A DNA stretch of 64,000 bases, from contig CANNGA010000010.1 of the NCBI GenBank assembly GCA_947504035.1, positions 1-64,000 of the forward strand. Direction: 5' to 3'. The stretch comes from an uncultured Flavobacteriaceae bacterium. GTDB lineage: Bacteria; Bacteroidota; Bacteroidia; Flavobacteriales; Flavobacteriaceae. Below, piece by piece: positions 1 to 64,000 of this stretch. Made by a program: the position numbers and the translations under genes. The stretch's first letter is position 1; each line of letters starts with the position of its first letter. The notes beneath the pieces were generated by a model. The model ran no database searches. It was not told where the DNA came from and worked only from the letters and a program-made list of their open reading frames with translations.

Positions 1-240
1 ACAAGAAGCTCTGCGAATATGAGATCATTTGCTTAAAGTTATAGAAATTAACAAACCTAAAAATCAGCAAGCCCTACATATTACAAAGCTTTAGAAGTTA
101 TTGTGGCAGCGTCCTACCACTGGCAAAGAAGCACTAATCGTTATACCCATTCTGAAAATGTCTTTGAAGATATGAGGGCTTATGTGTAGTTAAAAGAGGA
201 TAGCTCCTTTTATTTTTTGGCAGGTACTTTAGAGTTTTAA
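1..240 (+). pseudogene. decayed C-terminal gene remnant, unidentified
   Basis: No intact reading frame is present, but frame 1 from about position 61 reads as plausible protein (YYKALEVIVAASYHW, then NVFEDMRAYV). It meets an in-frame TAG at 187-189, continues with LKEDSSFYFLAGTLEF, and ends at TAA 238-240. Upstream of about position 60 the protein-like reading is in frame 2 (DHLLKVIEINKP) and is broken by a TGA. That pattern of one frameshift plus two internal stops is what a decayed 3' gene end looks like. I do not recognise the family, and the 5' part lies outside the window. Positions 241-419 hold only the terminator noted below. Confidence 0.4.
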
Positions 241-292
241 ACCAATGCTATTTTCAAAAAGAATAGATCTTAGTGTGTTGTGTTTAAGAAAC

Positions 293-338
293 ATAAAAAA
301 AGAGTACAATTACATGTAAAGATATAATAGTACTCTTA
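293..338 (-). terminator. intrinsic terminator of the Omp85-like gene
   Basis: An 8-bp inverted repeat (AAGAGTAC at 300-307, GTACTCTT at 330-337) is flanked by a run of A at 294-301, which is a U tract on the minus strand. It lies about 80 bases past the stop of the minus-strand barrel gene at 420. The loop is long (22 nt), so the call is moderate. Confidence 0.5.
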
Positions 339-419
339 ATTTTTATAGTGTCTCCCTTTTTAGGGGATGTCTTCCAAACAATATGGCAATTCTAGCTTGT
401 TTAAGGCTATTTTATTCCA

Positions 420-1580
420 CTAGAAGGCTTCAGCAATACCCAAATAAAATTCGTTTGAGCCTCTACCTACGCCCCAATCAAAACGAATGTTTAGGTTTTC
501 TTCTTTGTCTAATTTAAAACGTAAGCCCGCACCAAAATTTGGCTTTAACGATCCAAATTGAAAATCTGTGATGTCGTTATAAACACTTCCCGTTCCTAAA
601 AAGGCGACAGCTCCAAATCGAGATTCACCAAAATGTTTACGATATTCTACCTGGGTGGCCAACATATCACGATCTACAAAACGACCTTCTCTATAACCTC
701 GCATAATTTCGCTACTTCCAAAAAAGGCGAATTCAGAAAAAGGAATATTACCTCGCGTTGTTCTACCAACAAGTTGCAGTCCGATAATATCTTTGCTTTT
801 ATTTTTCAGTTCTTTGAAATGTCTTAGGTCAAAACGCGTTAAATCAAACGCATGTGTACCGCCTAAGATTTTACCGTACTCACCATGTGTGAACTCTAAA
901 TACCATCCATTTTGCGCATTTAGTACATTATTTCTACTGTCGTAAAGTACAGCAGCTTCAGCACCAACGGAAGTAGAACCGTTAAAACCTTCTGGTCTTA
1001 GTTGGTCTATAATGCCACCTTCTTCTATAGCTGTACTATAAATGTGGTTGTAACGCACACCAGCACCAATAAATAAGTGTTTTATAAAAAGTTGTTTCAG
1101 GAAAATAGGTTCAAATAAAAATTGGCTATTCTCATAAACCTCTTCAGCACTTTCAGGAGAATCTTGTCCAAATCCAAAAAATAACCTGGGATAATTTTGA
1201 AATAGAAAATTACCTTCTATGACCCATTTTTCTTGATTTGTAAAAATCTCGAAACCAGAGAATACAAAAAACTGATTGTTTAAGGTATACTGTATGGACA
1301 TTGGCATGTTAGAAACCCTTGTTTCTTCACCACTACCATTAAATTTAAATAAAAATTTAGCACCAGTTCCAAATGCGAAATTTGTCTCTGGAGAAAAGCT
1401 AACCACTGGGGCTGCTATAAACTTTTGTAAATAACGTGTAGAATCTTTTTGAACTGCTTTTTTATTGGGATAAAAGGTGAAAAGTTCCTTAAGATGTTCT
1501 AAATCCTGAGCATTAATAGTGGTTGTAGTGCAAAAAATAAGCAGCACGACTTTTATTAATAAGTACTGTTTTGTTTTCAA
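420..1580 (-). CDS. Omp85/BamA-type outer membrane barrel protein
   Basis: This is a 386-residue exported protein. Residues 1-24 form a signal peptide (KTKQYLLIKVVLLIFC, then a cut near INAQ). The rest is rich in alternating beta strands with aromatic ends, and the chain ends in Phe, as outer membrane barrels do. The segment IMRGYREGRF near residue 295 resembles the conserved (V/I)RG(F/Y) loop-6 motif of the Omp85 barrel (Bac_surface_Ag domain). There is no room for several POTRA domains, so this is a short barrel-only member and not BamA itself. Such proteins are common in Bacteroidota, often near hydrolases, and their substrates are unknown. The gene stands alone between its own terminator and that of purL. 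Confidence 0.75.
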   Translation of the reverse strand: MKTKQYLLIKVVLLIFCTTTTINAQDLEHLKELFTFYPNKKAVQKDSTRYLQKFIAAPVVSFSPETNFAFGTGAKFLFKFNGSGEETRVSNMPMSIQYTLNNQFFVFSGFEIFTNQEKWVIEGNFLFQNYPRLFFGFGQDSPESAEEVYENSQFLFEPIFLKQLFIKHLFIGAGVRYNHIYSTAIEEGGIIDQLRPEGFNGSTSVGAEAAVLYDSRNNVLNAQNGWYLEFTHGEYGKILGGTHAFDLTRFDLRHFKELKNKSKDIIGLQLVGRTTRGNIPFSEFAFFGSSEIMRGYREGRFVDRDMLATQVEYRKHFGESRFGAVAFLGTGSVYNDITDFQFGSLKPNFGAGLRFKLDKEENLNIRFDWGVGRGSNEFYLGIAEAF

Positions 1581-1707
1581 TTAAGATGTATTTAGATTTA
1601 AATTTTTGCTAAAGTAAATATAATATGTATTGCATGCACTTTTTTCCTTGATTTGTAGTAAATGTTAACATGAAATACTTGGTCGTAATGCGGCGTAAAA
1701 CTTAGAA

Positions 1708-1740
1708 TCTAAAAAAGCCCTTTTAATGGGCTTTTTTAGA
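1708..1740 (-). terminator. bidirectional-looking terminator of purL
   Basis: A perfect 13-bp stem (TCTAAAAAAGCCC at 1708-1720 pairing with 1728-1740) with a 7-nt loop has A/T runs built into the stem. It lies 19 bases past the purL stop codon on the minus strand. Confidence 0.85.
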
Positions 1741-1758
1741 TCTATGATTGTAATAATA

Positions 1759-4700
1759 TTACTGTTTTTCAATCCACAATCTTGCGTTAACGAAAGCCTC
1801 TAACCATGGCGAAACGTCATCTTTTCTTCCGTTAGGGTAGTTGGCCCAGTTCCATTGGAAGATAGAACGTTCTATATGAGGCATCGTAGCCAAATGGCGT
1901 CCTGTTTTGTCTGCAAGCATGGCTGTATTAAAGCTAGAACCATTAGGATTGCTAGGATAAGCCTCATAGCCATAAGTTGCAACGATATGGTATTGATCTT
2001 CTGCATGTGGAAGGTTAAACTTCCCTTCGCCATGCGAAATCCAAACACCCAGTGTACTGCCAGCTAATGATGCTAGCATTACAGAATGATTCTCTTGTAT
2101 TTTTACCGATGTAAACGCACTTTCGTGTTTTTGAGAATCGTTATGTAACATTTTACCATGTATCTCATGCTCTGGATTTATCAAATCTAGTTCCATCCAC
2201 AATTGGCACCCATTACAGATCCCTACAGATAACGTGTCTTCGCGTTTAAAAAAGGCATTAATCGCTTTACGCGCTTTGTCATTATATTTAATAGCACCAG
2301 CCCAACCTTTGGCAGAGCCCAGAACGTCAGAATTACTAAAGCCTCCAACAGCACCTAAAAATTGGATGTCTTCTAAAGTTTCACGACCAGAAATTAAATC
2401 GGTCATATGTACATCTTTAACATCAAAACCAGCTAAATACATGGCATTAGCCATTTCGCGTTCAGAGTTAGACCCTTTTTCACGAAGAATAGCCGCTTTA
2501 GGTCTTGTCGTTCCAACTTTAGGGAAATGCCCTGTAAACTGTTTAGGAAATGTATAAGTTAAAGGCTGTACTTTATAATTGTTATAACGCGCAGTAGCTA
2601 GTTGATGCGCCGTTTGCTTTTGGTCTAAAAGAAATGAAGTTTTGTACCAAACATCTCTTAGTTCTGAGACGTTAAGTTTAAAAGTATCATTTGCATTACT
2701 TATGCTTAAGGTGCTGTTTTCGGTAACCTCACCAATCTTAACACATGCAATACCCGCCTGCGATAATACTGTTTCTACAGAGGCATCTTTAGCTTGAAAG
2801 ACGATACCCGCATTTTCAGAAAATAATAATTTTACACTATCATGCTCTGCTAAACCAGAGAGGTCTAACGTAGCACCTAAATTAGTATCAGCAAAACAAA
2901 GCTCTAATAAGGTTGTGATTAAACCTCCAGAGGCAACATCATGACCTGCTACAATCTGCTCATTTTGTATTAATTGTTGAATGGTATTGAATACCGTTTT
3001 AACGTATGCAGCATCTTTTACATTAGGTGCATCGTTTCCTATCTTATTAAGGACTTGCGCAAACGAACTTCCACCTAATTTAAAAGCGTCTTGAGATATG
3101 TTAATGTAGTAAATTGCACCTGCATGTTTTTGTAATATAGGTTCTACCACCTTAGAAATGGCATTACAATGCGCGGCTGCCGAGATGATTACTGTACCAG
3201 GAGAAATAACATCTTCATTAGGGTATTTTTGTTTCATAGACAAAGAGTCCTTTCCTGTAGGAACATTGATGCCTAAGTTGATCGCAAATTCTGAAACCGC
3301 TTCAACAGCATCGTATAAGCGCGCATCTTCGCCTTCGTTTTTACACGGCCACATCCAGTTGGCAGATAAAGATACCGATGTTAGGCCTTCTTCTAAAGGA
3401 GCCCATATAATATTAGTCAACGCTTCTGTGATAGAATTTCTACTACCAGCAACAGGGTTTATAAGTCCAGAAATAGGGGAGTGTCCAATAGAGGTCGCAA
3501 TTCCTTCTTTACCTTTAAAATCTAAGGCCATAACCCCAACGTTATTTAAAGGCACTTGTAAAGGCCCTACACACTGTTGTTTGGCTACTTTACCACCAAC
3601 ACAACGGTCTACTTTATTCGTTAACCAGTCTTTACAAGCTACCGCTTCAAGTTGTAATACCTGTTCTAAATACGTCTTAAATTGTTCAGAAGTATAGGTT
3701 ACAGCACTGTAATTACGGGCAACTGTCTTGTCTGTCATTATGGTTTTAGGAGAACTTCCAAACATGTCTTCCATAGCCAGATCCATAGGTGTATTGCCTT
3801 TGGTTTTAGATTGGAAGGTAAAGCGATCGTCTCCAGTAACATCACCTACGGTGTACATTGGAGAGCGTTCACGTTCTGCAATATTATGAAGGGTTTCTAG
3901 GTGTTTTTCTCCAATCACTAAGCCCATACGTTCTTGCGATTCGTTACCTATAATTTCTTTATCAGATAGGGTAGGGTCGCCAACAGGTAAAGCGTCTAAA
4001 TCTATTTTTCCTCCAGTATCTTCTACCAATTCAGACAAGCAATTTAGGTGTCCACCAGCGCCATGGTCATGAATAGAAACGATAAAATTTTCATCGCTTT
4101 CTACCATACCGCGAACGGCATTGGCAGCACGTTTTTGCATTTCAGGGTTAGAGCGTTGTACAGCATTCAATTCAATACCCGATGCAAAAGCACCTGTATC
4201 TGCTGAAGATACAGCAGCACCTCCCATACCTATGCGGTAGTTTTCACCACCAAGAATAACAATTTTATCGCCTGTTTTTGGCGTATCTTTTAAGGCTTGA
4301 TCTTGTTTGCCATACCCAATACCACCAGCCTGCATGATGACTTTATCGAAGCCTAATTTACGAGCCTCTTCTTCGTGTTCGAAGGTTAGCACCGAACCAC
4401 AAATAAGCGGTTGCCCAAATTTGTTCCCAAAATCGGAAGCACCGTTAGAGGCTTTTATTAAAATGTCCATTGGAGTTTGGTATAACCAATCACGTTCTGT
4501 AACCGCTTGTTCCCAAGGTCTATTAGTTTCTAAACGCGAGTAAGAAGTCATGTAAACAGCAGTACCAGCTAGAGGTAAAGAGCCTTTTCCTCCCGCAAGA
4601 CGGTCACGAATTTCTCCTCCAGAACCTGTTGCAGCGCCATTAAAAGGCTCTACAGTGGTTGGGAAATTGTGTGTTTCAGCTTTTAATGAAATTACAGATT

Positions 4701-5415
4701 CATAATCTGAAGTGCTGTAAAAATCGGGAATATCTGCACGTTTAGGTGCAAACTGTTCAACTTTAGGCCCTTTTATAAAAGCCACGTTATCTTTGTACGC
4801 CGAAACAATCGTATTAGGATGTTGTTTAGACGTTTCTTTAATTAATTTGAATAGCGACGTTGGTTTTTCTTCTCCATCAATTACAAATGTGCCATTAAAT
4901 ATTTTATGACGACAGTGCTCACTATTGACTTGAGAGAATCCAAAAACCTCAGAGTCGGTGAGTGGACGTCCAATTTTTTTAGCTACACCTTCCAAATAAC
5001 CTACCTCTTCATCACTTAGAGATAAGCCTTCTTGTTGGTTATAAGCGGCAATATCTTCAATATCTAAAATAGCGTCTGGCTGTATGTGAATTGTAAAAGA
5101 ATCTTGATTTAACCCTTCAAATTTCTCTGAAATCATAGGGTCGAAATCATTAAAATCTTTAGCTACAGCTTTAAACTCTTCAATTCTAATGATGTCTAAA
5201 ACCCCCATGTTTTGAGTAATTTCTACAGCATTGGTACTCCAAGGTGTAATCATGGCGGCACGAGGTCCAACAAAAGTGGCATTTAAAGTGGTTTGTTCTA
5301 TTTTAGGCGTATTGCCAAAAAGCCATGAGAGTTTACTTATGGTTTCTGTAGATAATTCTTTTGTAGTTTGCACAGCAAATACGTTACTGCTCAGGTTTCC
5401 AAAGAAATGAATCAT
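1759..5415 (-). CDS. purL: phosphoribosylformylglycinamidine synthase, long form
   Basis: This enzyme catalyses the fourth step of purine synthesis, FGAR + glutamine + ATP to FGAM, in the cytoplasm. At 1218 residues it is the long single-chain form that fuses the PurL core with a glutaminase. The N-terminal part shows the linker/FGAR-AT region (GFSQVNSEHCRHKIFNG near 160-176). The ATP-binding half carries KAETHNFPTTVEPFNGAATGSGG near 245-267. The C-terminal class I glutaminase holds the nucleophile in VGICNGCQLW, where the Cys codon is 2215-2217 (residue 1067), followed by an ISHGEGKF segment and a PHIERS segment near the end. All landmarks are present and the frame is unbroken. It stands alone with a well-formed promoter upstream and a terminator downstream. 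Confidence 0.97.
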   Translation of the reverse strand: MIHFFGNLSSNVFAVQTTKELSTETISKLSWLFGNTPKIEQTTLNATFVGPRAAMITPWSTNAVEITQNMGVLDIIRIEEFKAVAKDFNDFDPMISEKFEGLNQDSFTIHIQPDAILDIEDIAAYNQQEGLSLSDEEVGYLEGVAKKIGRPLTDSEVFGFSQVNSEHCRHKIFNGTFVIDGEEKPTSLFKLIKETSKQHPNTIVSAYKDNVAFIKGPKVEQFAPKRADIPDFYSTSDYESVISLKAETHNFPTTVEPFNGAATGSGGEIRDRLAGGKGSLPLAGTAVYMTSYSRLETNRPWEQAVTERDWLYQTPMDILIKASNGASDFGNKFGQPLICGSVLTFEHEEEARKLGFDKVIMQAGGIGYGKQDQALKDTPKTGDKIVILGGENYRIGMGGAAVSSADTGAFASGIELNAVQRSNPEMQKRAANAVRGMVESDENFIVSIHDHGAGGHLNCLSELVEDTGGKIDLDALPVGDPTLSDKEIIGNESQERMGLVIGEKHLETLHNIAERERSPMYTVGDVTGDDRFTFQSKTKGNTPMDLAMEDMFGSSPKTIMTDKTVARNYSAVTYTSEQFKTYLEQVLQLEAVACKDWLTNKVDRCVGGKVAKQQCVGPLQVPLNNVGVMALDFKGKEGIATSIGHSPISGLINPVAGSRNSITEALTNIIWAPLEEGLTSVSLSANWMWPCKNEGEDARLYDAVEAVSEFAINLGINVPTGKDSLSMKQKYPNEDVISPGTVIISAAAHCNAISKVVEPILQKHAGAIYYINISQDAFKLGGSSFAQVLNKIGNDAPNVKDAAYVKTVFNTIQQLIQNEQIVAGHDVASGGLITTLLELCFADTNLGATLDLSGLAEHDSVKLLFSENAGIVFQAKDASVETVLSQAGIACVKIGEVTENSTLSISNANDTFKLNVSELRDVWYKTSFLLDQKQTAHQLATARYNNYKVQPLTYTFPKQFTGHFPKVGTTRPKAAILREKGSNSEREMANAMYLAGFDVKDVHMTDLISGRETLEDIQFLGAVGGFSNSDVLGSAKGWAGAIKYNDKARKAINAFFKREDTLSVGICNGCQLWMELDLINPEHEIHGKMLHNDSQKHESAFTSVKIQENHSVMLASLAGSTLGVWISHGEGKFNLPHAEDQYHIVATYGYEAYPSNPNGSSFNTAMLADKTGRHLATMPHIERSIFQWNWANYPNGRKDDVSPWLEAFVNARLWIEKQ

Positions 5416-5442
5416 TATGTATAGTTTGTGAGTTTAAAAGGG

Positions 5443-5471
5443 CAAATTTACTGCTTTTTAATGGAATTCAA
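5443..5471 (-). promoter_or_regulatory. purL promoter, TTG-N18-TAAATTTG
   Basis: Read on the minus strand, TTG at 5471-5469 is followed after 18 bases by TAAATTTG at 5450-5443. This matches the Bacteroidota housekeeping consensus (TTG at -33, TAnnTTTG at -7). The start site would fall near 5436, giving a leader of about 20 nt before the purL ATG. No purine riboswitch fold fits in so short a leader. Confidence 0.7.
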
Positions 5472-5531
5472 TACAAAAATATAGTCTAGAAACGGGGGAC
5501 TTATTCACTAGGTTTTAAACAGTAACCGACT

Positions 5532-6785
5532 TTAATTTTTTGGATTAATATCTTTTATGAGTTTTAAGGAAAAATAAACAACAAACATAGATCCTAAGAC
5601 GATGCACGACCACATGAATAACTTTGTTTGCCAAAAATAAGTTGTTGTAGTGGTATTAGACTCTACTTTAACTGGAGTAAAGTTTGAAATTGAAGCATCT
5701 TCAAGGTGTTCTATTTTATTAGAAATAAAATTAACAATATCGTATTTAGGTTTGGTTAAGGTTGTGTCTACATAAATAGTATATTTTGTGTTGTTTTTCA
5801 AATCGGCAATAAGATGGATGGGTTTTTGAAACACACGAATAGTTTCAATATTTAGGGGCGGATTGTCATTATTTTCAATTTCTATACTAAATTCATTTTC
5901 GTTTATCCCTTCTAGATTAAAAGTATTGGCATGGTTAGAATTCAATTCGAATTGATATAGAACTTTATCATAGAATTCCACACGCTTTTTTATAACACGT
6001 TTCTTTGTTACCAATAGCTTTGCTTTTCTCAAAAAATAGCTTGTATTTATTTTAAAAGTAAGTGCATCTATTTTGTGAGCATGAGTCGCACTAAACTGTA
6101 TTTTTGTAGTTTTTTTTTCTTTGTTATTACGAATCGTTTGTGTGAAGTTATGGAGTTGAATTGGTTTTTGTGTAAAAAACTTATTTTGATAAATACCAAC
6201 TTTTAAAACTTGGATGGGAAGCGATTTTTTATCATTTAAATCAAGGCGTAAAAAATTATAGGTGTTAAGTGGTACTGCTATTGTTTTCTCTACACTTGTT
6301 TTTTTAGATGCGTTTAAATTACTTAAACGCTTATTAGCGACAAGTCCAAACCAATTTTTACGATCATTACTCCCTAAAATAGTATAGATTTTATAACCTT
6401 TGGTGTTTGCTATTTCTAAGGTGATATGATCCTGTATAGGGGTTGTTTTATTATCTAAAATTAAGGACGTTACAGAATCTTTAATGACTTTTTTTGAAAT
6501 AATTTTAATCGCATTAAAATTGGCTGCAACCGTATTCGTATTACGAATTAAAGCATAAGGGACTTCGTTAAATAAGGAGTCCTCAATTCTTAAAAAATTA
6601 AAATTATCTTTTACAGCAGCGCGTACTTGATGCGGCAAGGTTATCTTGTGTAAGCCATTGTATTTAATGGTATTAATTTGGCCTCTATGTGTTTGCGAAT
6701 AACTGCTAAACCCATTTAAAAACGCAAAAATGATAATAAAACTATAGGCTTTTAGTGTCTTTGTCATGTTCTGATGTTTCATCAT
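5532..6785 (-). CDS. DUF3999-like exported membrane-anchored protein
   Basis: This 417-residue protein has an N-terminal signal sequence (AYSFIIIFAFLNGFSSYS), a long beta-rich periplasmic part, and one membrane segment near residues 388-410 (LFMWSCIVLGSMFVVYFSLKL). The overall architecture and its pairing with a DUF2339 gene match the DUF3999 family. The function is unknown. Its start overlaps the end of the upstream DUF2339 gene by 44 bases, so the two are translationally coupled. A second Met at residue 7 (6767) could be the true start, and I cannot decide between them. Discoidin-like segments such as LRLDL and FLRIED suggest a sugar-binding type beta sandwich, but that is an inference. Confidence 0.6.
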   Translation of the reverse strand: MMKHQNMTKTLKAYSFIIIFAFLNGFSSYSQTHRGQINTIKYNGLHKITLPHQVRAAVKDNFNFLRIEDSLFNEVPYALIRNTNTVAANFNAIKIISKKVIKDSVTSLILDNKTTPIQDHITLEIANTKGYKIYTILGSNDRKNWFGLVANKRLSNLNASKKTSVEKTIAVPLNTYNFLRLDLNDKKSLPIQVLKVGIYQNKFFTQKPIQLHNFTQTIRNNKEKKTTKIQFSATHAHKIDALTFKINTSYFLRKAKLLVTKKRVIKKRVEFYDKVLYQFELNSNHANTFNLEGINENEFSIEIENNDNPPLNIETIRVFQKPIHLIADLKNNTKYTIYVDTTLTKPKYDIVNFISNKIEHLEDASISNFTPVKVESNTTTTTYFWQTKLFMWSCIVLGSMFVVYFSLKLIKDINPKN

Positions 6786-9282
6786 TAACTAATTTTTTAA
6801 TTTTTTGATATACAAAAGATATAATTAATATTAAGACGCCTAAAAGGATAAAGGCTATAATTTTACCCGTTTCAGAAACATTATTTATATCGTAAATAAA
6901 TAGTTTTAAAATAGTTACCCCTAATAGGGATAAGGCTATAATTCGCAATGTTTTCCACTGTTTGCGTATACCAATGATTAAAATAAAAAACGAAAATACC
7001 CCCCAAAGGATAGGAAAGCCAATTTTTACAACTTGTATTTCTTTTTGTTTTATTGTTTGGCGAATAAGGCGTGCTTTTTCATAGGTGTCCTCACCGTTAA
7101 TTGTTGTAAAACTAGATCCTATATTTAAATTAGAAAAATTTAAAGTATGTACCATGACTTCATTACTAAAAATAAAAACAGCTATAAAAGTATAAAGCCA
7201 AGGCAACCACTTGCTTTGTTGTGGCGTGATGTTAAAGATTAATTTTGAATGTTTGAACAGTTGAAACCCAAAGAAAAGTAAACAAGCTAGTACTATATAG
7301 TGGAAATAAAAACCAAATAGAGATGTACTTCCCAGTTTTAAGTTTTCTGAAATTTCCAGTTGTGGTATTTTGTAGAAAGCAGTTATATAGGCTGCAATAG
7401 ATAGTATACTAATAATTAGTACACTTTTGGATAATACAGTTTGTTTTAGTTTTAAGACTAAAAATAAAAGTATAGATATAAAAATGAAATGGTAGGTTAC
7501 AGGAAAAGCGAGTGCAGATATTTTATTTTCTAAAAATTGATATGCTTGGTAATTGACTTCTAAAATTCCTGTAAAGTAAGTTATGATGCAAGCACTAATT
7601 ATAAGTATAAATTTATACTGCTTTAGATTTAATTTTATGTATTTAGCAACATAACGATTGGTTGTGTTTTCTATTAATTTATAGGATAGCCATAATGAGA
7701 TGCTAACGGTACACCCAGCAATAAATAACGGATTTAAAATAATAGCGAATGTTTCAAGATTGTTCGTATAATAAGCCCAATCCATAAAGAGACTTACAAG
7801 TGTTAATATTTGAATAACTACAGCCCCGATTTTAAAGGCGTTCATCTTCGATTTTTTTGACAACCAAAGCAGGAGTACGGCTTCGCATGCCCAAAATATT
7901 GTGATTTGATTGCCTTTAAATTGAATAGGTATTGTAAGTGTTACAAAAGTAAGTGCTAGTCCTAGCAAGAGGTAAATTGCATTTTTATCTAAACCAAACT
8001 TTTTATAAAGTACACTGGCATAGATGCTATTGTAAATGGCTAAAGCGAGTGTAAATAAACCTGTGTAATTAGAATTCCAATCTTCAAGAATAAACATGCC
8101 TACTCCAAAAAAGCAAAATGTATTAGAGATTAAAATAAAATATTCGATTTTAGAAAAGACACCTTTGTTTCTCAAATTATTTAGAACTATAGTGATGCTA
8201 AATATAAAATAGAAAATTGCGGCAAAACTTAGAGCACCAGCGTATGGGAAACTACTTTCGTAAGACGTGGAGAAGCACCAACCAGCAAATAGTAGTGTCG
8301 TGAAAATAAAGGCAAGTATGGTTGCTATTTTCCATTTCCTAAAGTATGCTATAGATAGAATTCCTATGTTTAATATAGAGATGTATGTAAATAAAATGAT
8401 GTAATTGCCTTCTCCAGTACTAATCATAAAAGGCGCTGCAAATCCTCCAATTAAGGATAATACAGCTAATTCTTGTCGGTTATAAGAAATAGATACCAAT
8501 GCGCTAAAGGCTGTAATGAAAGCCATTATAACAAAAGCTATGGTTTGGCTAAAGAGGTGATATTCATTAAAAGCGATATAAATGGTAAAGTAAAAAATAC
8601 TTATGGCACCAGCGATAAGAACGGAACTAAAGGCACTGTAGTTTTTCTTTAATTTATGCGCAAGCCCCATCACTAAAACACCAGCCAAAATACCAATACC
8701 TACTCTAGCGGGTTCATTAATCCAATCTTTATCTATAGCATATTTTACAAAAAAACTAATGCCTAATACTAAAATTAGAATTCCAACTTTATTGATAAGG
8801 TTTTCGCCTATGAATTTTTCTATATCAGGATTTTTTTCTTTAAAACTTTGAATCCAAGGTTTTTGAGGTGCCTTTTTAACAGTTTCTTTTTGCTTTACTT
8901 TGGGTGCTATACTAGCAGGAGGCGTTTTAGATTTTGAAAGCGGAGCGGGGGGCGTAGGTATAGGAATCGCAGGCGTTTGTTGTTTTATAGAGGGATCTTC
9001 TTTCTTTTGTGTTTTTTGAGTTTCTTGAGGTGTAGGGGTATTTATTGTTTTTTCAAAAGTTGATTTTTGAGGGGTACTGGGGTTCTTTTTCTCTTCAGGT
9101 AAAGGTGCTGTATGTTGCGTGTTTATCTTTTGTTGGAGAAGGTCTGTTTTCTTAATTAAGTCATTTAGATTACTATTAAAACGTTTGAATTTAGAATTGA
9201 TGTTACGATTTATATATAAAAGTATTACAATAATTAAAACACTAAAAAATACCATAAGTAAGAACTGTTTGTTGTATCTCAA
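6742..9282 (-). CDS. DUF2339 polytopic membrane protein
   Basis: An 846-residue membrane protein with one N-terminal membrane helix (about residues 7-24), a short coiled-coil-like stretch (NLNDLIKKTDLLQQKI) and a Pro/Lys/Thr-rich linker (about 60-140). After the motif ENLINKVGILILVLGISFFVKYAID come more than 20 hydrophobic helices to the end. The motif, linker and helix count fit DUF2339, a family of unknown role thought to be an integral envelope component. It is the first gene of a two-gene unit with the DUF3999-like gene. The linker is low complexity and probably flexible, holding the N-terminal anchor away from the helix bundle. About 290 bases upstream (9283-9574) hold only a weak inverted repeat (9471-9507). 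Confidence 0.8.
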   Translation of the reverse strand: MRYNKQFLLMVFFSVLIIVILLYINRNINSKFKRFNSNLNDLIKKTDLLQQKINTQHTAPLPEEKKNPSTPQKSTFEKTINTPTPQETQKTQKKEDPSIKQQTPAIPIPTPPAPLSKSKTPPASIAPKVKQKETVKKAPQKPWIQSFKEKNPDIEKFIGENLINKVGILILVLGISFFVKYAIDKDWINEPARVGIGILAGVLVMGLAHKLKKNYSAFSSVLIAGAISIFYFTIYIAFNEYHLFSQTIAFVIMAFITAFSALVSISYNRQELAVLSLIGGFAAPFMISTGEGNYIILFTYISILNIGILSIAYFRKWKIATILAFIFTTLLFAGWCFSTSYESSFPYAGALSFAAIFYFIFSITIVLNNLRNKGVFSKIEYFILISNTFCFFGVGMFILEDWNSNYTGLFTLALAIYNSIYASVLYKKFGLDKNAIYLLLGLALTFVTLTIPIQFKGNQITIFWACEAVLLLWLSKKSKMNAFKIGAVVIQILTLVSLFMDWAYYTNNLETFAIILNPLFIAGCTVSISLWLSYKLIENTTNRYVAKYIKLNLKQYKFILIISACIITYFTGILEVNYQAYQFLENKISALAFPVTYHFIFISILLFLVLKLKQTVLSKSVLIISILSIAAYITAFYKIPQLEISENLKLGSTSLFGFYFHYIVLACLLFFGFQLFKHSKLIFNITPQQSKWLPWLYTFIAVFIFSNEVMVHTLNFSNLNIGSSFTTINGEDTYEKARLIRQTIKQKEIQVVKIGFPILWGVFSFFILIIGIRKQWKTLRIIALSLLGVTILKLFIYDINNVSETGKIIAFILLGVLILIISFVYQKIKKLVNDETSEHDKDTKSL

Positions 9283-9574
9283 AAATAGTTTTTTTAATTA
9301 AATAAAACAGCGTTAAATAATAAAGAGATTATTGAATGTGGTAGATTCAATGTTTTATAAAAAATCATTTATAGATTAGCCTTTCTAGCGTTTCTTATAT
9401 GAGGTGTGAAGTGAGAACGAGCGATGTACTAAAGAGGGTAAAAGTGATTTAAATATAGAAAACGAAGTTATAGCTGTGCTTAGGTATTAGTAATTTAAAC
9501 ACAGCTAAAGCTCTTATTGTCGTCTTAGAAAAATAAAAACAGGACTATAGGTGCTATTTGAAAGTCACAAGCCG

Positions 9575-10789
9575 CTACGCCTTTCTTTCTAATAAAGCCA
9601 TATAAAAACCATCAAAGCCATGAACATGTGCGAGTATTTTTTTGTCTTTAATTAAAGCAAAATTAGCACCTCCTTCAGAATTTAAGAAGGCCTGTACTTG
9701 CTTTTCATTTTCAGAAGGTAAAACAGAACATGTTGCATAAACTAATTTCCCTTCTGGTTTTACCATTTTAGAATACTGTTGCAGTACTTCTTGTTGGGTG
9801 ATGCGAATACGGTCTAAAAATTCAGGTTCCAGTTTCCATTTTGCATCAGGATTTCTTCGCAATACCCCCAAACCAGAGCAGGGCGCATCAATTAATACGC
9901 GATCTGCTTTGTTGTGTAACTTTTTTATAGGTTTTGTAGAATCAATAACCTTTAGATCCACATTATGAACTCCATTTCTGCGGGCTCTAATTTTTAATTT
10001 TTTAAGCTTGCTTTCATAGATGTCCATGGCAATTACTTGGCCTTTATTTTGCGTTAAAGCAGCAAGGTGTAGTGTTTTACCTCCGGCACCGGCACAGGTG
10101 TCTACAACTTTCATACCTGGTTTTACATCTAGGAAATCTGCAACCAATTGAGAGGACGCATCCTGTACTTCAAACAAGCCTTTTTTAAAGGCTTCTGTAA
10201 CAAAAACATTAGCGCGTTCTGTTAATTTTAAAGCTGAGGGGTAGCCTTTAATAAATTCGGTATCTATCCCCTCATCAGCCAATAGGTTTTGAAGCTGGTC
10301 CTTAGTCGTTTTAAGAGTATTGGTTCTTAGAATCACGTCTGCTTTTTCATTTTGCATAGCGATTTCTTTAGTCCATTTGGTTTCTCCTAGCTCTTCTAGG
10401 CCCACAGCATCTATCCAATCGGGAATAGATTCTCTCAATTTTCTAATTTTAGAAAGCTCGTCAAAACGGCCTTTAATTTTTCGTGTAGGGGTGCTTTCAA
10501 AATATTTCCAATCGGGTAATTTAATGCCTTTTAAGGTGGCCCAAACCGCAAACATACGCCATAAGTTGTCACGATCGTAAGGTGCTTTTACTTCTGCAAT
10601 TTCTGCATAAAGGCGTTTCCAACGTACAATATCGTATGTGGTCTCTGCAACAAAACCGCGGTCTCTAGCACCCCAGCGTTTATCACGCTTTAAAAGTTGC
10701 TGAATAACTTTATCGGCATACTGACCTTCGTTAAAGATTTGTGTTAATCCGTCTATAACGGCAAAGCAAAGATTTCTATGTAATCGCAT
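9575..10789 (-). CDS. RsmB/NOP2-family rRNA cytosine-5 methyltransferase
   Basis: This SAM-dependent methyltransferase probably makes m5C in rRNA, as RsmB does at 16S C967. The frame opens at 10819, but I place the start at the internal ATG 10789 (MRLHRNLCFAVIDGL, 404 aa) because a TAnnTTTG element lies inside the longer form. An N-terminal NusB-like RNA-binding part (about residues 1-80) precedes the catalytic domain. The SAM site is DTCAGAGGKT (about 230-239). The two catalytic Cys lie in DAPCSG (about 301-306) and YATCSVLPSE (about 351-360), both intact. The exact target base cannot be read from sequence. No gene nearby shares its pathway. Confidence 0.85.
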   Translation of the reverse strand: MRLHRNLCFAVIDGLTQIFNEGQYADKVIQQLLKRDKRWGARDRGFVAETTYDIVRWKRLYAEIAEVKAPYDRDNLWRMFAVWATLKGIKLPDWKYFESTPTRKIKGRFDELSKIRKLRESIPDWIDAVGLEELGETKWTKEIAMQNEKADVILRTNTLKTTKDQLQNLLADEGIDTEFIKGYPSALKLTERANVFVTEAFKKGLFEVQDASSQLVADFLDVKPGMKVVDTCAGAGGKTLHLAALTQNKGQVIAMDIYESKLKKLKIRARRNGVHNVDLKVIDSTKPIKKLHNKADRVLIDAPCSGLGVLRRNPDAKWKLEPEFLDRIRITQQEVLQQYSKMVKPEGKLVYATCSVLPSENEKQVQAFLNSEGGANFALIKDKKILAHVHGFDGFYMALLERKA

Positions 10790-10808
10790 GGTAATATAAT
10801 TGGAGGGG

Positions 10809-10816
10809 CAAAGGTA
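10809..10816 (-). promoter_or_regulatory. -7 element TACCTTTG ahead of the rRNA methyltransferase
   Basis: On the minus strand this octamer matches TAnnTTTG and sits 19 bases before the ATG at 10789, so the leader would be only about 13 nt. No TTG lies at the expected -33 distance, which lowers confidence. It argues against the longer reading frame that starts at 10819. Confidence 0.45.
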
Positions 10817-10819
10817 CAC

Positions 10820-11083
10820 TTTAATGTTGAATTGTGTATTTGTTTCTTATGCTAAAAGTTATGATTCCAGGATGTCAATAGAACTCATTTTATTTTTTTA
10901 TATCTCATAACACTTATGGTGTGTTACAATTACTCCAAAGCGGAATGTTTTAAACTATTTCTTAAGTTGTACTCTAGCAGTGTTACCCTATAGTTTGTAG
11001 CCTACTTGATTTTAATAATTATAATTAGTGCCAGTACTTTTTGAAAGTATAAATCATGTTAAATTACAACTGACGCTAAATAG
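10820..11083. other. gap without a recognised gene
   Basis: This AT-rich stretch separates the methyltransferase start from the hairpin that follows the next gene. I see no coding pattern, repeat or RNA fold that I can support. Confidence 0.5.
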
Positions 11084-11116
11084 ACAAAGCATATACGATT
11101 ACAGTATATGCTTTGT
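11084..11116 (-). terminator. 13-bp hairpin past the surface lipoprotein gene
   Basis: A perfect 13-bp inverted repeat (ACAAAGCATATAC at 11084-11096 with 11104-11116) has a 7-nt loop. It lies 36 bases past the stop of the minus-strand gene at 11152. It lacks a long U run on either side, so it may be a weak terminator or an RNA-stabilising stem. Confidence 0.5.
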
Positions 11117-11151
11117 TGGTATTAAAGACTAATGTTTAACTTTAGTAATAG

Positions 11152-12018
11152 TTAGTCATTATTGTAAGTATACGTATACGTTGTAATATCTCCATCACTT
11201 TCTTCTGTGACCATTCTTGGGAAATTAGAAGCGGTATAGGTATAGGAGTAGGTATATGTTGAGGTCTCTTCATTAGCATTGTTACCTTGAGGATTCGGTG
11301 TTATAACTTCAGTAAGTAAATTATTAGTAGTGAAATTAAGTTGGACAATATTTTCAGTAGATAATCTTACTAAAACACTTCTGTTTGCTACATTTACAAA
11401 AGGAGCGTTATTTGTATCATAAGTATATGTAGACGAAAACCTATTGTCTTCAGTAAACCTTGTTAGGTTATTATTGTTAAATGTAAATACATCTGGTAAC
11501 TCACCTCTTTCTGCATTTTCATTCGTATCTGTAACAGTATTGTTATCTGCACTATACGTTAAGATAGAGTTGTTTTGATTAGCATTAGGGATGTTTATAG
11601 AGATTCTGTTAATTCGTTCTTGATTATCATAGGTATAAGATTCTGTTATTATACCTTCTGTTTGTGTAGAAAACCCACCTCTACTACTGGTGAGTCTATT
11701 TTCTGAATACGTATAGTCAACAAAATAACCAGAAGAAGAGGATTCTCTGTCAAGCCTCATACCTGTGTAAGTATAGGTTATGATTTCTGTATCTCCGTCC
11801 GCATCAACAATTTCAACACGTGTAGGTAGTATGGTACTAGAAGTTTCCGGCGCTTCGGGTTCTTCTGGTGTTTCAGGCTCTTCAGGTGTTTCTGGTTCTT
11901 CAGGTGTTCCGGGTTCTTCAGGAGTCTCCATCATGTCTTCTGTTGTAGTGTCATCATTAGAACTACAAGAGAACGCTAACAGCCCTAAAAGTGCAAAAAT
12001 GTAGATTACTTTTTTCAT
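11152..12018 (-). CDS. surface lipoprotein with PEEP-repeat linker and YD-like repeats
   Basis: This 288-residue protein is exported and lipidated. The signal peptide ends in LLAFSC, with lipid Cys18. The next residues (SSNDD) are polar and acidic, as in the lipoprotein export signal that sends lipoproteins to the cell surface in Bacteroidota. Residues 30-58 are a tandem PEEPxT linker encoded by 18-bp repeats. The rest has many short strands with YTYT, YTYS and YTYD motifs, similar to RHS/YD-type beta repeats and to hypothetical flavobacterial lipoproteins. No enzyme motif is visible. A ligand or adhesion role is a guess. The gene is monocistronic, followed by a hairpin. Confidence 0.65.
   Translation of the reverse strand: MKKVIYIFALLGLLAFSCSSNDDTTTEDMMETPEEPGTPEEPETPEEPETPEEPEAPETSSTILPTRVEIVDADGDTEIITYTYTGMRLDRESSSSGYFVDYTYSENRLTSSRGGFSTQTEGIITESYTYDNQERINRISINIPNANQNNSILTYSADNNTVTDTNENAERGELPDVFTFNNNNLTRFTEDNRFSSTYTYDTNNAPFVNVANRSVLVRLSTENIVQLNFTTNNLLTEVITPNPQGNNANEETSTYTYSYTYTASNFPRMVTEESDGDITTYTYTYNND
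11858..11929 (-). repeat. four 18-bp tandem repeats coding PEEPxT
   Basis: Four consecutive 18-bp units (11858-11875, 11876-11893, 11894-11911, 11912-11929) share the core GGTTCTTCAGGTGTT with one to four differences each. Each unit is six codons, so gain or loss of a unit by slippage keeps the lipoprotein in frame and only changes the linker length. Confidence 0.9.
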
Positions 12019-12197
12019 AAGATAAATAGATTTAAAATGGTATTAAAAGCGACTAAATTAACTTTTTACTGAGAAAAAAGGGATCTATTTTATGTTTTTT
12101 TGATAGAGGCAATCTAATTGTGTATTCTATATACAGATGATTTTTTAAAATACGTTTAAAGATTTGGGCATTGTACTAACATTTGAGAATGTAATAC

Positions 12198-12635
12198 TTA
12201 GTTCCCTTTTCGAGACTTTCGCAATTCTTGAAGCATTTTTTTCTTGAAATCGGTTTCCGCCAGTTTAAGGAGAATGATTTTTTTAGCAGGAATAACACCT
12301 AAAAGCTGATGTGATAAATTTGAATGCAATTCATGCATTTTACCTTCAGCATTAGTCATCTTTTTTATGAGAGTGTTAGCTTCAGCTTCAGTCATATGAT
12401 CTAAATTTTGACGTATCTGCTTGCGGTATTCGCGAAGTTCCTTAAATCTAATGGCTCCTATTTTACGTTCAAAATCATTATAAATTGGCCAGAATTTTTG
12501 AGCTTGTTCTGGAGTTAAATCTAATTTTTCGGTTATAAATCCAACTTTAAGTGTTTTAATACGATCACCATGTCTTTGTTGAGCAAAGAATTGTAGACTA
12601 AAGAATAGGGTTAAAAGGATTATTGTATTTTTCAT
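12198..12635 (-). CDS. Spy/LTXXQ-like periplasmic sensor protein
   Basis: A 145-residue secreted helical protein. The signal peptide covers about residues 1-18 (IILLTLFFSLQFFAQ). The mature part has a sequence LDLTPEQAQKFWPIYNDF near 37-54, the LTxxQ-type motif of the Spy/CpxP/ZraP group, followed by charged amphipathic helices. In that group the proteins sense or buffer envelope stress, misfolded proteins or metals. It is the last gene of a three-gene unit after an ECF sigma factor and its likely anti-sigma factor, with 17 bases between it and the anti-sigma gene. It may therefore feed envelope state back to the sigma factor. That link is inferred from gene order only. Confidence 0.7.
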   Translation of the reverse strand: MKNTIILLTLFFSLQFFAQQRHGDRIKTLKVGFITEKLDLTPEQAQKFWPIYNDFERKIGAIRFKELREYRKQIRQNLDHMTEAEANTLIKKMTNAEGKMHELHSNLSHQLLGVIPAKKIILLKLAETDFKKKMLQELRKSRKGN

Positions 12636-12652
12636 TTTCTTTTTTTATGTAT

Positions 12653-13159
12653 TTATTCAATTAATAAATCATCAATATCGGCATGCTCTAACAAATAGGT
12701 TTCAATGTTGGCTTGGTCAATATCGAGATCTAAGTCTATAGTAGTATTAATTTGTTCGTCACTTAACAGTGCTGCAATTTCGTAAGAACTTATATTTTCA
12801 TCTATAAGATAGGCTTCAACACTTGCTGTTTCTAAAGATTCGAAAGAAGGTGTCGTTTTAAAAATAGATAGGTTAAAGAATAAGAGTACAGCTGCTGCTA
12901 TGCTAGAAAGATAGAGCACTGCTTTTTGTCGTGATAATGCGATCACTTTTGGTTTTTTCGTTTCAGATACTTGGCCTATAATACGGTCTTCGAGTGAAGA
13001 AAAGTAATCCTCGGGAGTTTTAAAGCCTGGATGGGTAACATTATGTAAAGCACTTTGCGTTTCTAATGTTTCTAGAAGCTTGGTTTCTAATGTACCAAAA
13101 TACCCTTCTGGAGTTTTAAATCCCGAACGTTTTAAATGTTGTAAGTGTTCTTCTTTCAT
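12653..13159 (-). CDS. membrane anti-sigma factor-like protein with duplicated motif
   Basis: A 168-residue protein with one membrane helix (about residues 81-100, VLYLSSIAAAVLLFFNLSIF), a cytoplasmic N-terminal half and a short acidic outer tail. The cytoplasmic half holds two copies of a GFKTPE(G/D)YF motif followed by LE-rich residues, at about 13-30 and 45-62, 32 residues apart. Single F-x-(V/T)-P-E-x-YF motifs are, as I recall, frequent at the N-terminus of Bacteroidota proteins encoded after ECF sigma genes. Position directly after the sigma gene (42-base gap) and before a Spy-like gene supports an anti-sigma role. No zinc-binding HxxxCxxC motif is present, so it is not a ZAS-type anti-sigma. 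Confidence 0.65.
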   Translation of the reverse strand: MKEEHLQHLKRSGFKTPEGYFGTLETKLLETLETQSALHNVTHPGFKTPEDYFSSLEDRIIGQVSETKKPKVIALSRQKAVLYLSSIAAAVLLFFNLSIFKTTPSFESLETASVEAYLIDENISSYEIAALLSDEQINTTIDLDLDIDQANIETYLLEHADIDDLLIE

Positions 13160-13201
13160 GATATTCTAATTATACTTTAGACTGTAAAGGATTAAAAAGG
13201 T

Positions 13202-13744
13202 TTAATGCGAGGTAAGATACGCTTCAATTTTTTTTACGGCAATGTGGTAAGATGCTTTTAAAGCTCCTTCGCTAGTTTCTAGAATGTCTGACATGTCTTT
13301 ATATTTTATAGCTTCAAAGTATTTCATGTTAAATACCAGTTGTTGTTTTTCAGGAAGCGTAGCAATAGCTTTTTGTAATTTTAACTGTATGGCATCGCCT
13401 TCAAAATAGACATCAGAAGTTAAATTATTCAAGGCTAAGGTTTGTACGTCTTCATTGGATATTTGTAAACGTTTTGCGTTTTTATTGATAAGCGTGATGG
13501 CTTCATTTGTTGCTATGCGATACATCCATGAGTATAATTTACTATCACCTTTAAAATTATGAATGTTTTTATAAATTTTTATAAATGTATTTTGCAACAC
13601 ATCATCGGCATCATCATGAGATTTTACGATATGCCGAATATGCCAATAAAGACGCTCTTTGTAAAGTGTTATAAGCGTTCTAAAGGCTTTTTCTTTATGT
13701 GGTTTAGATTGTAAATCTTTTACTAGTTGGTCTTCTTCAATCAC
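13202..13744 (-). CDS. ECF sigma-70 family RNA polymerase sigma factor
   Basis: A 180-residue two-domain sigma factor. Region 2 lies at about 20-90 (DDADDVLQNTFIKIYKNIHNFKGDSKLYSWMYRIATNEAI), with the DvLQ..F and WmyrIA.N hallmarks. Region 4 is at about 125-175 (LPEKQQLVFNMKYFEAIKYKDMSDILETSEGALKASYH) as a helix-turn-helix for -35 binding. It has no region 1.1 or 3, as expected for the ECF class. It heads a unit with an anti-sigma-like protein and a Spy-like protein. A TATTTTTG element at 13775-13768 on the minus strand could be its -7 box, but there is no TTG at the right distance. Confidence 0.9.
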   Translation of the reverse strand: MIEEDQLVKDLQSKPHKEKAFRTLITLYKERLYWHIRHIVKSHDDADDVLQNTFIKIYKNIHNFKGDSKLYSWMYRIATNEAITLINKNAKRLQISNEDVQTLALNNLTSDVYFEGDAIQLKLQKAIATLPEKQQLVFNMKYFEAIKYKDMSDILETSEGALKASYHIAVKKIEAYLTSH

Positions 13745-13849
13745 AAAAACGATTTATGGTTAAGACTCAAAAATATACTAAAAGTTTAATTTAAAATGCA
13801 TTAAAAAAGGCAAAAACAAATAAATAGTTGATTACAAGTGTTTTGTGTT

Positions 13850-13885
13850 TACCTTTATCGTTTAAAGGTAAATAAAAACGATAAA
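13850..13885. promoter_or_regulatory. overlapping inverted repeats between the sigma operon and the RNA candidate
   Basis: A perfect 10-bp inverted repeat pairs TTTATCGTTT (13854-13863) with 13876-13885. A second near-perfect one pairs TACCTTTA (13850-13857) with TAAAGGTA (13863-13870). The two are mutually exclusive and share the left arm. They lie upstream of the minus-strand ECF operon and just upstream of a plus-strand promoter, where an operator would be expected. Confidence 0.4.
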
Positions 13886-13898
13886 ATACATGTTTTTC

Positions 13899-13929
13899 TT
13901 GCAGGATTGAATAAAAAGACTTATTTTTG
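13899..13929 (+). promoter_or_regulatory. promoter TTG-N20-TATTTTTG with no gene downstream
   Basis: TTG at 13899-13901 and TATTTTTG at 13922-13929 are 20 bases apart, matching the Bacteroidota promoter pattern used by the ferredoxin gene in this same window. It points rightward into a gap that contains no plus-strand gene, only two hairpins. Confidence 0.55.
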
Positions 13930-13935
13930 AACCAG

Positions 13936-14018
13936 ATAACCTACTTAATATAAGTTAGAAAGCCCCAAATTCTAACTTAAACAAAAAGGATAGAAACAAA
14001 ATGTTCTATCCTTTTTTT
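13936..14018 (+). ncRNA. candidate small RNA of about 83 nt
   Basis: A transcript begun about 7 nt past the -7 box would run through a perfect 10-bp hairpin (13951-13960 with 13970-13979, 9-nt loop AGCCCCAAA). It would then end at a 13-bp hairpin followed by seven T (14012-14018). Promoter, structured body and Rho-independent end are thus all present in 120 bases with no ORF. The alternative is that the second hairpin only ends msbA on the other strand, though it lies about 97 bases past that stop. I do not recognise a known RNA family. Confidence 0.45.
13983..14016. terminator. strong bidirectional terminator after msbA
   Basis: A perfect 13-bp stem (13983-13995 with 14004-14016) has an 8-nt loop. 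On the plus strand it is followed by a T7 run, and on the minus strand the A-rich left arm gives a U run. It can end the msbA transcript and the candidate small RNA. Confidence 0.85.
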
Positions 14019-14112
14019 GTTGGTATGGTCTTCCTTTATGTGTCGTGTTAATTTTTGATGTGTTTTTTAAGCTTTTTTACATTTACAATAATGAAGCTCT
14101 AAAGTAGGGCAT

Positions 14113-15954
14113 TTAATCAAAACTTTGCATTTGTACCAATTTATAATAGGTGCCTTTTTTAGCCATTAATTCCTCATGTTTGCCTTGCTCTACAATTTCA
14201 CCTTTGTGTAATACAATAATTTCATCAGCATTTTGAATGGTAGATAAGCGGTGTGCAATGACAATAGAGGTTCTATTTTTCATCATATTCTCAAGCGCTT
14301 CTTGTACCAAACGTTCGCTTTCAGTATCTAATGCCGAAGTGGCCTCATCGAGTACCATTATAGGAGGGCTCTTTAATACGGCGCGGGCAATACTTAAACG
14401 TTGTTTTTGGCCTCCAGATAATTTGTTTCCAGAATCTCCAATGTTGGTATGAATGCCTTTGGGAAGGTCTTTTACAAATTCCCAAGCATTTGCAATTTTA
14501 AGGGCATCTATAATGTCTTCTTCTGTAGCATCTGCTTTACCTATTAAAATATTGCTTTTAACGGTAGCATTAAATAAAATGGAATCTTGTGTAACTAGTC
14601 CCATTAAGTTACGTAATGAATTTTTGGTAATGGCTCTAATATCTTCACCGTCTATGGTAATGCTGCCACTAGTTACATCATAAAATCGCGTTACTAAATT
14701 GGCAATTGTACTTTTACCACTTCCAGATTGACCTACTAAAGCAACACTCTTGCCTTTGGGTACTGTAATCGAAAAGTTTTTTAGGACTAAATCGTCTTCA
14801 TACTTAAACGACACCGCATTTAAACTAATAGCTTGAGTAAAGTCCGTTTTTGTTTTGGCATTTGGTACATCCTCAATAGGGGATACGGTATTTAGTATTT
14901 CTAAAACACGTTCGGCCGCAGCATTACCCTTTTTTACGCTATAACTAGCCTTGCTAATTGCTTTTGCAGGCGTAAGTATGTTGTAAGCCAACCCCATGTA
15001 GACAATAAATAGTCCAGCTTCCAGACTGGGAGTACCTTGAGTTGGATCTACGTTTAAAACCATTTGCCCACCATACCAAAGCAAGATGGAGATAACGAGT
15101 ATACCAAGAAACTCACTAACCGGAGAGGCTAAGTTTTGACGGTTTAATAGAATATTTGAAAACGCGTTGAAACGACCTGTTGAATTTTGAAATTTCTCTC
15201 CAAATATAGTTTCAGCATTAAATCCCTTTATAACTTTAAGACCACCTAAGGTTTCTTCGATTATAGATAAAAATTGGCCTTGTTCTTTTTGTACTTTATC
15301 AGAATGTTTTTTTAAACTTTTCCCAATTCTAGAAATTATAAAACCTGAAACAGGAATAAAAATAAAGACAAACAGGGTGAGTTTTGCACTAATTAAGAAC
15401 ATGGTAATGATTGTGAAAATTATCATTAACGGCTCTCTTACAATTAATTCTAGAATGGATAAAAAAGAGCCTTGTATCTCTTGAACATCGGTTGTCATTC
15501 TTGCAATAGTATCGCCTTTTCGTTTTTCAGAAAAGAAGGATAGCGGTAAATATGTTATTTTATTAAAGAGTGCATTACGAATATCTTTTAAAACACCATT
15601 TCGTAAAAATGTAATAAAGTACATGGCTAAATAACTAAATAAATTTTTTAGCAAAAACATACTAATTACTAAAATGACCATGAAAACAAGAACATCACCA
15701 TGGCCTTCGTTTGCTTTTTGCGTAACAAAGTAGTTAAGAGAGGCTTCTAAATAGTCTTTAGCATTGGCTATCCCAGTCCAAACAGGTTTTGTGTTTAGTT
15801 GCCTAGTTTTATCAAATAAAACATTAAGCATTGGAAATAGCGATACCATAGCCAATGTGCCAAATAAAGCGTAAAAAATATTACTGATTATATTGAGAAT
15901 TGCATAAACTTTATAGGGTTTTGCAAAACGTAGTATCTGTTTAAAGTAATCCAT
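14113..15954 (-). CDS. MsbA-type ABC exporter, fused membrane and ATPase domains
   Basis: A 613-residue half-transporter, active as a dimer in the inner membrane. Residues 15-345 hold six membrane helices. The nucleotide-binding domain follows: Walker A GQSGSGKST at 408-416, signature LSGGQ at 512-516, Walker B IMVLDE at 532-537, with an ATSALD D-loop. This is the layout of the MsbA/lipid and multidrug exporter family. Lipid A flipping is the likely role in a Gram-negative, but drug or peptide export cannot be excluded. Its ATG overlaps the last base of the pgm stop codon (TAATG), so the two are translationally coupled. A strong terminator follows. Confidence 0.85.
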   Translation of the reverse strand: MDYFKQILRFAKPYKVYAILNIISNIFYALFGTLAMVSLFPMLNVLFDKTRQLNTKPVWTGIANAKDYLEASLNYFVTQKANEGHGDVLVFMVILVISMFLLKNLFSYLAMYFITFLRNGVLKDIRNALFNKITYLPLSFFSEKRKGDTIARMTTDVQEIQGSFLSILELIVREPLMIIFTIITMFLISAKLTLFVFIFIPVSGFIISRIGKSLKKHSDKVQKEQGQFLSIIEETLGGLKVIKGFNAETIFGEKFQNSTGRFNAFSNILLNRQNLASPVSEFLGILVISILLWYGGQMVLNVDPTQGTPSLEAGLFIVYMGLAYNILTPAKAISKASYSVKKGNAAAERVLEILNTVSPIEDVPNAKTKTDFTQAISLNAVSFKYEDDLVLKNFSITVPKGKSVALVGQSGSGKSTIANLVTRFYDVTSGSITIDGEDIRAITKNSLRNLMGLVTQDSILFNATVKSNILIGKADATEEDIIDALKIANAWEFVKDLPKGIHTNIGDSGNKLSGGQKQRLSIARAVLKSPPIMVLDEATSALDTESERLVQEALENMMKNRTSIVIAHRLSTIQNADEIIVLHKGEIVEQGKHEELMAKKGTYYKLVQMQSFD

Positions 15955-17684
15955 TAAATAAGATTCATGTCTTTTAAGATGGTTTCTGCCTTGGTGTCTA
16001 AAGCTTGTTCTGTGGCTTTAAAATGAGACGTCTGTTCTAGTGCAGCGTTTACACTTACGTAAAACTTTATTTTAGGCTCTGTACCACTTGGGCGAAGTGC
16101 TATTTGACTGCCGTCTTCGGTGTAATAAATAATAACATTAGATTTTGGAATGTCTATGCTGGTTAGTGCTCCCGTAGCCATGTCTTTAGAGGTTGCAGAT
16201 TCGTAATCTTCAATCTTTAAAACTTTAGAACCATTTATCACTGTTAGTGGGTTTTGACGTGCGTCGCTCATCATTTGTTTGATGGTTTCAGCACCTTCAA
16301 TTCCTTTTTTAGTTAAAGAAACAAGCTTTTCTTTATAACAGCCATGATCGACATAAAGTTTAAGGAGTTCTTCATAAAACGAGCTGCCATTAGATTTTGT
16401 AATTGCAGCAATTTCACAAGCTAGAAGGGTAGAGGTTACCGCGTCTTTGTCTCTAACAAAATCGCCTACCATAAATCCGAAACTTTCTTCGCCGCCTCCA
16501 ATAAAGTCTAATTCTGGGAAGTCTTTAATGAGTTTGGCAATCCATTTAAAGCCTGTAAGAACAATTTTATTTTCTACATTATAGGAAGCAGCTAGTTTGG
16601 TAAGCATAGGTGTAGACACTATTGTTGTTGCAATAAGTTCTTTGCCTTTTAGTTTTCCTTCTGCCTGCCATTTTTTCAAAAGAAAATCGACCATCATTAC
16701 CATGGTTTGATTTCCATTTAGTAATTGTAGCTTTTGCTCAGAGTTTCTAACAGCAACACCTAATCTGTCACAATCAGGATCTGTACCAATAACAATGTCG
16801 GCTCCAACGTTATCGGCCAATTCTAAGGCCATTTTTAAAGCCGCTGGTTCTTCTGGGTTTGGAGAGCTTACTGTAGGGAAATCTCCATCTGGCTTTTCCT
16901 GCTCTGTTACAATATGAACATTTTTATATCCCGCACGTTTTAAAGTTTCAGGAACCGCAGTAATAGAGGTGCCATGTAGAGAAGTAAATACTATTTTTAA
17001 ATCGTCTTTAGCTTTTTGAGTGGCACCGACAGTACCGTTAGCTACAGAAGCATCTATAAATGCATTATCGATATCTGTACTTATATATTCAATTAAATTG
17101 GTGTTAGCTTCAAATTTTATAGCGGCATAATCAATTGTATTGATCAAATTAATTAAGGCACTATCATGTGGGGGTACCAATTGCCCACCATCTTGCCAAT
17201 ATACTTTGTAACCATTGTATTCTGGAGGGTTATGCGATGCTGTTAGTACAATACCGCAGTGGCAATTTAAATGTTTTACAGCAAATGATAATTCTGGAGT
17301 GGCGCGTAAATCCTCAAATAAATACACTTGAATACCATTAGCAGAAAAGACGTCTGCAACCACCTTTGCTAGTGTTTTACTATTATGTCTGCAATCGTAA
17401 GCAATAACAGCTTTAGGCGTTTCGTTTGGAAATTGTTTGTGTAAATATTCACTTAAGCCTTGAGTGCTTTTACCAAGCGTATATTTGTTAATACGATTGG
17501 TGCCTACGCCCATAACACCACGCATACCACCAGTACCAAATTCTAGATCTTTATAAAAACTTTCTTGAATCTCTTTAGGGTGATTCGCAATGCTGTCTTT
17601 TATAATGTTTTGGGTTTCACTGTCGAATGCAGGTGTTAACCACGTGTTAATGCGTTCTAAAATGTTAGGTTCTATGTGTATCAT
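15954..17684 (-). CDS. phosphoglucomutase/phosphomannomutase family enzyme
   Basis: This alpha-D-phosphohexomutase interconverts hexose-1- and hexose-6-phosphates for glycan precursors. The longer frame starts at 17720, but I choose ATG 17684 (MIHIEPNILERIN, 576 aa), because a TACATTTG -7 box lies at 17715-17708 on the minus strand. Domains in order: phosphoserine loop TASHNPPEYNG (about 148-158), metal-binding GTDPDCDR (about 300-307), sugar-binding GGEESFG near 415, and phosphate-binding RPSGTEPKIK near 530. All catalytic motifs are intact. The length fits the PgcA/PGM2-like branch. It is joined by a one-base overlap to the MsbA-type gene. It could supply sugar phosphates for LPS or capsule. 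Confidence 0.92.
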   Translation of the reverse strand: MIHIEPNILERINTWLTPAFDSETQNIIKDSIANHPKEIQESFYKDLEFGTGGMRGVMGVGTNRINKYTLGKSTQGLSEYLHKQFPNETPKAVIAYDCRHNSKTLAKVVADVFSANGIQVYLFEDLRATPELSFAVKHLNCHCGIVLTASHNPPEYNGYKVYWQDGGQLVPPHDSALINLINTIDYAAIKFEANTNLIEYISTDIDNAFIDASVANGTVGATQKAKDDLKIVFTSLHGTSITAVPETLKRAGYKNVHIVTEQEKPDGDFPTVSSPNPEEPAALKMALELADNVGADIVIGTDPDCDRLGVAVRNSEQKLQLLNGNQTMVMMVDFLLKKWQAEGKLKGKELIATTIVSTPMLTKLAASYNVENKIVLTGFKWIAKLIKDFPELDFIGGGEESFGFMVGDFVRDKDAVTSTLLACEIAAITKSNGSSFYEELLKLYVDHGCYKEKLVSLTKKGIEGAETIKQMMSDARQNPLTVINGSKVLKIEDYESATSKDMATGALTSIDIPKSNVIIYYTEDGSQIALRPSGTEPKIKFYVSVNAALEQTSHFKATEQALDTKAETILKDMNLI

Positions 17685-17786
17685 AATTTTATTGGTATAT
17701 ATGCAAACAAATGTAAACAATTAGATAAAATATGTGTCTAATTTTTTTTTTTTGTGGCTGCAAATCAAAAACAAGCTTTTAAGAGC

Positions 17787-18734
17787 TTAGAAGTTCAATT
17801 CGTTTTGGATTAAATAGCGTTTTTTGTCTGTTTTTTGGCGTAAAATTAGCTCTCCTAAAAAGCCAGCAACAAAGAATTGAGTTCCAATCACCATAGTTGC
17901 TAGTGCGATATAAAATTGCGGGCGTTGTGTGATTAGTCTTCCTGAAGTATTGATAAATAATTTATCTAAACCCAAGTAGAAGGCAAAACCAAATCCTATC
18001 ATAAACATAAGTACACCTAAGGCACCAAAAAGGTGCATAGGGCGTTTGGCAAAACGCGACAGAAACCAAATGGTGATTAAATCTAAAAAACCGTGTACAA
18101 AGCGGTCCATACCAAATTTAGTTTCACCATACTTTCGCGCTTGGTGTTTTACAACTTTTTCTCCAATGCTACTAAAACCAGCATTTTTAGCCAATACAGG
18201 AATATAACGGTGCATTTCACCATTAACATCAATGGTTTTTACAACTGCTTTTTTATAAGATTTTAGGCCACAATTGAAATCGTTTAGTTGCACTCCAGAT
18301 GTTTTTCGAGCGGCCCAATTGAAAAGTTTAGACGGCAAGTTTTTCGAAATTATAGCATCATAACGCTTTTTCTTCCACCCAGATACCAAGTCGAACCCCC
18401 CAGATTTAATCATCTCATAAAGTTCTGGAATTTCATCTGGACTGTCTTGTAAATCGGCATCCATAGTAATTACAACATCGCCTTGTGCCTTTGCAAAGCC
18501 AGCGTGTAAAGCTTGTGATTTGCCAAAATTTCTCAAAAAACGAATGCCTTTAACATAACGGTCTTCACTGGATAGTTTACAAATAACATTCCATGAGTTG
18601 TCTGTACTACCATCATCAATAAAAATTACCTCGTAAGATAATTTGTTGTGTTGCATGACCTTAACAATCCATTGGTGTAGTTCTGTTAAAGAGGCATCTT
18701 CGTTAAGTAGTGGTATAACTACAGATATATTCAT
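17787..18734 (-). CDS. family 2 glycosyltransferase, membrane-anchored (DPM1/GtrB-like)
   Basis: A 315-residue enzyme. The GT-A catalytic domain covers about residues 1-210 with VVIPLLNEDASL at the start, IDDGSTDNSW (about 39-48), and the metal-binding DADLQDSP (about 92-99). Two membrane helices follow (about 232-255 and 268-292). This matches the ArnC/GtrB/DPM1 group that moves a sugar onto a polyprenyl phosphate at the inner membrane. The donor is likely UDP-glucose or a similar sugar, which cannot be told from sequence. It lies between pgm and a DUF4199 gene on the same strand, with about 40 bases to the latter and a TATTTTTG box at 18768-18761. Confidence 0.88.
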   Translation of the reverse strand: MNISVVIPLLNEDASLTELHQWIVKVMQHNKLSYEVIFIDDGSTDNSWNVICKLSSEDRYVKGIRFLRNFGKSQALHAGFAKAQGDVVITMDADLQDSPDEIPELYEMIKSGGFDLVSGWKKKRYDAIISKNLPSKLFNWAARKTSGVQLNDFNCGLKSYKKAVVKTIDVNGEMHRYIPVLAKNAGFSSIGEKVVKHQARKYGETKFGMDRFVHGFLDLITIWFLSRFAKRPMHLFGALGVLMFMIGFGFAFYLGLDKLFINTSGRLITQRPQFYIALATMVIGTQFFVAGFLGELILRQKTDKKRYLIQNELNF

Positions 18735-18774
18735 TGGTATGTTTTAACCTGATAAAGGCTCAAAAATAATGAAT

Positions 18775-19308
18775 TTATTTGGTCTCGGGCGCTGTTTTTT
18801 TAAGAATCGCAGCAACGATTAAACCGATAATACTGTAACCCGCAATTTGCCAAATAAGCGATTTTAATAAGTTAATAGGGGCATAGATGCTACCGTTTTC
18901 TTCTATTTTTTCAATAGTTTTAGTTATCGCATGTTCAGGCACATTATAATTTTCTAAGCGTTCCATTTGAGAGCTTATAAACTTGTCTTGTACTTCTGCA
19001 GCAGCATTAGGGTCGATCCAATTAAAAATAACCATACTCACTACGGCATTGATTGATAAACCAATAATTAGGGTAAGAAAAAAAGAGGTAAAAGCATCTT
19101 TAAACGAAATAAAACCGCCTTGTAATTTTTTAGATTTAACAGTAGAAATGATACCCATTACCAAAATAATGAATAAGATTAGGAACCCAAACCATAGTTC
19201 TACAAAAAGATCTAGGCTAACCGCGTAACCTATACCTGTTAACGCTATTAAAATAATACCTAGATATAAGCCGTAATTAATTGCACTGGTTTTAATTGTT
19301 TTTTCCAT
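18775..19308 (-). CDS. DUF4199 membrane protein
   Basis: A 177-residue membrane protein starting at MEKTIKTSAINYGLYLG. The frame stays open upstream to 19485, but that extension would run over the L31 promoter and first codons, so I use ATG 19308. Four hydrophobic helices are visible (about 10-30, 35-55, 72-95 and 150-170), and SFKDAFTSFFLTLIIGLSINAVVSMVIFNW is the conserved centre of DUF4199. Its function is unknown. In flavobacteria it is commonly found next to a GT2 glycosyltransferase like the one here. A TATTTTTG box at 19384-19377 on the minus strand may start its transcript. Confidence 0.75.
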   Translation of the reverse strand: MEKTIKTSAINYGLYLGIILIALTGIGYAVSLDLFVELWFGFLILFIILVMGIISTVKSKKLQGGFISFKDAFTSFFLTLIIGLSINAVVSMVIFNWIDPNAAAEVQDKFISSQMERLENYNVPEHAITKTIEKIEENGSIYAPINLLKSLIWQIAGYSIIGLIVAAILKKTAPETK

Positions 19309-19402
19309 TATATGTTTTTTAGAGGTAATTTTAAAGGTTAGTGTTTTGTAGTACAAAAATGTTACAGCTAAGACCGCAAAAATAAAAAATATTAAAAAGT
19401 AA

Positions 19403-19432
19403 TTGTAATATTGTAAAAAATATGTAAATTTG
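19403..19432 (+). promoter_or_regulatory. L31 promoter, TTG-N19-TAAATTTG
   Basis: TTG at 19403-19405 and TAAATTTG at 19425-19432 are separated by exactly 19 bases, an ideal Bacteroidota promoter. The start would be near 19439, about 29 nt before the rpmE ATG. Confidence 0.8.
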
Positions 19433-19467
19433 CACTTCGAAAAATTAAGATTTAAAGCGTAAGAGCG

Positions 19468-19719
19468 ATGAAAAAAGGTATACATCCAGAAAATTATAGA
19501 ATTGTAGCATTTAAAGACATGTCTAACGACGATGTTTTTTTAACAAAATCTACAGCAAACACAAACGAAACTATTGATGTTGATGGTGTAGAGTACCCAC
19601 TTATTAAGATGGAAATCTCAAGAACATCGCATCCTTACTACACTGGTAAATCTAAATTAGTAGATACAGCAGGACGTATTGATAAGTTTAAAAACAAATA
19701 CGCCAAGTTTAAAAAATAA
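19468..19719 (+). CDS. rpmE2: 50S ribosomal protein L31 type B
   Basis: An 83-residue ribosomal protein that bridges the subunits. The start MKKGIHPENYRIVAFKDMS and the SRTSHPYYTGKSKLVDTAGR core are typical. It has no CxxC zinc site, so it is the zinc-independent B form. In many bacteria the B form replaces a zinc-binding copy under zinc limitation. In flavobacteria it is, as I understand, usually the only L31, and the strong constitutive promoter here fits that. A terminator follows within 30 bases, so the gene is monocistronic. Confidence 0.97.
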   Translation: MKKGIHPENYRIVAFKDMSNDDVFLTKSTANTNETIDVDGVEYPLIKMEISRTSHPYYTGKSKLVDTAGRIDKFKNKYAKFKK

Positions 19720-19747
19720 ACCAAACGTATTTTTTGTATACAAATGA

Positions 19748-19776
19748 GCCTTTCTATAATTAGAAAGGCTTTTTTA
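19748..19776 (+). terminator. terminator of L31
   Basis: An inverted repeat (GCCTTTCTA at 19748-19756 pairing with TAGAAAGGC at 19761-19769) with a short loop is followed by TTTTTTATT. Confidence 0.9.
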
Positions 19777-19862
19777 TTACACTGAATTAAGCTACTTTTG
19801 AGTAGTAAACAAGTTGTCCTAACGGCAAACGGCATTATTTGATTTAAAAACTAAAACAGCAC

Positions 19863-21038
19863 ATGAACTATATTCTTTTTGATGGCCCTTCAAGAACTAA
19901 CCTTTTGCCTTTTACCTTTACAAGGCCAGTCGCAGACATTAGAGTTGGTATTTTAACCATTAGAGAAAAATGGGAAAAATTTCTAGATACAACCACAACA
20001 ACGGTTACAGAGGATTACCTTTCTGAAAAATACCCTATGGTAGAGATGGAAGCTAATGTGATGATTAATGCGTCGTATTTACCCAATATGGAACTTGTAG
20101 AAATGGTAAAAGCTTTAAAGGACAATCAAGCCATTTTTAAAGGCGAAGATCTTATTGCATTTTTTACAAAAGAAGGTGAAGATGCTATAGATTTTGACAC
20201 CTATGATGCTATAGAATACAATGGCGACTGTATCCAAATTGAAAATACTTGGGATATTTTTTCTAAAAATGGCGCTGCTATTCAAGAGGATTTTAACATG
20301 CTAACCAAAGCAAGAAAGTCGCAACCTATTCCTAAAATGACGGTGGTGTTTCACTCTGAAAATATATTTATTGAAGAAGGCGCTAAGCTGCCCTATTGTT
20401 CTTTAAATGCCACAAATGGCCCAATTTATATCGGTAAAGATGCAGAAATTATGGAAGGCAGCATGATAAGAGGACCTTTTGCATTATGTGAGCATGCTAC
20501 TGTTAAATTGGCCACAAAAATTTATGGAGCCACGACTATAGGACCGCATTCTAAAGTAGGAGGGGAAGTAAATAATTCTGTGATTTTTGGTTACTCTAAT
20601 AAAGGACATGATGGATTTTTAGGCAATGCAGTTATAGGCGAGTGGTGTAACTTAGGTGCCGATACGAACAATTCTAATCTTAAAAACAATTATGCCGAAG
20701 TGCGTTTATGGGATTACCAAACAGAAGGTTTTGCTAAAACAGGTTTGCAATTTTGTGGGCTTATGATGGGAGACCATAGCAAATGTGGCATAAACACCAT
20801 GTTTAACACAGGTACCGTTGTAGGGGTAAGTGCTAATATTTTTGGTAGTGGCTTCCCAAGAAATTTTGTACCTAGCTTTAGTTGGGGTGGGAGTAAGGGC
20901 TTTGTGACCTATTTAACTAAAAAAGCTTTTGAAGTCTCTGAAGTTGTTATGTCTCGTAGACAAATTACATTTACGGAAGCCGATAAAGCGATTTTAGAAC
21001 ATGTATTTGAAGAGACAAAGAAATTTCGTAGGGAGTAA
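19863..21038 (+). CDS. GlmU-like sugar nucleotidyltransferase/acyltransferase
   Basis: A 391-residue two-domain protein. The N-terminal part begins MNYILFDGPSRTNLLPFTFTRPVADIR, the start of the Bacteroidota-specific alternative GlmU group (TIGR03991 type). In place of the classical LAAGxGTRM loop it keeps a conserved SRTNLLPFTFTRP segment. From about residue 190 a left-handed beta-helix of hexapeptide repeats begins (IYIGKDAEIMEGSMI, then TTIGPHSKVGGEVNNSVIFG). The likely role is making UDP-GlcNAc for peptidoglycan and LPS, but activity is inferred by family. A TACTTTTG box lies at 19793-19800, right after the L31 terminator, with no matching TTG. Confidence 0.85.
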   Translation: MNYILFDGPSRTNLLPFTFTRPVADIRVGILTIREKWEKFLDTTTTTVTEDYLSEKYPMVEMEANVMINASYLPNMELVEMVKALKDNQAIFKGEDLIAFFTKEGEDAIDFDTYDAIEYNGDCIQIENTWDIFSKNGAAIQEDFNMLTKARKSQPIPKMTVVFHSENIFIEEGAKLPYCSLNATNGPIYIGKDAEIMEGSMIRGPFALCEHATVKLATKIYGATTIGPHSKVGGEVNNSVIFGYSNKGHDGFLGNAVIGEWCNLGADTNNSNLKNNYAEVRLWDYQTEGFAKTGLQFCGLMMGDHSKCGINTMFNTGTVVGVSANIFGSGFPRNFVPSFSWGGSKGFVTYLTKKAFEVSEVVMSRRQITFTEADKAILEHVFEETKKFRRE

Positions 21039-21302
21039 TTGTTTAGAGGATGGGACCCCTACATTTTAAAAGAGATGATTTAAAACATAAATAGCAGTTT
21101 TAGTTTTGTTTTTGTAGTTGTTATTTTTAGATGTACTTATTTTCAATTGGGTATATAGATTGGAATAATTTTCGGTATAGAACTAGCCGCTATGAAAGTT
21201 GACATATTAAACGCTATGGGGATCTTATATGTTTTTAAAACGTCAATGGGAACATACGATGCTCTCACAAAAGGATGAAATAGATCATGTTGGGAGGTCT
21301 AT

Positions 21303-22931
21303 TTAATGCCGTTTTTCTTTTTTAACATAGCGTAAGTCCAATAAATTAATAGGATTTATGCCTAAGCCTTTCACGTTTTTTCTGGTAAAACGTACCACTT
21401 CGTCGTAAAACAGAGGAATCATAATCGCATTTTCCATAGCTATAGAATCCATTGCGGTATATAAGCGTTTGCGATCTTCTATATGCGCAATGGTAAATGC
21501 CTTATCATAAAGACTGTCTGCTTTTTTATCTTTAAAATGAAAATAGTTAGAACCATTAGGGGTAAAGTTTTTACTGTAAAAAATGGATAAATAATTTTCA
21601 GCATCCAAATAATCGGCCACCCAAGAACTTCTAAATATATCCACTTTACCTTCAGAACGGGCTGCTCTTAACGTGGGCTCCTGCATCACATCTACGTTTA
21701 TTTTTAAACCGAGTTTCTCTAATTCCCGTTGTATAAATTCGCAAAAACTTAAATAGTTGCTAGAAGTGACTATCGTAACTTCTGGATTTGTGATGCCACT
21801 TTCGGTTTTAAATTGATCAATTAAGGCTTTGGCCTTTTCAGGTTGGTAGCGAAAGCCTATGGAGGGGTTGTATCCAGGAAGTCCTTTAGGTATAAAACCA
21901 CCATCAGCAGGATTGCCAATACCATTTCTAAGATACAGCATCATTTTTTTACGATCGAATCCGTAATTAATCGCTTTACGAATCTGTTTTGATTGAATTT
22001 CAGGTGATTTAGATTCTAAATAGAAGCCTAAGTATTCAGAGTTTAAATAAGGACCACGTTTCATAGTCGTAGAAGCTGCATAAGTAGCTCTTAAACGGCC
22101 ATCAGCTGTTAATAATTCATCTTTATAAGACGCGTCTAAACCAGAGAGGTAATCAATATTACCTTGCGCAAATTGTAAAAACTCACTTTGCTTGTCGGGT
22201 AAAAATGTTAAAGCGACAGCTTCTAAATAGGGGAGCCGTTGGCCTAAAGTATCTGTTTCAAAATAAGCTTCATTTTTACGTAATACCAATTTTATGTTTT
22301 CCTCCCAACGTTTAAATTTAAAAGGCCCTGTGCCAATAGGGTGCGCACGAAATGTATTGCCGTAATGTGTTGTGATTTCATGAGGCACTACCGAGCAATA
22401 TTTCATTGTGAGTAAGCCTATAAATGCAGGGAATGGTTGCTTTAAGTGAATTTCAAAAATACTATCGTTAATAGCATTATAAGTAGCTACTTTTTTCAAT
22501 ACCCAACGTCCTGGTGCAGCTAGTTTCTCATCTTTTAAACGGTTAAAACTATGTGTGAAATCTTGAGCTACAACTGCTCTTGTGGAGTCTTTTCCAAATA
22601 AGGGATGCTTATGAAAAAACACGTCTTTTCTCAACGTAAAAGTATATGTTTTTCCATCTTCAGAGATGGCCCAACGTTTAGCAATACCAGGTAAAATTTG
22701 TAAGTTGTCGTCCAACTGTACCAAGCCGTTGAATAACTGGTTACAGATAGAATTGTCTTGTAATGTGCGTGAGAATGCAGGGTCTAAGGTGTTAATGTTA
22801 GCGTATTCATTGTAACGAAATACCAAGTGGTCTTTAGATGAAGTGGTAGGTGTGCTGCAAGCGCCTATTAAAAAGAGCAGTATACTTAAGGTTAAGTATT
22901 TGGTGGTTTGATGCTTTATACGTTTTATCAT
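21303..22931 (-). CDS. peptide ABC transporter substrate-binding lipoprotein (SBP family 5)
   Basis: A 542-residue lipoprotein that binds an oligopeptide or similar ligand. I choose ATG 22931 over 22967 because MIKRIKHQTTKYLTLSILLFLIGAC is a compact lipoprotein signal with lipid Cys25. The body shows family 5 landmarks: LDPAFSRTLQDNSICNQLFNGLVQLD, WAISEDGKTYTFTLRKDVFFH, and HPIGTGPFKFKRWE, as in OppA/DppA. No permease or ATPase genes adjoin it, which is usual for Bacteroidota members of this group. It is divergent from mtaB. The 264-base gap to its left (21039-21302) holds only a short unsupported ORF on the plus strand. Confidence 0.85.
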   Translation of the reverse strand: MIKRIKHQTTKYLTLSILLFLIGACSTPTTSSKDHLVFRYNEYANINTLDPAFSRTLQDNSICNQLFNGLVQLDDNLQILPGIAKRWAISEDGKTYTFTLRKDVFFHKHPLFGKDSTRAVVAQDFTHSFNRLKDEKLAAPGRWVLKKVATYNAINDSIFEIHLKQPFPAFIGLLTMKYCSVVPHEITTHYGNTFRAHPIGTGPFKFKRWEENIKLVLRKNEAYFETDTLGQRLPYLEAVALTFLPDKQSEFLQFAQGNIDYLSGLDASYKDELLTADGRLRATYAASTTMKRGPYLNSEYLGFYLESKSPEIQSKQIRKAINYGFDRKKMMLYLRNGIGNPADGGFIPKGLPGYNPSIGFRYQPEKAKALIDQFKTESGITNPEVTIVTSSNYLSFCEFIQRELEKLGLKINVDVMQEPTLRAARSEGKVDIFRSSWVADYLDAENYLSIFYSKNFTPNGSNYFHFKDKKADSLYDKAFTIAHIEDRKRLYTAMDSIAMENAIMIPLFYDEVVRFTRKNVKGLGINPINLLDLRYVKKEKRH

Positions 22932-23013
22932 ATAAGTTTTTAGTTGTAAATTTGCGCTCTTATGCATGTTGATAAGACATGTTTGTAAAGGTAAATTTTA
23001 AAATAGCCTGAAG

Positions 23014-23042
23014 CAAATTCAGCTTCATAAAATAATGAACAA
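23014..23042 (-). promoter_or_regulatory. promoter for the SBP gene, TTG-N18-TGAATTTG
   Basis: On the minus strand TTG at 23042-23040 is followed after 18 bases by TGAATTTG at 23021-23014, one mismatch from TAnnTTTG. The -33 TTG lies within codons 2-3 of mtaB on the other strand. The start would be near 23007. Confidence 0.4.
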
Positions 23043-24378
23043 AAAAGTTGCATTTCATACCCTAGGGTGTAAGCTAAATTTTTCGGAAACCTCTACCATT
23101 GCAAGACGTTTTGAAAATGAAGGTTTTGATCGTACTGCGTTTTCTGAAGCGGCAGATATTTATGTGATTAATACCTGTTCGGTGACTGAAAATGCCGATA
23201 AACGCTTTAAAACCACAGTAAAACAAGCGCAAAAGCAAAATCCAGACGCTTTTGTTGTAGCTGTAGGGTGTTATGCCCAGTTGAAACCTCATGAATTGGC
23301 CGATGTTAATGGCGTTGATTTGGTACTAGGCGCTACAGAAAAATTTAAAGTCACCAGTTATATTAACGAATTATTACAGCAACCAGACCGCAATAGAGGT
23401 ACTGCCCAGGTGCATTCTTGCGCTATAGAAGACGCCGATTTTTATGTAGGGAGCTACTCTATAGGCGATCGAACGCGTGCCTTTTTAAAAGTACAAGATG
23501 GTTGTGATTATAAATGTACCTATTGTACAATTCCTTTAGCACGTGGTATATCGAGAAGCGACACGATGACCAACGTGTTAGAGAATGCCCGAGAGATTTC
23601 AAAACAAAACATTAAGGAAATTGTATTAACGGGTGTTAATATTGGTGATTATGGCAAAGGCGAATTTGGGAATAAAAAACATGAACATACGTTTTTAGAT
23701 TTGGTGACAGAATTGGATAAAGTGGAAGGTATTGAACGTTTGCGTATCTCCTCTATAGAACCCAATTTATTAAAAAATGAAACCATAGATTTGGTCTCAA
23801 AATCTAGAGCTTTTGTACCGCATTTTCATGTCCCACTACAATCTGGAAGTAATGCGATTTTAAATAAAATGAAGCGACGTTACAAGCGTGAACTCTATGT
23901 AGACCGTGTTGCTAAAATAAAAGCAGTAATGCCACAAGCCTGTATTGGTGTAGACGTTATTGTAGGTTTTCCAGGAGAGACAGAAGCTCATTTTTTAGAG
24001 ACCTATAATTTTTTAAATGCGTTAGATATTTCGTATTTGCATGTCTTTACCTATTCAGAAAGAGATAATACCGAGGCAGCAGTAATGGCAGATCCTGTCC
24101 CAAAATCGGTGAGAGCAAAACGCAGTAAAATGTTAAGAGGCTTGTCGGTAAAGAAAAGACGCGCCTTTTATGAAGCCCAATTGCAAACGCAACGTACCGT
24201 ACTGTTTGAAAGTGAAAATAAAGAGGGTTATATACACGGATTTACAGAAAACTATGTGAAAGTAAAAACACCCTGGCATCCTGGTTTGGTCAATACATTA
24301 CATGAGGTAAACTTAACAACAATAGATGACGACGGATTGGTACGGTTTGAATTTTTAAAACAACCAAGTATGTCTTAA
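23035..24378 (+). CDS. mtaB: tRNA t6A37 methylthiotransferase
   Basis: A radical SAM enzyme that turns t6A at position 37 of ANN-decoding tRNAs into ms2t6A. The 447-residue chain has an N-terminal UPF0004 domain with three cluster Cys (TLGCKLNFSE near 11, NTCSVTENADKR near 48, GCYAQLKP near 81). The radical SAM motif is CDYKCTYCTIPLARG near residue 157. A C-terminal TRAM-like part follows. The short C-terminal region and TLGCKLN start place it in MtaB rather than MiaB or RimO. A TAAATTTG box at 22947-22954 may be its -7 element. It ends at a terminator shared with the convergent acetyltransferase gene. Confidence 0.93.
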   Translation: MNKKVAFHTLGCKLNFSETSTIARRFENEGFDRTAFSEAADIYVINTCSVTENADKRFKTTVKQAQKQNPDAFVVAVGCYAQLKPHELADVNGVDLVLGATEKFKVTSYINELLQQPDRNRGTAQVHSCAIEDADFYVGSYSIGDRTRAFLKVQDGCDYKCTYCTIPLARGISRSDTMTNVLENAREISKQNIKEIVLTGVNIGDYGKGEFGNKKHEHTFLDLVTELDKVEGIERLRISSIEPNLLKNETIDLVSKSRAFVPHFHVPLQSGSNAILNKMKRRYKRELYVDRVAKIKAVMPQACIGVDVIVGFPGETEAHFLETYNFLNALDISYLHVFTYSERDNTEAAVMADPVPKSVRAKRSKMLRGLSVKKRRAFYEAQLQTQRTVLFESENKEGYIHGFTENYVKVKTPWHPGLVNTLHEVNLTTIDDDGLVRFEFLKQPSMS

Positions 24379-24410
24379 ATCTTAATTGAGTCATAGCATT
24401 TTTAGAGCAT

Positions 24411-24444
24411 AAAAAACCGAAACGTTTAAGCGTTTCGGTTTTTT
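24411..24444. terminator. shared bidirectional terminator
   Basis: A 14-bp stem (AAAAAACCGAAACG at 24411-24424 pairing with 24431-24444) with a 6-nt loop sits between the convergent mtaB and acetyltransferase genes, with A and T runs serving both strands. Confidence 0.92.
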
Positions 24445-24463
24445 TTATTTTTTGTCTTCAAAC

Positions 24464-24760
24464 TTATATGCGAACACCAACAGGGAGCATGCGTTTGTAT
24501 TTTCTATTACCTCTCACAAACTTTGCGATCGTAGGACAGGTAGGCATTACGCTTAAATTGCTTTCTCCAATTTGTTCGAATACAGCAACTAAGAAATCTT
24601 TTTTAAATGTGTCATCGGTAATTTCTTCTGGAACTATTAATTTTGTTAAAAATATCTTCCGTTCTTGCAAAGAATATTCAATTTTCGCTAAATGACCATC
24701 CATGCTCATTTCAAATTGTCGTAAGAAGTCATTGTCAATAAGTTCAGCAGTTTCAACCAT
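24464..24760 (-). CDS. small GNAT-like protein (COG2388 type)
   Basis: A 98-residue protein with the small Gcn5-like fold of the COG2388/Acetyltransf_CG group. It shows an antiparallel start (FEMSMDGHLAKIEYSLQERKIFLTKLIVPEEI), and a C-terminal VMPTCPTIAKFVRGNRKYKRML that matches the family's v-P-x-C-x-fi pattern. Members may acetylate small substrates or proteins, but activity is mostly unproven. It is convergent with mtaB and divergent from the alpha/beta hydrolase gene, where the two -7 boxes overlap. Confidence 0.7.
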   Translation of the reverse strand: MVETAELIDNDFLRQFEMSMDGHLAKIEYSLQERKIFLTKLIVPEEITDDTFKKDFLVAVFEQIGESNLSVMPTCPTIAKFVRGNRKYKRMLPVGVRI

Positions 24761-24814
24761 AGTGTAATTGTTTATTTTAAGAAGTCATGTTAGATATAGT
24801 ACGCACTAATTATC

Positions 24815-24832
24815 TAACTTTGTGCAAAAGTA
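24815..24832. promoter_or_regulatory. interlocked divergent -7 boxes
   Basis: TAACTTTG (plus strand, 24815-24822) faces right toward the hydrolase gene and TACTTTTG (minus strand, 24832-24825) faces left toward the acetyltransferase gene. Both match TAnnTTTG, and they are 2 bases apart. Neither has a clean TTG at -33, so both are moderate calls. Confidence 0.4.
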
Positions 24833-24877
24833 CAAAAAAAAATCGATATATTAAAGCTTATTAACGCTTAACGCATT

Positions 24878-25546
24878 ATGAATCAAGAACTAATACATGT
24901 GTACCTAATGCCAGGGATGGCTGCAAGCCCTAAAATTTTTGAATATCTAAGCTTACCTGAAACGCAATTTAAGCTGCATTATTTAGAATGGATACTGCCT
25001 TTAGAAGCCGAAACATTAGCGGCCTATGCCTTGCGAATGACGGCACAAATACAACATGAAGCGCCTGTACTTTTAGGGGTTTCTTTTGGAGGCGTACTTG
25101 TACAGGAAATCAGTAAACATATTGCTTTACAGCGTCTCATCATAGTTTCTAGTGTTAAAACAAAGCACGAGCTGCCTGTAAAAATGCAACTGGCAAAATC
25201 TACAGGTGCTTATAAATTACTACCCACGCAATTGGCAAGTAAAATAGAGGTCTTTGAAAAGTATGCCTTTGGAAAATCTATGACAAAACGTTTAGAATTG
25301 TACAAAAAATACCTTTCTGTTAATGATAGCAAGTATTTAAGTTGGGCTATAGAACAGATGGTATGCTGGGAACAAGAGACAGCTCTAGAGGGCATCATTC
25401 ATATTCATGGTGATAGTGATCCAGTGTTTCCTGTAAAACACATTAAAAATTGTATGCTTATAGAAAATGGTACGCATATTGCTATCATTAATAAATATAA
25501 GTGGTTCAATGAGAATTTACCGCGTATTATTTTAAATAACTCTTAA
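24878..25546 (+). CDS. alpha/beta hydrolase
   Basis: A 222-residue cytoplasmic hydrolase of unknown substrate. The nucleophile elbow is GVSFGG with Ser69. The acid is probably Asp181 in HGDSDPVFP and the base His200 in NGTHIAII, so the triad is complete. An oxyanion-type MPGM loop is at 11-14. No lid domain is evident, and the chain is short for the fold. The next gene, a lytic transglycosylase, starts 33 bases later on the same strand, so they may share a transcript with cls. Confidence 0.75.
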   Translation: MNQELIHVYLMPGMAASPKIFEYLSLPETQFKLHYLEWILPLEAETLAAYALRMTAQIQHEAPVLLGVSFGGVLVQEISKHIALQRLIIVSSVKTKHELPVKMQLAKSTGAYKLLPTQLASKIEVFEKYAFGKSMTKRLELYKKYLSVNDSKYLSWAIEQMVCWEQETALEGIIHIHGDSDPVFPVKHIKNCMLIENGTHIAIINKYKWFNENLPRIILNNS

Positions 25547-25579
25547 AAAAAGCTACCTTTAAGCAAAACCTAATACCAC

Positions 25580-26500
25580 ATGAAGATGATACAGAAAATG
25601 TTGGCGTTTGTAGGCCTATTAAGTTTATGTTTCCTATTTACTTATGCGCTTCAAGATGCGCCTACGGATGAAAATTTTGAAAAAAAAATAATCAATGATT
25701 ATAATGTTTATGCTGTACAAGTGCCCGACGATTTAAACTTCGCTGGAGAGGCTATGCCATTAACATCTCCAGATATATTAGAACGCATGGACAGAGAGCT
25801 TTTGGTAAATACCTATTGGCAATCTAATGGCTTATTAATGTTTAAACGTGCTAAAAAGTATTTTCCAATCATAGAACCCATTTTAGAACGGTATGGGGTT
25901 CCAGACGATTTCAAATACCTAGCGGTTATAGAAAGTGGTCTTACGAATGCAGTATCTCCTGCAGGAGCTAGAGGTGTATGGCAAATTATGAAGGCTACTG
26001 GTAGAGAAAATGGTTTAGAAATAAATACCAATGTGGATGAGCGTTACCATTTAGAGAAAGCGACGGAAGTCGCATGTAAATATTTGTTAAGAGCAAAAAA
26101 CCGATTGGGAAGTTGGACGTTGGCTGCCGCAGCATATAATGCTGGCAATGCAGGAGTTGCAAGACGCCTAAAAGAGCAAGGCGCTAAGACTTACTACGAT
26201 TTACTTTTAGGAGAAGAAACAGGGCGTTACGTATTTCGTATTGTGGCATTAAAAGAGATTTTATCTCATCCAGATAAGTATGGGTTTAATTTTAGAGATA
26301 AAGACTTGTATACACAAATTCCAACATATAAGGTAGAAGTTAATAGTGCTGTGTCTGATTTTACAGCCTTTGCAGAAAAACACGGTATCAATTATAAAGT
26401 TTTAAAATTGCACAACCCGTGGTTACGAGAGCCTCATTTAAATAATAAGTCTAATAAATTGTATGTTATAGAAATACCTAAAGAAGGCTACTATAATTAG
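25580..26500 (+). CDS. MltD-like lytic transglycosylase
   Basis: A 306-residue exported peptidoglycan enzyme that cleaves the MurNAc-GlcNAc bond to a 1,6-anhydro end. A signal sequence covers about residues 1-24 (MLAFVGLLSLCFLFTYA). The SLT fold carries catalytic Glu118 in AVIESGLTNAVSPAGARGVWQIM, and a later AAAAYNAGNAGVARRL motif (about 189-204). At the C-terminus a short domain (TYKVEVNSAVSDFTAFAEKHGINYKV) resembles a LysM-like or substrate-binding module. It lies 5 bases before cls and downstream of a hydrolase, which suggests an envelope operon. Confidence 0.87.
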   Translation: MKMIQKMLAFVGLLSLCFLFTYALQDAPTDENFEKKIINDYNVYAVQVPDDLNFAGEAMPLTSPDILERMDRELLVNTYWQSNGLLMFKRAKKYFPIIEPILERYGVPDDFKYLAVIESGLTNAVSPAGARGVWQIMKATGRENGLEINTNVDERYHLEKATEVACKYLLRAKNRLGSWTLAAAAYNAGNAGVARRLKEQGAKTYYDLLLGEETGRYVFRIVALKEILSHPDKYGFNFRDKDLYTQIPTYKVEVNSAVSDFTAFAEKHGINYKVLKLHNPWLREPHLNNKSNKLYVIEIPKEGYYN

Positions 26501-26505
26501 AATAC

Positions 26506-27960
26506 ATGTTAGACTATATCGGGCAGCACTATTGGGATGTTTTAATAGTATTTAATTATACTATAGCAACGACTGCTGTACTTACCTTAATTTTAAAGAA
26601 TAACAATCCAACAAAGACACTGTCTTATGTTATTATATTGATTTTCTTCCCTTTTTTAGGGCTGTTAGTCTATTATCTTTTTGGACAGGAATACAGAAAG
26701 ACTAAAATTTTTAGACGAAAACAGGTGCTAAATCAATCTACAATTCAAAAGAGTCATGAAGCCCTTAAACTTCATGGAGACGCTATTCGAAAAGTTGATG
26801 ATTATCTCGGGACTAAAACAAAATTAGTACAGCTGCTTCAAAGTAATACAAACTCTCCACTTACACTACATAATGCAGTAACCCTATTAAAAAATGGCAA
26901 CCCTACTTTCGAAGCCTTATTAAAAGATCTTAAAGCTGCAAAGCACCATATTCATTTAGAGTATTATATCATTAAGGATGGCGTTATAGGCACACAATTG
27001 TTAAACATACTTTGTGAAAAAGCCAAAGCAGGACTGTCGGTGAAGTTAATTTACGACGACGTAGGAAGTAAACTCTCAAGTGCTATAAAGCAAAAGTTGA
27101 CCGCAAGTGGCGTAGCGCACTATCCTTTTATGCCCGTGTTCTTTTCTAAGTTTACAGGAAAGATGAATTATAGAAACCATCGTAAAATAGCTGTAATTGA
27201 TGGCACTATAGCCTATGTAGGCGGTGTTAATATTTCAGATGAATATCTCAATGTACCTTCAGATACTTTATTTTGGAGAGACACACATTTGCGCATAGAA
27301 GGAGAGGCTGTAACATCACTTCAAGTAGAGTTTTTTATGACTTGGGATTTTGTATCAGCAGCAAAAACGAATGTAGCCCCCTCTTATTTTCCTAAAGTAG
27401 CTTGTAAAGATAATGTAGCTATCCAAATTGCGTCTAGTGGGCCAGATACCAACGCAGCACATATTATGGAGGCTTTATTTTTAGCGATTACTACCGCTGA
27501 AGATTATGTATACATCACAACGCCTTATTTTGTGCCTAATGCGCAAATTATTACCGCGCTTCGTGTTGCTGCTAAGAGTGGTGTTGACGTAAGATTAATT
27601 ATCCCAAAAGCATCAGATTCTTGGGTTGTAAAACATGCTACAAACTCGTATTTAGAACATCTAATGTTAGAAGGTATTAAGGTTTACCGCTATACAAAAG
27701 GCTTTGTACATGCAAAAACAATGGTCGTAGATGATATTTTTTCTACCGTAGGCACCTCTAATATGGATTACAGAAGTTTTAATATAAATTTTGAAGTGAA
27801 TGCGTTTATTTATGATATTGAAACCAGTAAAACCTTAAAAGCACATTTTCTAGAAGATTTAAAATCTTGTGAACGTATTGATGCCAAGCAATGGCAGCAA
27901 CGTTCTAAATTTGAAAGATGGAAAGAATCCTATTGCAGGTTGTGGTCCCCTCTCATCTAG
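26506..27960 (+). CDS. cls: cardiolipin synthase, phospholipase D family
   Basis: This enzyme joins two phosphatidylglycerol molecules to cardiolipin at the inner membrane. The 484-residue chain has two N-terminal membrane helices (about 12-31 and 40-59) and two HKD catalytic motifs. They are HRKIAVID (His225, Lys227, Asp232) and HAKTMVVDD (His402, Lys404, Asp409), each followed by a GG or GTSN turn. All six catalytic residues are present. The length and helix count fit ClsA-type enzymes. It is the last gene of the plus-strand run, followed by a dead gene. Confidence 0.93.
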   Translation: MLDYIGQHYWDVLIVFNYTIATTAVLTLILKNNNPTKTLSYVIILIFFPFLGLLVYYLFGQEYRKTKIFRRKQVLNQSTIQKSHEALKLHGDAIRKVDDYLGTKTKLVQLLQSNTNSPLTLHNAVTLLKNGNPTFEALLKDLKAAKHHIHLEYYIIKDGVIGTQLLNILCEKAKAGLSVKLIYDDVGSKLSSAIKQKLTASGVAHYPFMPVFFSKFTGKMNYRNHRKIAVIDGTIAYVGGVNISDEYLNVPSDTLFWRDTHLRIEGEAVTSLQVEFFMTWDFVSAAKTNVAPSYFPKVACKDNVAIQIASSGPDTNAAHIMEALFLAITTAEDYVYITTPYFVPNAQIITALRVAAKSGVDVRLIIPKASDSWVVKHATNSYLEHLMLEGIKVYRYTKGFVHAKTMVVDDIFSTVGTSNMDYRSFNINFEVNAFIYDIETSKTLKAHFLEDLKSCERIDAKQWQQRSKFERWKESYCRLWSPLI

Positions 27961-28016
27961 TTATTTATAGAGCTGGAATTCACGAAATTTCATAGGTTTA
28001 GATTAAAGAATGCAAT

Positions 28017-28428
28017 ATGAATAGGGATACACCTCAAATACGTTGGGGACTTGTAATTGCTGTTAGTGTAGTGTTTGTAAGCATGAATTTGTTTTCAATA
28101 TCTAGTAGAAGTCAATTTACCCAGTAACATATTTTGGTACTACTGCTACAAACATTTGTAGTGCTAGGTTTAAAGTCAATTCGTTATACGGTAACTGCAG
28201 AAACGTTACATGTGCGTTGCGGCCTATTCTACAACAAAGTATTTTAATAAAGTATATTACCGCTATAGCGCGCTCGCCATCTTGGTAATCTGTACCAGTA
28301 GGAGGGGTGCCCGATCACATAACTCTTAAATACACAGGTCAAAGCACATCAATTATATGTCCCAAAAAAAGCTTCTATTTATAGAAGCTTTACAAGGGAT
28401 AAATCCTAATATGATATCAAAAGTGTAG
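28017..28428 (+). pseudogene. dead bacterial PH-domain (bPH_4-like) gene
   Basis: From ATG 28017 the frame reads two membrane helices (WGLVIAVSVVFVSMNLF; HILVLLLQTFVVLG), broken by one TAA, and then SIRYTVTAETLHVRCGLFYNK. After a frameshift near 28235-28260 it reads SVPVGGVPDHITLKYTGQS with a further internal TAA. After a second shift near 28368 it reads KLLFIEALQGINPNM to a TAG at 28426. Put together this follows the bPH_4 (PF06713) pattern: YTIT..LxVRCG..., then a SxA-SLDRL-like stretch, then SPKDK..FI..L..INPN. Two frameshifts and at least two stops make it non-functional. It would have encoded about 137 residues, next to cls. Confidence 0.7.
28364..28391 (-). terminator. terminator of the TPR-protein gene
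   Basis: The inverted repeat AAAGCTTCTA (28368-28377) with TAGAAGCTTT (28382-28391) has a run of A at 28364-28370, a U tract on the minus strand. It lies about 47 bases past the stop of the minus-strand gene at 28438. The same bases code for the KLLFIEAL segment of the dead PH-domain gene on the plus strand. Confidence 0.75.
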
Positions 28429-28437
28429 CATGTCATT

Positions 28438-29016
28438 TTATCGGCTACGTCTTTTTTGAGAACGAACAGAGCCACCAGCACCGTAATGTTGATTAGGACC
28501 AACAGCCTGTTTCATATTCTGTTTCATCATTTTAATTTGCTCATCTAACATACCGTGTTTGTCTAGTTTTTGAGCTTCTGTTAAAAGTTTCTGTGCCTCT
28601 TGCTTTCTACGTTTAGAAAATGCAATACCTGCTAAGTTAAGTTTAGCCATTGCTAAATCATGATCCATTGCTAAGCCTAAATCAATTGCTTTTTTAAAAT
28701 GCTTTTCAGAAGCATTCATATTGTCTTGCATGGTCATAATACCATGTAAATAACTAAAATAACCTTGTTGCTTTTTTACAAGGGCAGTTTCTGGGTTCTT
28801 AATTTTATCAAGCCATTTTTTAGTGCCTTCAAAGTCTTGTTTGCGAAGCTTTAAAAATGCTAAAAGTATAAATTCATTTTTAAAATAAAGAAATACAAAT
28901 ACACCAGCAAGCAAAATTAAAGAGATGCCATTACCGATATTGCCAAGCGTAAATTGGTATATAGCAAAGGCAATAATACCTGCTGCTAAGATTAATTTTA
29001 TAATTTTATTAAACAT
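28438..29016 (-). CDS. membrane-anchored TPR-like protein
   Basis: A 192-residue protein with two close membrane helices at the N-terminus (about 5-22 and 29-47). A helical region of degenerate TPR units follows (FEGTKKWLDKI, HGIMTMQDNMNASEKHFKKAIDLGL, AKLNLAGIAFSKRRKQEAQKLLTEAQKL). The tail is basic (RSQKRRSR). The function is unknown, and scaffold or protein-protein contact is likely from the repeats. It stands alone, and its terminator overlaps the remnant of the PH-domain gene. Confidence 0.7.
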   Translation of the reverse strand: MFNKIIKLILAAGIIAFAIYQFTLGNIGNGISLILLAGVFVFLYFKNEFILLAFLKLRKQDFEGTKKWLDKIKNPETALVKKQQGYFSYLHGIMTMQDNMNASEKHFKKAIDLGLAMDHDLAMAKLNLAGIAFSKRRKQEAQKLLTEAQKLDKHGMLDEQIKMMKQNMKQAVGPNQHYGAGGSVRSQKRRSR

Positions 29017-29474
29017 TATAGTACGATTAAATTTTAGATTTCAATTCAAAATGCAAATAAACTAAAAATTTCTCTTAACACCTTTACACTTTATGATGTT
29101 TAAACCTGTTTTCTGCGTTACAACATCCATGACATCTGTCATCTACCTCAAATACAACAGTAAGTCGTATTTTTAAATGGAACTCTAACAGTACGGTATA
29201 ATATGGCGCCTCTATTGTAACGTTATTTGAATGTAAAAGGCGTATACGGATTAAAATTCAAGGTTTAAAGCTCGTGCATACCATTAAAATATGCCAACCT
29301 AAAAGACAAGAATCTTCTAATAGGTTAAAGATGTACCGTTTTAAAGCTATAAGATAACGCTAGGATGGTGTAGTAGATTTAAAGCCCTATTTTTAACGTT
29401 CTAGATGTAAAAAAAACAAAAGGAAACGCAGTAAAATGACTATCTTGAACTTCTAATTTTTTTAAACATATGGC
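29017..29474. other. 458-base gap without a recognised gene
   Basis: The stretch lies between two divergent genes and must hold their promoters. One short open stretch on the plus strand (about 29213-29357) reads IKIQGLKLVHTIKICQPK, flanked by stops, and might be gene debris. I found no homology by eye, no hairpin with a U run and no clear TTG/TAnnTTTG pair. Confidence 0.4.
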
Positions 29475-31916
29475 ATGGCTGAAAATAGAGAATTAGAACT
29501 CGCCTGGCAATTTATAAATAGAACCCATCGCTCCGTATTTTTAACGGGTAAAGCAGGTACAGGAAAGACAACGTTTTTACACCGCTTAAAACAAGAAAGT
29601 TTAAAGCGTATGGTTGTTGTTGCTCCAACAGGTGTTGCTGCAATTAATGCTAAAGGCGTGACGATACATTCCTTTTTTCAAATGCCTTTTGGTCCTATTT
29701 TACCTGATAGTGATTTAAATGCAAGTAAAAGTTTTAATAGGAAATTTAGCAAGACTAAAATTAATATTATCAAATCTATGGACCTCTTGGTCATTGATGA
29801 GATTAGTATGGTGCGTGCAGATTTGTTAGATGGTATCGATAAGACACTACGTCGTTTTAGGGACCGCACTAAGGTTTTTGGAGGGGTACAGCTTTTAATG
29901 ATTGGGGATTTGCAACAGTTGTCACCAGTGATAAAGGAACACGAATGGGACCTATTGCGCGGTATTTATGCAAACGCATTTTTCTTTAGTAGTAAAGCTT
30001 TTGCAGAATGTCATGCTGTAACCATCGAATTAAAGCATATATACAGGCAAGATAATCCCACCTTTATAGAGATTTTAAATGCCATTCGAAACAATGCCCT
30101 TACAGATGCTATCGCAAAAACGTTAAATGCACGTTATATTCCCGATTTTGTACCAGAACCGAACTCGGGATACATTTCTTTAACAACCCATAATACAAAG
30201 GCCGAAGCTACCAATATTAGCGAACTCGCAAAGTTAACAACAAAGCCAAGAACGTATAAGGCAGAGGTAGATGGCAAGTTTCCTGAATATGCCTATCCCA
30301 ATCCTTCTATTTTAGAATTGAAAGTGGGCGCGCAAGTTATGTTTGTAAAAAATGATAGCAGTCCAGAAAAGCGCTACTATAATGGTAAGATTGGAAAAGT
30401 GGTGCATTTAGATGCAGAAGAAGTCGTGGTGCATTGTCCAGATGATACGTATAATATTAATGTAACCCCAGATATTTGGGAGAACATTAATTATGGGGTA
30501 GATGCAGACACAAAGGCGATTACAGAAGAGCGTATTGGGAGTTATACGCAAATGCCTTTGCGACTGGCTTGGAGTATTACCATACATAAAAGTCAAGGTT
30601 TAACGTTTGAAAAAGCCATTATAGATGCCGGAGGCGCTTTTGCTCATGGCCAAACTTATGTGGCTTTAAGCCGCTGTAAAACACTAGAAGGTTTGGTGTT
30701 GAAAAGTAAGATCGCATCCCATCAAATTATTAGTGATGGTAATGTGACTAAATTTAATGAAAATGCAGAGGCTAATGCTCCTAATGAAGCCATCTTAAAA
30801 GCGTCTCAAAAAGCATTTCAATTAGAGCTTATCGCAGAGGTTTTTCAATTTTATGCGTTTTTGTACCCTTTAAATCGCATTTTAGATATGTATTACAAAA
30901 ACAGAAATAGTATTGAAGGTCCTGTTGAAGATACCTTTCTTCCTGTAAAAACCTGTATTACGAATTTTTTAAAAGTGGCGAACGGATTTAATGCACAGTT
31001 ACGTCAACTTTCAGAAGAAGATACCTTAGCCGCAGAGAGTGCTACAATACAAGAGCGCTTTCGCAAGGCTATTGCTTATTTCTCTAAAGAGACGGAGGCT
31101 AACATATTACCCGTATTAAAGGCCTTTGGTTTCACGACAGATAATCAAGCTATAGGGGAGGAGTTGACCAAGCATTTAGATGCCTTTGAAGATTTATTAG
31201 CTATAAAACTAATGTATTTTAAAGGTTTAAAAGATGCATTTACACCAACCGCATTTTTAGAATTAAGAGCCAAAGCAGTCTTTGCAGGCAAACAAAAACC
31301 AAAGAAAGCACGGAAAGCAGTTGTAGATGGAACGAGCCATGTCGAGTTGTTCGAAAAATTACGTATCTTAAGAAATGAAATTGCAGATGCTAAAGACCTA
31401 ATCCATTACCAAGTTTTTACGCAAAAAGCCTTGTATGCGATGTGTGAACAGTTACCAACAACCACTAAAGAACTGCTAACCATAAATGGTATGGGGAAAA
31501 CCCGTGTAGACAACTATGGTGCGCAAATTTTACATGTTATTCGTAATTATTGCGAGGCGCATGACATTGAAATAACGGGAGCTAAAGATATGTTTGAAGT
31601 TACCGCTGCACCCAAACGTGTAAAAGGCGATACGAAAAAAGCATCTCTAAATTTATTTTTAGAAGGAAAATCTATTCGCGCCATTGCAGATGCACGCGAA
31701 TTGAATGAAAATACAATTTTTGGGCATTTAGCGAGTTTTGTTACTACAGGAGAAGTTAAAGTTACAGACTTAATAGACAAAAGTCGTTATGAGACCTTAA
31801 AAGTGTTACTCCCAAAACAAAAATTTGAAAATTTATCAGATTTAAAACAGCAATTAAAGGATAAGTACAGTTACGGCGAATTGCGGTTGGTATTAGACAC
31901 TTTAAAAGTAAAATAA
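29475..31916 (+). CDS. PIF1-like helicase with HRDC and C-terminal helix-turn-helix
   Basis: An 813-residue superfamily 1 helicase. Walker A is GKAGTGKTT (25-33), Walker B VIDE (106-109), and later motifs include GDLQQLSPV, HIYRQ and a C-terminal LAWSITIHKSQGLTFEKAIID. The middle part, AYVALSRCKTLEGLVL, is typical of PIF1/RecD2-like enzymes. An HRDC-like domain lies near residues 630-700 (LFEKLRILRNEIADAKDLIHYQVFTQKAL and TINGMGKTRVDNYG), and a HTH_40-type domain at about 720-813 (ASLNLFLEGKSIRAIADARELNENTIFGHL). The combination is common in Bacteroidota. The role is probably genome maintenance, perhaps at structured DNA. Confidence 0.85.
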   Translation: MAENRELELAWQFINRTHRSVFLTGKAGTGKTTFLHRLKQESLKRMVVVAPTGVAAINAKGVTIHSFFQMPFGPILPDSDLNASKSFNRKFSKTKINIIKSMDLLVIDEISMVRADLLDGIDKTLRRFRDRTKVFGGVQLLMIGDLQQLSPVIKEHEWDLLRGIYANAFFFSSKAFAECHAVTIELKHIYRQDNPTFIEILNAIRNNALTDAIAKTLNARYIPDFVPEPNSGYISLTTHNTKAEATNISELAKLTTKPRTYKAEVDGKFPEYAYPNPSILELKVGAQVMFVKNDSSPEKRYYNGKIGKVVHLDAEEVVVHCPDDTYNINVTPDIWENINYGVDADTKAITEERIGSYTQMPLRLAWSITIHKSQGLTFEKAIIDAGGAFAHGQTYVALSRCKTLEGLVLKSKIASHQIISDGNVTKFNENAEANAPNEAILKASQKAFQLELIAEVFQFYAFLYPLNRILDMYYKNRNSIEGPVEDTFLPVKTCITNFLKVANGFNAQLRQLSEEDTLAAESATIQERFRKAIAYFSKETEANILPVLKAFGFTTDNQAIGEELTKHLDAFEDLLAIKLMYFKGLKDAFTPTAFLELRAKAVFAGKQKPKKARKAVVDGTSHVELFEKLRILRNEIADAKDLIHYQVFTQKALYAMCEQLPTTTKELLTINGMGKTRVDNYGAQILHVIRNYCEAHDIEITGAKDMFEVTAAPKRVKGDTKKASLNLFLEGKSIRAIADARELNENTIFGHLASFVTTGEVKVTDLIDKSRYETLKVLLPKQKFENLSDLKQQLKDKYSYGELRLVLDTLKVK

Positions 31917-32060
31917 GAGGGGTGTTATTTTTGCAACAAGACCTCTTTGATTTTGCAAACAATGTAGAATTTTAGCGTTTTTGGCTGTAAGGATTCAATT
32001 AAGTTTGGACTAAGTCATAATTCTGTTTGAAATTCAAATTATTTAGTTATTTTCGTATCC

Positions 32061-32567
32061 ATGAATATCATTATCCAATCTACTTTAAAAACACTGCAAA
32101 AATCTGAAATCTTATTAGATCATCTTTCTAATACGCAACTTTGTGATGCTTCGGTGCCGCCTTACCATTCAAGTATAGGCTCTCATATTCGTCATATCTT
32201 AGATTTCTACAATTGTATTTTTAGTGTTGATGCTTCAAACAAGATCGATTTAACAGCGCGAAGTAGAGATAAATCTGTAGAGGCCGACTGTGGTTGTGCT
32301 AAAGATTATCTCTATAGTACTATAGAAAAGTTAAAAACTATGGCTGACCTTGATATGAATGCAACGGTTATTGCTACCGACGATTTAGGTCTTGGTAAAA
32401 CCGACATTACCTATACCTATGCTGCTTTGTTAGCACAAGCCAATAGCCATACTATACACCATTATGCGATTATTAATTTTATATTCGATACTTTAGGTAT
32501 CGTGATTAACGATCCAGAATTTGGATACAACCCTACAACGCCTAAAACAGTTTCTACGAGCTCTTAA
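32061..32567 (+). CDS. DinB-like four-helix protein
   Basis: A 168-residue protein with the four-helix layout of the DinB/YfiT-like superfamily. His residues lie where these proteins hold a metal: SSIGSHIRHILDFYN (about 39-53) and NSHTIHHYAIINFIF (about 132-146). The family includes metal-dependent hydrolases and thiol-S-transferases, so no reaction can be given. It is convergent with the DUF6095-like gene. A TATTTTTCG-like box lies directly before the ATG, but I treat it as unproven. Confidence 0.65.
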   Translation: MNIIIQSTLKTLQKSEILLDHLSNTQLCDASVPPYHSSIGSHIRHILDFYNCIFSVDASNKIDLTARSRDKSVEADCGCAKDYLYSTIEKLKTMADLDMNATVIATDDLGLGKTDITYTYAALLAQANSHTIHHYAIINFIFDTLGIVINDPEFGYNPTTPKTVSTSS

Positions 32568-32594
32568 GTCTTAAAAAACAATTATATAACATAC

Positions 32595-32634
32595 AAAAAA
32601 AGCACCTTACAGAGATTGTAAGGTGCTTTTTTTG
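32595..32634. terminator. shared terminator of DinB-like and DUF6095-like genes
   Basis: A perfect 10-bp stem (AGCACCTTAC 32601-32610 with GTAAGGTGCT 32618-32627) is flanked by a run of A before and T after, between two convergent genes. Confidence 0.92.
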
Positions 32635-32649
32635 TGTAGAAAACAGGTT

Positions 32650-32880
32650 CTATTTTTTATCAAACATGCTTGCCATTATGGTTTTTATGCCTTTAAATAG
32701 CATGATAACGGCCATGGCAGAAACCGCACAGCCCATAATTAAAAGCGGAAGGTATAATTTGTCTTCAGGTTTACTAAATGCAAAACTTAATAATATAGGC
32801 CCCATAAATAAGCTTAATAGGGAAAAAGCTAAAGTTTTAATCCCTTTAAAAAGCACTTTTTTATCCGTTCTATTTTCCAT
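32650..32880 (-). CDS. small membrane protein, DUF6095-like
   Basis: A 76-residue protein with two membrane helices (about 13-31 and 43-62) and basic ends (MENRTDKKVLFKGIKTL, and KTIMASMFDKK). It matches my recollection of the flavobacterial DUF6095 family. No function is known. Its ATG lies 11 bases inside the 3' end of murQ, so translation is coupled to murQ, and the pair may be conserved. Confidence 0.65.
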   Translation of the reverse strand: MENRTDKKVLFKGIKTLAFSLLSLFMGPILLSFAFSKPEDKLYLPLLIMGCAVSAMAVIMLFKGIKTIMASMFDKK

Positions 32881-33688
32881 CGTTATAGTGTTTTACCGCG
32901 TTTCTAACGCTTTTGTGTTGTTGTAATAAGGTTAAAGCTTCAGGCTTAGAAAGGCCTGTTGCTGCCATAATCATTTTAGCACCTCTGTCTACCAATTTAT
33001 GATTACTCAATTGCATGTCTACCATCTTATTGCCTTTTACATGTCCTAACTGAATCATGGTTGCTGTACTAATCATATTTAATACTAGTTTTTGTGCCGT
33101 ACCTGCTTTCATTCTAGAACTTCCTGTTACAAATTCAGGCCCTACGACTACTTCAATAGGAAACTGTGCAGCTTCTGCTAAAGGACTGTTTTTATTACAG
33201 GCAATACAACCTGTAAGTATAGCATTGGCATTGCAGGCTTTAAGGGCTGCGATCACATAAGGGGTTGTACCCGATGCTGCGATGCCTACTACAACATCTT
33301 TGGTTGTAATGCCATGACTTTGTAAATCGTCCCAACCTTGTTGGGTGGAGTCTTCGGCGAATTCAACAGCTTTTCTAATGGCAGTATCGCCACCAGCAAT
33401 AAGCCCAACAACAAGGTCGTGAGGCACTCCAAAGGTAGGAGGGCATTCAGAAGCATCTACGATACCCAATCGGCCACTAGTACCAGCTCCCATATAAAAC
33501 AAACGGCCGCCGTGTTGCAGTTTTGTAACAATTTGTACTACAAGTGCTTCTATCTGTGGCAACGCTTTAGCGACTGCATTAGGCACTGTTTGGTCTTCCG
33601 TATTGATGTTTTGAAGCAGTTCTATAACAGACATCTTTTCAAGATGATCGTGGTTAGAGTCTTGCTCTGTCGTTTTTATAAAAGTCAT
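32870..33688 (-). CDS. murQ: N-acetylmuramic acid 6-phosphate etherase
   Basis: This enzyme removes the lactyl ether of MurNAc-6-P to give GlcNAc-6-P in peptidoglycan recycling. The 272-residue chain is a single SIS fold with GGRLFYMGAGTSGRLGIVDASECPPTFG (about 60-87), GLIAGGDTAIRKAVEFAEDS, and a C-terminal UBA-like three-helix tail (LSKPEALTLLQQHKSVRNAVKHY). The expected start MTFIKTTEQDS is well kept. It is 30 bases past the TolC gene and overlaps the DUF6095-like gene. It may be read with either; a terminator in between is not seen. Confidence 0.95.
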   Translation of the reverse strand: MTFIKTTEQDSNHDHLEKMSVIELLQNINTEDQTVPNAVAKALPQIEALVVQIVTKLQHGGRLFYMGAGTSGRLGIVDASECPPTFGVPHDLVVGLIAGGDTAIRKAVEFAEDSTQQGWDDLQSHGITTKDVVVGIAASGTTPYVIAALKACNANAILTGCIACNKNSPLAEAAQFPIEVVVGPEFVTGSSRMKAGTAQKLVLNMISTATMIQLGHVKGNKMVDMQLSNHKLVDRGAKMIMAATGLSKPEALTLLQQHKSVRNAVKHYNDGK

Positions 33689-33718
33689 GATTCAAAAGTA
33701 TGAATAAATCGAGACTTA

Positions 33719-35224
33719 TTACTCATAAAGAAGGGCTTCGACCTCTATTTTTTTATCGTTAATAAAATCATACAAAGTAAGTTGACGCAAGGTATGGTAG
33801 TCTTCCCAGAAATTTTGAAGTGAATTTAGGTATTGTAGAATAGCACTGTCTTTTTCTTGCAATGCGATATTGAGATCGGTAATAGTAATTTTACCTAAAA
33901 CATAACGTTTTTGCGAAATGTCATACCGTTTTTGAGCGACTATTTTAGCTTTTTCTGCCGTTTGTAAAAATTCTCTTTGGCTTGACCAGTTAAGCACATG
34001 CAGATAAATCTCTTGCTCGAATTCTTGTTCATCTTGATGGATGTTATTAGTCGTGAGATCGAGATTGGCTTCTGCCATTTTACGTCGGGATCTGGACACG
34101 CCCCAATCAAAAATAGGTACGCCTATCCTAACAGAAACATTTTCTTGCTGGTTAAAATTATTGAACAGATTGTTAAAATCATCCCCATTGTTAGAGATTC
34201 CAAAATTAGCCTCTATACCAATATTTAAGCGGTTATTGCCCCGCTGTTCGGCGACGTCGCGTTCTGCTTCTAAGCGTCTGCGCCTAAATTCAATAACGGC
34301 CCTTCTATTTTCTCGTGCTTCTTGTAATGCGGTTGTAATGTCTACATCAAAAAGAGGTAAAGCTTCGGGGACATCTAATTCTAAAGCGGTATCGTCTAAT
34401 TCTAAATAACGGGCTAGGTTTTGCGACGTTCGTTTAAGTTCAATTTTTTGAGTCGTTACCGCGTTTCTAGAATTTAATAGGGTGAGTTCTATTTGTAATA
34501 CTTCATTTTCTGCAATACGACCTACTTTGTATCTGCCTTTTGCAATTTGAAATAAGGTATCTTGATTGGAAAGGTTGGTTTCTGCAATGTCTAATCGTTT
34601 TTGGGCTTGGAGCAATTCAAAATAAAGTCGAGATGTGGTGACCGAAATCTGTTCCATGGTTTCAACAAATTCTCTTTTAGACTCTTCATAGACCAAAGGC
34701 TCTATTTTTTTATCCCATTTAAAAGGGTTAAAAAGTAAGGAACTCTGGGTATATCTAATGGTAAAGGGGATTACAGAAAAACCAACGTTGTCATCCAAAC
34801 CAAAAAGTTCTACCCGCTCTAAATTGGTGTTTACCGAAATGGTACCTCCTGTATAGGGGACACTCTGGGCTAAAGATAAACCGCCTTCTACACGCAATTG
34901 GTTTTGGTTTACAAAAATATCCTGTCCTGCATCGTTGGTAATACGCCTTACAGCATTACTGTAGTCTGGTAAACTGGCGTTTAAACGTAATTCTGGTAAA
35001 AAACTGGCTTTGTAATTTTTATAACGCCAGTAGTTGCGCTGATTGCGGTTGAGGTTTATTTTATAATCGGGAGATTTTTGTTGTGCTATTTTTATGGCTT
35101 GGGTAAGCGTGATTTTTTGAGATTGCGTATTGCCAAAAAAGGTAAATAGCATCGTGATACTTGCTATAAGTAGATGCTGCTTTGTTAGGGGACTAGTCTT
35201 GAGATAACGCGATATAGTGTACAT
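33719..35224 (-). CDS. TolC-family outer membrane efflux protein
   Basis: A 501-residue outer membrane channel. A signal region (about 15-33) is followed by TLTQAIKIAQQKSPDYKI, the typical first helix of the TolC repeat. Two copies of the coiled-coil helix pair follow, with long alpha-helical stretches rich in Gln, Arg and Glu (RLDIAETNLSNQDTLFQIAKGRYKVGRI and ILQYLNSLQNFWEDYHTLRQLTLYDF). It is the third gene of a run after an adaptor (36554) and a permease (35229), with 4 bases to the permease. It would form the outer exit of that efflux set. Confidence 0.9.
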   Translation of the reverse strand: MYTISRYLKTSPLTKQHLLIASITMLFTFFGNTQSQKITLTQAIKIAQQKSPDYKINLNRNQRNYWRYKNYKASFLPELRLNASLPDYSNAVRRITNDAGQDIFVNQNQLRVEGGLSLAQSVPYTGGTISVNTNLERVELFGLDDNVGFSVIPFTIRYTQSSLLFNPFKWDKKIEPLVYEESKREFVETMEQISVTTSRLYFELLQAQKRLDIAETNLSNQDTLFQIAKGRYKVGRIAENEVLQIELTLLNSRNAVTTQKIELKRTSQNLARYLELDDTALELDVPEALPLFDVDITTALQEARENRRAVIEFRRRRLEAERDVAEQRGNNRLNIGIEANFGISNNGDDFNNLFNNFNQQENVSVRIGVPIFDWGVSRSRRKMAEANLDLTTNNIHQDEQEFEQEIYLHVLNWSSQREFLQTAEKAKIVAQKRYDISQKRYVLGKITITDLNIALQEKDSAILQYLNSLQNFWEDYHTLRQLTLYDFINDKKIEVEALLYE

Positions 35225-35228
35225 AGTT

Positions 35229-36554
35229 TTATTCGGATCTTAGAGCTTCAATAGGTCTTTTATTTGCTGCAGCTTTAGCAGGGAAAATACCAAAAATAAG
35301 ACCAATAGTTACGGCTATAATAAATGAAAGTAGTATAGAGCTTAGGGATAAAATGGTAACAATTCCAGAGGTAAATTCTATAATATAAGCTCCTATAATA
35401 CCTAATAAGATGCCAACAATACCACCACCAACGCTAATAAGCACAGATTCTGATAAGAATTGTAAAATAACATCTTCTTGAGTGGCGCCGATAGCACGCA
35501 TTATACCTATTTCTTTGGTGCGCTCTAGTACAGAAGCCAACATGATATTCATAATGCCAATACCTCCGATGAGTAGCGAAATACCTGCAATAATACTGAG
35601 TACAATATTAAATATGTGTTTGGTTTTTTGCTGTTGTTTAAGGAGTTGTATGGGAATTGTAATTTCAAAATCAAGAACACCATTATGTCTGCGTTTTAGC
35701 ATTTTGCTTACGACTTCTGCGGTGCCTTTAAGCATTTTAGAATTCGATACTTGTACAATGAGTTTGTCTACTTGATGGTAATTGTTTTTAGAGGTACTAG
35801 GACGTTCGCGTTTTAGGGTCTGACTTGCTTTTTTACGGTCTTTAAAGCGTATCAAAAAGGTTTTTAAAGGAATATAGACGTCTTGATTAACGTCACGTAT
35901 GCCTAAGTTTTCCTGTGCTTTTTCAGAGATTAACTTTTCTTCAATAACACCAACGACTTGTAACCATACGTCTTTTACCTTAATGTGATTCCCAATGGCT
36001 GATTGGCCTGTAAATAATTTTTTCTCTATTTTTTTTCCGATAATACAAACGGGTGCTGCATGTTGTAAATGTTGTGCGGAAAACATGCTCCCCGTGTCTA
36101 GGTTTAAATTAGATGTGTCAAAAAAAGCAGGGGTAATTCCAATAAGTTTTACCGCGTTTTGTTTGCCATTATTTATAACAAAGGTATTTAGTATAATTTC
36201 TGGACTAACACGGGCCACTGAGGGGAGGTGATTTTGTATGTTTTCGGCATCTAAGAGATCAAGACCCTTAGAGAAGCGTTTGGGGAGGTTAGGCTCTTGA
36301 TCTTGGTTGTCTTCCGTCTGGGTTTTAGTTGTTTTGGTAGGCGTAATCACAATATTATTGACACCTACAAGTTCTAATTGCGATAAAATTTCTTTTTCAG
36401 CGCCATTACCTATAGCTAACATTGTAATTACGGCTGCAACCCCAAATATAATCCCTAAGGCGGTTAAAAAGCTTCTAAATGTATTCGTAGCAATAGCACG
36501 GAGCGCTTCAAATATATTGGCTTTTATTTTTTCTATAAGGTTTGGGTCTATCAT
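35229..36554 (-). CDS. MacB-like ABC permease without ATPase domain
   Basis: A 441-residue inner membrane permease. Helix 1 is at about 22-46 (TFRSFLTALGIIFGVAAVITMLAIGNGAE). A large periplasmic MacB_PCD domain (about 50-310) follows. The FtsX-like part at the C-terminus has three helices (ILSIIAGISLLIGGIGIMNIMLASVLERTKEIGIMRAIGAT is the conserved coupling region). MacB itself has an N-terminal ATPase, which is absent here, and no ATPase gene lies in this unit. A separate ATPase must serve it. The start ATG shares a base with the stop of the adaptor gene. Confidence 0.9.
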   Translation of the reverse strand: MIDPNLIEKIKANIFEALRAIATNTFRSFLTALGIIFGVAAVITMLAIGNGAEKEILSQLELVGVNNIVITPTKTTKTQTEDNQDQEPNLPKRFSKGLDLLDAENIQNHLPSVARVSPEIILNTFVINNGKQNAVKLIGITPAFFDTSNLNLDTGSMFSAQHLQHAAPVCIIGKKIEKKLFTGQSAIGNHIKVKDVWLQVVGVIEEKLISEKAQENLGIRDVNQDVYIPLKTFLIRFKDRKKASQTLKRERPSTSKNNYHQVDKLIVQVSNSKMLKGTAEVVSKMLKRRHNGVLDFEITIPIQLLKQQQKTKHIFNIVLSIIAGISLLIGGIGIMNIMLASVLERTKEIGIMRAIGATQEDVILQFLSESVLISVGGGIVGILLGIIGAYIIEFTSGIVTILSLSSILLSFIIAVTIGLIFGIFPAKAAANKRPIEALRSE

Positions 36555-37801
36555 TAATTATCTAAAGGCGTTATAGGGGCATCGTCTTTACCTTCTGGTT
36601 TGCTTAAATACACCGTTGCATTTGCATCTAAGCCTTGTTTAACAATAACAACCTCATTATTAGAAGCTCCTAATGCTATTTGTTGTTTTGTAATGGTATA
36701 GCCTTGTTTTACATAGGCAAAACTAATGGTGTCTTTTGCAAAAACAGCTTCTAAAGGTATCATAAGCACGTCATCTTCACTATGGGTTAGAATACGGTTA
36801 GAGGTGGTCATACCAGGTCTTATATTCTCATCGGTTTTATGAAGTTTAATCAATACTTGAAACAGTTTAATATCAGATCCCTTTTTGGTTTCCCCAACAT
36901 TGGCGACGCTAGTCACAACACCAGGCAGTTCAATTTCAGGAAATGCATCAAAGCCAACACTTACAGGGAGTCCTTTTTTTATTTTTCTAATATCAACTTC
37001 GTTACTATAGGTTTTAGATTCCATTTTTGTGAGGTCTGGTAGGCTTGCAATAGCAGGTTGCCATGGCGATATGGTAGAACCTATCACCGTTTTATTACCA
37101 CCTCTATTGGATACATAAGTTACCATACCTGCATCTTTAGAATAGATGGTAAGTTTTTCTTCTAGTGCATAAAGCGCTTCAATTCTCTTTTTAATTTTGG
37201 AAACTTCTGTGCCTACTTCTACCATACTTGCAATAGCTTTGCGTTTTTTAATAGAGTAATCTTCTTTTTTTTCTTTGAGGTCTCTTTCGTTTTTTGCAAT
37301 ATTAATCTCCAGCTTTTTTATTGTTGTAGGCGGTTCGTAAATCGAGCTTTTAAGTTCGAGTTTATCATCTTCTATAAGAAAGGCTAAATCTTTAATAGCG
37401 TTACGCTCTTGTTTTAGAGTTAAGGTTGTGTCTAATTGTTGTTGTGTGTATTTAGACTGTGTACTTTCTAAGCTTAGTAGAGCATCATTGATGCGCCCAT
37501 TAACTTCAGAAGCATCTAATTTACCAATATAGGCGCCTTTTTCGACAATAGTACCTTCTGGCACCAGATCTTCAATTTTTAGTTGGTAAATATCGAATTG
37601 TCTAGATTCTATAGGACCGTTTATTTTTTTAGAACTGGTAGACTGTGCTTCACCAGAAATAATAACTTCATTTTTAAAGGTGCCTTTTATAACTTGGGTT
37701 GTTATGGGAACATCGTCATTATTAGCCGTTTTAAAGAAAGCAAAGCAGGATAGGAGTATTAAGATAGAAGCCGCTATAAGGACGCGCTTTTTTTTAAACA
37801 T
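36554..37801 (-). CDS. HlyD/MacA-like periplasmic adaptor
   Basis: A membrane fusion protein linking permease and TolC. I choose ATG 37801 (MFKKKRVLIAASILILLSCFAFF, 415 aa) because a TAATTTTG box at 37883-37876 lies at the very start of the longer frame opening at 37876. The N-terminal helix is followed by a biotinyl-lipoyl half, a long coiled coil (about 100-200, LALESTQSKYTQQQLDTTLTLKQERNAIKDL type repeats) and beta domains ending in VKQGYTITKQQIALGASNNEVVIVKQGLD. The order adaptor-permease-TolC on one strand with overlapping or 4-base spacing makes an operon. Confidence 0.85.
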   Translation of the reverse strand: MFKKKRVLIAASILILLSCFAFFKTANNDDVPITTQVIKGTFKNEVIISGEAQSTSSKKINGPIESRQFDIYQLKIEDLVPEGTIVEKGAYIGKLDASEVNGRINDALLSLESTQSKYTQQQLDTTLTLKQERNAIKDLAFLIEDDKLELKSSIYEPPTTIKKLEINIAKNERDLKEKKEDYSIKKRKAIASMVEVGTEVSKIKKRIEALYALEEKLTIYSKDAGMVTYVSNRGGNKTVIGSTISPWQPAIASLPDLTKMESKTYSNEVDIRKIKKGLPVSVGFDAFPEIELPGVVTSVANVGETKKGSDIKLFQVLIKLHKTDENIRPGMTTSNRILTHSEDDVLMIPLEAVFAKDTISFAYVKQGYTITKQQIALGASNNEVVIVKQGLDANATVYLSKPEGKDDAPITPLDN

Positions 37802-37965
37802 AACGTTGTAATTAAATATTTCAAAAATAATTAAAAAAAAAGAGTTGAAAGCTTGGGAGCCCGTTAATAAACTCACAAAATTAGACTGTTATTATTTACC
37901 TTTTGAATTAGAAAATTAAATGATTTAAGGCAGTAGAAGTTGTATTTAAGTTAGGTGCTAAACGT

Positions 37966-38538
37966 TTATTTGTTGGTTTTAAGAACGCCTTTTACATATG
38001 TTATACTGTCTTTTAATCTGCCATTGTTGTTATAGAAAAACCATTTGCCTTCTTTTTTACCCTTTTTATACAGGCCTTCTTCTAGTAAAGTTTCGGTGCG
38101 GTAATTGTAGGCTTTGTAGTGGCCGTTGCCTTGTTGGCCAAAATTTGTGCTGTAAAGTACTTTTTTATCTGTATTGTAAACGGTGTACTTCCCTGTAATT
38201 AAGCCGTTAGTCCAATGTTCAGATTTTACTAAAGTATGTTTATATAGGGTTTGCCAATGGCCTGTTTTATAGCCTTTGTTAAAGTTGCCGCTTTTAGAGA
38301 ATGGTGTTGGTGTTCCTAAATAGTAATTTGCATCGGTATAATCGGATACTTTTTTGCGAACCGAAATTTTATAACTTTTATCTAAGGGCACTTTGCTTTT
38401 ACGCGTTAAAAATTTTTCTTTGCCATCGACATACAAGATGGTAATTCTAGTGGACGATATGACGCGTATGGGGGCTTTTTGTTGTTGAGAATGCACACAA
38501 AGAGCGGTAAGAAGGCATAGTATATTTATAATTTTCAT
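37966..38538 (-). CDS. secreted MORN-repeat (YwqK-like) protein
   Basis: A 190-residue exported protein. The signal covers about residues 1-17 (IINILCLLTALCVHS). The C-terminal half carries about three MORN_2 repeats (NKGYKTGHWQTLYKHTLVKSEHW, NGLITGKYTVYNTDKKVLYSTNFG and EEGLYKKGKKEGKWFFYNNNGRLKD). Such repeats occur in many Bacteroidota secreted proteins. The name toxin-antitoxin YwqK sometimes given is only by family and has no support here. It is monocistronic, next to icd. Confidence 0.75.
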   Translation of the reverse strand: MKIINILCLLTALCVHSQQQKAPIRVISSTRITILYVDGKEKFLTRKSKVPLDKSYKISVRKKVSDYTDANYYLGTPTPFSKSGNFNKGYKTGHWQTLYKHTLVKSEHWTNGLITGKYTVYNTDKKVLYSTNFGQQGNGHYKAYNYRTETLLEEGLYKKGKKEGKWFFYNNNGRLKDSITYVKGVLKTNK

Positions 38539-38567
38539 AGTGATTTATCCCAAATGCCATTAAAATC

Positions 38568-38594
38568 AAAAAAGCCTCTTAAAAAGAGGCTTTT
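38568..38594 (-). terminator. terminator of icd
   Basis: The stem AAAAGCCTCTT (38570-38580) pairs with AAGAGGCTTTT (38584-38594) across a 3-nt loop, right after the icd stop codon on the minus strand. Confidence 0.9.
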
Positions 38595-38615
38595 GGAATA
38601 TAGTGTAGTCAATAC

Positions 38616-41698
<3,083 letters not shown>

Positions 41699-41740
41699 TA
41701 AAAAAAAGAGGCTGTCTTTTTATAAGACAGCCTCTTTTTA
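41699..41740 (-). terminator. terminator of rplS
   Basis: The stem AAAAGAGGCTGTCTT (41704-41718) pairs with AAGACAGCCTCTTTT (41724-41738). A run of A at 41699-41707 gives a U tract on the minus strand, 25 bases past the rplS stop. Confidence 0.92.
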
Positions 41741-41763
41741 TATGATGACTTGTAGTTCTAAAA

Positions 41764-42114
41764 CTAGCGTCTTCTTTCTGTAATTCTTGCTTTTTTACCA
41801 GTAAGACCTCTAAAGTAATAGATTCTAGCTCTACGTACTTTACCACGTTTGTTAACTTCGATCTTTTGTAATGCTGGTAAGTTCACTGGGAAGATACGTT
41901 CTACACCAATGGAACCTGACATTTTTCTAATTGTAAATGTTTCTGATGATCCAGAACCTCTTCTTTGGATTACAACACCTCTAAAGAACTGTGTACGTGT
42001 TTTGTTTCCTTCTTTAATTTCGTAGTAAACAGTTATTGTATCACCAGCTCCAAATTCTGGTAAATCTTTTCTTGTTACAAATTCGTCTTGAACAAATTTT
42101 ACTAAAGCTTCCAT
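41764..42114 (-). CDS. rplS: 50S ribosomal protein L19
   Basis: A 116-residue ribosomal protein at the 30S-50S interface. The pattern FGAGDTITVYYEIKEGNKTRTQFFRGVVIQRRG, then TFTIRKMSGSIGVERIFPVNLP and the end KARITERRR, is typical. It has its own promoter and terminator here and is not in the rpsP-trmD operon seen in Proteobacteria and Firmicutes, which fits Bacteroidota. Confidence 0.98.
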   Translation of the reverse strand: MEALVKFVQDEFVTRKDLPEFGAGDTITVYYEIKEGNKTRTQFFRGVVIQRRGSGSSETFTIRKMSGSIGVERIFPVNLPALQKIEVNKRGKVRRARIYYFRGLTGKKARITERRR

Positions 42115-42187
42115 TTATTTTTGTTTAAAATAATTGATTTAGAACAACATACACGATTTTCGCCAGAGGTTAACCCAAATTTGAGTG

Positions 42188-42217
42188 CAAATATAATTAA
42201 TAATTCAAAATGTGCAA
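42188..42217 (-). promoter_or_regulatory. rplS promoter, TTG-N19-TATATTTG
   Basis: On the minus strand TTG at 42217-42215 is followed after 19 bases by TATATTTG at 42195-42188, an ideal match. The start would be near 42181, giving a leader of about 67 nt in which L19 autoregulation could act. Confidence 0.8.
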
Positions 42218-42259
42218 TAAAAAGTAACTTAGAAGTCTGTGAAAATGTGGTTTGTAGCC

Positions 42260-43045
42260 TTAAAAGTTTTCAAACACACCTAAGCCAAATAATGCAAAAT
42301 CGTATTTTACAGGGTCGATAGGGTCGAATTGCCTCAAATTAGTATCTAATTCATTTAAAGCTTTACCATCATTTTGTTTTCGATGTAATAGGCCTAATTT
42401 TCGAGCTACATTTCCAGAATGCACGTCCAAAGGACAGGAAAGTTGAGCAGGGGAGAGTTGTTTCCAAATGCCAAAATCTACGCCAGTACTATCGTTTCTA
42501 ACCATCCAACGTAAAAACATGTTGATACGTTTGGCTGCTGAATTTTTTAAAGGGTCACTCACATGCTTTTGGGTACGTGGTAAATGATCGATTTCAAAAA
42601 AAATAGTTTTAAATTTTGAAATGGCCAGTTGCAGACTTTGCGGCTCGGCATGAACAGCAAAAGTGTTTTCAAGTCCGCCGTGTGTTCTATAGATATGTTG
42701 TAAAGATGAGATAAATTGTATGCAATCGTCACCATTAAAGGTACGGTGTACAAAAGGTTTTAATTTTTTTAAATCGCTACTATTGTGATTTATGATAAAA
42801 TCGTAGGGCGCATTATCAAGCAATTGCATGAGTTTGGTCGCATTGGTAATAATGCTTTTTCTGTTGCCCCAAGCTATGGTTGCGGTTAAGAAACCTGAGA
42901 TTTCAATATCCTCTTTTTGGGTAAAACGGTGGGGAATTTGAATGGGGTCGCTGTCTATAAATTTAGGATGGTTATAGGCTTCAACTTTAGAGTCTAGAAA
43001 GGCTTTAAGTGCTTTTGGACTAAGTTTTTCGGGATTTCGTTTCAT
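42260..43045 (-). CDS. TIGR02757/DUF2400 family protein
   Basis: A 261-residue cytoplasmic protein of the TIGR02757 family, with the marks TATIAWGNRKSIITNATKLMQLLDNAPYDFI (about 53-84), VHRTFNGDDCIQFISSLQHIYRTHGGLE (about 95-123), FLRWMVRNDSTGVDFGIW and PLDVHSGNVARKLGLLHRKQNDGKALNELD. The last segment resembles the HhH-GPD DNA glycosylase fold, so a DNA-repair role has been proposed by similarity, but no activity is known to me. It is divergent from the MFS gene. Confidence 0.85.
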   Translation of the reverse strand: MKRNPEKLSPKALKAFLDSKVEAYNHPKFIDSDPIQIPHRFTQKEDIEISGFLTATIAWGNRKSIITNATKLMQLLDNAPYDFIINHNSSDLKKLKPFVHRTFNGDDCIQFISSLQHIYRTHGGLENTFAVHAEPQSLQLAISKFKTIFFEIDHLPRTQKHVSDPLKNSAAKRINMFLRWMVRNDSTGVDFGIWKQLSPAQLSCPLDVHSGNVARKLGLLHRKQNDGKALNELDTNLRQFDPIDPVKYDFALFGLGVFENF

Positions 43046-43127
43046 AGTTTGGCAAAAATAATTGTAATTAGCTTAATAAATAGTAGACTTAGTCTTTTTT
43101 AAGTTTGCTATACTAAAAATACATGCT

Positions 43128-44312
43128 ATGCGCCCTCAAAAAATAGTATTGCCTATTATCGTTTTTGCTCAGTTTTGTTGCACCTCGCTTTGGTTTGCTG
43201 GCAATGCCATTATGTCTGATTTAATCACTCAATTTGGTTTAGATAACGCCGCTCTAGGCCATTTAACAGCTTCTGTACAATTTGGTTTTATTGTAGGAAC
43301 ATTTTTGTTTGCCCTTTTTACCTTAACAGATCGGTTTTCACCATCTAAAGTATTTTTTGTAAGTGCCTTAGTTGGTGCTACAGCAAATGTATTTCTGGTT
43401 TTGGAAACGCATACCTTATTAAGTTTATTTATGTTGCGGTTTTTTGTAGGTTTCTTTTTAGCTGGAATTTACCCTGTGGGCATGAAAATAGCATCCGACT
43501 ATTTTAAGGCGGGTTTAGGTAAATCCTTAGGGTTTTTAGTTGGAGCCTTAGTTTTGGGAACTGCATTTCCTCATGCTTTAAAAGGCTTTCAACATGTAAT
43601 ATCATGGCAGGCATTGGTGTATATTACGTCAGGTTTAGCTGCATTAGGAGGCTTGTTAATGCTGCTATTAGTACCTAATGGGCCTTATAGAACCACATTG
43701 CAACGCTTTGATGGGACTGTATTTTACAATGTATTTAAAGTAAAGGCATTTCGAATAGCTGCTTTTGGGTATTTTGGACACATGTGGGAACTCTATGCGT
43801 TTTGGACGTTCGTACCTGTTATCTTAGGGGCTTATGCGAAGTATCACGCCATTTTAAATTTTGATGTGGCCCTGCTTAGTTTTTCTGTTATTGCCATTGG
43901 AAGTATTGGCTGTATCATTTCGGGATATATGTCTCAGGTGATACGCACTAAAACGGTAGCAACTCTAGCGCTTACGTTATCTGGTATATGCTGCTTAGTG
44001 TCTCCTTTCGCATTTGTTACTGGAAATGTATTTGTATTCGTAGGGTTTTTAATGTTATGGGGTATATTTGTTATTGCAGATTCGCCTTTATTCTCGACAT
44101 TAGTTGCTCAAAATGCACCATCTGCCTCTAAAGGAACTGCATTAACTATTGTAAATTCTATGGGTTTCGCAATTACTATCGTGAGCATACAACTGCTTAA
44201 TTATTTGCAAACACTTATGCCTACAAATTATATTTTTTTAGTATTAGCGTTAGGGCCTTTATTTGGTTTGTATTTCTTGTATGAGGTTAAAAAAGCGAAG
44301 ACAGTTGCTTAA
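43128..44312 (+). CDS. MFS transporter, 12-helix type
   Basis: A 394-residue inner membrane transporter with about 12 hydrophobic helices. The first loop motif of the superfamily is weak ([11 protein letters not shown] near 66-76 in place of GxxxDRxGRR). A conserved [41 protein letters not shown] segment spans helices 4-5. The substrate is unknown. TAAGTTTG at 43100-43107 may be its -7 box. Its TAA stop overlaps the stop codon of the convergent ATPase gene. Confidence 0.8.
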
Positions 44313-44971
44313 TTTCTAATATTACCGTCTACCATAACTAATTTACGGTCTGCCATATTAGCAAGATCTTCATTATGTGTTACAATAACAAAAGTTTGAC
44401 CAAATTCATCACGCAATTTAAAGAAGAGATTGTGTAAATTCTCTGCAGATTCACTATCCAAATTTCCAGAAGGTTCGTCTGCAAAAATTAAATCAGGATT
44501 ATTTACTAAAGCGCGAGCAACAGCAACACGTTGTTGTTCTCCTCCCGATAATTCACTAGGTTTATGATCACAACGGTGCGATAGGCCTAAAAAGCTAAGC
44601 AGTTCTTTAGCGCGTTTTTCAGCTTCTACTTTACTGGTCCCTTTAATAAAGGCTGGAAGACATACATTTTCTAAAGCTGTAAACTCTGGTAATAATTGAT
44701 GAAATTGAAATATAAAACCAATGTGTTCATTTCTAAATTTTGCCAGAGCTCTATCACTTAAGGATTTAATTTCTATATCATTAATTTTAAGGCTATAACT
44801 ATCTGTTTTAGCAGCTTTATCTAATGTCCCTAAAATTTGTAATAGTGTTGTTTTTCCTGCGCCAGAAGCACCGACTATAGAAACAACTTCTCCTTTTTTT
44901 ACATTAATATCTACGCCTTTTAAGACGTGTAAATTATCGTAATATTTATGTATGTTTTTTCCTTTAATCAT
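44309..44971 (-). CDS. LolD/MacB-type ABC transporter ATPase
   Basis: A 220-residue ATPase of the LolD/MacB/FtsE group. Walker A is GASGAGKTT (34-42), the signature LSGGEQQR (141-148), Walker B and D-loop [13 protein letters not shown] (161-173), and the switch His is in VTHNEDLA near 197. No permease gene adjoins it. LolD for lipoprotein release is a likely identity, but the same subfamily drives MacB-like permeases, one of which (35229) lacks an ATPase in this window. It stands alone, convergent with the MFS gene. Confidence 0.88.
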
Positions 44972-45182
44972 TGGTAAAAAAAATAATAGGGGAATTTACT
45001 ACTTTAGAATGTGATGCGCAATAATATATGATGGATATAAAGGACTAAATTTTATTTTCTTAATAATTTGTCTATGAAAGGTATATCAAGTGCTGTATTA
45101 AACGTTGGAAAATATCTGCTTAAAAGATAGAGATGCGGTCTTAAAAAATGATTAACTTTATAAGTTCACAATTAATATTCTT

Positions 45183-45770
45183 ATGTCATATAAAAATACA
45201 GACGACTATAATACGGAGGTTACTGAAACCATAAAGACAAAATATAAAACGATTATAGAAGATTTAGGGGAAGATACCCAGCGTGATGGCTTGTTAAAGA
45301 CCCCTGAACGTGCGGCTAAAGCCATGCAGTTTTTAACTCAAGGTTACGATCAAGATCCTGTTGAGATATTAACAGGTGCCATGTTTAAAGAATCTTATAA
45401 CGAAATGGTTATCGTTAAAGATATTGAATTGTATTCGTTATGCGAACACCATATATTGCCTTTTTTTGGTAAGGTACATATTGCTTATATTCCTAATGGA
45501 CAGATTGTAGGGTTGAGCAAATTACCTAGAATAGTTGATGTATTTGCAAGACGCTTGCAGGTACAGGAACGTCTAACAGAACAAATTTTAGAGTGTATAA
45601 ACGATACTTTAAAACCGCAAGGTGTTGCTGTGGTTATTGAGGCCTCGCATATGTGTATGATGATGCGGGGGGTGCAAAAACAGAACTCTCTAACTACAAC
45701 TTCAGGGTTTAGAGGACAGTTTGAAACCATAGAAACGCGTAACGAGTTTTTAAAGCTTATTGGGAAATAA
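45183..45770 (+). CDS. folE: GTP cyclohydrolase I
   Basis: This zinc enzyme turns GTP into dihydroneopterin triphosphate, the first step of folate synthesis. The 195-residue chain shows [18 protein letters not shown] (about 31-48), the zinc ligands in [23 protein letters not shown] (Cys and His near 86-90) and [18 protein letters not shown] near 160-177, with the third zinc Cys in [10 protein letters not shown]. It is complete. The next gene follows 47 bases later on the same strand. Confidence 0.97.
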
Positions 45771-45817
45771 TTTTCTGGTATGTTTCTTGATTTGTACCTG
45801 TTATTAAATAGAATATC

Positions 45818-46096
45818 ATGAACAAATACAAAAAATTAGTGCTATGTATACTTTTAGATGCCGTAGGCTATCTGTCGTTTATCATTCCAGGAATTGGGGA
45901 ATTCTCTGATGTGATCTGGGCACCTATCTCAGCGTATCTGATGACGAAGTTATACAAAGGAAAGACTGGTAAGATAGCGGCAGCTATCGCTTTTATTGAA
46001 GAGGCGATGCCTGGCTTAGATGTGATTCCAACATTTACCTTAATGTGGTTGTACAGTTACGTGTTTGCTTCTAAAGAAACAGTTATTGAGGTATAA
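45818..46096 (+). CDS. small conserved-type membrane protein
   Basis: A 92-residue protein with two or three membrane helices (VLCILLDAVGYLSFIIPGIG, VIWAPISAYLMTKLY and IPTFTLMWLYSYVFAS). The segment YKGKTGKIAAAIAFIEEAMPGLDVIPTFTLMW recurs, as I recall, in unnamed Bacteroidota proteins. No function is known. It may be co-read with folE. It ends 9 bases before the convergent histidine kinase gene. Confidence 0.65.
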   Translation: MNKYKKLVLCILLDAVGYLSFIIPGIGEFSDVIWAPISAYLMTKLYKGKTGKIAAAIAFIEEAMPGLDVIPTFTLMWLYSYVFASKETVIEV

Positions 46097-46105
46097 ACTT
46101 TATAG

Positions 46106-48184
46106 TTAAATGGGAATGACAAAGGTAAGTGTGGTTCCTTTATGGGGTGTAGCGTCAATTTTAAAGCTGCCTTTTAGGCGGTTTGCACGCGCTTTCATAT
46201 TGTCAAGCCCAATGCCTTTTGCGGTCTTATTAGGGTCAAAGCCGTTTCCATCGTCTGTAATGGTGAGTTCTACATTGGTGCTATCTTTTAAGGCTAAAGT
46301 GATATGCACCGTTTGGGCTTGTGCATGCTTAGCGGTATTTTGTAGCGCTTCTTGAATACAGCGAAACAGGTTGACTTTTACCATATCTGAAATCTCTTGC
46401 CAAGGGATGTCTTTATCTAGAGTAGTAGTACATGTAAAACGCTGTAAGGCATTGCATTGGGATACATATTCTTCCAAAATGGCCACAAAACCTTTGTCTT
46501 GATCGAGTTTAGAATGTTTTAAGGCATGGGAGAGGTCTCTAATATCGAGTTCTGTTTTGCGTAATTCTTTAATATAAAGTTGGTACTGCGAGGCTTCTAC
46601 GCGATCTAGAGATGAAAGGTATTCTATACCAAGCCGTGTGCCTGCTAGGGCGTTGAGTACACCATCGTGTAACTCTTCGGCAATATGGTAACGTTCTCTA
46701 AGACGTCCTTCTTGTACGCTATGCTGTTCATTAAGCATAAGATTATAAATCTCTGTATTAGCTTGTTGTTGCGCTTTTTCGAGTTTTAAGGTTTTGTTTT
46801 TAGAACGTTGATACCTAATAATATAAAGAAGGATAAGTATAAAAATACTAACGATGGCAACTATAGAAATAACACTGTTTCGACGCGATAGCTGTTTGTT
46901 GTTAGCAATGTAAGTATCGGTCTCAAATTTAATTCTTGCAAATTTATTTCTATTGCGACGTTCCTCCTGCAAAAGACTATCATTTAATTTGATATGTTCG
47001 TTTAGAAAAGCTTTACCTTTTTCGCCTTCTTCAATTTTAGACAATGTTAACATCGCTCTGGAAGCTTCTTTAAACGCCTTTATATTTTTAGAAAGGTGAT
47101 AAGAATGCAATGCAAGCGCTTTTGCGGAGTCTTTTTGATGTATGGACAATAAAAATTCGGAAAAGTCATTTCGACTGGAAGCGATTTCATAAGAAGCGTT
47201 TAAATCATATAGTATTTTATAGGCTTCGACAAAATAAGCAGAAATAGTATCTCTATTAGAGGTGTTCGATTTAAATAAATTATAAGCTAAGTTATTTTTT
47301 ATCGCAGCATATGTTGAAGGGTCTTTTTGAAGAAGGAGTTGCTTGCCATATTTTTTTAGTAATCCACGGTATACTAAAATTGCTTCTTTATATTTTTTTT
47401 GGTATTTAAAAGTTTCTGTTAAATCAATATTGATATATACATGGTTTACATCATAACCCGATAACTTGCTATTTATGGGTTGTAAATCTATTTTAGAGTC
47501 TAACAATTTATGGTTAATACGAAGTGACTTCTTTAAATATTCTTCGGATTTATCATAAAAACCTAATTCGGTAAAGTTGTTTCCAAGTCCCTTATAACAG
47601 CTTATTAAATTATCAATATTGGAATCGTCATTATCTAGTAACTCCAGTTCTTTTGCAACACCAATATAAATTTTGTTGCTATCAAAATAATTATGTGTTG
47701 CACTTAATACCTTTGCGGCATTTAGTTTAGAAATGGTATAATCATAGAGGTAGGCCTTGTTTTTATACAACTTGGCAGAGGCCATATAATAATAATATGC
47801 GCTATCTAAATGTTTACGGTTTAAGTGGTGTGCTATCCCTATTTCGCAATAAATGTCGGCAATACTTATGGTATCATTAAGTTGTTTTGCTAACGGTTTA
47901 TTTTTTAAAGCAACTTCTAATCCTTTTTCTAAATTATTTTGTTCTAAATAAGTGAAATACAGGTTTGTATTCGATTCTAATATGATAGAATCTATTTTTA
48001 AATCATAAGACAATTTACAAGCTTTAATCGCAAATTTTACTTTTGATGCATTAGTGTAAGTCGATTTTTTAGAAAGTGATTTGTAATAATCTATACTGTC
48101 TATCTTTTGAGTCAATTTTTGTGCTTGAGGGTACGCATAAGAACAGCAACAGCAAAATATATAAAAATAGAAATATCTAAGCAT
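46106..48184 (-). CDS. TPR-containing sensor histidine kinase, HisKA_3 type
   Basis: A 692-residue membrane kinase. A signal sequence (about 1-18) leads to a periplasmic TPR-rich sensor (about 60-400), then a membrane helix at about 437-457. A short coiled coil is followed by the HisKA_3 motif AEELHDG with phospho-acceptor His506. The ATP-binding domain (NLFRCIQEALQNTAKHAQA, TDDGNGF, GIGLDNMKARANRLKG) closes the chain. All N, G1 and G2 box residues are present. Partners of this class are NarL/LuxR-type response regulators, but none lies nearby, so the kinase appears orphan in this window. Confidence 0.88.
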   Translation of the reverse strand: MLRYFYFYIFCCCCSYAYPQAQKLTQKIDSIDYYKSLSKKSTYTNASKVKFAIKACKLSYDLKIDSIILESNTNLYFTYLEQNNLEKGLEVALKNKPLAKQLNDTISIADIYCEIGIAHHLNRKHLDSAYYYYMASAKLYKNKAYLYDYTISKLNAAKVLSATHNYFDSNKIYIGVAKELELLDNDDSNIDNLISCYKGLGNNFTELGFYDKSEEYLKKSLRINHKLLDSKIDLQPINSKLSGYDVNHVYINIDLTETFKYQKKYKEAILVYRGLLKKYGKQLLLQKDPSTYAAIKNNLAYNLFKSNTSNRDTISAYFVEAYKILYDLNASYEIASSRNDFSEFLLSIHQKDSAKALALHSYHLSKNIKAFKEASRAMLTLSKIEEGEKGKAFLNEHIKLNDSLLQEERRNRNKFARIKFETDTYIANNKQLSRRNSVISIVAIVSIFILILLYIIRYQRSKNKTLKLEKAQQQANTEIYNLMLNEQHSVQEGRLRERYHIAEELHDGVLNALAGTRLGIEYLSSLDRVEASQYQLYIKELRKTELDIRDLSHALKHSKLDQDKGFVAILEEYVSQCNALQRFTCTTTLDKDIPWQEISDMVKVNLFRCIQEALQNTAKHAQAQTVHITLALKDSTNVELTITDDGNGFDPNKTAKGIGLDNMKARANRLKGSFKIDATPHKGTTLTFVIPI

Positions 48185-48264
48185 AGTTAAGTGTTATAAA
48201 GCGATTACTAAAGGGCATTTGTCCTTAATTAGATTTAGAAATTATGATAAAATTGTAGATTAGT

Positions 48265-48528
48265 TTACACGTCTTTAGTTTGATGTTTTCGAGACAAGAT
48301 TTGCTGACTTGTCTTTATATTAAAACCTTTTCGAATAGCGGTAACTGTGATTTGTAGTTGTTTTTTATTTAAAATAGAGAGGGGTTGAGTTGTTCTCGTT
48401 GTAATATATTCTGAGGCTGCTCTACGTTGTGGTACGTCAATTAAGCCGTTTAAGAGTACTGCATTTTTCTCTTTTAAGTAAGAGTAGAGTAGAAGTAATG
48501 GCACTAAAAATAGACAGTTAAAGAGCAT
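48265..48528 (-). CDS. hypothetical small membrane-anchored protein
   Basis: An 87-residue frame with one N-terminal membrane helix (LFNCLFLVPLLLLYSYL) and a basic tail (KKQLQITVTAIRKGFNIKTSQQILSRKH). It lies 80 bases before the histidine kinase on the same strand. I do not recognise it, and whether it is real is open. If real, it is a candidate partner of the orphan kinase. Confidence 0.35.
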   Translation of the reverse strand: MLFNCLFLVPLLLLYSYLKEKNAVLLNGLIDVPQRRAASEYITTRTTQPLSILNKKQLQITVTAIRKGFNIKTSQQILSRKHQTKDV

Positions 48529-48696
48529 GACTTTTAGTAAAACAAATGCTTTTGCAAGTTAAGGTATTTTTTGGACATCTTTTATATAACGCGATTTATG
48601 TCTAAAGATAGGAGGAGAAATGAATGATTTTTTAAGTTTTTAAGATATTAATAGAGAGTTATAAGATTATTTTTTTAGTAGTTAACAAAATGACAT

Positions 48697-48735
48697 AAAA
48701 AAAGCCGCTTAAATACGTTTTAGACGGCCTTTTTA
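48697..48735 (-). terminator. terminator of the lipoprotein/TonB receptor unit
   Basis: A near-perfect stem joins AAAAAAAGCCG (48697-48707 region) with CGGCCTTTTT (48725-48734) around a short AT-rich loop, about 30 bases past the lipoprotein stop on the minus strand. Confidence 0.75.
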
Positions 48736-48762
48736 GTTTTTGAGAATTAGTTGTTGTATAAC

Positions 48763-49341
48763 CTATTCAATTTCAACACCTGTAAACGTAATGTTTAAGT
48801 CTTCAGACCCTCCGGTTACTGAACCAAAAGCATTAGAATCGTCTGCATTTTCTGGCTCGTGTACTAAAATAATTTGTACATTTCCAGTACTTGCATTACC
48901 TGCAACCCAAGTGGTGTTAACACCAAGTCTTGTGTCTCCAGAACCACCGATATCATCACTATCTCTAGATACAGCTAAGTTAATACCGTTTACAGCATAC
49001 ACAAAAAAGTGTTCGTCTGCAGCGGGAATCACATCGTCATTAAGAACATCGTCAGCAGGGTTTTCTAACGCATTTGTTAAGGACAGTCCTAAAGAGTAGC
49101 TTGCGCCAGCAGTAAAAGCTCCCGTAATTGATTGGGTAGAAGTCCCATCTTGACCATCTGGTGCTACACTTGCCAAAACAACAATATCTGTAGGATCAGC
49201 ATCATTTACAAATGTTAAGGTAACATTGGTAATTAATTCTTCTTCAAGAACAGGCGCTGGTCCATTGTCATCATCATCAGAACAAGAGGTGATAAGAGAG
49301 AGACTAAAAAGTGCAATCATAAAAAATTTACTAGTTTTCAT
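48763..49341 (-). CDS. surface lipoprotein paired with TonB receptor
   Basis: A 192-residue lipoprotein. I choose ATG 49341 (MKTSKFFMIALFSLSLITSC, lipid Cys20) over 49371, since it gives a standard signal. The acidic SDDDD after the Cys is a surface-export signal. The mature part is a beta-rich domain beginning EEELITNVTLTFVND and holding AADEHFFVYAV. This resembles small flavobacterial lipoproteins annotated as type 1 periplasmic binding fold proteins that accompany TonB receptors. It is the second gene after the receptor, about 60 bases downstream. Ligand capture for the receptor is the likely job, by context. Confidence 0.7.
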   Translation of the reverse strand: MKTSKFFMIALFSLSLITSCSDDDDNGPAPVLEEELITNVTLTFVNDADPTDIVVLASVAPDGQDGTSTQSITGAFTAGASYSLGLSLTNALENPADDVLNDDVIPAADEHFFVYAVNGINLAVSRDSDDIGGSGDTRLGVNTTWVAGNASTGNVQIILVHEPENADDSNAFGSVTGGSEDLNITFTGVEIE

Positions 49342-49400
49342 AAGTTTTGAATTTAAAGCATTTGTTTTCATTGTTTTCTTGTATTTAGTAAGGATTTTGA

Positions 49401-51797
49401 TTAATAATTAAATTGTAATTGTAATGTTATGTTGCGCCCTAATTCATCAGAAAAAAAGCGCAACTGGTTTAAATAATTTCTATAGGATGTATCTAAAAGA
49501 TTGTTTATGCCTAAAGTTACGTTTAGGTTTGTCTTTTCATTGAAAGGAAATGTCGCTTCTGTCGAAAAGTGCATTAAATGATAGGCAGGCGGTGGCGTAC
49601 TAATATCTACCGTTGTATTTTGTCCATTCAGTTGATTATCTAATTCAAAATTAAAATCGGGGAATTCATTTTGTTCGAATACCCATTCTGATTTCAAACT
49701 TGCTGAAAAACGATGCCAAGTTTTATGGGTATATCGAATTTGATTCGTTGTTTGAAACGGAGGGATATCAATTAATGGAATGTCATCATTTACATCGCGC
49801 CCTTTTATAAATGCCGATTTGTTTTGCCATTGCCAGTTGTCGGTAATGGTGTAGGTCGCATTAAGATCAATACCAAACAATTGCGCATTTGTCTGTTGGT
49901 ATTCCCAAAATGGAAAAGGCCCTCGTAGTGTACTTATAAAGTCAAACGGTCTTAAATAGATATAATCTTGTATCGCATTATAGAATACTTCGGTTAGAAC
50001 CTTGAATTTTGAAGCTGTATAGTTGTAAGATGCCGAGATTCTGTTAGAGACTTCTTGATCGAATCTAAGATCACCAAGTTCAAATCGAGCCGCAGAGTGG
50101 TGTAAGCCATCACTGAACAATTCTGAAGGATTAGGTGGTCTACTGGAGAGGGCGTAATTCCCAATGATGTAACTCTTGTCGTTGAGGTATAATTTTCCTC
50201 CAATTGAAGCTGAAAAATTATGATAATCAAAAACAGGATTGGTTAAAAATTGGGTAGGTAAGGTGTCTATAATAATATCGGCAAAATCGACATCATAACC
50301 GCGTTCTTCCCATCGTGACCTGCGGTAAAACTTTTTAGCGTCTATCCTATTGAAATCGTAACGCACACCAGCGTCAGCAGTAAAATTACTATTAATGCGC
50401 CATTCGGTCGTGGCGTAAAGGCCAACATCGTATTTTTCATAATCAGGGATTAGACGTCTCACGCCTGTCTCTGGATTTGCAAAATTATCTTGATAACGGG
50501 CTAGGATGCCGAAATTGATTTTTCGATCTAAGTTGACATCTAAATTAACGTCAGCCAACACCGTGTGCGTTTGTAATGTTAAATCGATGGCAGGAATACT
50601 TCTGCGGTCTCCTATTCTTACATCAAATTCTAAGCGCTTGTTGTTTTGATAATCGTATTGTAAAGTCACTTTACCAAAATTTTGAAACCGTTTGAAATAG
50701 TTAAGCTTGCCCAAATGATGCTTCACATCTTGTTTTGGTGCGTTTATAGTATAACTAAACGGATCATTAACAATAGGCTGTCCAGAGTTTATAGCACGTT
50801 GCAGATCAAAAACGCTACCTACACGGGTAGCGGCCAAAATACCAATTTCATTATCTAAAAAACTGTAATAGACTTCAAAACCAGATTTGAATGTATTTTT
50901 ACCAAACCGTGTTGTTATTCCCTTAGAATTTAATCCCGTATTGGTAAGGTTATGTTCTGAGGCTTCGAAATCACCATTCTTTTTATAAGCCCCTTGTAGC
51001 TGCGCAAACCAGCCCGATTTGTAATTTTTATTAAGGGTTGAGGTTATAGTATAGCCCCTGCCATTGGTTTGGCCTCCAACACGTGTTTTGCCATAAAGGG
51101 TGTCTTTACGAATAACTTTGCCTGGTGTGACAACAACAACACCCCCAATAGCATCGCCTCCATAGGCTAATGCACCAGAACCTTTGATAACCGAAACTTG
51201 ATTTGCACTATTAATATCAATATTAGGTGCATGTTCTACACCCCATTCTTGATCTTGTAGGCGTACACTATTATTTAAAATGAGGATTCTACTGCTGTGT
51301 AGTCCATTAATAATAGGTTTTACGATCGTGCTTCCCGTATTTAATGAGGAAATACCTGGTACCTCTTTTAGCGCATCGCCTAAACTAAGATGGCTGTAAC
51401 GTTGTAAAACGGCTTCTTTAAGGACGGTTTCTTGGGCTGTTCTGGTGGTCTTAGAGCCTTTGTTTACAAGGCTAACTTCCTCCAATTCTTCCAAATGGTG
51501 CTCCATGTTTATCGTCTTGAATGTATCCCCAATAATCTCGATGTCGACACGCTTGGTTTCGCATCCCACATGAGATATTACAAGGGTTAGTTTGCCATTA
51601 CAAAGGTTCTTAATAGAAAATTTACCATTAATATCTCCCGTAGTATAACGGTTTAATGTTTCAATATGTACAGTTGCCCCAGACATTGGCGTACCATCGT
51701 GGAAATCCACAACTTCACCAATGAAGGTATACTTACAATTTTGAGAGTGGACCATGCTAAAAACGCATAGAACCACAATCAATACATTGTGCTTCAT
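49401..51797 (-). CDS. TonB-dependent receptor with carboxypeptidase-like N-domain
   Basis: A 798-residue outer membrane receptor. The signal (1-18) is followed by a CarboxypepD_reg-like domain (about 24-100, FHDGTPMSGATVHIETLNRYTTGDINGKFSIKNL). The plug is at about 115-225, with LGDALKEVPGISSLNTGSTIVKPIINGLHSSRILILNNSVRLQDQEWG and SVIKGSGALAYGGDAIGGVVVV. A 22-strand barrel then ends in LQFNY. The plug pattern is like the metal receptors of the ZnuD group. The neighbours, a His/Cys-rich small protein and a lipoprotein, also suggest a metal such as zinc or copper. The substrate is inferred only. Confidence 0.85.
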   Translation of the reverse strand: MKHNVLIVVLCVFSMVHSQNCKYTFIGEVVDFHDGTPMSGATVHIETLNRYTTGDINGKFSIKNLCNGKLTLVISHVGCETKRVDIEIIGDTFKTINMEHHLEELEEVSLVNKGSKTTRTAQETVLKEAVLQRYSHLSLGDALKEVPGISSLNTGSTIVKPIINGLHSSRILILNNSVRLQDQEWGVEHAPNIDINSANQVSVIKGSGALAYGGDAIGGVVVVTPGKVIRKDTLYGKTRVGGQTNGRGYTITSTLNKNYKSGWFAQLQGAYKKNGDFEASEHNLTNTGLNSKGITTRFGKNTFKSGFEVYYSFLDNEIGILAATRVGSVFDLQRAINSGQPIVNDPFSYTINAPKQDVKHHLGKLNYFKRFQNFGKVTLQYDYQNNKRLEFDVRIGDRRSIPAIDLTLQTHTVLADVNLDVNLDRKINFGILARYQDNFANPETGVRRLIPDYEKYDVGLYATTEWRINSNFTADAGVRYDFNRIDAKKFYRRSRWEERGYDVDFADIIIDTLPTQFLTNPVFDYHNFSASIGGKLYLNDKSYIIGNYALSSRPPNPSELFSDGLHHSAARFELGDLRFDQEVSNRISASYNYTASKFKVLTEVFYNAIQDYIYLRPFDFISTLRGPFPFWEYQQTNAQLFGIDLNATYTITDNWQWQNKSAFIKGRDVNDDIPLIDIPPFQTTNQIRYTHKTWHRFSASLKSEWVFEQNEFPDFNFELDNQLNGQNTTVDISTPPPAYHLMHFSTEATFPFNEKTNLNVTLGINNLLDTSYRNYLNQLRFFSDELGRNITLQLQFNY

Positions 51798-51837
51798 TGT
51801 ATTTTATTTTTGTATTATTTTTAGTTAAAACAGAATG

Positions 51838-52170
51838 TTAAACTAGAGTAGGGGGACCTCGTAAGGAGAATGCTAAGATACGATGGTTGTAAAAATAACC
51901 ATAGGTTGTAGAGGGAATCTCGAAATTATGAATCAGAAAACAATTTAGACTGTAATTAGGAGTGTCTAAATGGTGTTGCTGAAGATTATATTTTAAAAAC
52001 ACACAATCAATCTCGCATTCATGAAAATTGGCAGTGTCATTGTGATCACAATTAGAATGCGCTTCATGCTCGAAGGTGTGTAGTAGTTTTATTCCGGTAG
52101 GCACTAATAGTACTGCCACAATGAGTAGCGCCACTATTCTAAAAACAATATGTCTTTGTGTGTTTGCCAA
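51838..52170 (-). CDS. small His/Cys-rich exported protein ahead of the receptor
   Basis: A 110-residue protein with an N-terminal membrane or signal helix (IVALLIVAVLLVPTGIKLL). A cluster of likely metal ligands follows: His31, His35, His38, Cys41, His43, His50, Cys52, Cys56 and then His66 and His67. The end (HRILAFSLRGPPTLV) is like that of other short proteins I recall beside flavobacterial TonB receptors. No enzyme motif is seen. A metal-binding chaperone or sensor for the receptor at 49401 (40 bases downstream) is the best inference. Confidence 0.6.
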   Translation of the reverse strand: MANTQRHIVFRIVALLIVAVLLVPTGIKLLHTFEHEAHSNCDHNDTANFHECEIDCVFLKYNLQQHHLDTPNYSLNCFLIHNFEIPSTTYGYFYNHRILAFSLRGPPTLV

Positions 52171-52173
52171 GCC

Positions 52174-52476
52174 TTATTCAATAAAACGTTTAAGACCTAA
52201 GCGTCGAATCATTTTCTTTTCAAAATTCCAAAAGAATTCAAATTGACCAAAAAGCCAACCAAAGCATACCAATAAAAATTGATACATAATGAATAGTAAT
52301 ATGATACGAACAACCCAGTATCCTAAAGTTGTAAATGTTTCTGGAGAAATATTTAAATATGCAAGTATAGGCTTACCTATGAGAGAAGCTGTAGATCCTG
52401 TTACAGCAAATACCACTATAATGGCGATGACTTGCCAATTAGAATCTATATTCCAACGTTCTTTGAGCTTATTCAC
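52174..52476 (-). CDS. DUF6787-like membrane protein
   Basis: A 100-residue membrane protein with two or three helices (about 16-36 and 52-78) and a conserved-looking end FEFFWNFEKKMIRRLGLKRF. It resembles the flavobacterial family DUF6787, of unknown function. It is followed by the His/Cys-rich gene after only 3 bases, so it heads the TonB receptor unit. A TAGTTTTG box at 52500-52493 on the minus strand may be the -7 element of this unit, without a clear -33. Confidence 0.65.
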   Translation of the reverse strand: MNKLKERWNIDSNWQVIAIIVVFAVTGSTASLIGKPILAYLNISPETFTTLGYWVVRIILLFIMYQFLLVCFGWLFGQFEFFWNFEKKMIRRLGLKRFIE

Positions 52477-52511
52477 AATTGCAATTTAGTTGCAAAACTA
52501 TTAAAAAGAAT

Positions 52512-52952
52512 TTAAATTCTAGGTACAAAAGGTCCTAATCTTTGATTGTATTTCAATTGGAAATAGGTGAAATAATTGAACAGTTGGTAATTTACATCGT
52601 ATCCATAGTCTGTTTGTGCGTTATAATCTATTTGCATTTCATAAAGACTAGTATCGAATTGTAGCGGTTGTAAGACGCGACGGTTCCATTCTATGACATA
52701 GATCGCATTTCTGTTTTCCATAAATGTTTGACTGTAGAAGCCTTTAGGACGTGCAGTCGCCGCTAACCAAGTGTTGAAACCAGGCTCTATAATAAATATA
52801 TCGTATTCTAATTTTTCATTACTGATTTTTAATGTATCACTTTGGCGTTCTAAGGCGGTTGTCTTAGAAGTAGACTGAGATTTGGAAGATGGTATACTGC
52901 TGCAATTTACAAGGCATATACAAGTAATAAAACTATAAATAAAGTATTTCAT
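52512..52952 (-). CDS. DUF6146-like lipoprotein
   Basis: A 146-residue lipoprotein. The frame opens at 53003, but MKYFIYSFITCICLVNC (ATG 52952) is a clean lipoprotein signal with lipid Cys17, so I start there. The mature part has YDIFIIEPGFNTWLAATARPKGFYSQTFMENRNAIYVIEWNRR, which I associate with DUF6146. The function is unknown. It is 35 bases before the DUF6787-like gene on the same strand, so it may be the true head of that unit. Confidence 0.7.
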   Translation of the reverse strand: MKYFIYSFITCICLVNCSSIPSSKSQSTSKTTALERQSDTLKISNEKLEYDIFIIEPGFNTWLAATARPKGFYSQTFMENRNAIYVIEWNRRVLQPLQFDTSLYEMQIDYNAQTDYGYDVNYQLFNYFTYFQLKYNQRLGPFVPRI

Positions 52953-53154
52953 AAGTGTGTTTTTAATGAGATACCAAAAGTACTGTAAGCGCTTAGGGTA
53001 CAAAACTAAGAATGCGTCAAACGGTACTCTTGGTGAGTTACAGGGCCTTTTATAGTGCTAAAGTTTTTAGTGTATCTCGTATATTACGCATAACAGCGCT
53101 TATAAATTTACAAAATAATGAGTAAAACGCTTTTGTAAATCAATTTGCATATAT

Positions 53155-53188
53155 GAAAAAAGCCCAATCTAGAGATAGGGCTTTTTTA
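53155..53188 (-). terminator. terminator of the DUF937 gene
   Basis: AAAAAAGCCC (53157-53166 region) pairs with GGGCTTTTTT (53178-53187) across a 12-nt loop, about 20 bases past the DUF937 stop on the minus strand. Confidence 0.85.
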
Positions 53189-53209
53189 TAATTTTATGTT
53201 ATTTGTAGG

Positions 53210-53848
53210 TTATTTTCCAAAAAGCCCACCAAGTAAACCGCCTATACCGCCTTTACTTTTGCTACCACCGCCTAGAAGCATGCCAGCAACATCGTCTACA
53301 ACACTACCATCTCCATCGGCATCTAATATAGATTCTAAAAAGCTTTGTTCTTTTTGAGCAGAACTACCGCCTAATAAGCCTCCTAATAAATTGCTAATAT
53401 CGCCTTGAGAACTCACATTGTTTTGGCGTGTTTGTTTTCCTAAAACCCCCATTAAAATAGGTGCTGCCACTTTTAGAATATTTCCAACAGATCCAGCATC
53501 AACGCCTGCTTTTTGACCTATAACTTGTTCTACGCCTTGGCGTTTTTGACCCAATACGTGTCCTAGAATTTTGTCACCTTCATTAGTAACATTAGCATCA
53601 ACGCCTCCACCAAATAAACCTCCAAGGTTATCTAGAATACTACCGTCGTGTTTACCACTTAAAGCCCCCATTAAACCTTGTGCACCTTCGGGAGTAGCTG
53701 CATTGCGCTGCATTGCTTTCATTAATACCGGTAAGGCCATAGTAAGTACGCTACTTGTTTTATTTTGATCGGTTCCTGTGGATCCTGCAACCCCGCTTAT
53801 AATTGTTTTTCCGAGGTCACTGCTTAATAAATCTAAAATTCCAGACAT
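53210..53848 (-). CDS. DUF937 protein, glycine-rich
   Basis: A 212-residue protein of the DUF937 (YidB-like) family. The marks are MSGILDLLSSDLGKTIISGVAG, LTMALPVLMKAMQRNA, and KVAAPILMGVLGKQTRQ, in two repeated halves, each with an LGGLFGG or LLGGLLGG loop. The end is very rich in Gly (LLGGGSKSKGGIGGLLGGLFGK). A DADGDGS segment near 176-182 looks like a calcium-binding loop. No function is established. It is monocistronic. Confidence 0.82.
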   Translation of the reverse strand: MSGILDLLSSDLGKTIISGVAGSTGTDQNKTSSVLTMALPVLMKAMQRNAATPEGAQGLMGALSGKHDGSILDNLGGLFGGGVDANVTNEGDKILGHVLGQKRQGVEQVIGQKAGVDAGSVGNILKVAAPILMGVLGKQTRQNNVSSQGDISNLLGGLLGGSSAQKEQSFLESILDADGDGSVVDDVAGMLLGGGSKSKGGIGGLLGGLFGK

Positions 53849-53892
53849 GATTATATTTTTAATTAAAGTTTAAATTTTGGAAGTATAATGTA

Positions 53893-53931
53893 CAAAAAAA
53901 GTCCCAACTTCTATAGTTAGGACTCATTTTT
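53893..53931 (-). terminator. terminator of serA-like gene
   Basis: An imperfect stem (AGTCCCAACT at 53900-53909 with AGTTAGGACT at 53914-53923) carries A and T runs on both sides, 25 bases past the stop of the dehydrogenase gene. Confidence 0.8.
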
Positions 53932-53955
53932 TATAATAAGGTCACATTTTATATG

Positions 53956-54906
53956 CTATCCAAGGATGCTAACAATTTGTGATGCCAATTCTTCTCCAAT
54001 ACGATCTTGTGCTTCGTTTGTCGCAGCACCAGTATGTGGCGTTAAGGATAAAGAAGAATTCATTAACAATTGAATTTCTGGTTTAGGTTCTTTTTCAAAA
54101 ACATCTAAAGCTGCTCGAGCTACTTTACCACTTTCTATAGCTTTTACTAAGGCAATTTCGTTTAAGACTCCACCGCGAGCTGCATTCGCTATAATAACGC
54201 CATCTTTCATCATGTTAAATTCAGCCTCATCTATAACGTATTCTTTTTGTGCAGGAACATGTAATGAGATAAAATCTGCTTGTTGTAATACCTCTTCTTT
54301 AGACAGGGTTTTAATTTCGAAATTAACAGTTTGTCCATCAAAGAAACTAAGTTCTAAATTGGCTTTGTCTAGAAAAGGATCGAAAGCAACAACTTTCATT
54401 CCAGCGCCTAAAGCTACTTTAGCTGTAGCTTGACCAATACGACCAAAGCCTAAAACACCTAATGTTTTTCCTTTTAGTTCAGTACCTTTAGCATAAGCTT
54501 TTTTTAAGGCTTTAAATTTAGTATCACCATCTAAAGGCATTTCTCTGTTAGAGTTGTGTAAGAAACGTGCTAAACCGTAGAAATGTCCAAATACAAGTTC
54601 TGCAACAGAATGTGAAGACGCTGCAGGGGTATTGATAACGTGCAATCCTTTTTCCCTTGCATATTCTACATCAATATTATCCATACCAACACCGCCACGA
54701 CCAATAATTTTTAGTCCAGCACACGCATCGATAAGATCTTGACGTACTGTTGTAGCACTACGTACTAATAAAACCGCTATATCATTTTCGTTAATGTAAT
54801 TAATTAACTGTTCTTGCGCTACTGTAGTGGTGCTTACTTCGTAACCTGCTTTTTCTAACGCATCGATACCGCTTTGAGAGATACCATCATTTGCTAATAC
54901 TTTCAT
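53956..54906 (-). CDS. serA: D-3-phosphoglycerate dehydrogenase (2-hydroxyacid dehydrogenase)
   Basis: The likely first step of serine synthesis, 3-phosphoglycerate to 3-phosphohydroxypyruvate with NAD+. The 316-residue chain has the substrate domain split around a Rossmann fold: GVLGFGRIGQATAKVALGAGMKV (about 151-173) is the NAD site. Arg and Glu of the triad lie in NAARGGVLNE, and the later FEKEP and His in LTPHTGA. It has no C-terminal ACT domain, so it lacks the usual serine feedback site. Its place right after serC (127 bases) supports the role. A direct repeat lies between the two. Confidence 0.88.
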   Translation of the reverse strand: MKVLANDGISQSGIDALEKAGYEVSTTTVAQEQLINYINENDIAVLLVRSATTVRQDLIDACAGLKIIGRGGVGMDNIDVEYAREKGLHVINTPAASSHSVAELVFGHFYGLARFLHNSNREMPLDGDTKFKALKKAYAKGTELKGKTLGVLGFGRIGQATAKVALGAGMKVVAFDPFLDKANLELSFFDGQTVNFEIKTLSKEEVLQQADFISLHVPAQKEYVIDEAEFNMMKDGVIIANAARGGVLNEIALVKAIESGKVARAALDVFEKEPKPEIQLLMNSSLSLTPHTGAATNEAQDRIGEELASQIVSILG

Positions 54907-54910
54907 ATTT

Positions 54911-54945
54911 ACGTTTAAAGTTTAGTGTTTAACGTTTAAAGTTAG
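54911..54945. repeat. direct repeat upstream of serA
   Basis: ACGTTTAAAGTT occurs twice (54911-54922 and 54932-54943), offset by 21 bases, which is two turns of the helix, just before the serA ATG. A related GCGTTAAAC lies at 54957-54965. This layout suits a regulator binding one face of the DNA. Confidence 0.45.
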
Positions 54946-55032
54946 TAGAACTCTAGGCGTTAAACCTTTTTAAATTATTTATTTTAAATAGACTTTATAG
55001 GTGTTGCCTATAGCAAACCACCTTGTAAAGTC

Positions 55033-56097
55033 TTATGCTTTGCTTTCTAATTCGCTCATAACTTCTACCAATACTTTTACACTATCAAGCGGTAAAGCAT
55101 TGTACATAGAGGCTCTGTAACCACCAACACTTCTGTGGCCATTAACAGCGCTAATCCCTGCATCTTTAAGCATGGTTTCGAAGGTTTCTTTTAAGTTTTC
55201 GTTTTCTAAAGTAAACGTTGCATTCATCATAGAACGGTCTTCTTTAGCGGCGAATCCTTTAAATAATGGGTTTAAATCTATTTCAGAATACATTAAACGT
55301 GATTTCTTTTCGTTTTCTTTTTCTATAGCGGCAACACCACCTTGTTCCTTTAACCACTCTAATGTAAGCATAGAAGTGTAGATAGGGAATACAGGAGGTG
55401 TATTAAACATACTGCCTTTATCGATATGAGTTTTATAATCCATCATAGATGGAATTTTACGAGATACTTTACCTAATATGTCCTCTTTTACCACGACAAG
55501 AGTTGTCCCTGCTGGTCCCATATTTTTTTGCGCGCCTGCGTAGATAATCCCAAATTGAGAATAATCAATAGTTCTAGAGAAAATATCACTACTCATATCA
55601 CAAATCATAGGAATATTAGATTTTGGGAACGTTTTCATTTGCGTACCATAAATCGTATTGTTAGAGGTACAGTGAAAATAGTCGTAATCTTCAGGGATCT
55701 CATAGCCTTTAGGAATGTAATTGTAGTTGGCATCTTTAGAAGAGGCTACTTCGTAAACATCGTCATAAATTTTAGCTTCTTTAATGGCTTTCGCTGCCCA
55801 AGCTCCAGAATTTAAATACCCTGCTCTTTTTTCTAACAAGTTAAGCGCCACCATTAAAAACTGAGTGCTTGCTCCACCTTGAAGGAATAATGCTTTATAA
55901 CCTTTACCTTCTAAACCTAATAATTCTAAAGCTAAAGCTCTAGCATTTTCCATAATGTCTACAAAGGCTTTACTTCTATGAGATATTTCTAGTACGGATA
56001 AACCACTGCCATCTAAATCGACAACACCTTGAGAAGCTTTTAATAATACTTCTGGTGGTAAAATACTAGGGCCTGCACTAAAGTTGTGTTTCTTCAT
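55033..56097 (-). CDS. serC: phosphoserine aminotransferase
   Basis: A PLP enzyme giving phosphoserine from 3-phosphohydroxypyruvate and glutamate, also used in pyridoxine synthesis. The 354-residue chain starts KKHNFSAGPSILPPEVL, with LFLQGGASTQFLMVALNLL (about 70-88), CTSNNTIYGTQ (about 143-153), and the PLP Lys in IYAGAQKNMGPAGTTLVVV (about 190-208). It is complete. It precedes serA on the same strand. serB was not found in the window. Confidence 0.96.
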   Translation of the reverse strand: MKKHNFSAGPSILPPEVLLKASQGVVDLDGSGLSVLEISHRSKAFVDIMENARALALELLGLEGKGYKALFLQGGASTQFLMVALNLLEKRAGYLNSGAWAAKAIKEAKIYDDVYEVASSKDANYNYIPKGYEIPEDYDYFHCTSNNTIYGTQMKTFPKSNIPMICDMSSDIFSRTIDYSQFGIIYAGAQKNMGPAGTTLVVVKEDILGKVSRKIPSMMDYKTHIDKGSMFNTPPVFPIYTSMLTLEWLKEQGGVAAIEKENEKKSRLMYSEIDLNPLFKGFAAKEDRSMMNATFTLENENLKETFETMLKDAGISAVNGHRSVGGYRASMYNALPLDSVKVLVEVMSELESKA

Positions 56098-56488
56098 CTG
56101 TATGCTTATTTCTTAATTTATGTTTGTAGCTATAAAGACCTCATATCTTGCTATTATTAGAAAGGCTAGGCTTTATGAGCATAGGGTTATTTTTTATCTA
56201 ATCTTAGAAAATTTAAAGATGCAAAGGTCTTAATTTTAAAGTGATTTTTTATAAAAAAAATGATAATTTTTTACTAAAAGGATGTGTTTATTTCTAATAT
56301 GAAACTAATCTATTGTTAAAAATGACGATTAAGTCTTAAAAATAGTTTTGCTGTTGTAATTGGGATGCGCAAAACGCTACGCTTGCACGAGGTTAAGACG
56401 TAGAATAGGTCTGTTTTTGAAGCGAAACTTACAAAAAAATAAATTCAAGAAATTATAAGACCAATAGTGCAAGTACTCAAGGTATGGC
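56098..56488. other. gap upstream of serC
   Basis: About 390 bases between serC and the next terminator hold no gene I can support. A GACCTTTG box (56236-56229 region, minus strand) is one mismatch from a -7 element and might serve serC, with a long leader. Confidence 0.4.
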
Positions 56489-56523
56489 AAAACACTTCCG
56501 TATCTTATAAACAGAGGTGTTTT
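56489..56523 (-). terminator. terminator of acyl-CoA reductase gene
   Basis: AAAACACTTC (56489-56498) pairs with GAGGTGTTTT (56514-56523), 10 bp with one G-U pair, about 24 bases past the gene's stop codon. The U run is short. Confidence 0.6.
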
Positions 56524-56546
56524 ATGTTTGTGGAAGATATTTTAAT

Positions 56547-57605
56547 TTAAGCGTCATTCAAAAATGCGATGGTATCGATACCGTCTGCATAATCCCAAAG
56601 CTGCGGATGTTGCGTATGCCCAAAAGGAATTTCTTCGGTCATAACATTTTTGGCAACCACACATTGAATTTTTGCTTTATCTGCGTCAAGTTGCGTTTTT
56701 AAAGTTTCAAGATCGTCATAATACTCATAAAACGCAGTAGCGATAGGAGAGGCATAACTTTGGTCTTCTTTAATCATAAAGAAACCATTTTCTAACATAT
56801 CAAATTCACTCATAAGATAAACAGCCTTATTATAATCGTAATTATTGGCATATTTGGCTTTGTTAATGATAGGGTGCCAATGGTAAATGGCTTCAAAAAA
56901 AGGAGTGAAGTTATAGCCTTTAGGTACAAAAAGCTTAGAGACATTTCTACAACCTAAGCCGAAGTACCTAAATATGTCTTCTGAAAGTGCTTTCAAGTCT
57001 TCGGGAGTTTCGTTTCCTGTTAATACAGCCACAGAATTTCTATTCGTTCTTATAATTGCTGGCTTGGTTTTAAAATAATACTCGAAATAGCGCGCTGTAT
57101 TGTTACTGCCTGTAGCTATAACGGCATCGAAGTTGTCTAAAGCACCGTCAGTAAACTGGATAAGGCCTTTAAATTCTGGAGCGACATGCTCTAAGTATTT
57201 AGATAAAAAAGGCAATAGATGTTTGTCGTTCGATGATTGTTTAACACGCACCTCATGTCCAGAGATGAGTACAGCTATAAAATCATGAAACCCTACTAAA
57301 GGAATATTACCTGCCATAATAATGGCAATGCGTTTAGGCGTTATCGTTTTAAGCTTATATGGTGCTAACCATGTGGTAATGTTATCTTGCGTTAAGGCAT
57401 TAGACCAAGATTTTAATGCAAATTTTATAGCTTCTAAAGTAAACCACCCGTTATGCTGCTCTGCAAGTTTTAATTGGTGTTTAAAACCGTCGAAAAACAG
57501 TGCATTATAAGCTACCGTATCGTCCTGTTGAGGGCTATTATTCGTAAACTGACGTATAAAATCGCCTAATTTGACAAAAGCAGTAATTCTTTCTTCTAAT
57601 TGCAT
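56547..57605 (-). CDS. acyl-CoA reductase (LuxC-like)
   Basis: A 352-residue NAD(P)H-dependent reductase of the LuxC/aldehyde dehydrogenase superfamily that would turn an acyl-CoA into an aldehyde. Landmarks are [37 protein letters not shown] (about 99-135), [20 protein letters not shown] and [46 protein letters not shown], where the Cys in GLGCRNV is the likely acyl-binding nucleophile. In Bacteroidota this gene sits beside a ferredoxin and serC/serA. Its role there is unknown. Its promoter overlaps the ferredoxin start. Confidence 0.85.
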
Positions 57606-57613
57606 TCTTAAAT

Positions 57614-57644
57614 TTGGTTATGAATGGTTTTGGCTTTATTTTTG
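57614..57644 (+). promoter_or_regulatory. ferredoxin promoter, TTG-N20-TATTTTTG
   Basis: TTG at 57614-57616 and TATTTTTG at 57637-57644 lie 20 bases apart. The start would be near 57651, about 23 nt before the ferredoxin ATG. This rules against the longer frame starting at 57614. Confidence 0.65.
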
Positions 57645-57650
57645 CACTTG

Positions 57651-57680
57651 CAAAGTTAGAAATAAAATACGCTATGGCAA
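57651..57680 (-). promoter_or_regulatory. acyl-CoA reductase promoter, TTG-N19-TAACTTTG
   Basis: On the minus strand TTG at 57680-57678 and TAACTTTG at 57658-57651 are 19 bases apart, an ideal match. The -33 TTG is inside codons 2-3 of the ferredoxin gene, and the -7 box covers the predicted ferredoxin start site. Confidence 0.7.
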
Positions 57681-58027
57681 TTATAATAACAGATGAATGT
57701 ATAAACTGCGGTGCTTGTGAACCTGAATGTCCAAACACAGCAATATACGAAGGGGCCGATGATTGGCGCTATAAAGATGGTACAAGTTTAGAAGGTACAG
57801 TTGTACTTACTAATGGTACTGAAGTAGATGCTGATGAAGCTCAAGAACCTATAAGTGATGAGCTTTACTATATTGTACCAGATAAGTGTACAGAATGTAA
57901 AGGGTTTCATGATGAACCACAATGTGCGGCTGTATGTCCTGTAGATTGTTGTGTGCCTGATGATGATCATGTAGAAACTGAAGAAGCTCTACTAGCTAAG
58001 CAGCATTTCATGCATCCTGAAGGCTAA
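57674..58027 (+). CDS. 4Fe-4S dicluster ferredoxin
   Basis: A 117-residue electron carrier that holds two [4Fe-4S] clusters. The first motif is [12 protein letters not shown] (residues 9-20). The second is split by an insertion, [21 protein letters not shown] (about 72-92), with an acidic loop ([18 protein letters not shown]) between the two. I start at ATG 57674 because [20 protein letters not shown] is the family start. It is divergent from the acyl-CoA reductase gene and may supply or accept its electrons, but that is inferred from gene order. Confidence 0.9.
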
Positions 58028-58073
58028 AAAAGAATTGTTTTTTTGTAGACCAGTTCTATTAAAATAATAAATA

Positions 58074-58110
58074 TAAAAAAAACCTAAGCTTTAAAAGCTT
58101 AGGTTTTTTT
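58074..58110. terminator. shared terminator of ferredoxin and 58142 gene
   Basis: AACCTAAGCTT (58081-58091) pairs with AAGCTTAGGTT (58094-58104 region) with a tiny loop, with A before and T8 after, between convergent genes. Confidence 0.9.
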
Positions 58111-58141
58111 TGTGATAGATACTAGTTAGTAGTATCTCTTG

Positions 58142-59608
58142 TTAATTACTTATAAAATCTTTCATTTCTTGTGTGGGTTCTAAAATGTCTGCATTATCCC
58201 AAATGGTTTTTTCATATTTATTCAAGATTTTAACTGGAATTTTTTCATTTTGTTTTACAGTTTTAAAGTCAACGATCGTTAGTTTGTCATGGGCAGTAAT
58301 CAAGAGTTCCTCTTTTATGAGGTCTTGCCCTTCTATTTTGAAATCAAAGCTAATCTTACTACGTTTTCTACTATTCTCAATGAACTTTAAAGGTCTGTTT
58401 ACATAAAAATAACTGCCAGTAACATGTTTTATATACTGAGGGTGGTAGGTTTTACTGCTATCTTTTTTGAATAAAATGGTACCTTCACTTACATTAGCGA
58501 CATATTTTACACCTAACAAGAATTTTAAATTTACTTTTTGTCCATAACGGTCACTATAGTATTTATAATCTACTTGCGTTATGGCGTACATTTCATCTGC
58601 GATAAAAAGTTTACCGGTGTATTTCGCTTTTTGTTTTTTGGGAACAAAAGTGATGCTATAGGTTAGCTTATCATTATTATAGCCTACACCGTCAAAAAAA
58701 TACTCGTAAAGTTCGGTGTCAAGAATTTCATCTAAAAAGGAGGCTTTGAAGAAATAAGATCTGTTAAGTAATGATTTTGTTTCGGTATTTAAACCAGATA
58801 CACTGTATTTGTTTTCGTAAGCTTCTTTAAATTCTTCTTCGTTTAAAGACAATGAGTCTTCCAGTTTAAAGAGGCCAGATTTTAACTTGTAGGTTTTTGT
58901 AGTATCTAAGTATTTTAAAATAATATTTTCTGTTTTTTCTTGAATGCTCTCAATAGAAAAATCGTTTTTCGAATTTAAGAGCTCTGTCGCTTTTTCGACT
59001 TCAATTTTTATGCTGTCCTTGTGCAAGGTATATACCTTGCCTTTAAGATCAGCAAATTGTACCATATTACTACTTTTTATTTGCTGGGCTAGTGTATTTA
59101 AACTTGTGTTCACATCCTTGAGCTGCTTGCGTTTTACTTCAGAAGCTTTGTCAATTTCAAATTCTAAATTTTTAAAATCAATATGGTCTGTAGTGCGGTA
59201 AAATACATTGTACTTATTTAAAGTATAATTGTAATTATCATAAAGCATAGATTTAACTTTCGCTATGATCGAGTTGGCATCAAGTGTTTTATTACTAATA
59301 AATACTTCATTGAGTTGATTGATGGATTCGCTCAATACAATTTCGTAATTAAGGTCTTGAATTTGTTGAATCGAAAGTACTTTATTTTCGTATCCCATGC
59401 AGGATACAGTTACGGTTTTAAGGCTGTCTGTGGCATCTATTGTAAAATAGCCATCATCGTTAGATATAGTCCCTGCATTTTTACCCGTTTGAATATTGGC
59501 ATACGGAATCACATGTTCTGTGTTTTTATCAATAATTTTAGCTGTAATAGTTTGCGCTAATACAGTTGCACTAAAAATAAAAAAAATAAAAGTAATTATA
59601 TACCTCAT
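58142..59608 (-). CDS. exported CarboxypepD_reg-like domain protein
   Basis: A 488-residue secreted protein with a signal sequence (1-18). A CarboxypepD_reg-like beta sandwich (about 20-95, TITAKIIDKNTEHVIPYANIQTGKNAGTISNDDGYFTI) is followed by a long mostly beta region of unknown kind, with FKASFLDEILDTELYEYFFDGVGYNNDKLTYSITFVPKKQ near 290-330. The same layout is common in Bacteroidota envelope proteins that are not receptors. No barrel end or plug is seen. It is monocistronic. TAAATTTG at 59678-59671 on the minus strand may be its -7 box. Confidence 0.75.
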   Translation of the reverse strand: MRYIITFIFFIFSATVLAQTITAKIIDKNTEHVIPYANIQTGKNAGTISNDDGYFTIDATDSLKTVTVSCMGYENKVLSIQQIQDLNYEIVLSESINQLNEVFISNKTLDANSIIAKVKSMLYDNYNYTLNKYNVFYRTTDHIDFKNLEFEIDKASEVKRKQLKDVNTSLNTLAQQIKSSNMVQFADLKGKVYTLHKDSIKIEVEKATELLNSKNDFSIESIQEKTENIILKYLDTTKTYKLKSGLFKLEDSLSLNEEEFKEAYENKYSVSGLNTETKSLLNRSYFFKASFLDEILDTELYEYFFDGVGYNNDKLTYSITFVPKKQKAKYTGKLFIADEMYAITQVDYKYYSDRYGQKVNLKFLLGVKYVANVSEGTILFKKDSSKTYHPQYIKHVTGSYFYVNRPLKFIENSRKRSKISFDFKIEGQDLIKEELLITAHDKLTIVDFKTVKQNEKIPVKILNKYEKTIWDNADILEPTQEMKDFISN

Positions 59609-59964
59609 AGACTTTATGCTAACTCATACAATACGTAAAGGTGCTTGTGTTATAAGCTTATGTAAAATTGCAAATTTAAATCGTTATTTCCATCAGTTTT
59701 CTTTTTAAAATACTGAAAGTACTTTATAAAGATAATTACAATTTACGCTATTTGTTTATGAACACTAAATTTTTACACCAAAATGGTATACTTGATCTTA
59801 TACAAATATAAGGTTTTGATGGGAATGGCTTTTTCTCAAGTCCTAATTAGTTTTGTGTTTTTTTTGCAGAAATGAATTGTTGTTAGCGTTGTACACATCG
59901 TTTTTAAAATAAAATGAATGTATATAGAGAGAGAAAGCTATGGGGTTTAGTGGCTTTATGCACA
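59609..59964. other. gap without a recognised gene
   Basis: About 350 bases of AT-rich DNA lie between the 58142 gene start and the hairpin after the xylanase-like gene. Apart from the possible -7 box at 59671-59678 I see nothing I can support. Confidence 0.5.
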
Positions 59965-59994
59965 AAGAGATCGTGTAAGTTTACACGATCTCTT
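59965..59994 (-). terminator. perfect hairpin past the xylanase-like gene
   Basis: AAAGAGATCGTGTA pairs with TACACGATCTCTTT around a very short loop (14-15 bp). It lies about 45 bases past the gene stop. The U run on the minus strand is weak, so strength is uncertain. Confidence 0.65.
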
Positions 59995-60038
59995 TTAAAA
60001 CACAGTTTGTAAGCTAACTCACTACGGTTTAACCCCTA

Positions 60039-61079
60039 TTATTTAAGTAAGAGCTTGGTGTGGTACGTATTCTTAAATTCGTCTGTAACCGCTATAAGAT
60101 ATAGGCCTGATGTAAATGTATTGCCTTTTTTTAATTCTAAATGCGAATCGGTGATAGCTTTGTTATAAATAACTTTTCCTAGTAGGTCTGTTATCATAAC
60201 TTGGGCATTAGCAATACCATTTAGTTTCAAGCTAAAGTGGTCTGTAGCTGGATTAGGAAATACACTTATAGCCTTTTGTGCAGATTCTGTTTTAAACGCT
60301 GTCGCTTGCGATTTGTTAGAGTTTCTAGGAAAAGACGCATCTAAAGTAAAGTCTGCAGCACTAGTATTACCAAATCCTTCCACTTTATAAGATACCTCGA
60401 AAAGCGTACCGATAGTTCTTATTTTTGTATGGTTAATCATTTCCTGAATATGTCTAGACGTTGTAAGTGTACGTCTGCTATTCTTTGCGACAGAACTTCT
60501 ACGTACACATTTAATCTGTGTAAAGTTATCATTACCACTGTATACCGAAGGTGCTCCAAAAACATCTTTGTACCATACCTCGTAAGTAGCGCCATCTATA
60601 AAATAGGTGTCCCCTGTATTGATCATCCCAGAAGTAGGGTTAGATTTGTTATTGTAACCTTGTACGATATACCATTCTACGGTACTATCTACGGCTCCAG
60701 TAGCGTTTTGCGACCAGCCGTAACCACCATGAAATGTATTGCCATCCATTTTTGATAGGCTAATGTCATAACTAATATTATCATTTACACTGGGTGAATT
60801 TCTTTTAGACTCTCTAATTAGAATGTTGCCATTACGGCTTAGGCTCGACCATGTTCCGTCAACTTCTCTGGCGCTGCCATTTTCATAAACGGTGGCGCAG
60901 CCATTTTCTCCGGATGTTTGGAAGAGTTCAAAAACGTTACCTCTGGTTGTAGTCCATGATTCTCGATTACAGGCACCTCCAAGTCTTCTGCGTTGTGCAA
61001 ATGTGTGTAAGGATAGTAAGGTTATGACTAAGCATAATAGATGAATTCGTTGTGTTTTGTTTGGTTTTAAAATTCTCAT
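60039..61079 (-). CDS. GH11 xylanase-like enzyme with T9SS sorting tail
   Basis: A 346-residue secreted enzyme that should cut beta-1,4-xylan. A signal peptide (1-29) leads to a beta-jelly-roll catalytic domain (about 35-250). Near residues 118-141 the line GGYGWSQN then VEWYIVQGYNN holds the expected nucleophile Glu135, and YKVEGFGNTSAADFTL holds the acid/base Glu234. YEVWYKDVFGAPSVYSGNDNFTQI matches the thumb/strand region of GH11. Residues 270-346 form a type A T9SS sorting domain (VFPNPATDHFSL and a Lys-ending LLLK). No SusC/SusD genes or other glycosidases are near. GH11 is called by pattern, not search. Confidence 0.8.
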   Translation of the reverse strand: MRILKPNKTQRIHLLCLVITLLSLHTFAQRRRLGGACNRESWTTTRGNVFELFQTSGENGCATVYENGSAREVDGTWSSLSRNGNILIRESKRNSPSVNDNISYDISLSKMDGNTFHGGYGWSQNATGAVDSTVEWYIVQGYNNKSNPTSGMINTGDTYFIDGATYEVWYKDVFGAPSVYSGNDNFTQIKCVRRSSVAKNSRRTLTTSRHIQEMINHTKIRTIGTLFEVSYKVEGFGNTSAADFTLDASFPRNSNKSQATAFKTESAQKAISVFPNPATDHFSLKLNGIANAQVMITDLLGKVIYNKAITDSHLELKKGNTFTSGLYLIAVTDEFKNTYHTKLLLK

Positions 61080-61802
61080 TAGTTTTTTGTTTAGTGGTTA
61101 AAAGCAACACATGTGTTCTAATAGGTTATAGAATGGTGTTGCGCTATAATTGTGGATTGCTATGTGTAATATAGCATCTCAAATAATTCTACTTTTTGGT
61201 TAGAAAAGCAGTGGTTTTTAAACCTCATTTTAGCAAAGCTTACTTTTTAAAATGCTGAGGGTGTACATTTTTTTAATTTATATACTACATAGGCATAAGG
61301 TGTTAAGGGTTAATACATACATTTTAGTTTTTGATTTTAAGTGTAGGTTTTTACTTGTTTTAGATAATAAGTACCCTACAATTTTACGTAATTAAAAGCG
61401 TTGATTTATACTACAAATGATTCAATTTGTAGTATTTTTAGATCATTTTTAAGTTGTGAATTATGATGCATAATAGGGTTTTGTAAGTAAAAAGAGCTTC
61501 ATTTTTACAAGAGGTGTTAAAAAGTGAGAGCTAAGGTTGTAAGTGTCGTAAATTAAAAGAGTTATGTGTGGAAAATTGAGTAGTAAGGTTACTTTCTATT
61601 CATGATTTAAAATCATAGAGATTGTGTTTAAAAAAAAGGAACAGTGTCAGTTTTTAGGCTGTTTTTAAAAAAAAAAGACACTTTTATGTAGAAAACATTT
61701 CATAGTTTAAGCTATTGATAGCGTTTAGAAACTGTTTTTTGGAGTGAAAGTAAATTTGAACTTAGATTTGAAGACTAATCTTCTGGTTAAGTGCTTTAAA
61801 AA
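61080..61802. other. gap without a recognised gene
   Basis: About 720 bases upstream of the xylanase-like gene and of ychF. It holds a 10-bp hairpin (61409-61434) followed by TTTTT on the plus strand, with no plus-strand gene before it, and a small palindrome near 61602-61616. I see no coding pattern or known RNA. Confidence 0.5.
61409..61439 (+). terminator. terminator-like hairpin without a gene
   Basis: TACTACAAAT (61409-61418) pairs with ATTTGTAGTA (61425-61434) around a 6-nt loop and is followed by TTTTT. The stem is AT-rich, so it is weak. No transcript start with the right spacing was found upstream. Confidence 0.35.
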
Positions 61803-61832
61803 TTGTAATTCTTTTATTATTGGTTACATTTG
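61803..61832 (+). promoter_or_regulatory. ychF promoter, TTG-N19-TACATTTG
   Basis: TTG at 61803-61805 and TACATTTG at 61825-61832 lie 19 bases apart, an ideal match. The start would be near 61839, with a leader of about 104 nt before the ychF ATG. Confidence 0.75.
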
Positions 61833-61942
61833 CACTTTGAAAAAAATGTGTGCTTCAGTTACTGTTTTAGAAATCTGAAACCGCATGGTATCGTTTAACT
61901 TTAAATAGACTGTTCTTAATTAAAGTAAGGACAATTGTAAAT

Positions 61943-63037
61943 ATGAAAGCAGGTATTGTAGGATTACCAAATGTTGGAAAGTCAACTTTATTTAATTGTT
62001 TGTCTAATGCAAAAGCCCAAAGTGCAAATTTTCCGTTTTGTACTATAGAACCTAATATTGGAGTTGTAAATGTACCAGACCCCAGATTAGAGAAATTAGA
62101 AGAATTGGTAAATCCAGAACGTGTATTACCAGCTACTGTAGAGATAGTAGATATTGCTGGCTTGGTAAAAGGCGCTAGTAAAGGCGAAGGTTTAGGAAAT
62201 CAGTTTTTAGCGAATATAAGAGAGACCGATGCTATTTTACATGTATTACGCTGTTTTGATAATGATAATATTGTGCATGTAGATGGTAGTGTAGATCCTA
62301 TTCGAGATAAAGAAACGATCGATATGGAGCTACAATTGAAAGATTTAGAAACTGCCGATAAAAAATTAGATAAGGTAAAACGTGCTGCAAGAACAGGTAA
62401 TAAAGAGGCGCAAAGTGAAGAAGCTGTTTTAGTAAAAATAAAAGAAGCTTTAGAATCTGGAGTTTCAGTAAGAGCTTTAGAGTTTAGTGAAGAAGATTAT
62501 ATAGATTATGTAAAGCCGTCTCAGTTTATAACAGATAAGCCTGTAATGTATGTTTGTAATGTTGATGAGGGTGCAGCGGTTAATGGAAATGCTTATGTAG
62601 AGCAGGTGAAAGACGCTGTAAAAGATGAAAATGCAGAGGTATTAGTCTTGGCAGTAGGAACAGAAGCTGATATTAATGAGTTAGACGATTATGAAGAGCG
62701 TCAACTTTTTTTACAAGATATAGGTTTAGAAGAGCCTGGAGCTGCTAAATTAATAAGAGGTGCATACAATTTGCTAAATCAACAAACCTATTTTACTGCT
62801 GGAGAAAAAGAAGTACGTGCTTGGACTATCGATATTGGGGCCAGCGCACCGCAGGCCGCAGGAGTTATCCATACAGACTTTGAAAAGGGTTTTATTAGAG
62901 CTGAAGTTATTGCTTATACAGACTACGTAAGTTTAGGAAGTGAAGCCAAAGTAAAAGAAGCGGGTAAAATGCGTGTAGAGGGTAAAAATTATATTGTAAA
63001 AGACGGTGATGTCATGCACTTTCTTTTTAATGTGTAA
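61943..63037 (+). CDS. ychF: redox-regulated ATPase/GTPase YchF
   Basis: A 364-residue Obg-family protein that binds ribosomes and hydrolyses ATP. The G1 loop is GLPNVGKST (7-15), the switch area SANFPFCTIEPNIGVVNVPDPRL, G3 DIAGLVKGASKGEGLGNQFL, followed by a coiled-coil insertion (about 130-160, DLETADKKLDKVKRAARTG) and a TGS domain ending IVKDGDVMHFLFNV. All signature motifs are intact. It has its own promoter. Confidence 0.96.
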   Translation: MKAGIVGLPNVGKSTLFNCLSNAKAQSANFPFCTIEPNIGVVNVPDPRLEKLEELVNPERVLPATVEIVDIAGLVKGASKGEGLGNQFLANIRETDAILHVLRCFDNDNIVHVDGSVDPIRDKETIDMELQLKDLETADKKLDKVKRAARTGNKEAQSEEAVLVKIKEALESGVSVRALEFSEEDYIDYVKPSQFITDKPVMYVCNVDEGAAVNGNAYVEQVKDAVKDENAEVLVLAVGTEADINELDDYEERQLFLQDIGLEEPGAAKLIRGAYNLLNQQTYFTAGEKEVRAWTIDIGASAPQAAGVIHTDFEKGFIRAEVIAYTDYVSLGSEAKVKEAGKMRVEGKNYIVKDGDVMHFLFNV

Positions 63038-63107
63038 ATTAGAAGTTGCAGTTGTTTAAGTAGTTGATTATGTTTGCATTATAAATGTATAAGTTAATAG
63101 AATTAAA

Positions 63108-63584
63108 ATGTCATTAATAGTATTAGAAACTGAAATATTTTCAGATATTGAAACTTGTTTTGATACTGCTAGGAGCATTGATTTTCATAAAGAATCTCTT
63201 AAGCATACCAATGAGATTCCTATCTCAGGAAAAACAACAGGCCTTATAGAACTTGGTGAATGGGTAAGTTGGGAAGCCAAACATTTAGGCTTCGTGCAAC
63301 ATTTAACGTCTAAAGTGACGGCGTTCGAAAGGCCCTATTATTTTGTAGATAAAATGGTGTTAGGGGCTTTTAAATCTTACCGTCATGAGCATTTTTTTAA
63401 AGCTGAAGGTGCTAAAACGATAATGCTTGATAAGTTTTATTTTGAATCTCCCTGTGGTGTTTTAGGAGAGTTTGTAAATTGGGTGTACCTTAAAAAGTAC
63501 ATGACAGATTTGTTAAAAACAAGAAACAGGCTTTTAAAGAAAGAGGCCGAAGCTGCTGCAAAATTATTAGAACCTGTACTTTAA
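63108..63584 (+). CDS. SRPBCC-family ligand-binding protein
   Basis: A 158-residue protein of the SRPBCC/START-like fold, often called cell division inhibitor-like by annotation. It shows TCFDTARSIDFHKES, WEAKHLGFVQHLTSKVTAFERPYYFVDKMVLGAFKSYRHEHFF and GVLGEFVNWVYLKKYMTDLLKTRNR, the usual order. It would bind a hydrophobic ligand in the cytoplasm; none is known. It is 70 bases after ychF on the same strand. Its 3' end overlaps the convergent PAP2 gene by 18 bases. Confidence 0.75.
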   Translation: MSLIVLETEIFSDIETCFDTARSIDFHKESLKHTNEIPISGKTTGLIELGEWVSWEAKHLGFVQHLTSKVTAFERPYYFVDKMVLGAFKSYRHEHFFKAEGAKTIMLDKFYFESPCGVLGEFVNWVYLKKYMTDLLKTRNRLLKKEAEAAAKLLEPVL

Positions 63585-64000
63585 AGATATTCCTTGATAA
63601 GATTCACCTGTAAAATTAATACTGTTTACAGGTGTTAGTGATAGCGATTTATTTCTTTTTTTATGCCATTTAGGTACAAAATAACCAATACTAGCACCAA
63701 TGGTATACCCTAATAACACATCGGTTAAAAAGTGCTGACCTGCTTCTATTCGAAGCGCACCTACAGCGGCAGGTAGTGCGATAGCCCCTGCCCATACATA
63801 AGGTATTCCAGGAGAATTAGGATGAAAATCTTGATATACTTTGGCAACAAAAAACGTAGCATTAGCTGTAACAGCAGTGTGCCCAGAGAAAAAGGAACGC
63901 TGTCCGCTAGCATTTAACCTTCTCCTTAAGCTTTCATTTTCATCATATACGTAGGGTCTGCTCTTATCTACTAATCCTGCAGTCAATGTATAGAAAGCTC
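63567..64000 (-). CDS. PAP2-type phosphatase, cut by the window edge
   Basis: The C-terminal part of a PAP2-type acid phosphatase. The frame runs open to the window edge; the apparent start at 63986 is a TTG codon inside the gene, so the N-terminus lies outside. Motif 1 is KSRPYVY, motif 2 SFFSGHTAV, and motif 3 RIEAGQHFLTDVLLG with the catalytic His. Two or three membrane helices follow. The tail (NFTGESYQGISLKYRF) ends in a beta strand with a terminal Phe, unusual for this family and suggestive of an outer membrane location. The substrate may be a lipid phosphate. Confidence 0.8.
   Translation of the reverse strand, partial: AFYTLTAGLVDKSRPYVYDENESLRRRLNASGQRSFFSGHTAVTANATFFVAKVYQDFHPNSPGIPYVWAGAIALPAAVGALRIEAGQHFLTDVLLGYTIGASIGYFVPKWHKKRNKSLSLTPVNSINFTGESYQGISLKYRF

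Follow-up and report, generated by a model that had tools for sequence, protein, structure and literature searches.

RosA of Bacillus subtilis acts as a sponge of the small RNA RoxS, and this has been demonstrated in cells (PMC8216469). FopS of Bacteroides thetaiotaomicron is described as a multicopy family with 14 members of about 65–70 nt which pair near start codons (PMC11697453), and Rfp18 of Flavobacterium psychrophilum as an sRNA conserved in flavobacteria for which mRNA targets have been predicted (PMC9723704). The latter publication is the one transcriptome study we found in which flavobacterial sRNAs were tested by deletion, and the sections of PMC9331221 considered here mention sRNAs in general terms only. 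Regulation by small RNAs has hardly been charted in flavobacteria, which are among the main organisms breaking down algal polymers at sea. An sRNA that is conserved, whose seeds fit those of a candidate partner, which shares a promoter element with other genes and for which there are candidate target mRNAs offers a circuit that can be put to the test.

The locus described here lies on a stretch of 64,000 nt from an uncultured Flavobacteriaceae bacterium (the window; contig CANNGA010000010.1). Judging from comparative sequence analysis, it almost certainly encodes a conserved sRNA family without a match in Rfam 15, here called sRNA1. Its most likely role is that of a sponge within an RNA network of the Flavobacteriaceae that uses two seeds; its putative partner is a second small RNA, sRNA3. 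Like RosA, sRNA1 has another small RNA as its proposed partner and would be under its own transcriptional control; unlike RosA, it is known from sequence alone and belongs to another phylum, and the likeness is one of description (PMC8216469). The likeness to FopS and GibS, again by description, concerns sRNA3 and not sRNA1, namely the multiple copies and the proposed pairing at start codons, and the word "sponge" does not occur in the main text of that paper (PMC11697453). Rfp18, compared by description, is reported to pair via its third stem–loop, whereas sRNA1 has two (PMC9723704). One of the numbered RNAs of F. psychrophilum may correspond to sRNA3 or sRNA1. The features of the locus are, in window positions:

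13202-13744, minus strand: ECF sigma factor gene, divergent upstream neighbour, with Sigma70_r2 and r4_2 domains; kept in synteny
13859-13869, plus strand: first direct-repeat copy (CGTTTAAAGGT, degenerate), read directly with the consensus from relatives
13879-13889, plus strand: second direct-repeat copy (CGATAAAATAC), adjoining the -33 element, read directly
13899-13901, plus strand: -33 element TTG, read directly; also present in relatives
13922-13929, plus strand: -7 element TATTTTTG, read directly; TAnnTTTR at the same spacing in relatives
13934-14018, plus strand: sRNA1 transcript, from the covariance model match at 13934-14017, covariation in 68 sequences and a fold with z -7.2
13938-13947, plus strand: 5' tail motif AACCTACTTA, reverse complement of TAAGTAGGTT in sRNA3
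13951-13979, plus strand: hairpin 1, 10 bp in the window copy
13962-13970, plus strand: loop motif GCCCCAAAT, reverse complement of ATTTGGGGC in sRNA3
13983-14018, plus strand: intrinsic terminator of 13 bp, arms 13983-13995 and 14004-14016, seven T at 14012-14018
14113-15954, minus strand: msbA-like ABC transporter gene (open reading frame), convergent downstream neighbour, used as tblastn query for synteny

An earlier sequence-only reading of the window had proposed a small RNA of about 83 nt in a gap without genes, opposite in orientation to both neighbours. The positions which it gave for the promoter, for the perfect hairpin of 10 bp and for the 13-bp hairpin with seven T are all exact on direct reading: 20 bases separate the TTG from the -7 element, and the arms TAAGTTAGAA (13951-13960) and TTCTAACTTA (13970-13979) form ten uninterrupted pairs. 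No open reading frame of at least 60 amino acids is present within 13745-14112, the three plus-strand frames of 13934-14018 are all broken or short, and the ECF gene as well as the gene which we take to be msbA, following that reading, are both on the minus strand. Thus, the locus has what is expected of an intergenic small RNA, an own promoter and an own intrinsic terminator without a coding frame. The promoter, whose form is of the Bacteroidetes type, was not flagged by a general sigma-70 scan. The 5' end of sRNA1 probably falls at 13934-13936. The region 13936-14018 folds with -22.4 kcal/mol, and as this corresponds to a z of -7.2 and none of 200 shuffled sequences folds as low, the fold is not a product of chance. 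Read on the minus strand the terminator hairpin is followed by five T and can therefore also serve msbA, as had been suggested, so that the terminator is probably shared by both transcripts. The end of msbA lies about 20-40 nt beyond sRNA1 in most relatives and 97 nt beyond the hairpin in the window.

A DNA search with 161 bases gave a clear match to this stretch in no more than part of the 12 genomes of the genus. Reading upstream of the ECF gene combined with a motif search revealed the element in 11 of the 12, and in the twelfth (G006) it was recovered by a covariance model. This model, R1, was built from nine genus genomes, leaving out the window's genome (G000), G006 and G008, in which it matched with E-values of 1.9e-7 (13934-14017, plus strand), 3.2e-19 and 5.3e-4, respectively. 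All 12 genomes are matched at the locus, with these three as the independent matches; G000 and G008 carry the most divergent copies of the genus. In G006 and G009 (L034, L041) a gene which we assume to be serpin-like separates sRNA1 from the ECF gene, next to the latter.

In the family sample, R1 matched 112 of 397 genomes at E <= 0.01, a count whose weak end includes false matches. Matches weaker than about 1e-5 were in part rejected as false (L139 with 4.6e-5, L141 with 9.2e-5, L144, L147, L149 and L152), and owing to these a threshold of E <= 1e-6 was used for the comparison of sRNA1 and sRNA3 below. The R2 model matched 62 of 296 genomes of the order sample at E 0.01; six matches are below 1e-4, all of them in the family of the window, and the remaining ones look like noise, the best outside the family having an E-value of 4.2e-4. 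In the same sample the best match of the sRNA1 model in genus g128, which was taken as Flavobacterium, has an E-value of 7.0e-4.

A search pattern for the promoter (second repeat, CTTG and -7 box), which is silent on the RNA itself, was scanned through named genomes and gave 75 stretches with 78 sites, one of them cut off and 77 complete, in Winogradskyella, Psychroserpens, Algibacter, Flaviramulus, Gaetbulibacter, Olleya, Hanstruepera, Mangrovimonas and other genera. CCCCAA follows within 70 nt of the -7 box at 75 of the 77 complete sites; of the other two, one (L202) is labelled as a Ruminococcus MAG and is probably a chance match, and the other (L245) reads CCCAAG, one base short. Among 170 loci matched by the model, with some genomes counted twice through two routes, 155 are flanked by the divergent ECF gene as well as by msbA in convergent orientation, nine by one of these genes and six by neither, the last being weak and probably false matches. 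The distance from sRNA1 to both genes is nearly constant in relatives. Thus, many genera of the Flavobacteriaceae have sRNA1 at the same place, flanked by this ECF operon and msbA, and hairpin 1 and the promoter persist together with msbA, the opposite of the loss in relatives which the sequence-only reading had named as speaking against a small RNA. In L115 and L122 an sRNA1-like stretch lies just upstream of the model match, so that sRNA1 is seemingly in tandem there. Aquimarina pacifica (L227, L216) has five sites, four of them in a row, of a divergent relative which keeps the second repeat, the promoter and a CCCCAAG stretch.

The proposed structure could be assessed with an alignment of 68 sequences (A8), in which 97.2% of the cells are paired and 19 of the 21 pairs vary on both sides, eight of eight modelled pairs in hairpin 1 and 11 of 13 in the terminator. 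As the alignment was fitted to the model and thus favours its structure, the controls and the wobble pairs are the safer guides: 285 cells with double changes compare with 62 after shuffling and 24-40 after sliding, and G-U pairs exceed A-C mismatches by 79 to 2 (46:0 in helix 1 and 33:2 in helix 2). This excess places sRNA1 on the plus strand, and the compensatory changes on the transcribed strand are those of a conserved RNA structure. Stem 1 drifts, with a mean conservation of 68%, around parts that stay constant, the 5' tail AACCUACUU and the loop CCCCAAAU: the CCCCAA columns are conserved to 99-100% and the AACCTA columns to 96-99%. CCCCAA is found in 67, AACCTA in 56 and the exact AACCTACTT in 34 of the 68 sequences. 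A seed displayed on a stem would be expected to look like this. With the conservation of promoter, tail, first loop and helices and the wobble bias, the comparative data support the small RNA proposed earlier, and sRNA1 is almost certainly a real plus-strand RNA of about 84 nt. That reading could not have seen the direct repeat upstream, nor that tail and CCCC loop are constant, nor the multi-copy RNA complementary to them.

The repeat has the consensus CGAYnAARnGY and stands in two copies, 20-21 nt apart, directly before the -33 TTG. At 71 of the 77 complete promoter sites the first copy (with at most one mismatch) precedes the second by 20 or 21 nt. A tandem-repeat pattern has 30 sites in the 12 genus genomes and none in the reversed control; the copy in the window is too degenerate for it (no site in G000). 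By reading, four of these sites belong to sRNA1, seven to DUF6588 genes, eight to the side of a gene which we take to be sixA-like, beyond which lies a presumably ppk1-like gene (two of the eight overlap in one genome), six to a group of secreted proteins and five to others. The DUF6588 gene, for which Pfam was run on one of the seven, has the same repeat-to-promoter geometry as sRNA1. A stricter form of the tandem pattern is found at 26 places in 25 of 249 family genomes, mostly at DUF6588 and on the sixA side. An early idea, that a regulator of the LytTR type might bind this repeat, was not retained.

The candidate partner was reached via a census of CCCCAAAT in the window's genome, in which 161 sites compare with 125 in the control. 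Two tandem units read on the opposite strand as CCATAACATAAGTAGGTTAAGTTYATGGTAGATTTGGGGC, followed by a terminator; this is sRNA3:

L388 (G000:C6), about 970-1340, minus strand: sRNA3, two tandem copies, beyond the apparent end of a gene which we take to be purF

sRNA3 is about 78 nt long, is often present in several copies and bears the reverse complements of both constant parts of sRNA1, TAAGTAGGTT to AACCTACTTA and ATTTGGGGC to GCCCCAAAT. In the window's genome these exact matches are 10 and 9 nt long and amount to the exposed complementarity expected of a sponge. It was discovered through the CCCC part, so that the AACCTACTTA match was not part of the search. The pattern CCCCAART-gap-AACCTACTT is present in 236 of 299 family genomes, with eight matches in the reversed control by our own count; it does not count sRNA3 alone, since it also catches mRNA sites and a further RNA, sRNA4. 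Among the matches listed, most places carry the 30-mer CCCCAAATCTACCATRAACTTAACCTACTT or close forms, and the 30-mer CCCCAAATCT(T)ACCATRAACTTAACCTACTT often occurs in two to five copies, roughly 200-350 nt apart. Within the order sample the pattern is found in 19 of 50 genomes of the Flavobacteriaceae (2 of 25 in g128) and in 4 of 246 genomes outside the family, with the 30-mer in none of these four.

The strand of sRNA3 was assigned from the wobble pairs of its terminator and from its promoter. Interior terminator pairs show 29 G-U against one A-C in 79 units, and in 33 of 42 units CCAT is preceded at 3-8 nt by a -7-like box; the interior count is preferred to an earlier one which included the stem ends in fewer units (19 G-U, 23 A-C). 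Hairpin 1 of sRNA3 is of no help, as by eye many copies are A-C mismatched on the proposed strand and G-U on the other. The partner pattern is present in 53 of the 54 genomes with sRNA1 at E <= 1e-6, compared with 183 of 245 others, in a hand count of genomes present in both samples; the exception, G026, is 84% complete. It is therefore common also in genomes where sRNA1 was not found.

In the window's genome, the predicted cofold of sRNA1 with either sRNA3 copy has -10.6 kcal/mol, which is reached by 3 and 1 of 300 shuffled sequences. With duplexfold alone, 113 of 300 shuffles are as good for one copy and 27 of 300, a marginal result, for the other. Twelve other same-genome pairs (13 were set up, one was skipped) gave cofolds of -9.6 to -17.9, with 0-2 of 100 shuffles each as good. 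On the other hand, the pairing predicted for the window copy is no more than moderate: of 38 control leaders, taken from other genes of the window, 6 equal or surpass it in their pairing with sRNA3, which lowers our confidence in a sponge mechanism. As the energy is not special compared with leaders, the case for pairing rests on the place and the conservation of the exact matches. Compensating changes in sRNA3 are invisible to the exact search pattern.

Some pattern matches are gene starts, with CCCCAAAT(C) before and AACCTACTT just after the ATG, for example that of a lipoprotein gene in L417 resembling the CAP-domain lipoprotein of L272. The motif order of such mRNA sites allows one straight duplex with sRNA3. 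In sRNA1 the order is opposite, so that both motifs cannot join one sRNA3 as one straight duplex, and hence sRNA1 does not reproduce a target site. The leader of a 40-aa open reading frame is complementary to sRNA3 over 30 nt, perfectly so in L420 (cofold -48.9). This reading frame (MASNVSEQI.. / MATNLPEQP..) and the complementarity of its leader are conserved in L420 (minus strand, 1536), L300 (plus strand, 1567) and L319. Eight other leaders all pair well (8 of 8 at <=1 of 38 controls), in a circular test, as they were picked for carrying the motif. The DUF6588 leaders are not supported as sRNA3 targets as a group, since three of nine reach <=3 of 38 controls and two of nine are weaker than most.

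How these parts might work together can be outlined as follows. A regulator bound to the two direct repeats would turn on sRNA1, the DUF6588 gene and the leader RNA beside the sixA-like gene. Strongly supported by the comparative data is the second step, an RNA of about 84 nt with the exposed tail AACCUACUUA, a hairpin with the CCCCAAAU loop and a terminator. Tail and loop would then pair with UAAGUAGGUU and AUUUGGGG of sRNA3; the likeliest joint contact would be that the tail of sRNA1 meets the loop of a weak hairpin of sRNA3, and an open stretch of sRNA3 the loop of sRNA1. sRNA3 would repress mRNAs with CCCCAAAU(C) and AACCUACUU around the start codon, and sRNA1 would relieve this repression. 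On balance we lean slightly towards sRNA1 being such a sponge, or anti-sRNA, of sRNA3, a reading suggested by the two exact matches, their conservation and the co-occurrence of both RNAs. Points against it are that the DUF6588 leaders share the promoter repeat and yet only three of nine pair well with sRNA3, that the tail motif is exact in no more than 34 of the 68 sequences, and that the motif order in sRNA1 is opposite to that of the mRNA sites. The seeds of RoxS are C-rich, whereas here the regulator sRNA3 would have the G-rich seed and the sponge sRNA1 the C-rich one. We put forward more tentatively, as something that could well be otherwise, a network throughout the Flavobacteriaceae in which the G-seed RNAs sRNA3 and sRNA4, often in tandem, may silence mRNAs whose start regions bear CCCCAAAU and AACCUACUU, and the C-seed sponges sRNA1 and perhaps sRNA2 may be co-induced by the regulator of some C-type transcripts; this would form a coherent feed-forward switch that spans transcription and translation.

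sRNA1 might instead regulate in trans in the ordinary way, its CCCC loop pairing directly with mRNAs at G-rich sites, and its complementarity to sRNA3 would then be secondary. A C-rich loop on a stem is a usual design of sRNA seeds, and the covarying stem of sRNA1 fits it; in addition, 32 of the 68 sequences have a second CCCAA-type motif, always in the terminator loop. We regard this as rather unlikely, as two separate conserved stretches, of 10 and 9 nt in the window's genome, both match one near-invariant partner RNA. Lower again we rank the idea that CCCCAAAUC is the site of an RNA-binding protein, with sRNA1 as decoy and the leaders sharing the motif as targets, as in Csr or Crc systems. 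The motif does recur in sense on unrelated RNAs: CCCCAARTC is also present in the sixA-side leader and in a second small RNA, sRNA2, the pattern GnCCCCAARTCn has 71 sites compared with 35 in the reversed control (12 genomes), and among the 97 classified sites of the first 100 listed for the window's genome, with crude ORF calls, 9 of 19 intergenic CCCCAAAT are in sense within 100 nt upstream of a start and 1 of 19 in antisense. Since sRNA3 was found, which has the complement on a strand fixed by wobble pairs, an RNA partner already explains the motif, and a protein site appears quite improbable.

The roles of the two RNAs could also be reversed, sRNA1 being a target of sRNA3 whose hairpin 1 is opened and whose stability is altered, with sRNA1 acting elsewhere. 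The cofold indeed predicts that the G-rich stretch of sRNA3 opens hairpin 1; against this, the sRNA3 pattern is more widespread and often multi-copy, which suggests, though no more than that, a regulator which gained a sponge later, and we consider such a reversal very improbable. Least credible of all is control at the level of the DNA, in which the region would serve the ECF operon and the termination of msbA and yield no plus-strand product. It would account for the near-constant distance to both genes and for the bidirectional terminator. A plus-strand wobble bias of 79 G-U to 2 A-C, a stem 1 that covaries around a constant loop and a promoter geometry aimed at the RNA and common to the DUF6588 promoters all argue against it.

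Further RNAs carry related motifs. sRNA2 (L364 and L305, G000:C3:227654) carries GACCCCAAATC and its own terminator, is unrelated to sRNA1 and is also found in four more genus genomes (L297, L301, L306, L310). sRNA4 (L431, L440, L441, L442), with a G-seed, reads AAGTAGGTTGAT, a stem of varying sequence, ATCAAATTTGGGG and a terminator. The sixA-side leader or small RNA (L263, L266, L165 and others) has a near-constant GACCCCAAATC, a variable hairpin and then TTCCCTC, and the genes downstream of it differ. In Rfam release 15 no family reaches the gathering cut-off with this region of the window or with six relatives, which yield only matches below it. Likewise, the sixA-side leader and sRNA3 gave nothing above it, and neither did any of these RNAs when the E-value was relaxed. 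A literature search covering main texts and few subscription papers found no report of sRNA1 or sRNA3, which is weak evidence of novelty. Elsewhere in the window, at 42145-42172 on the minus strand, lies an L19-Flavobacteria ribosomal protein leader (Rfam RF03130).
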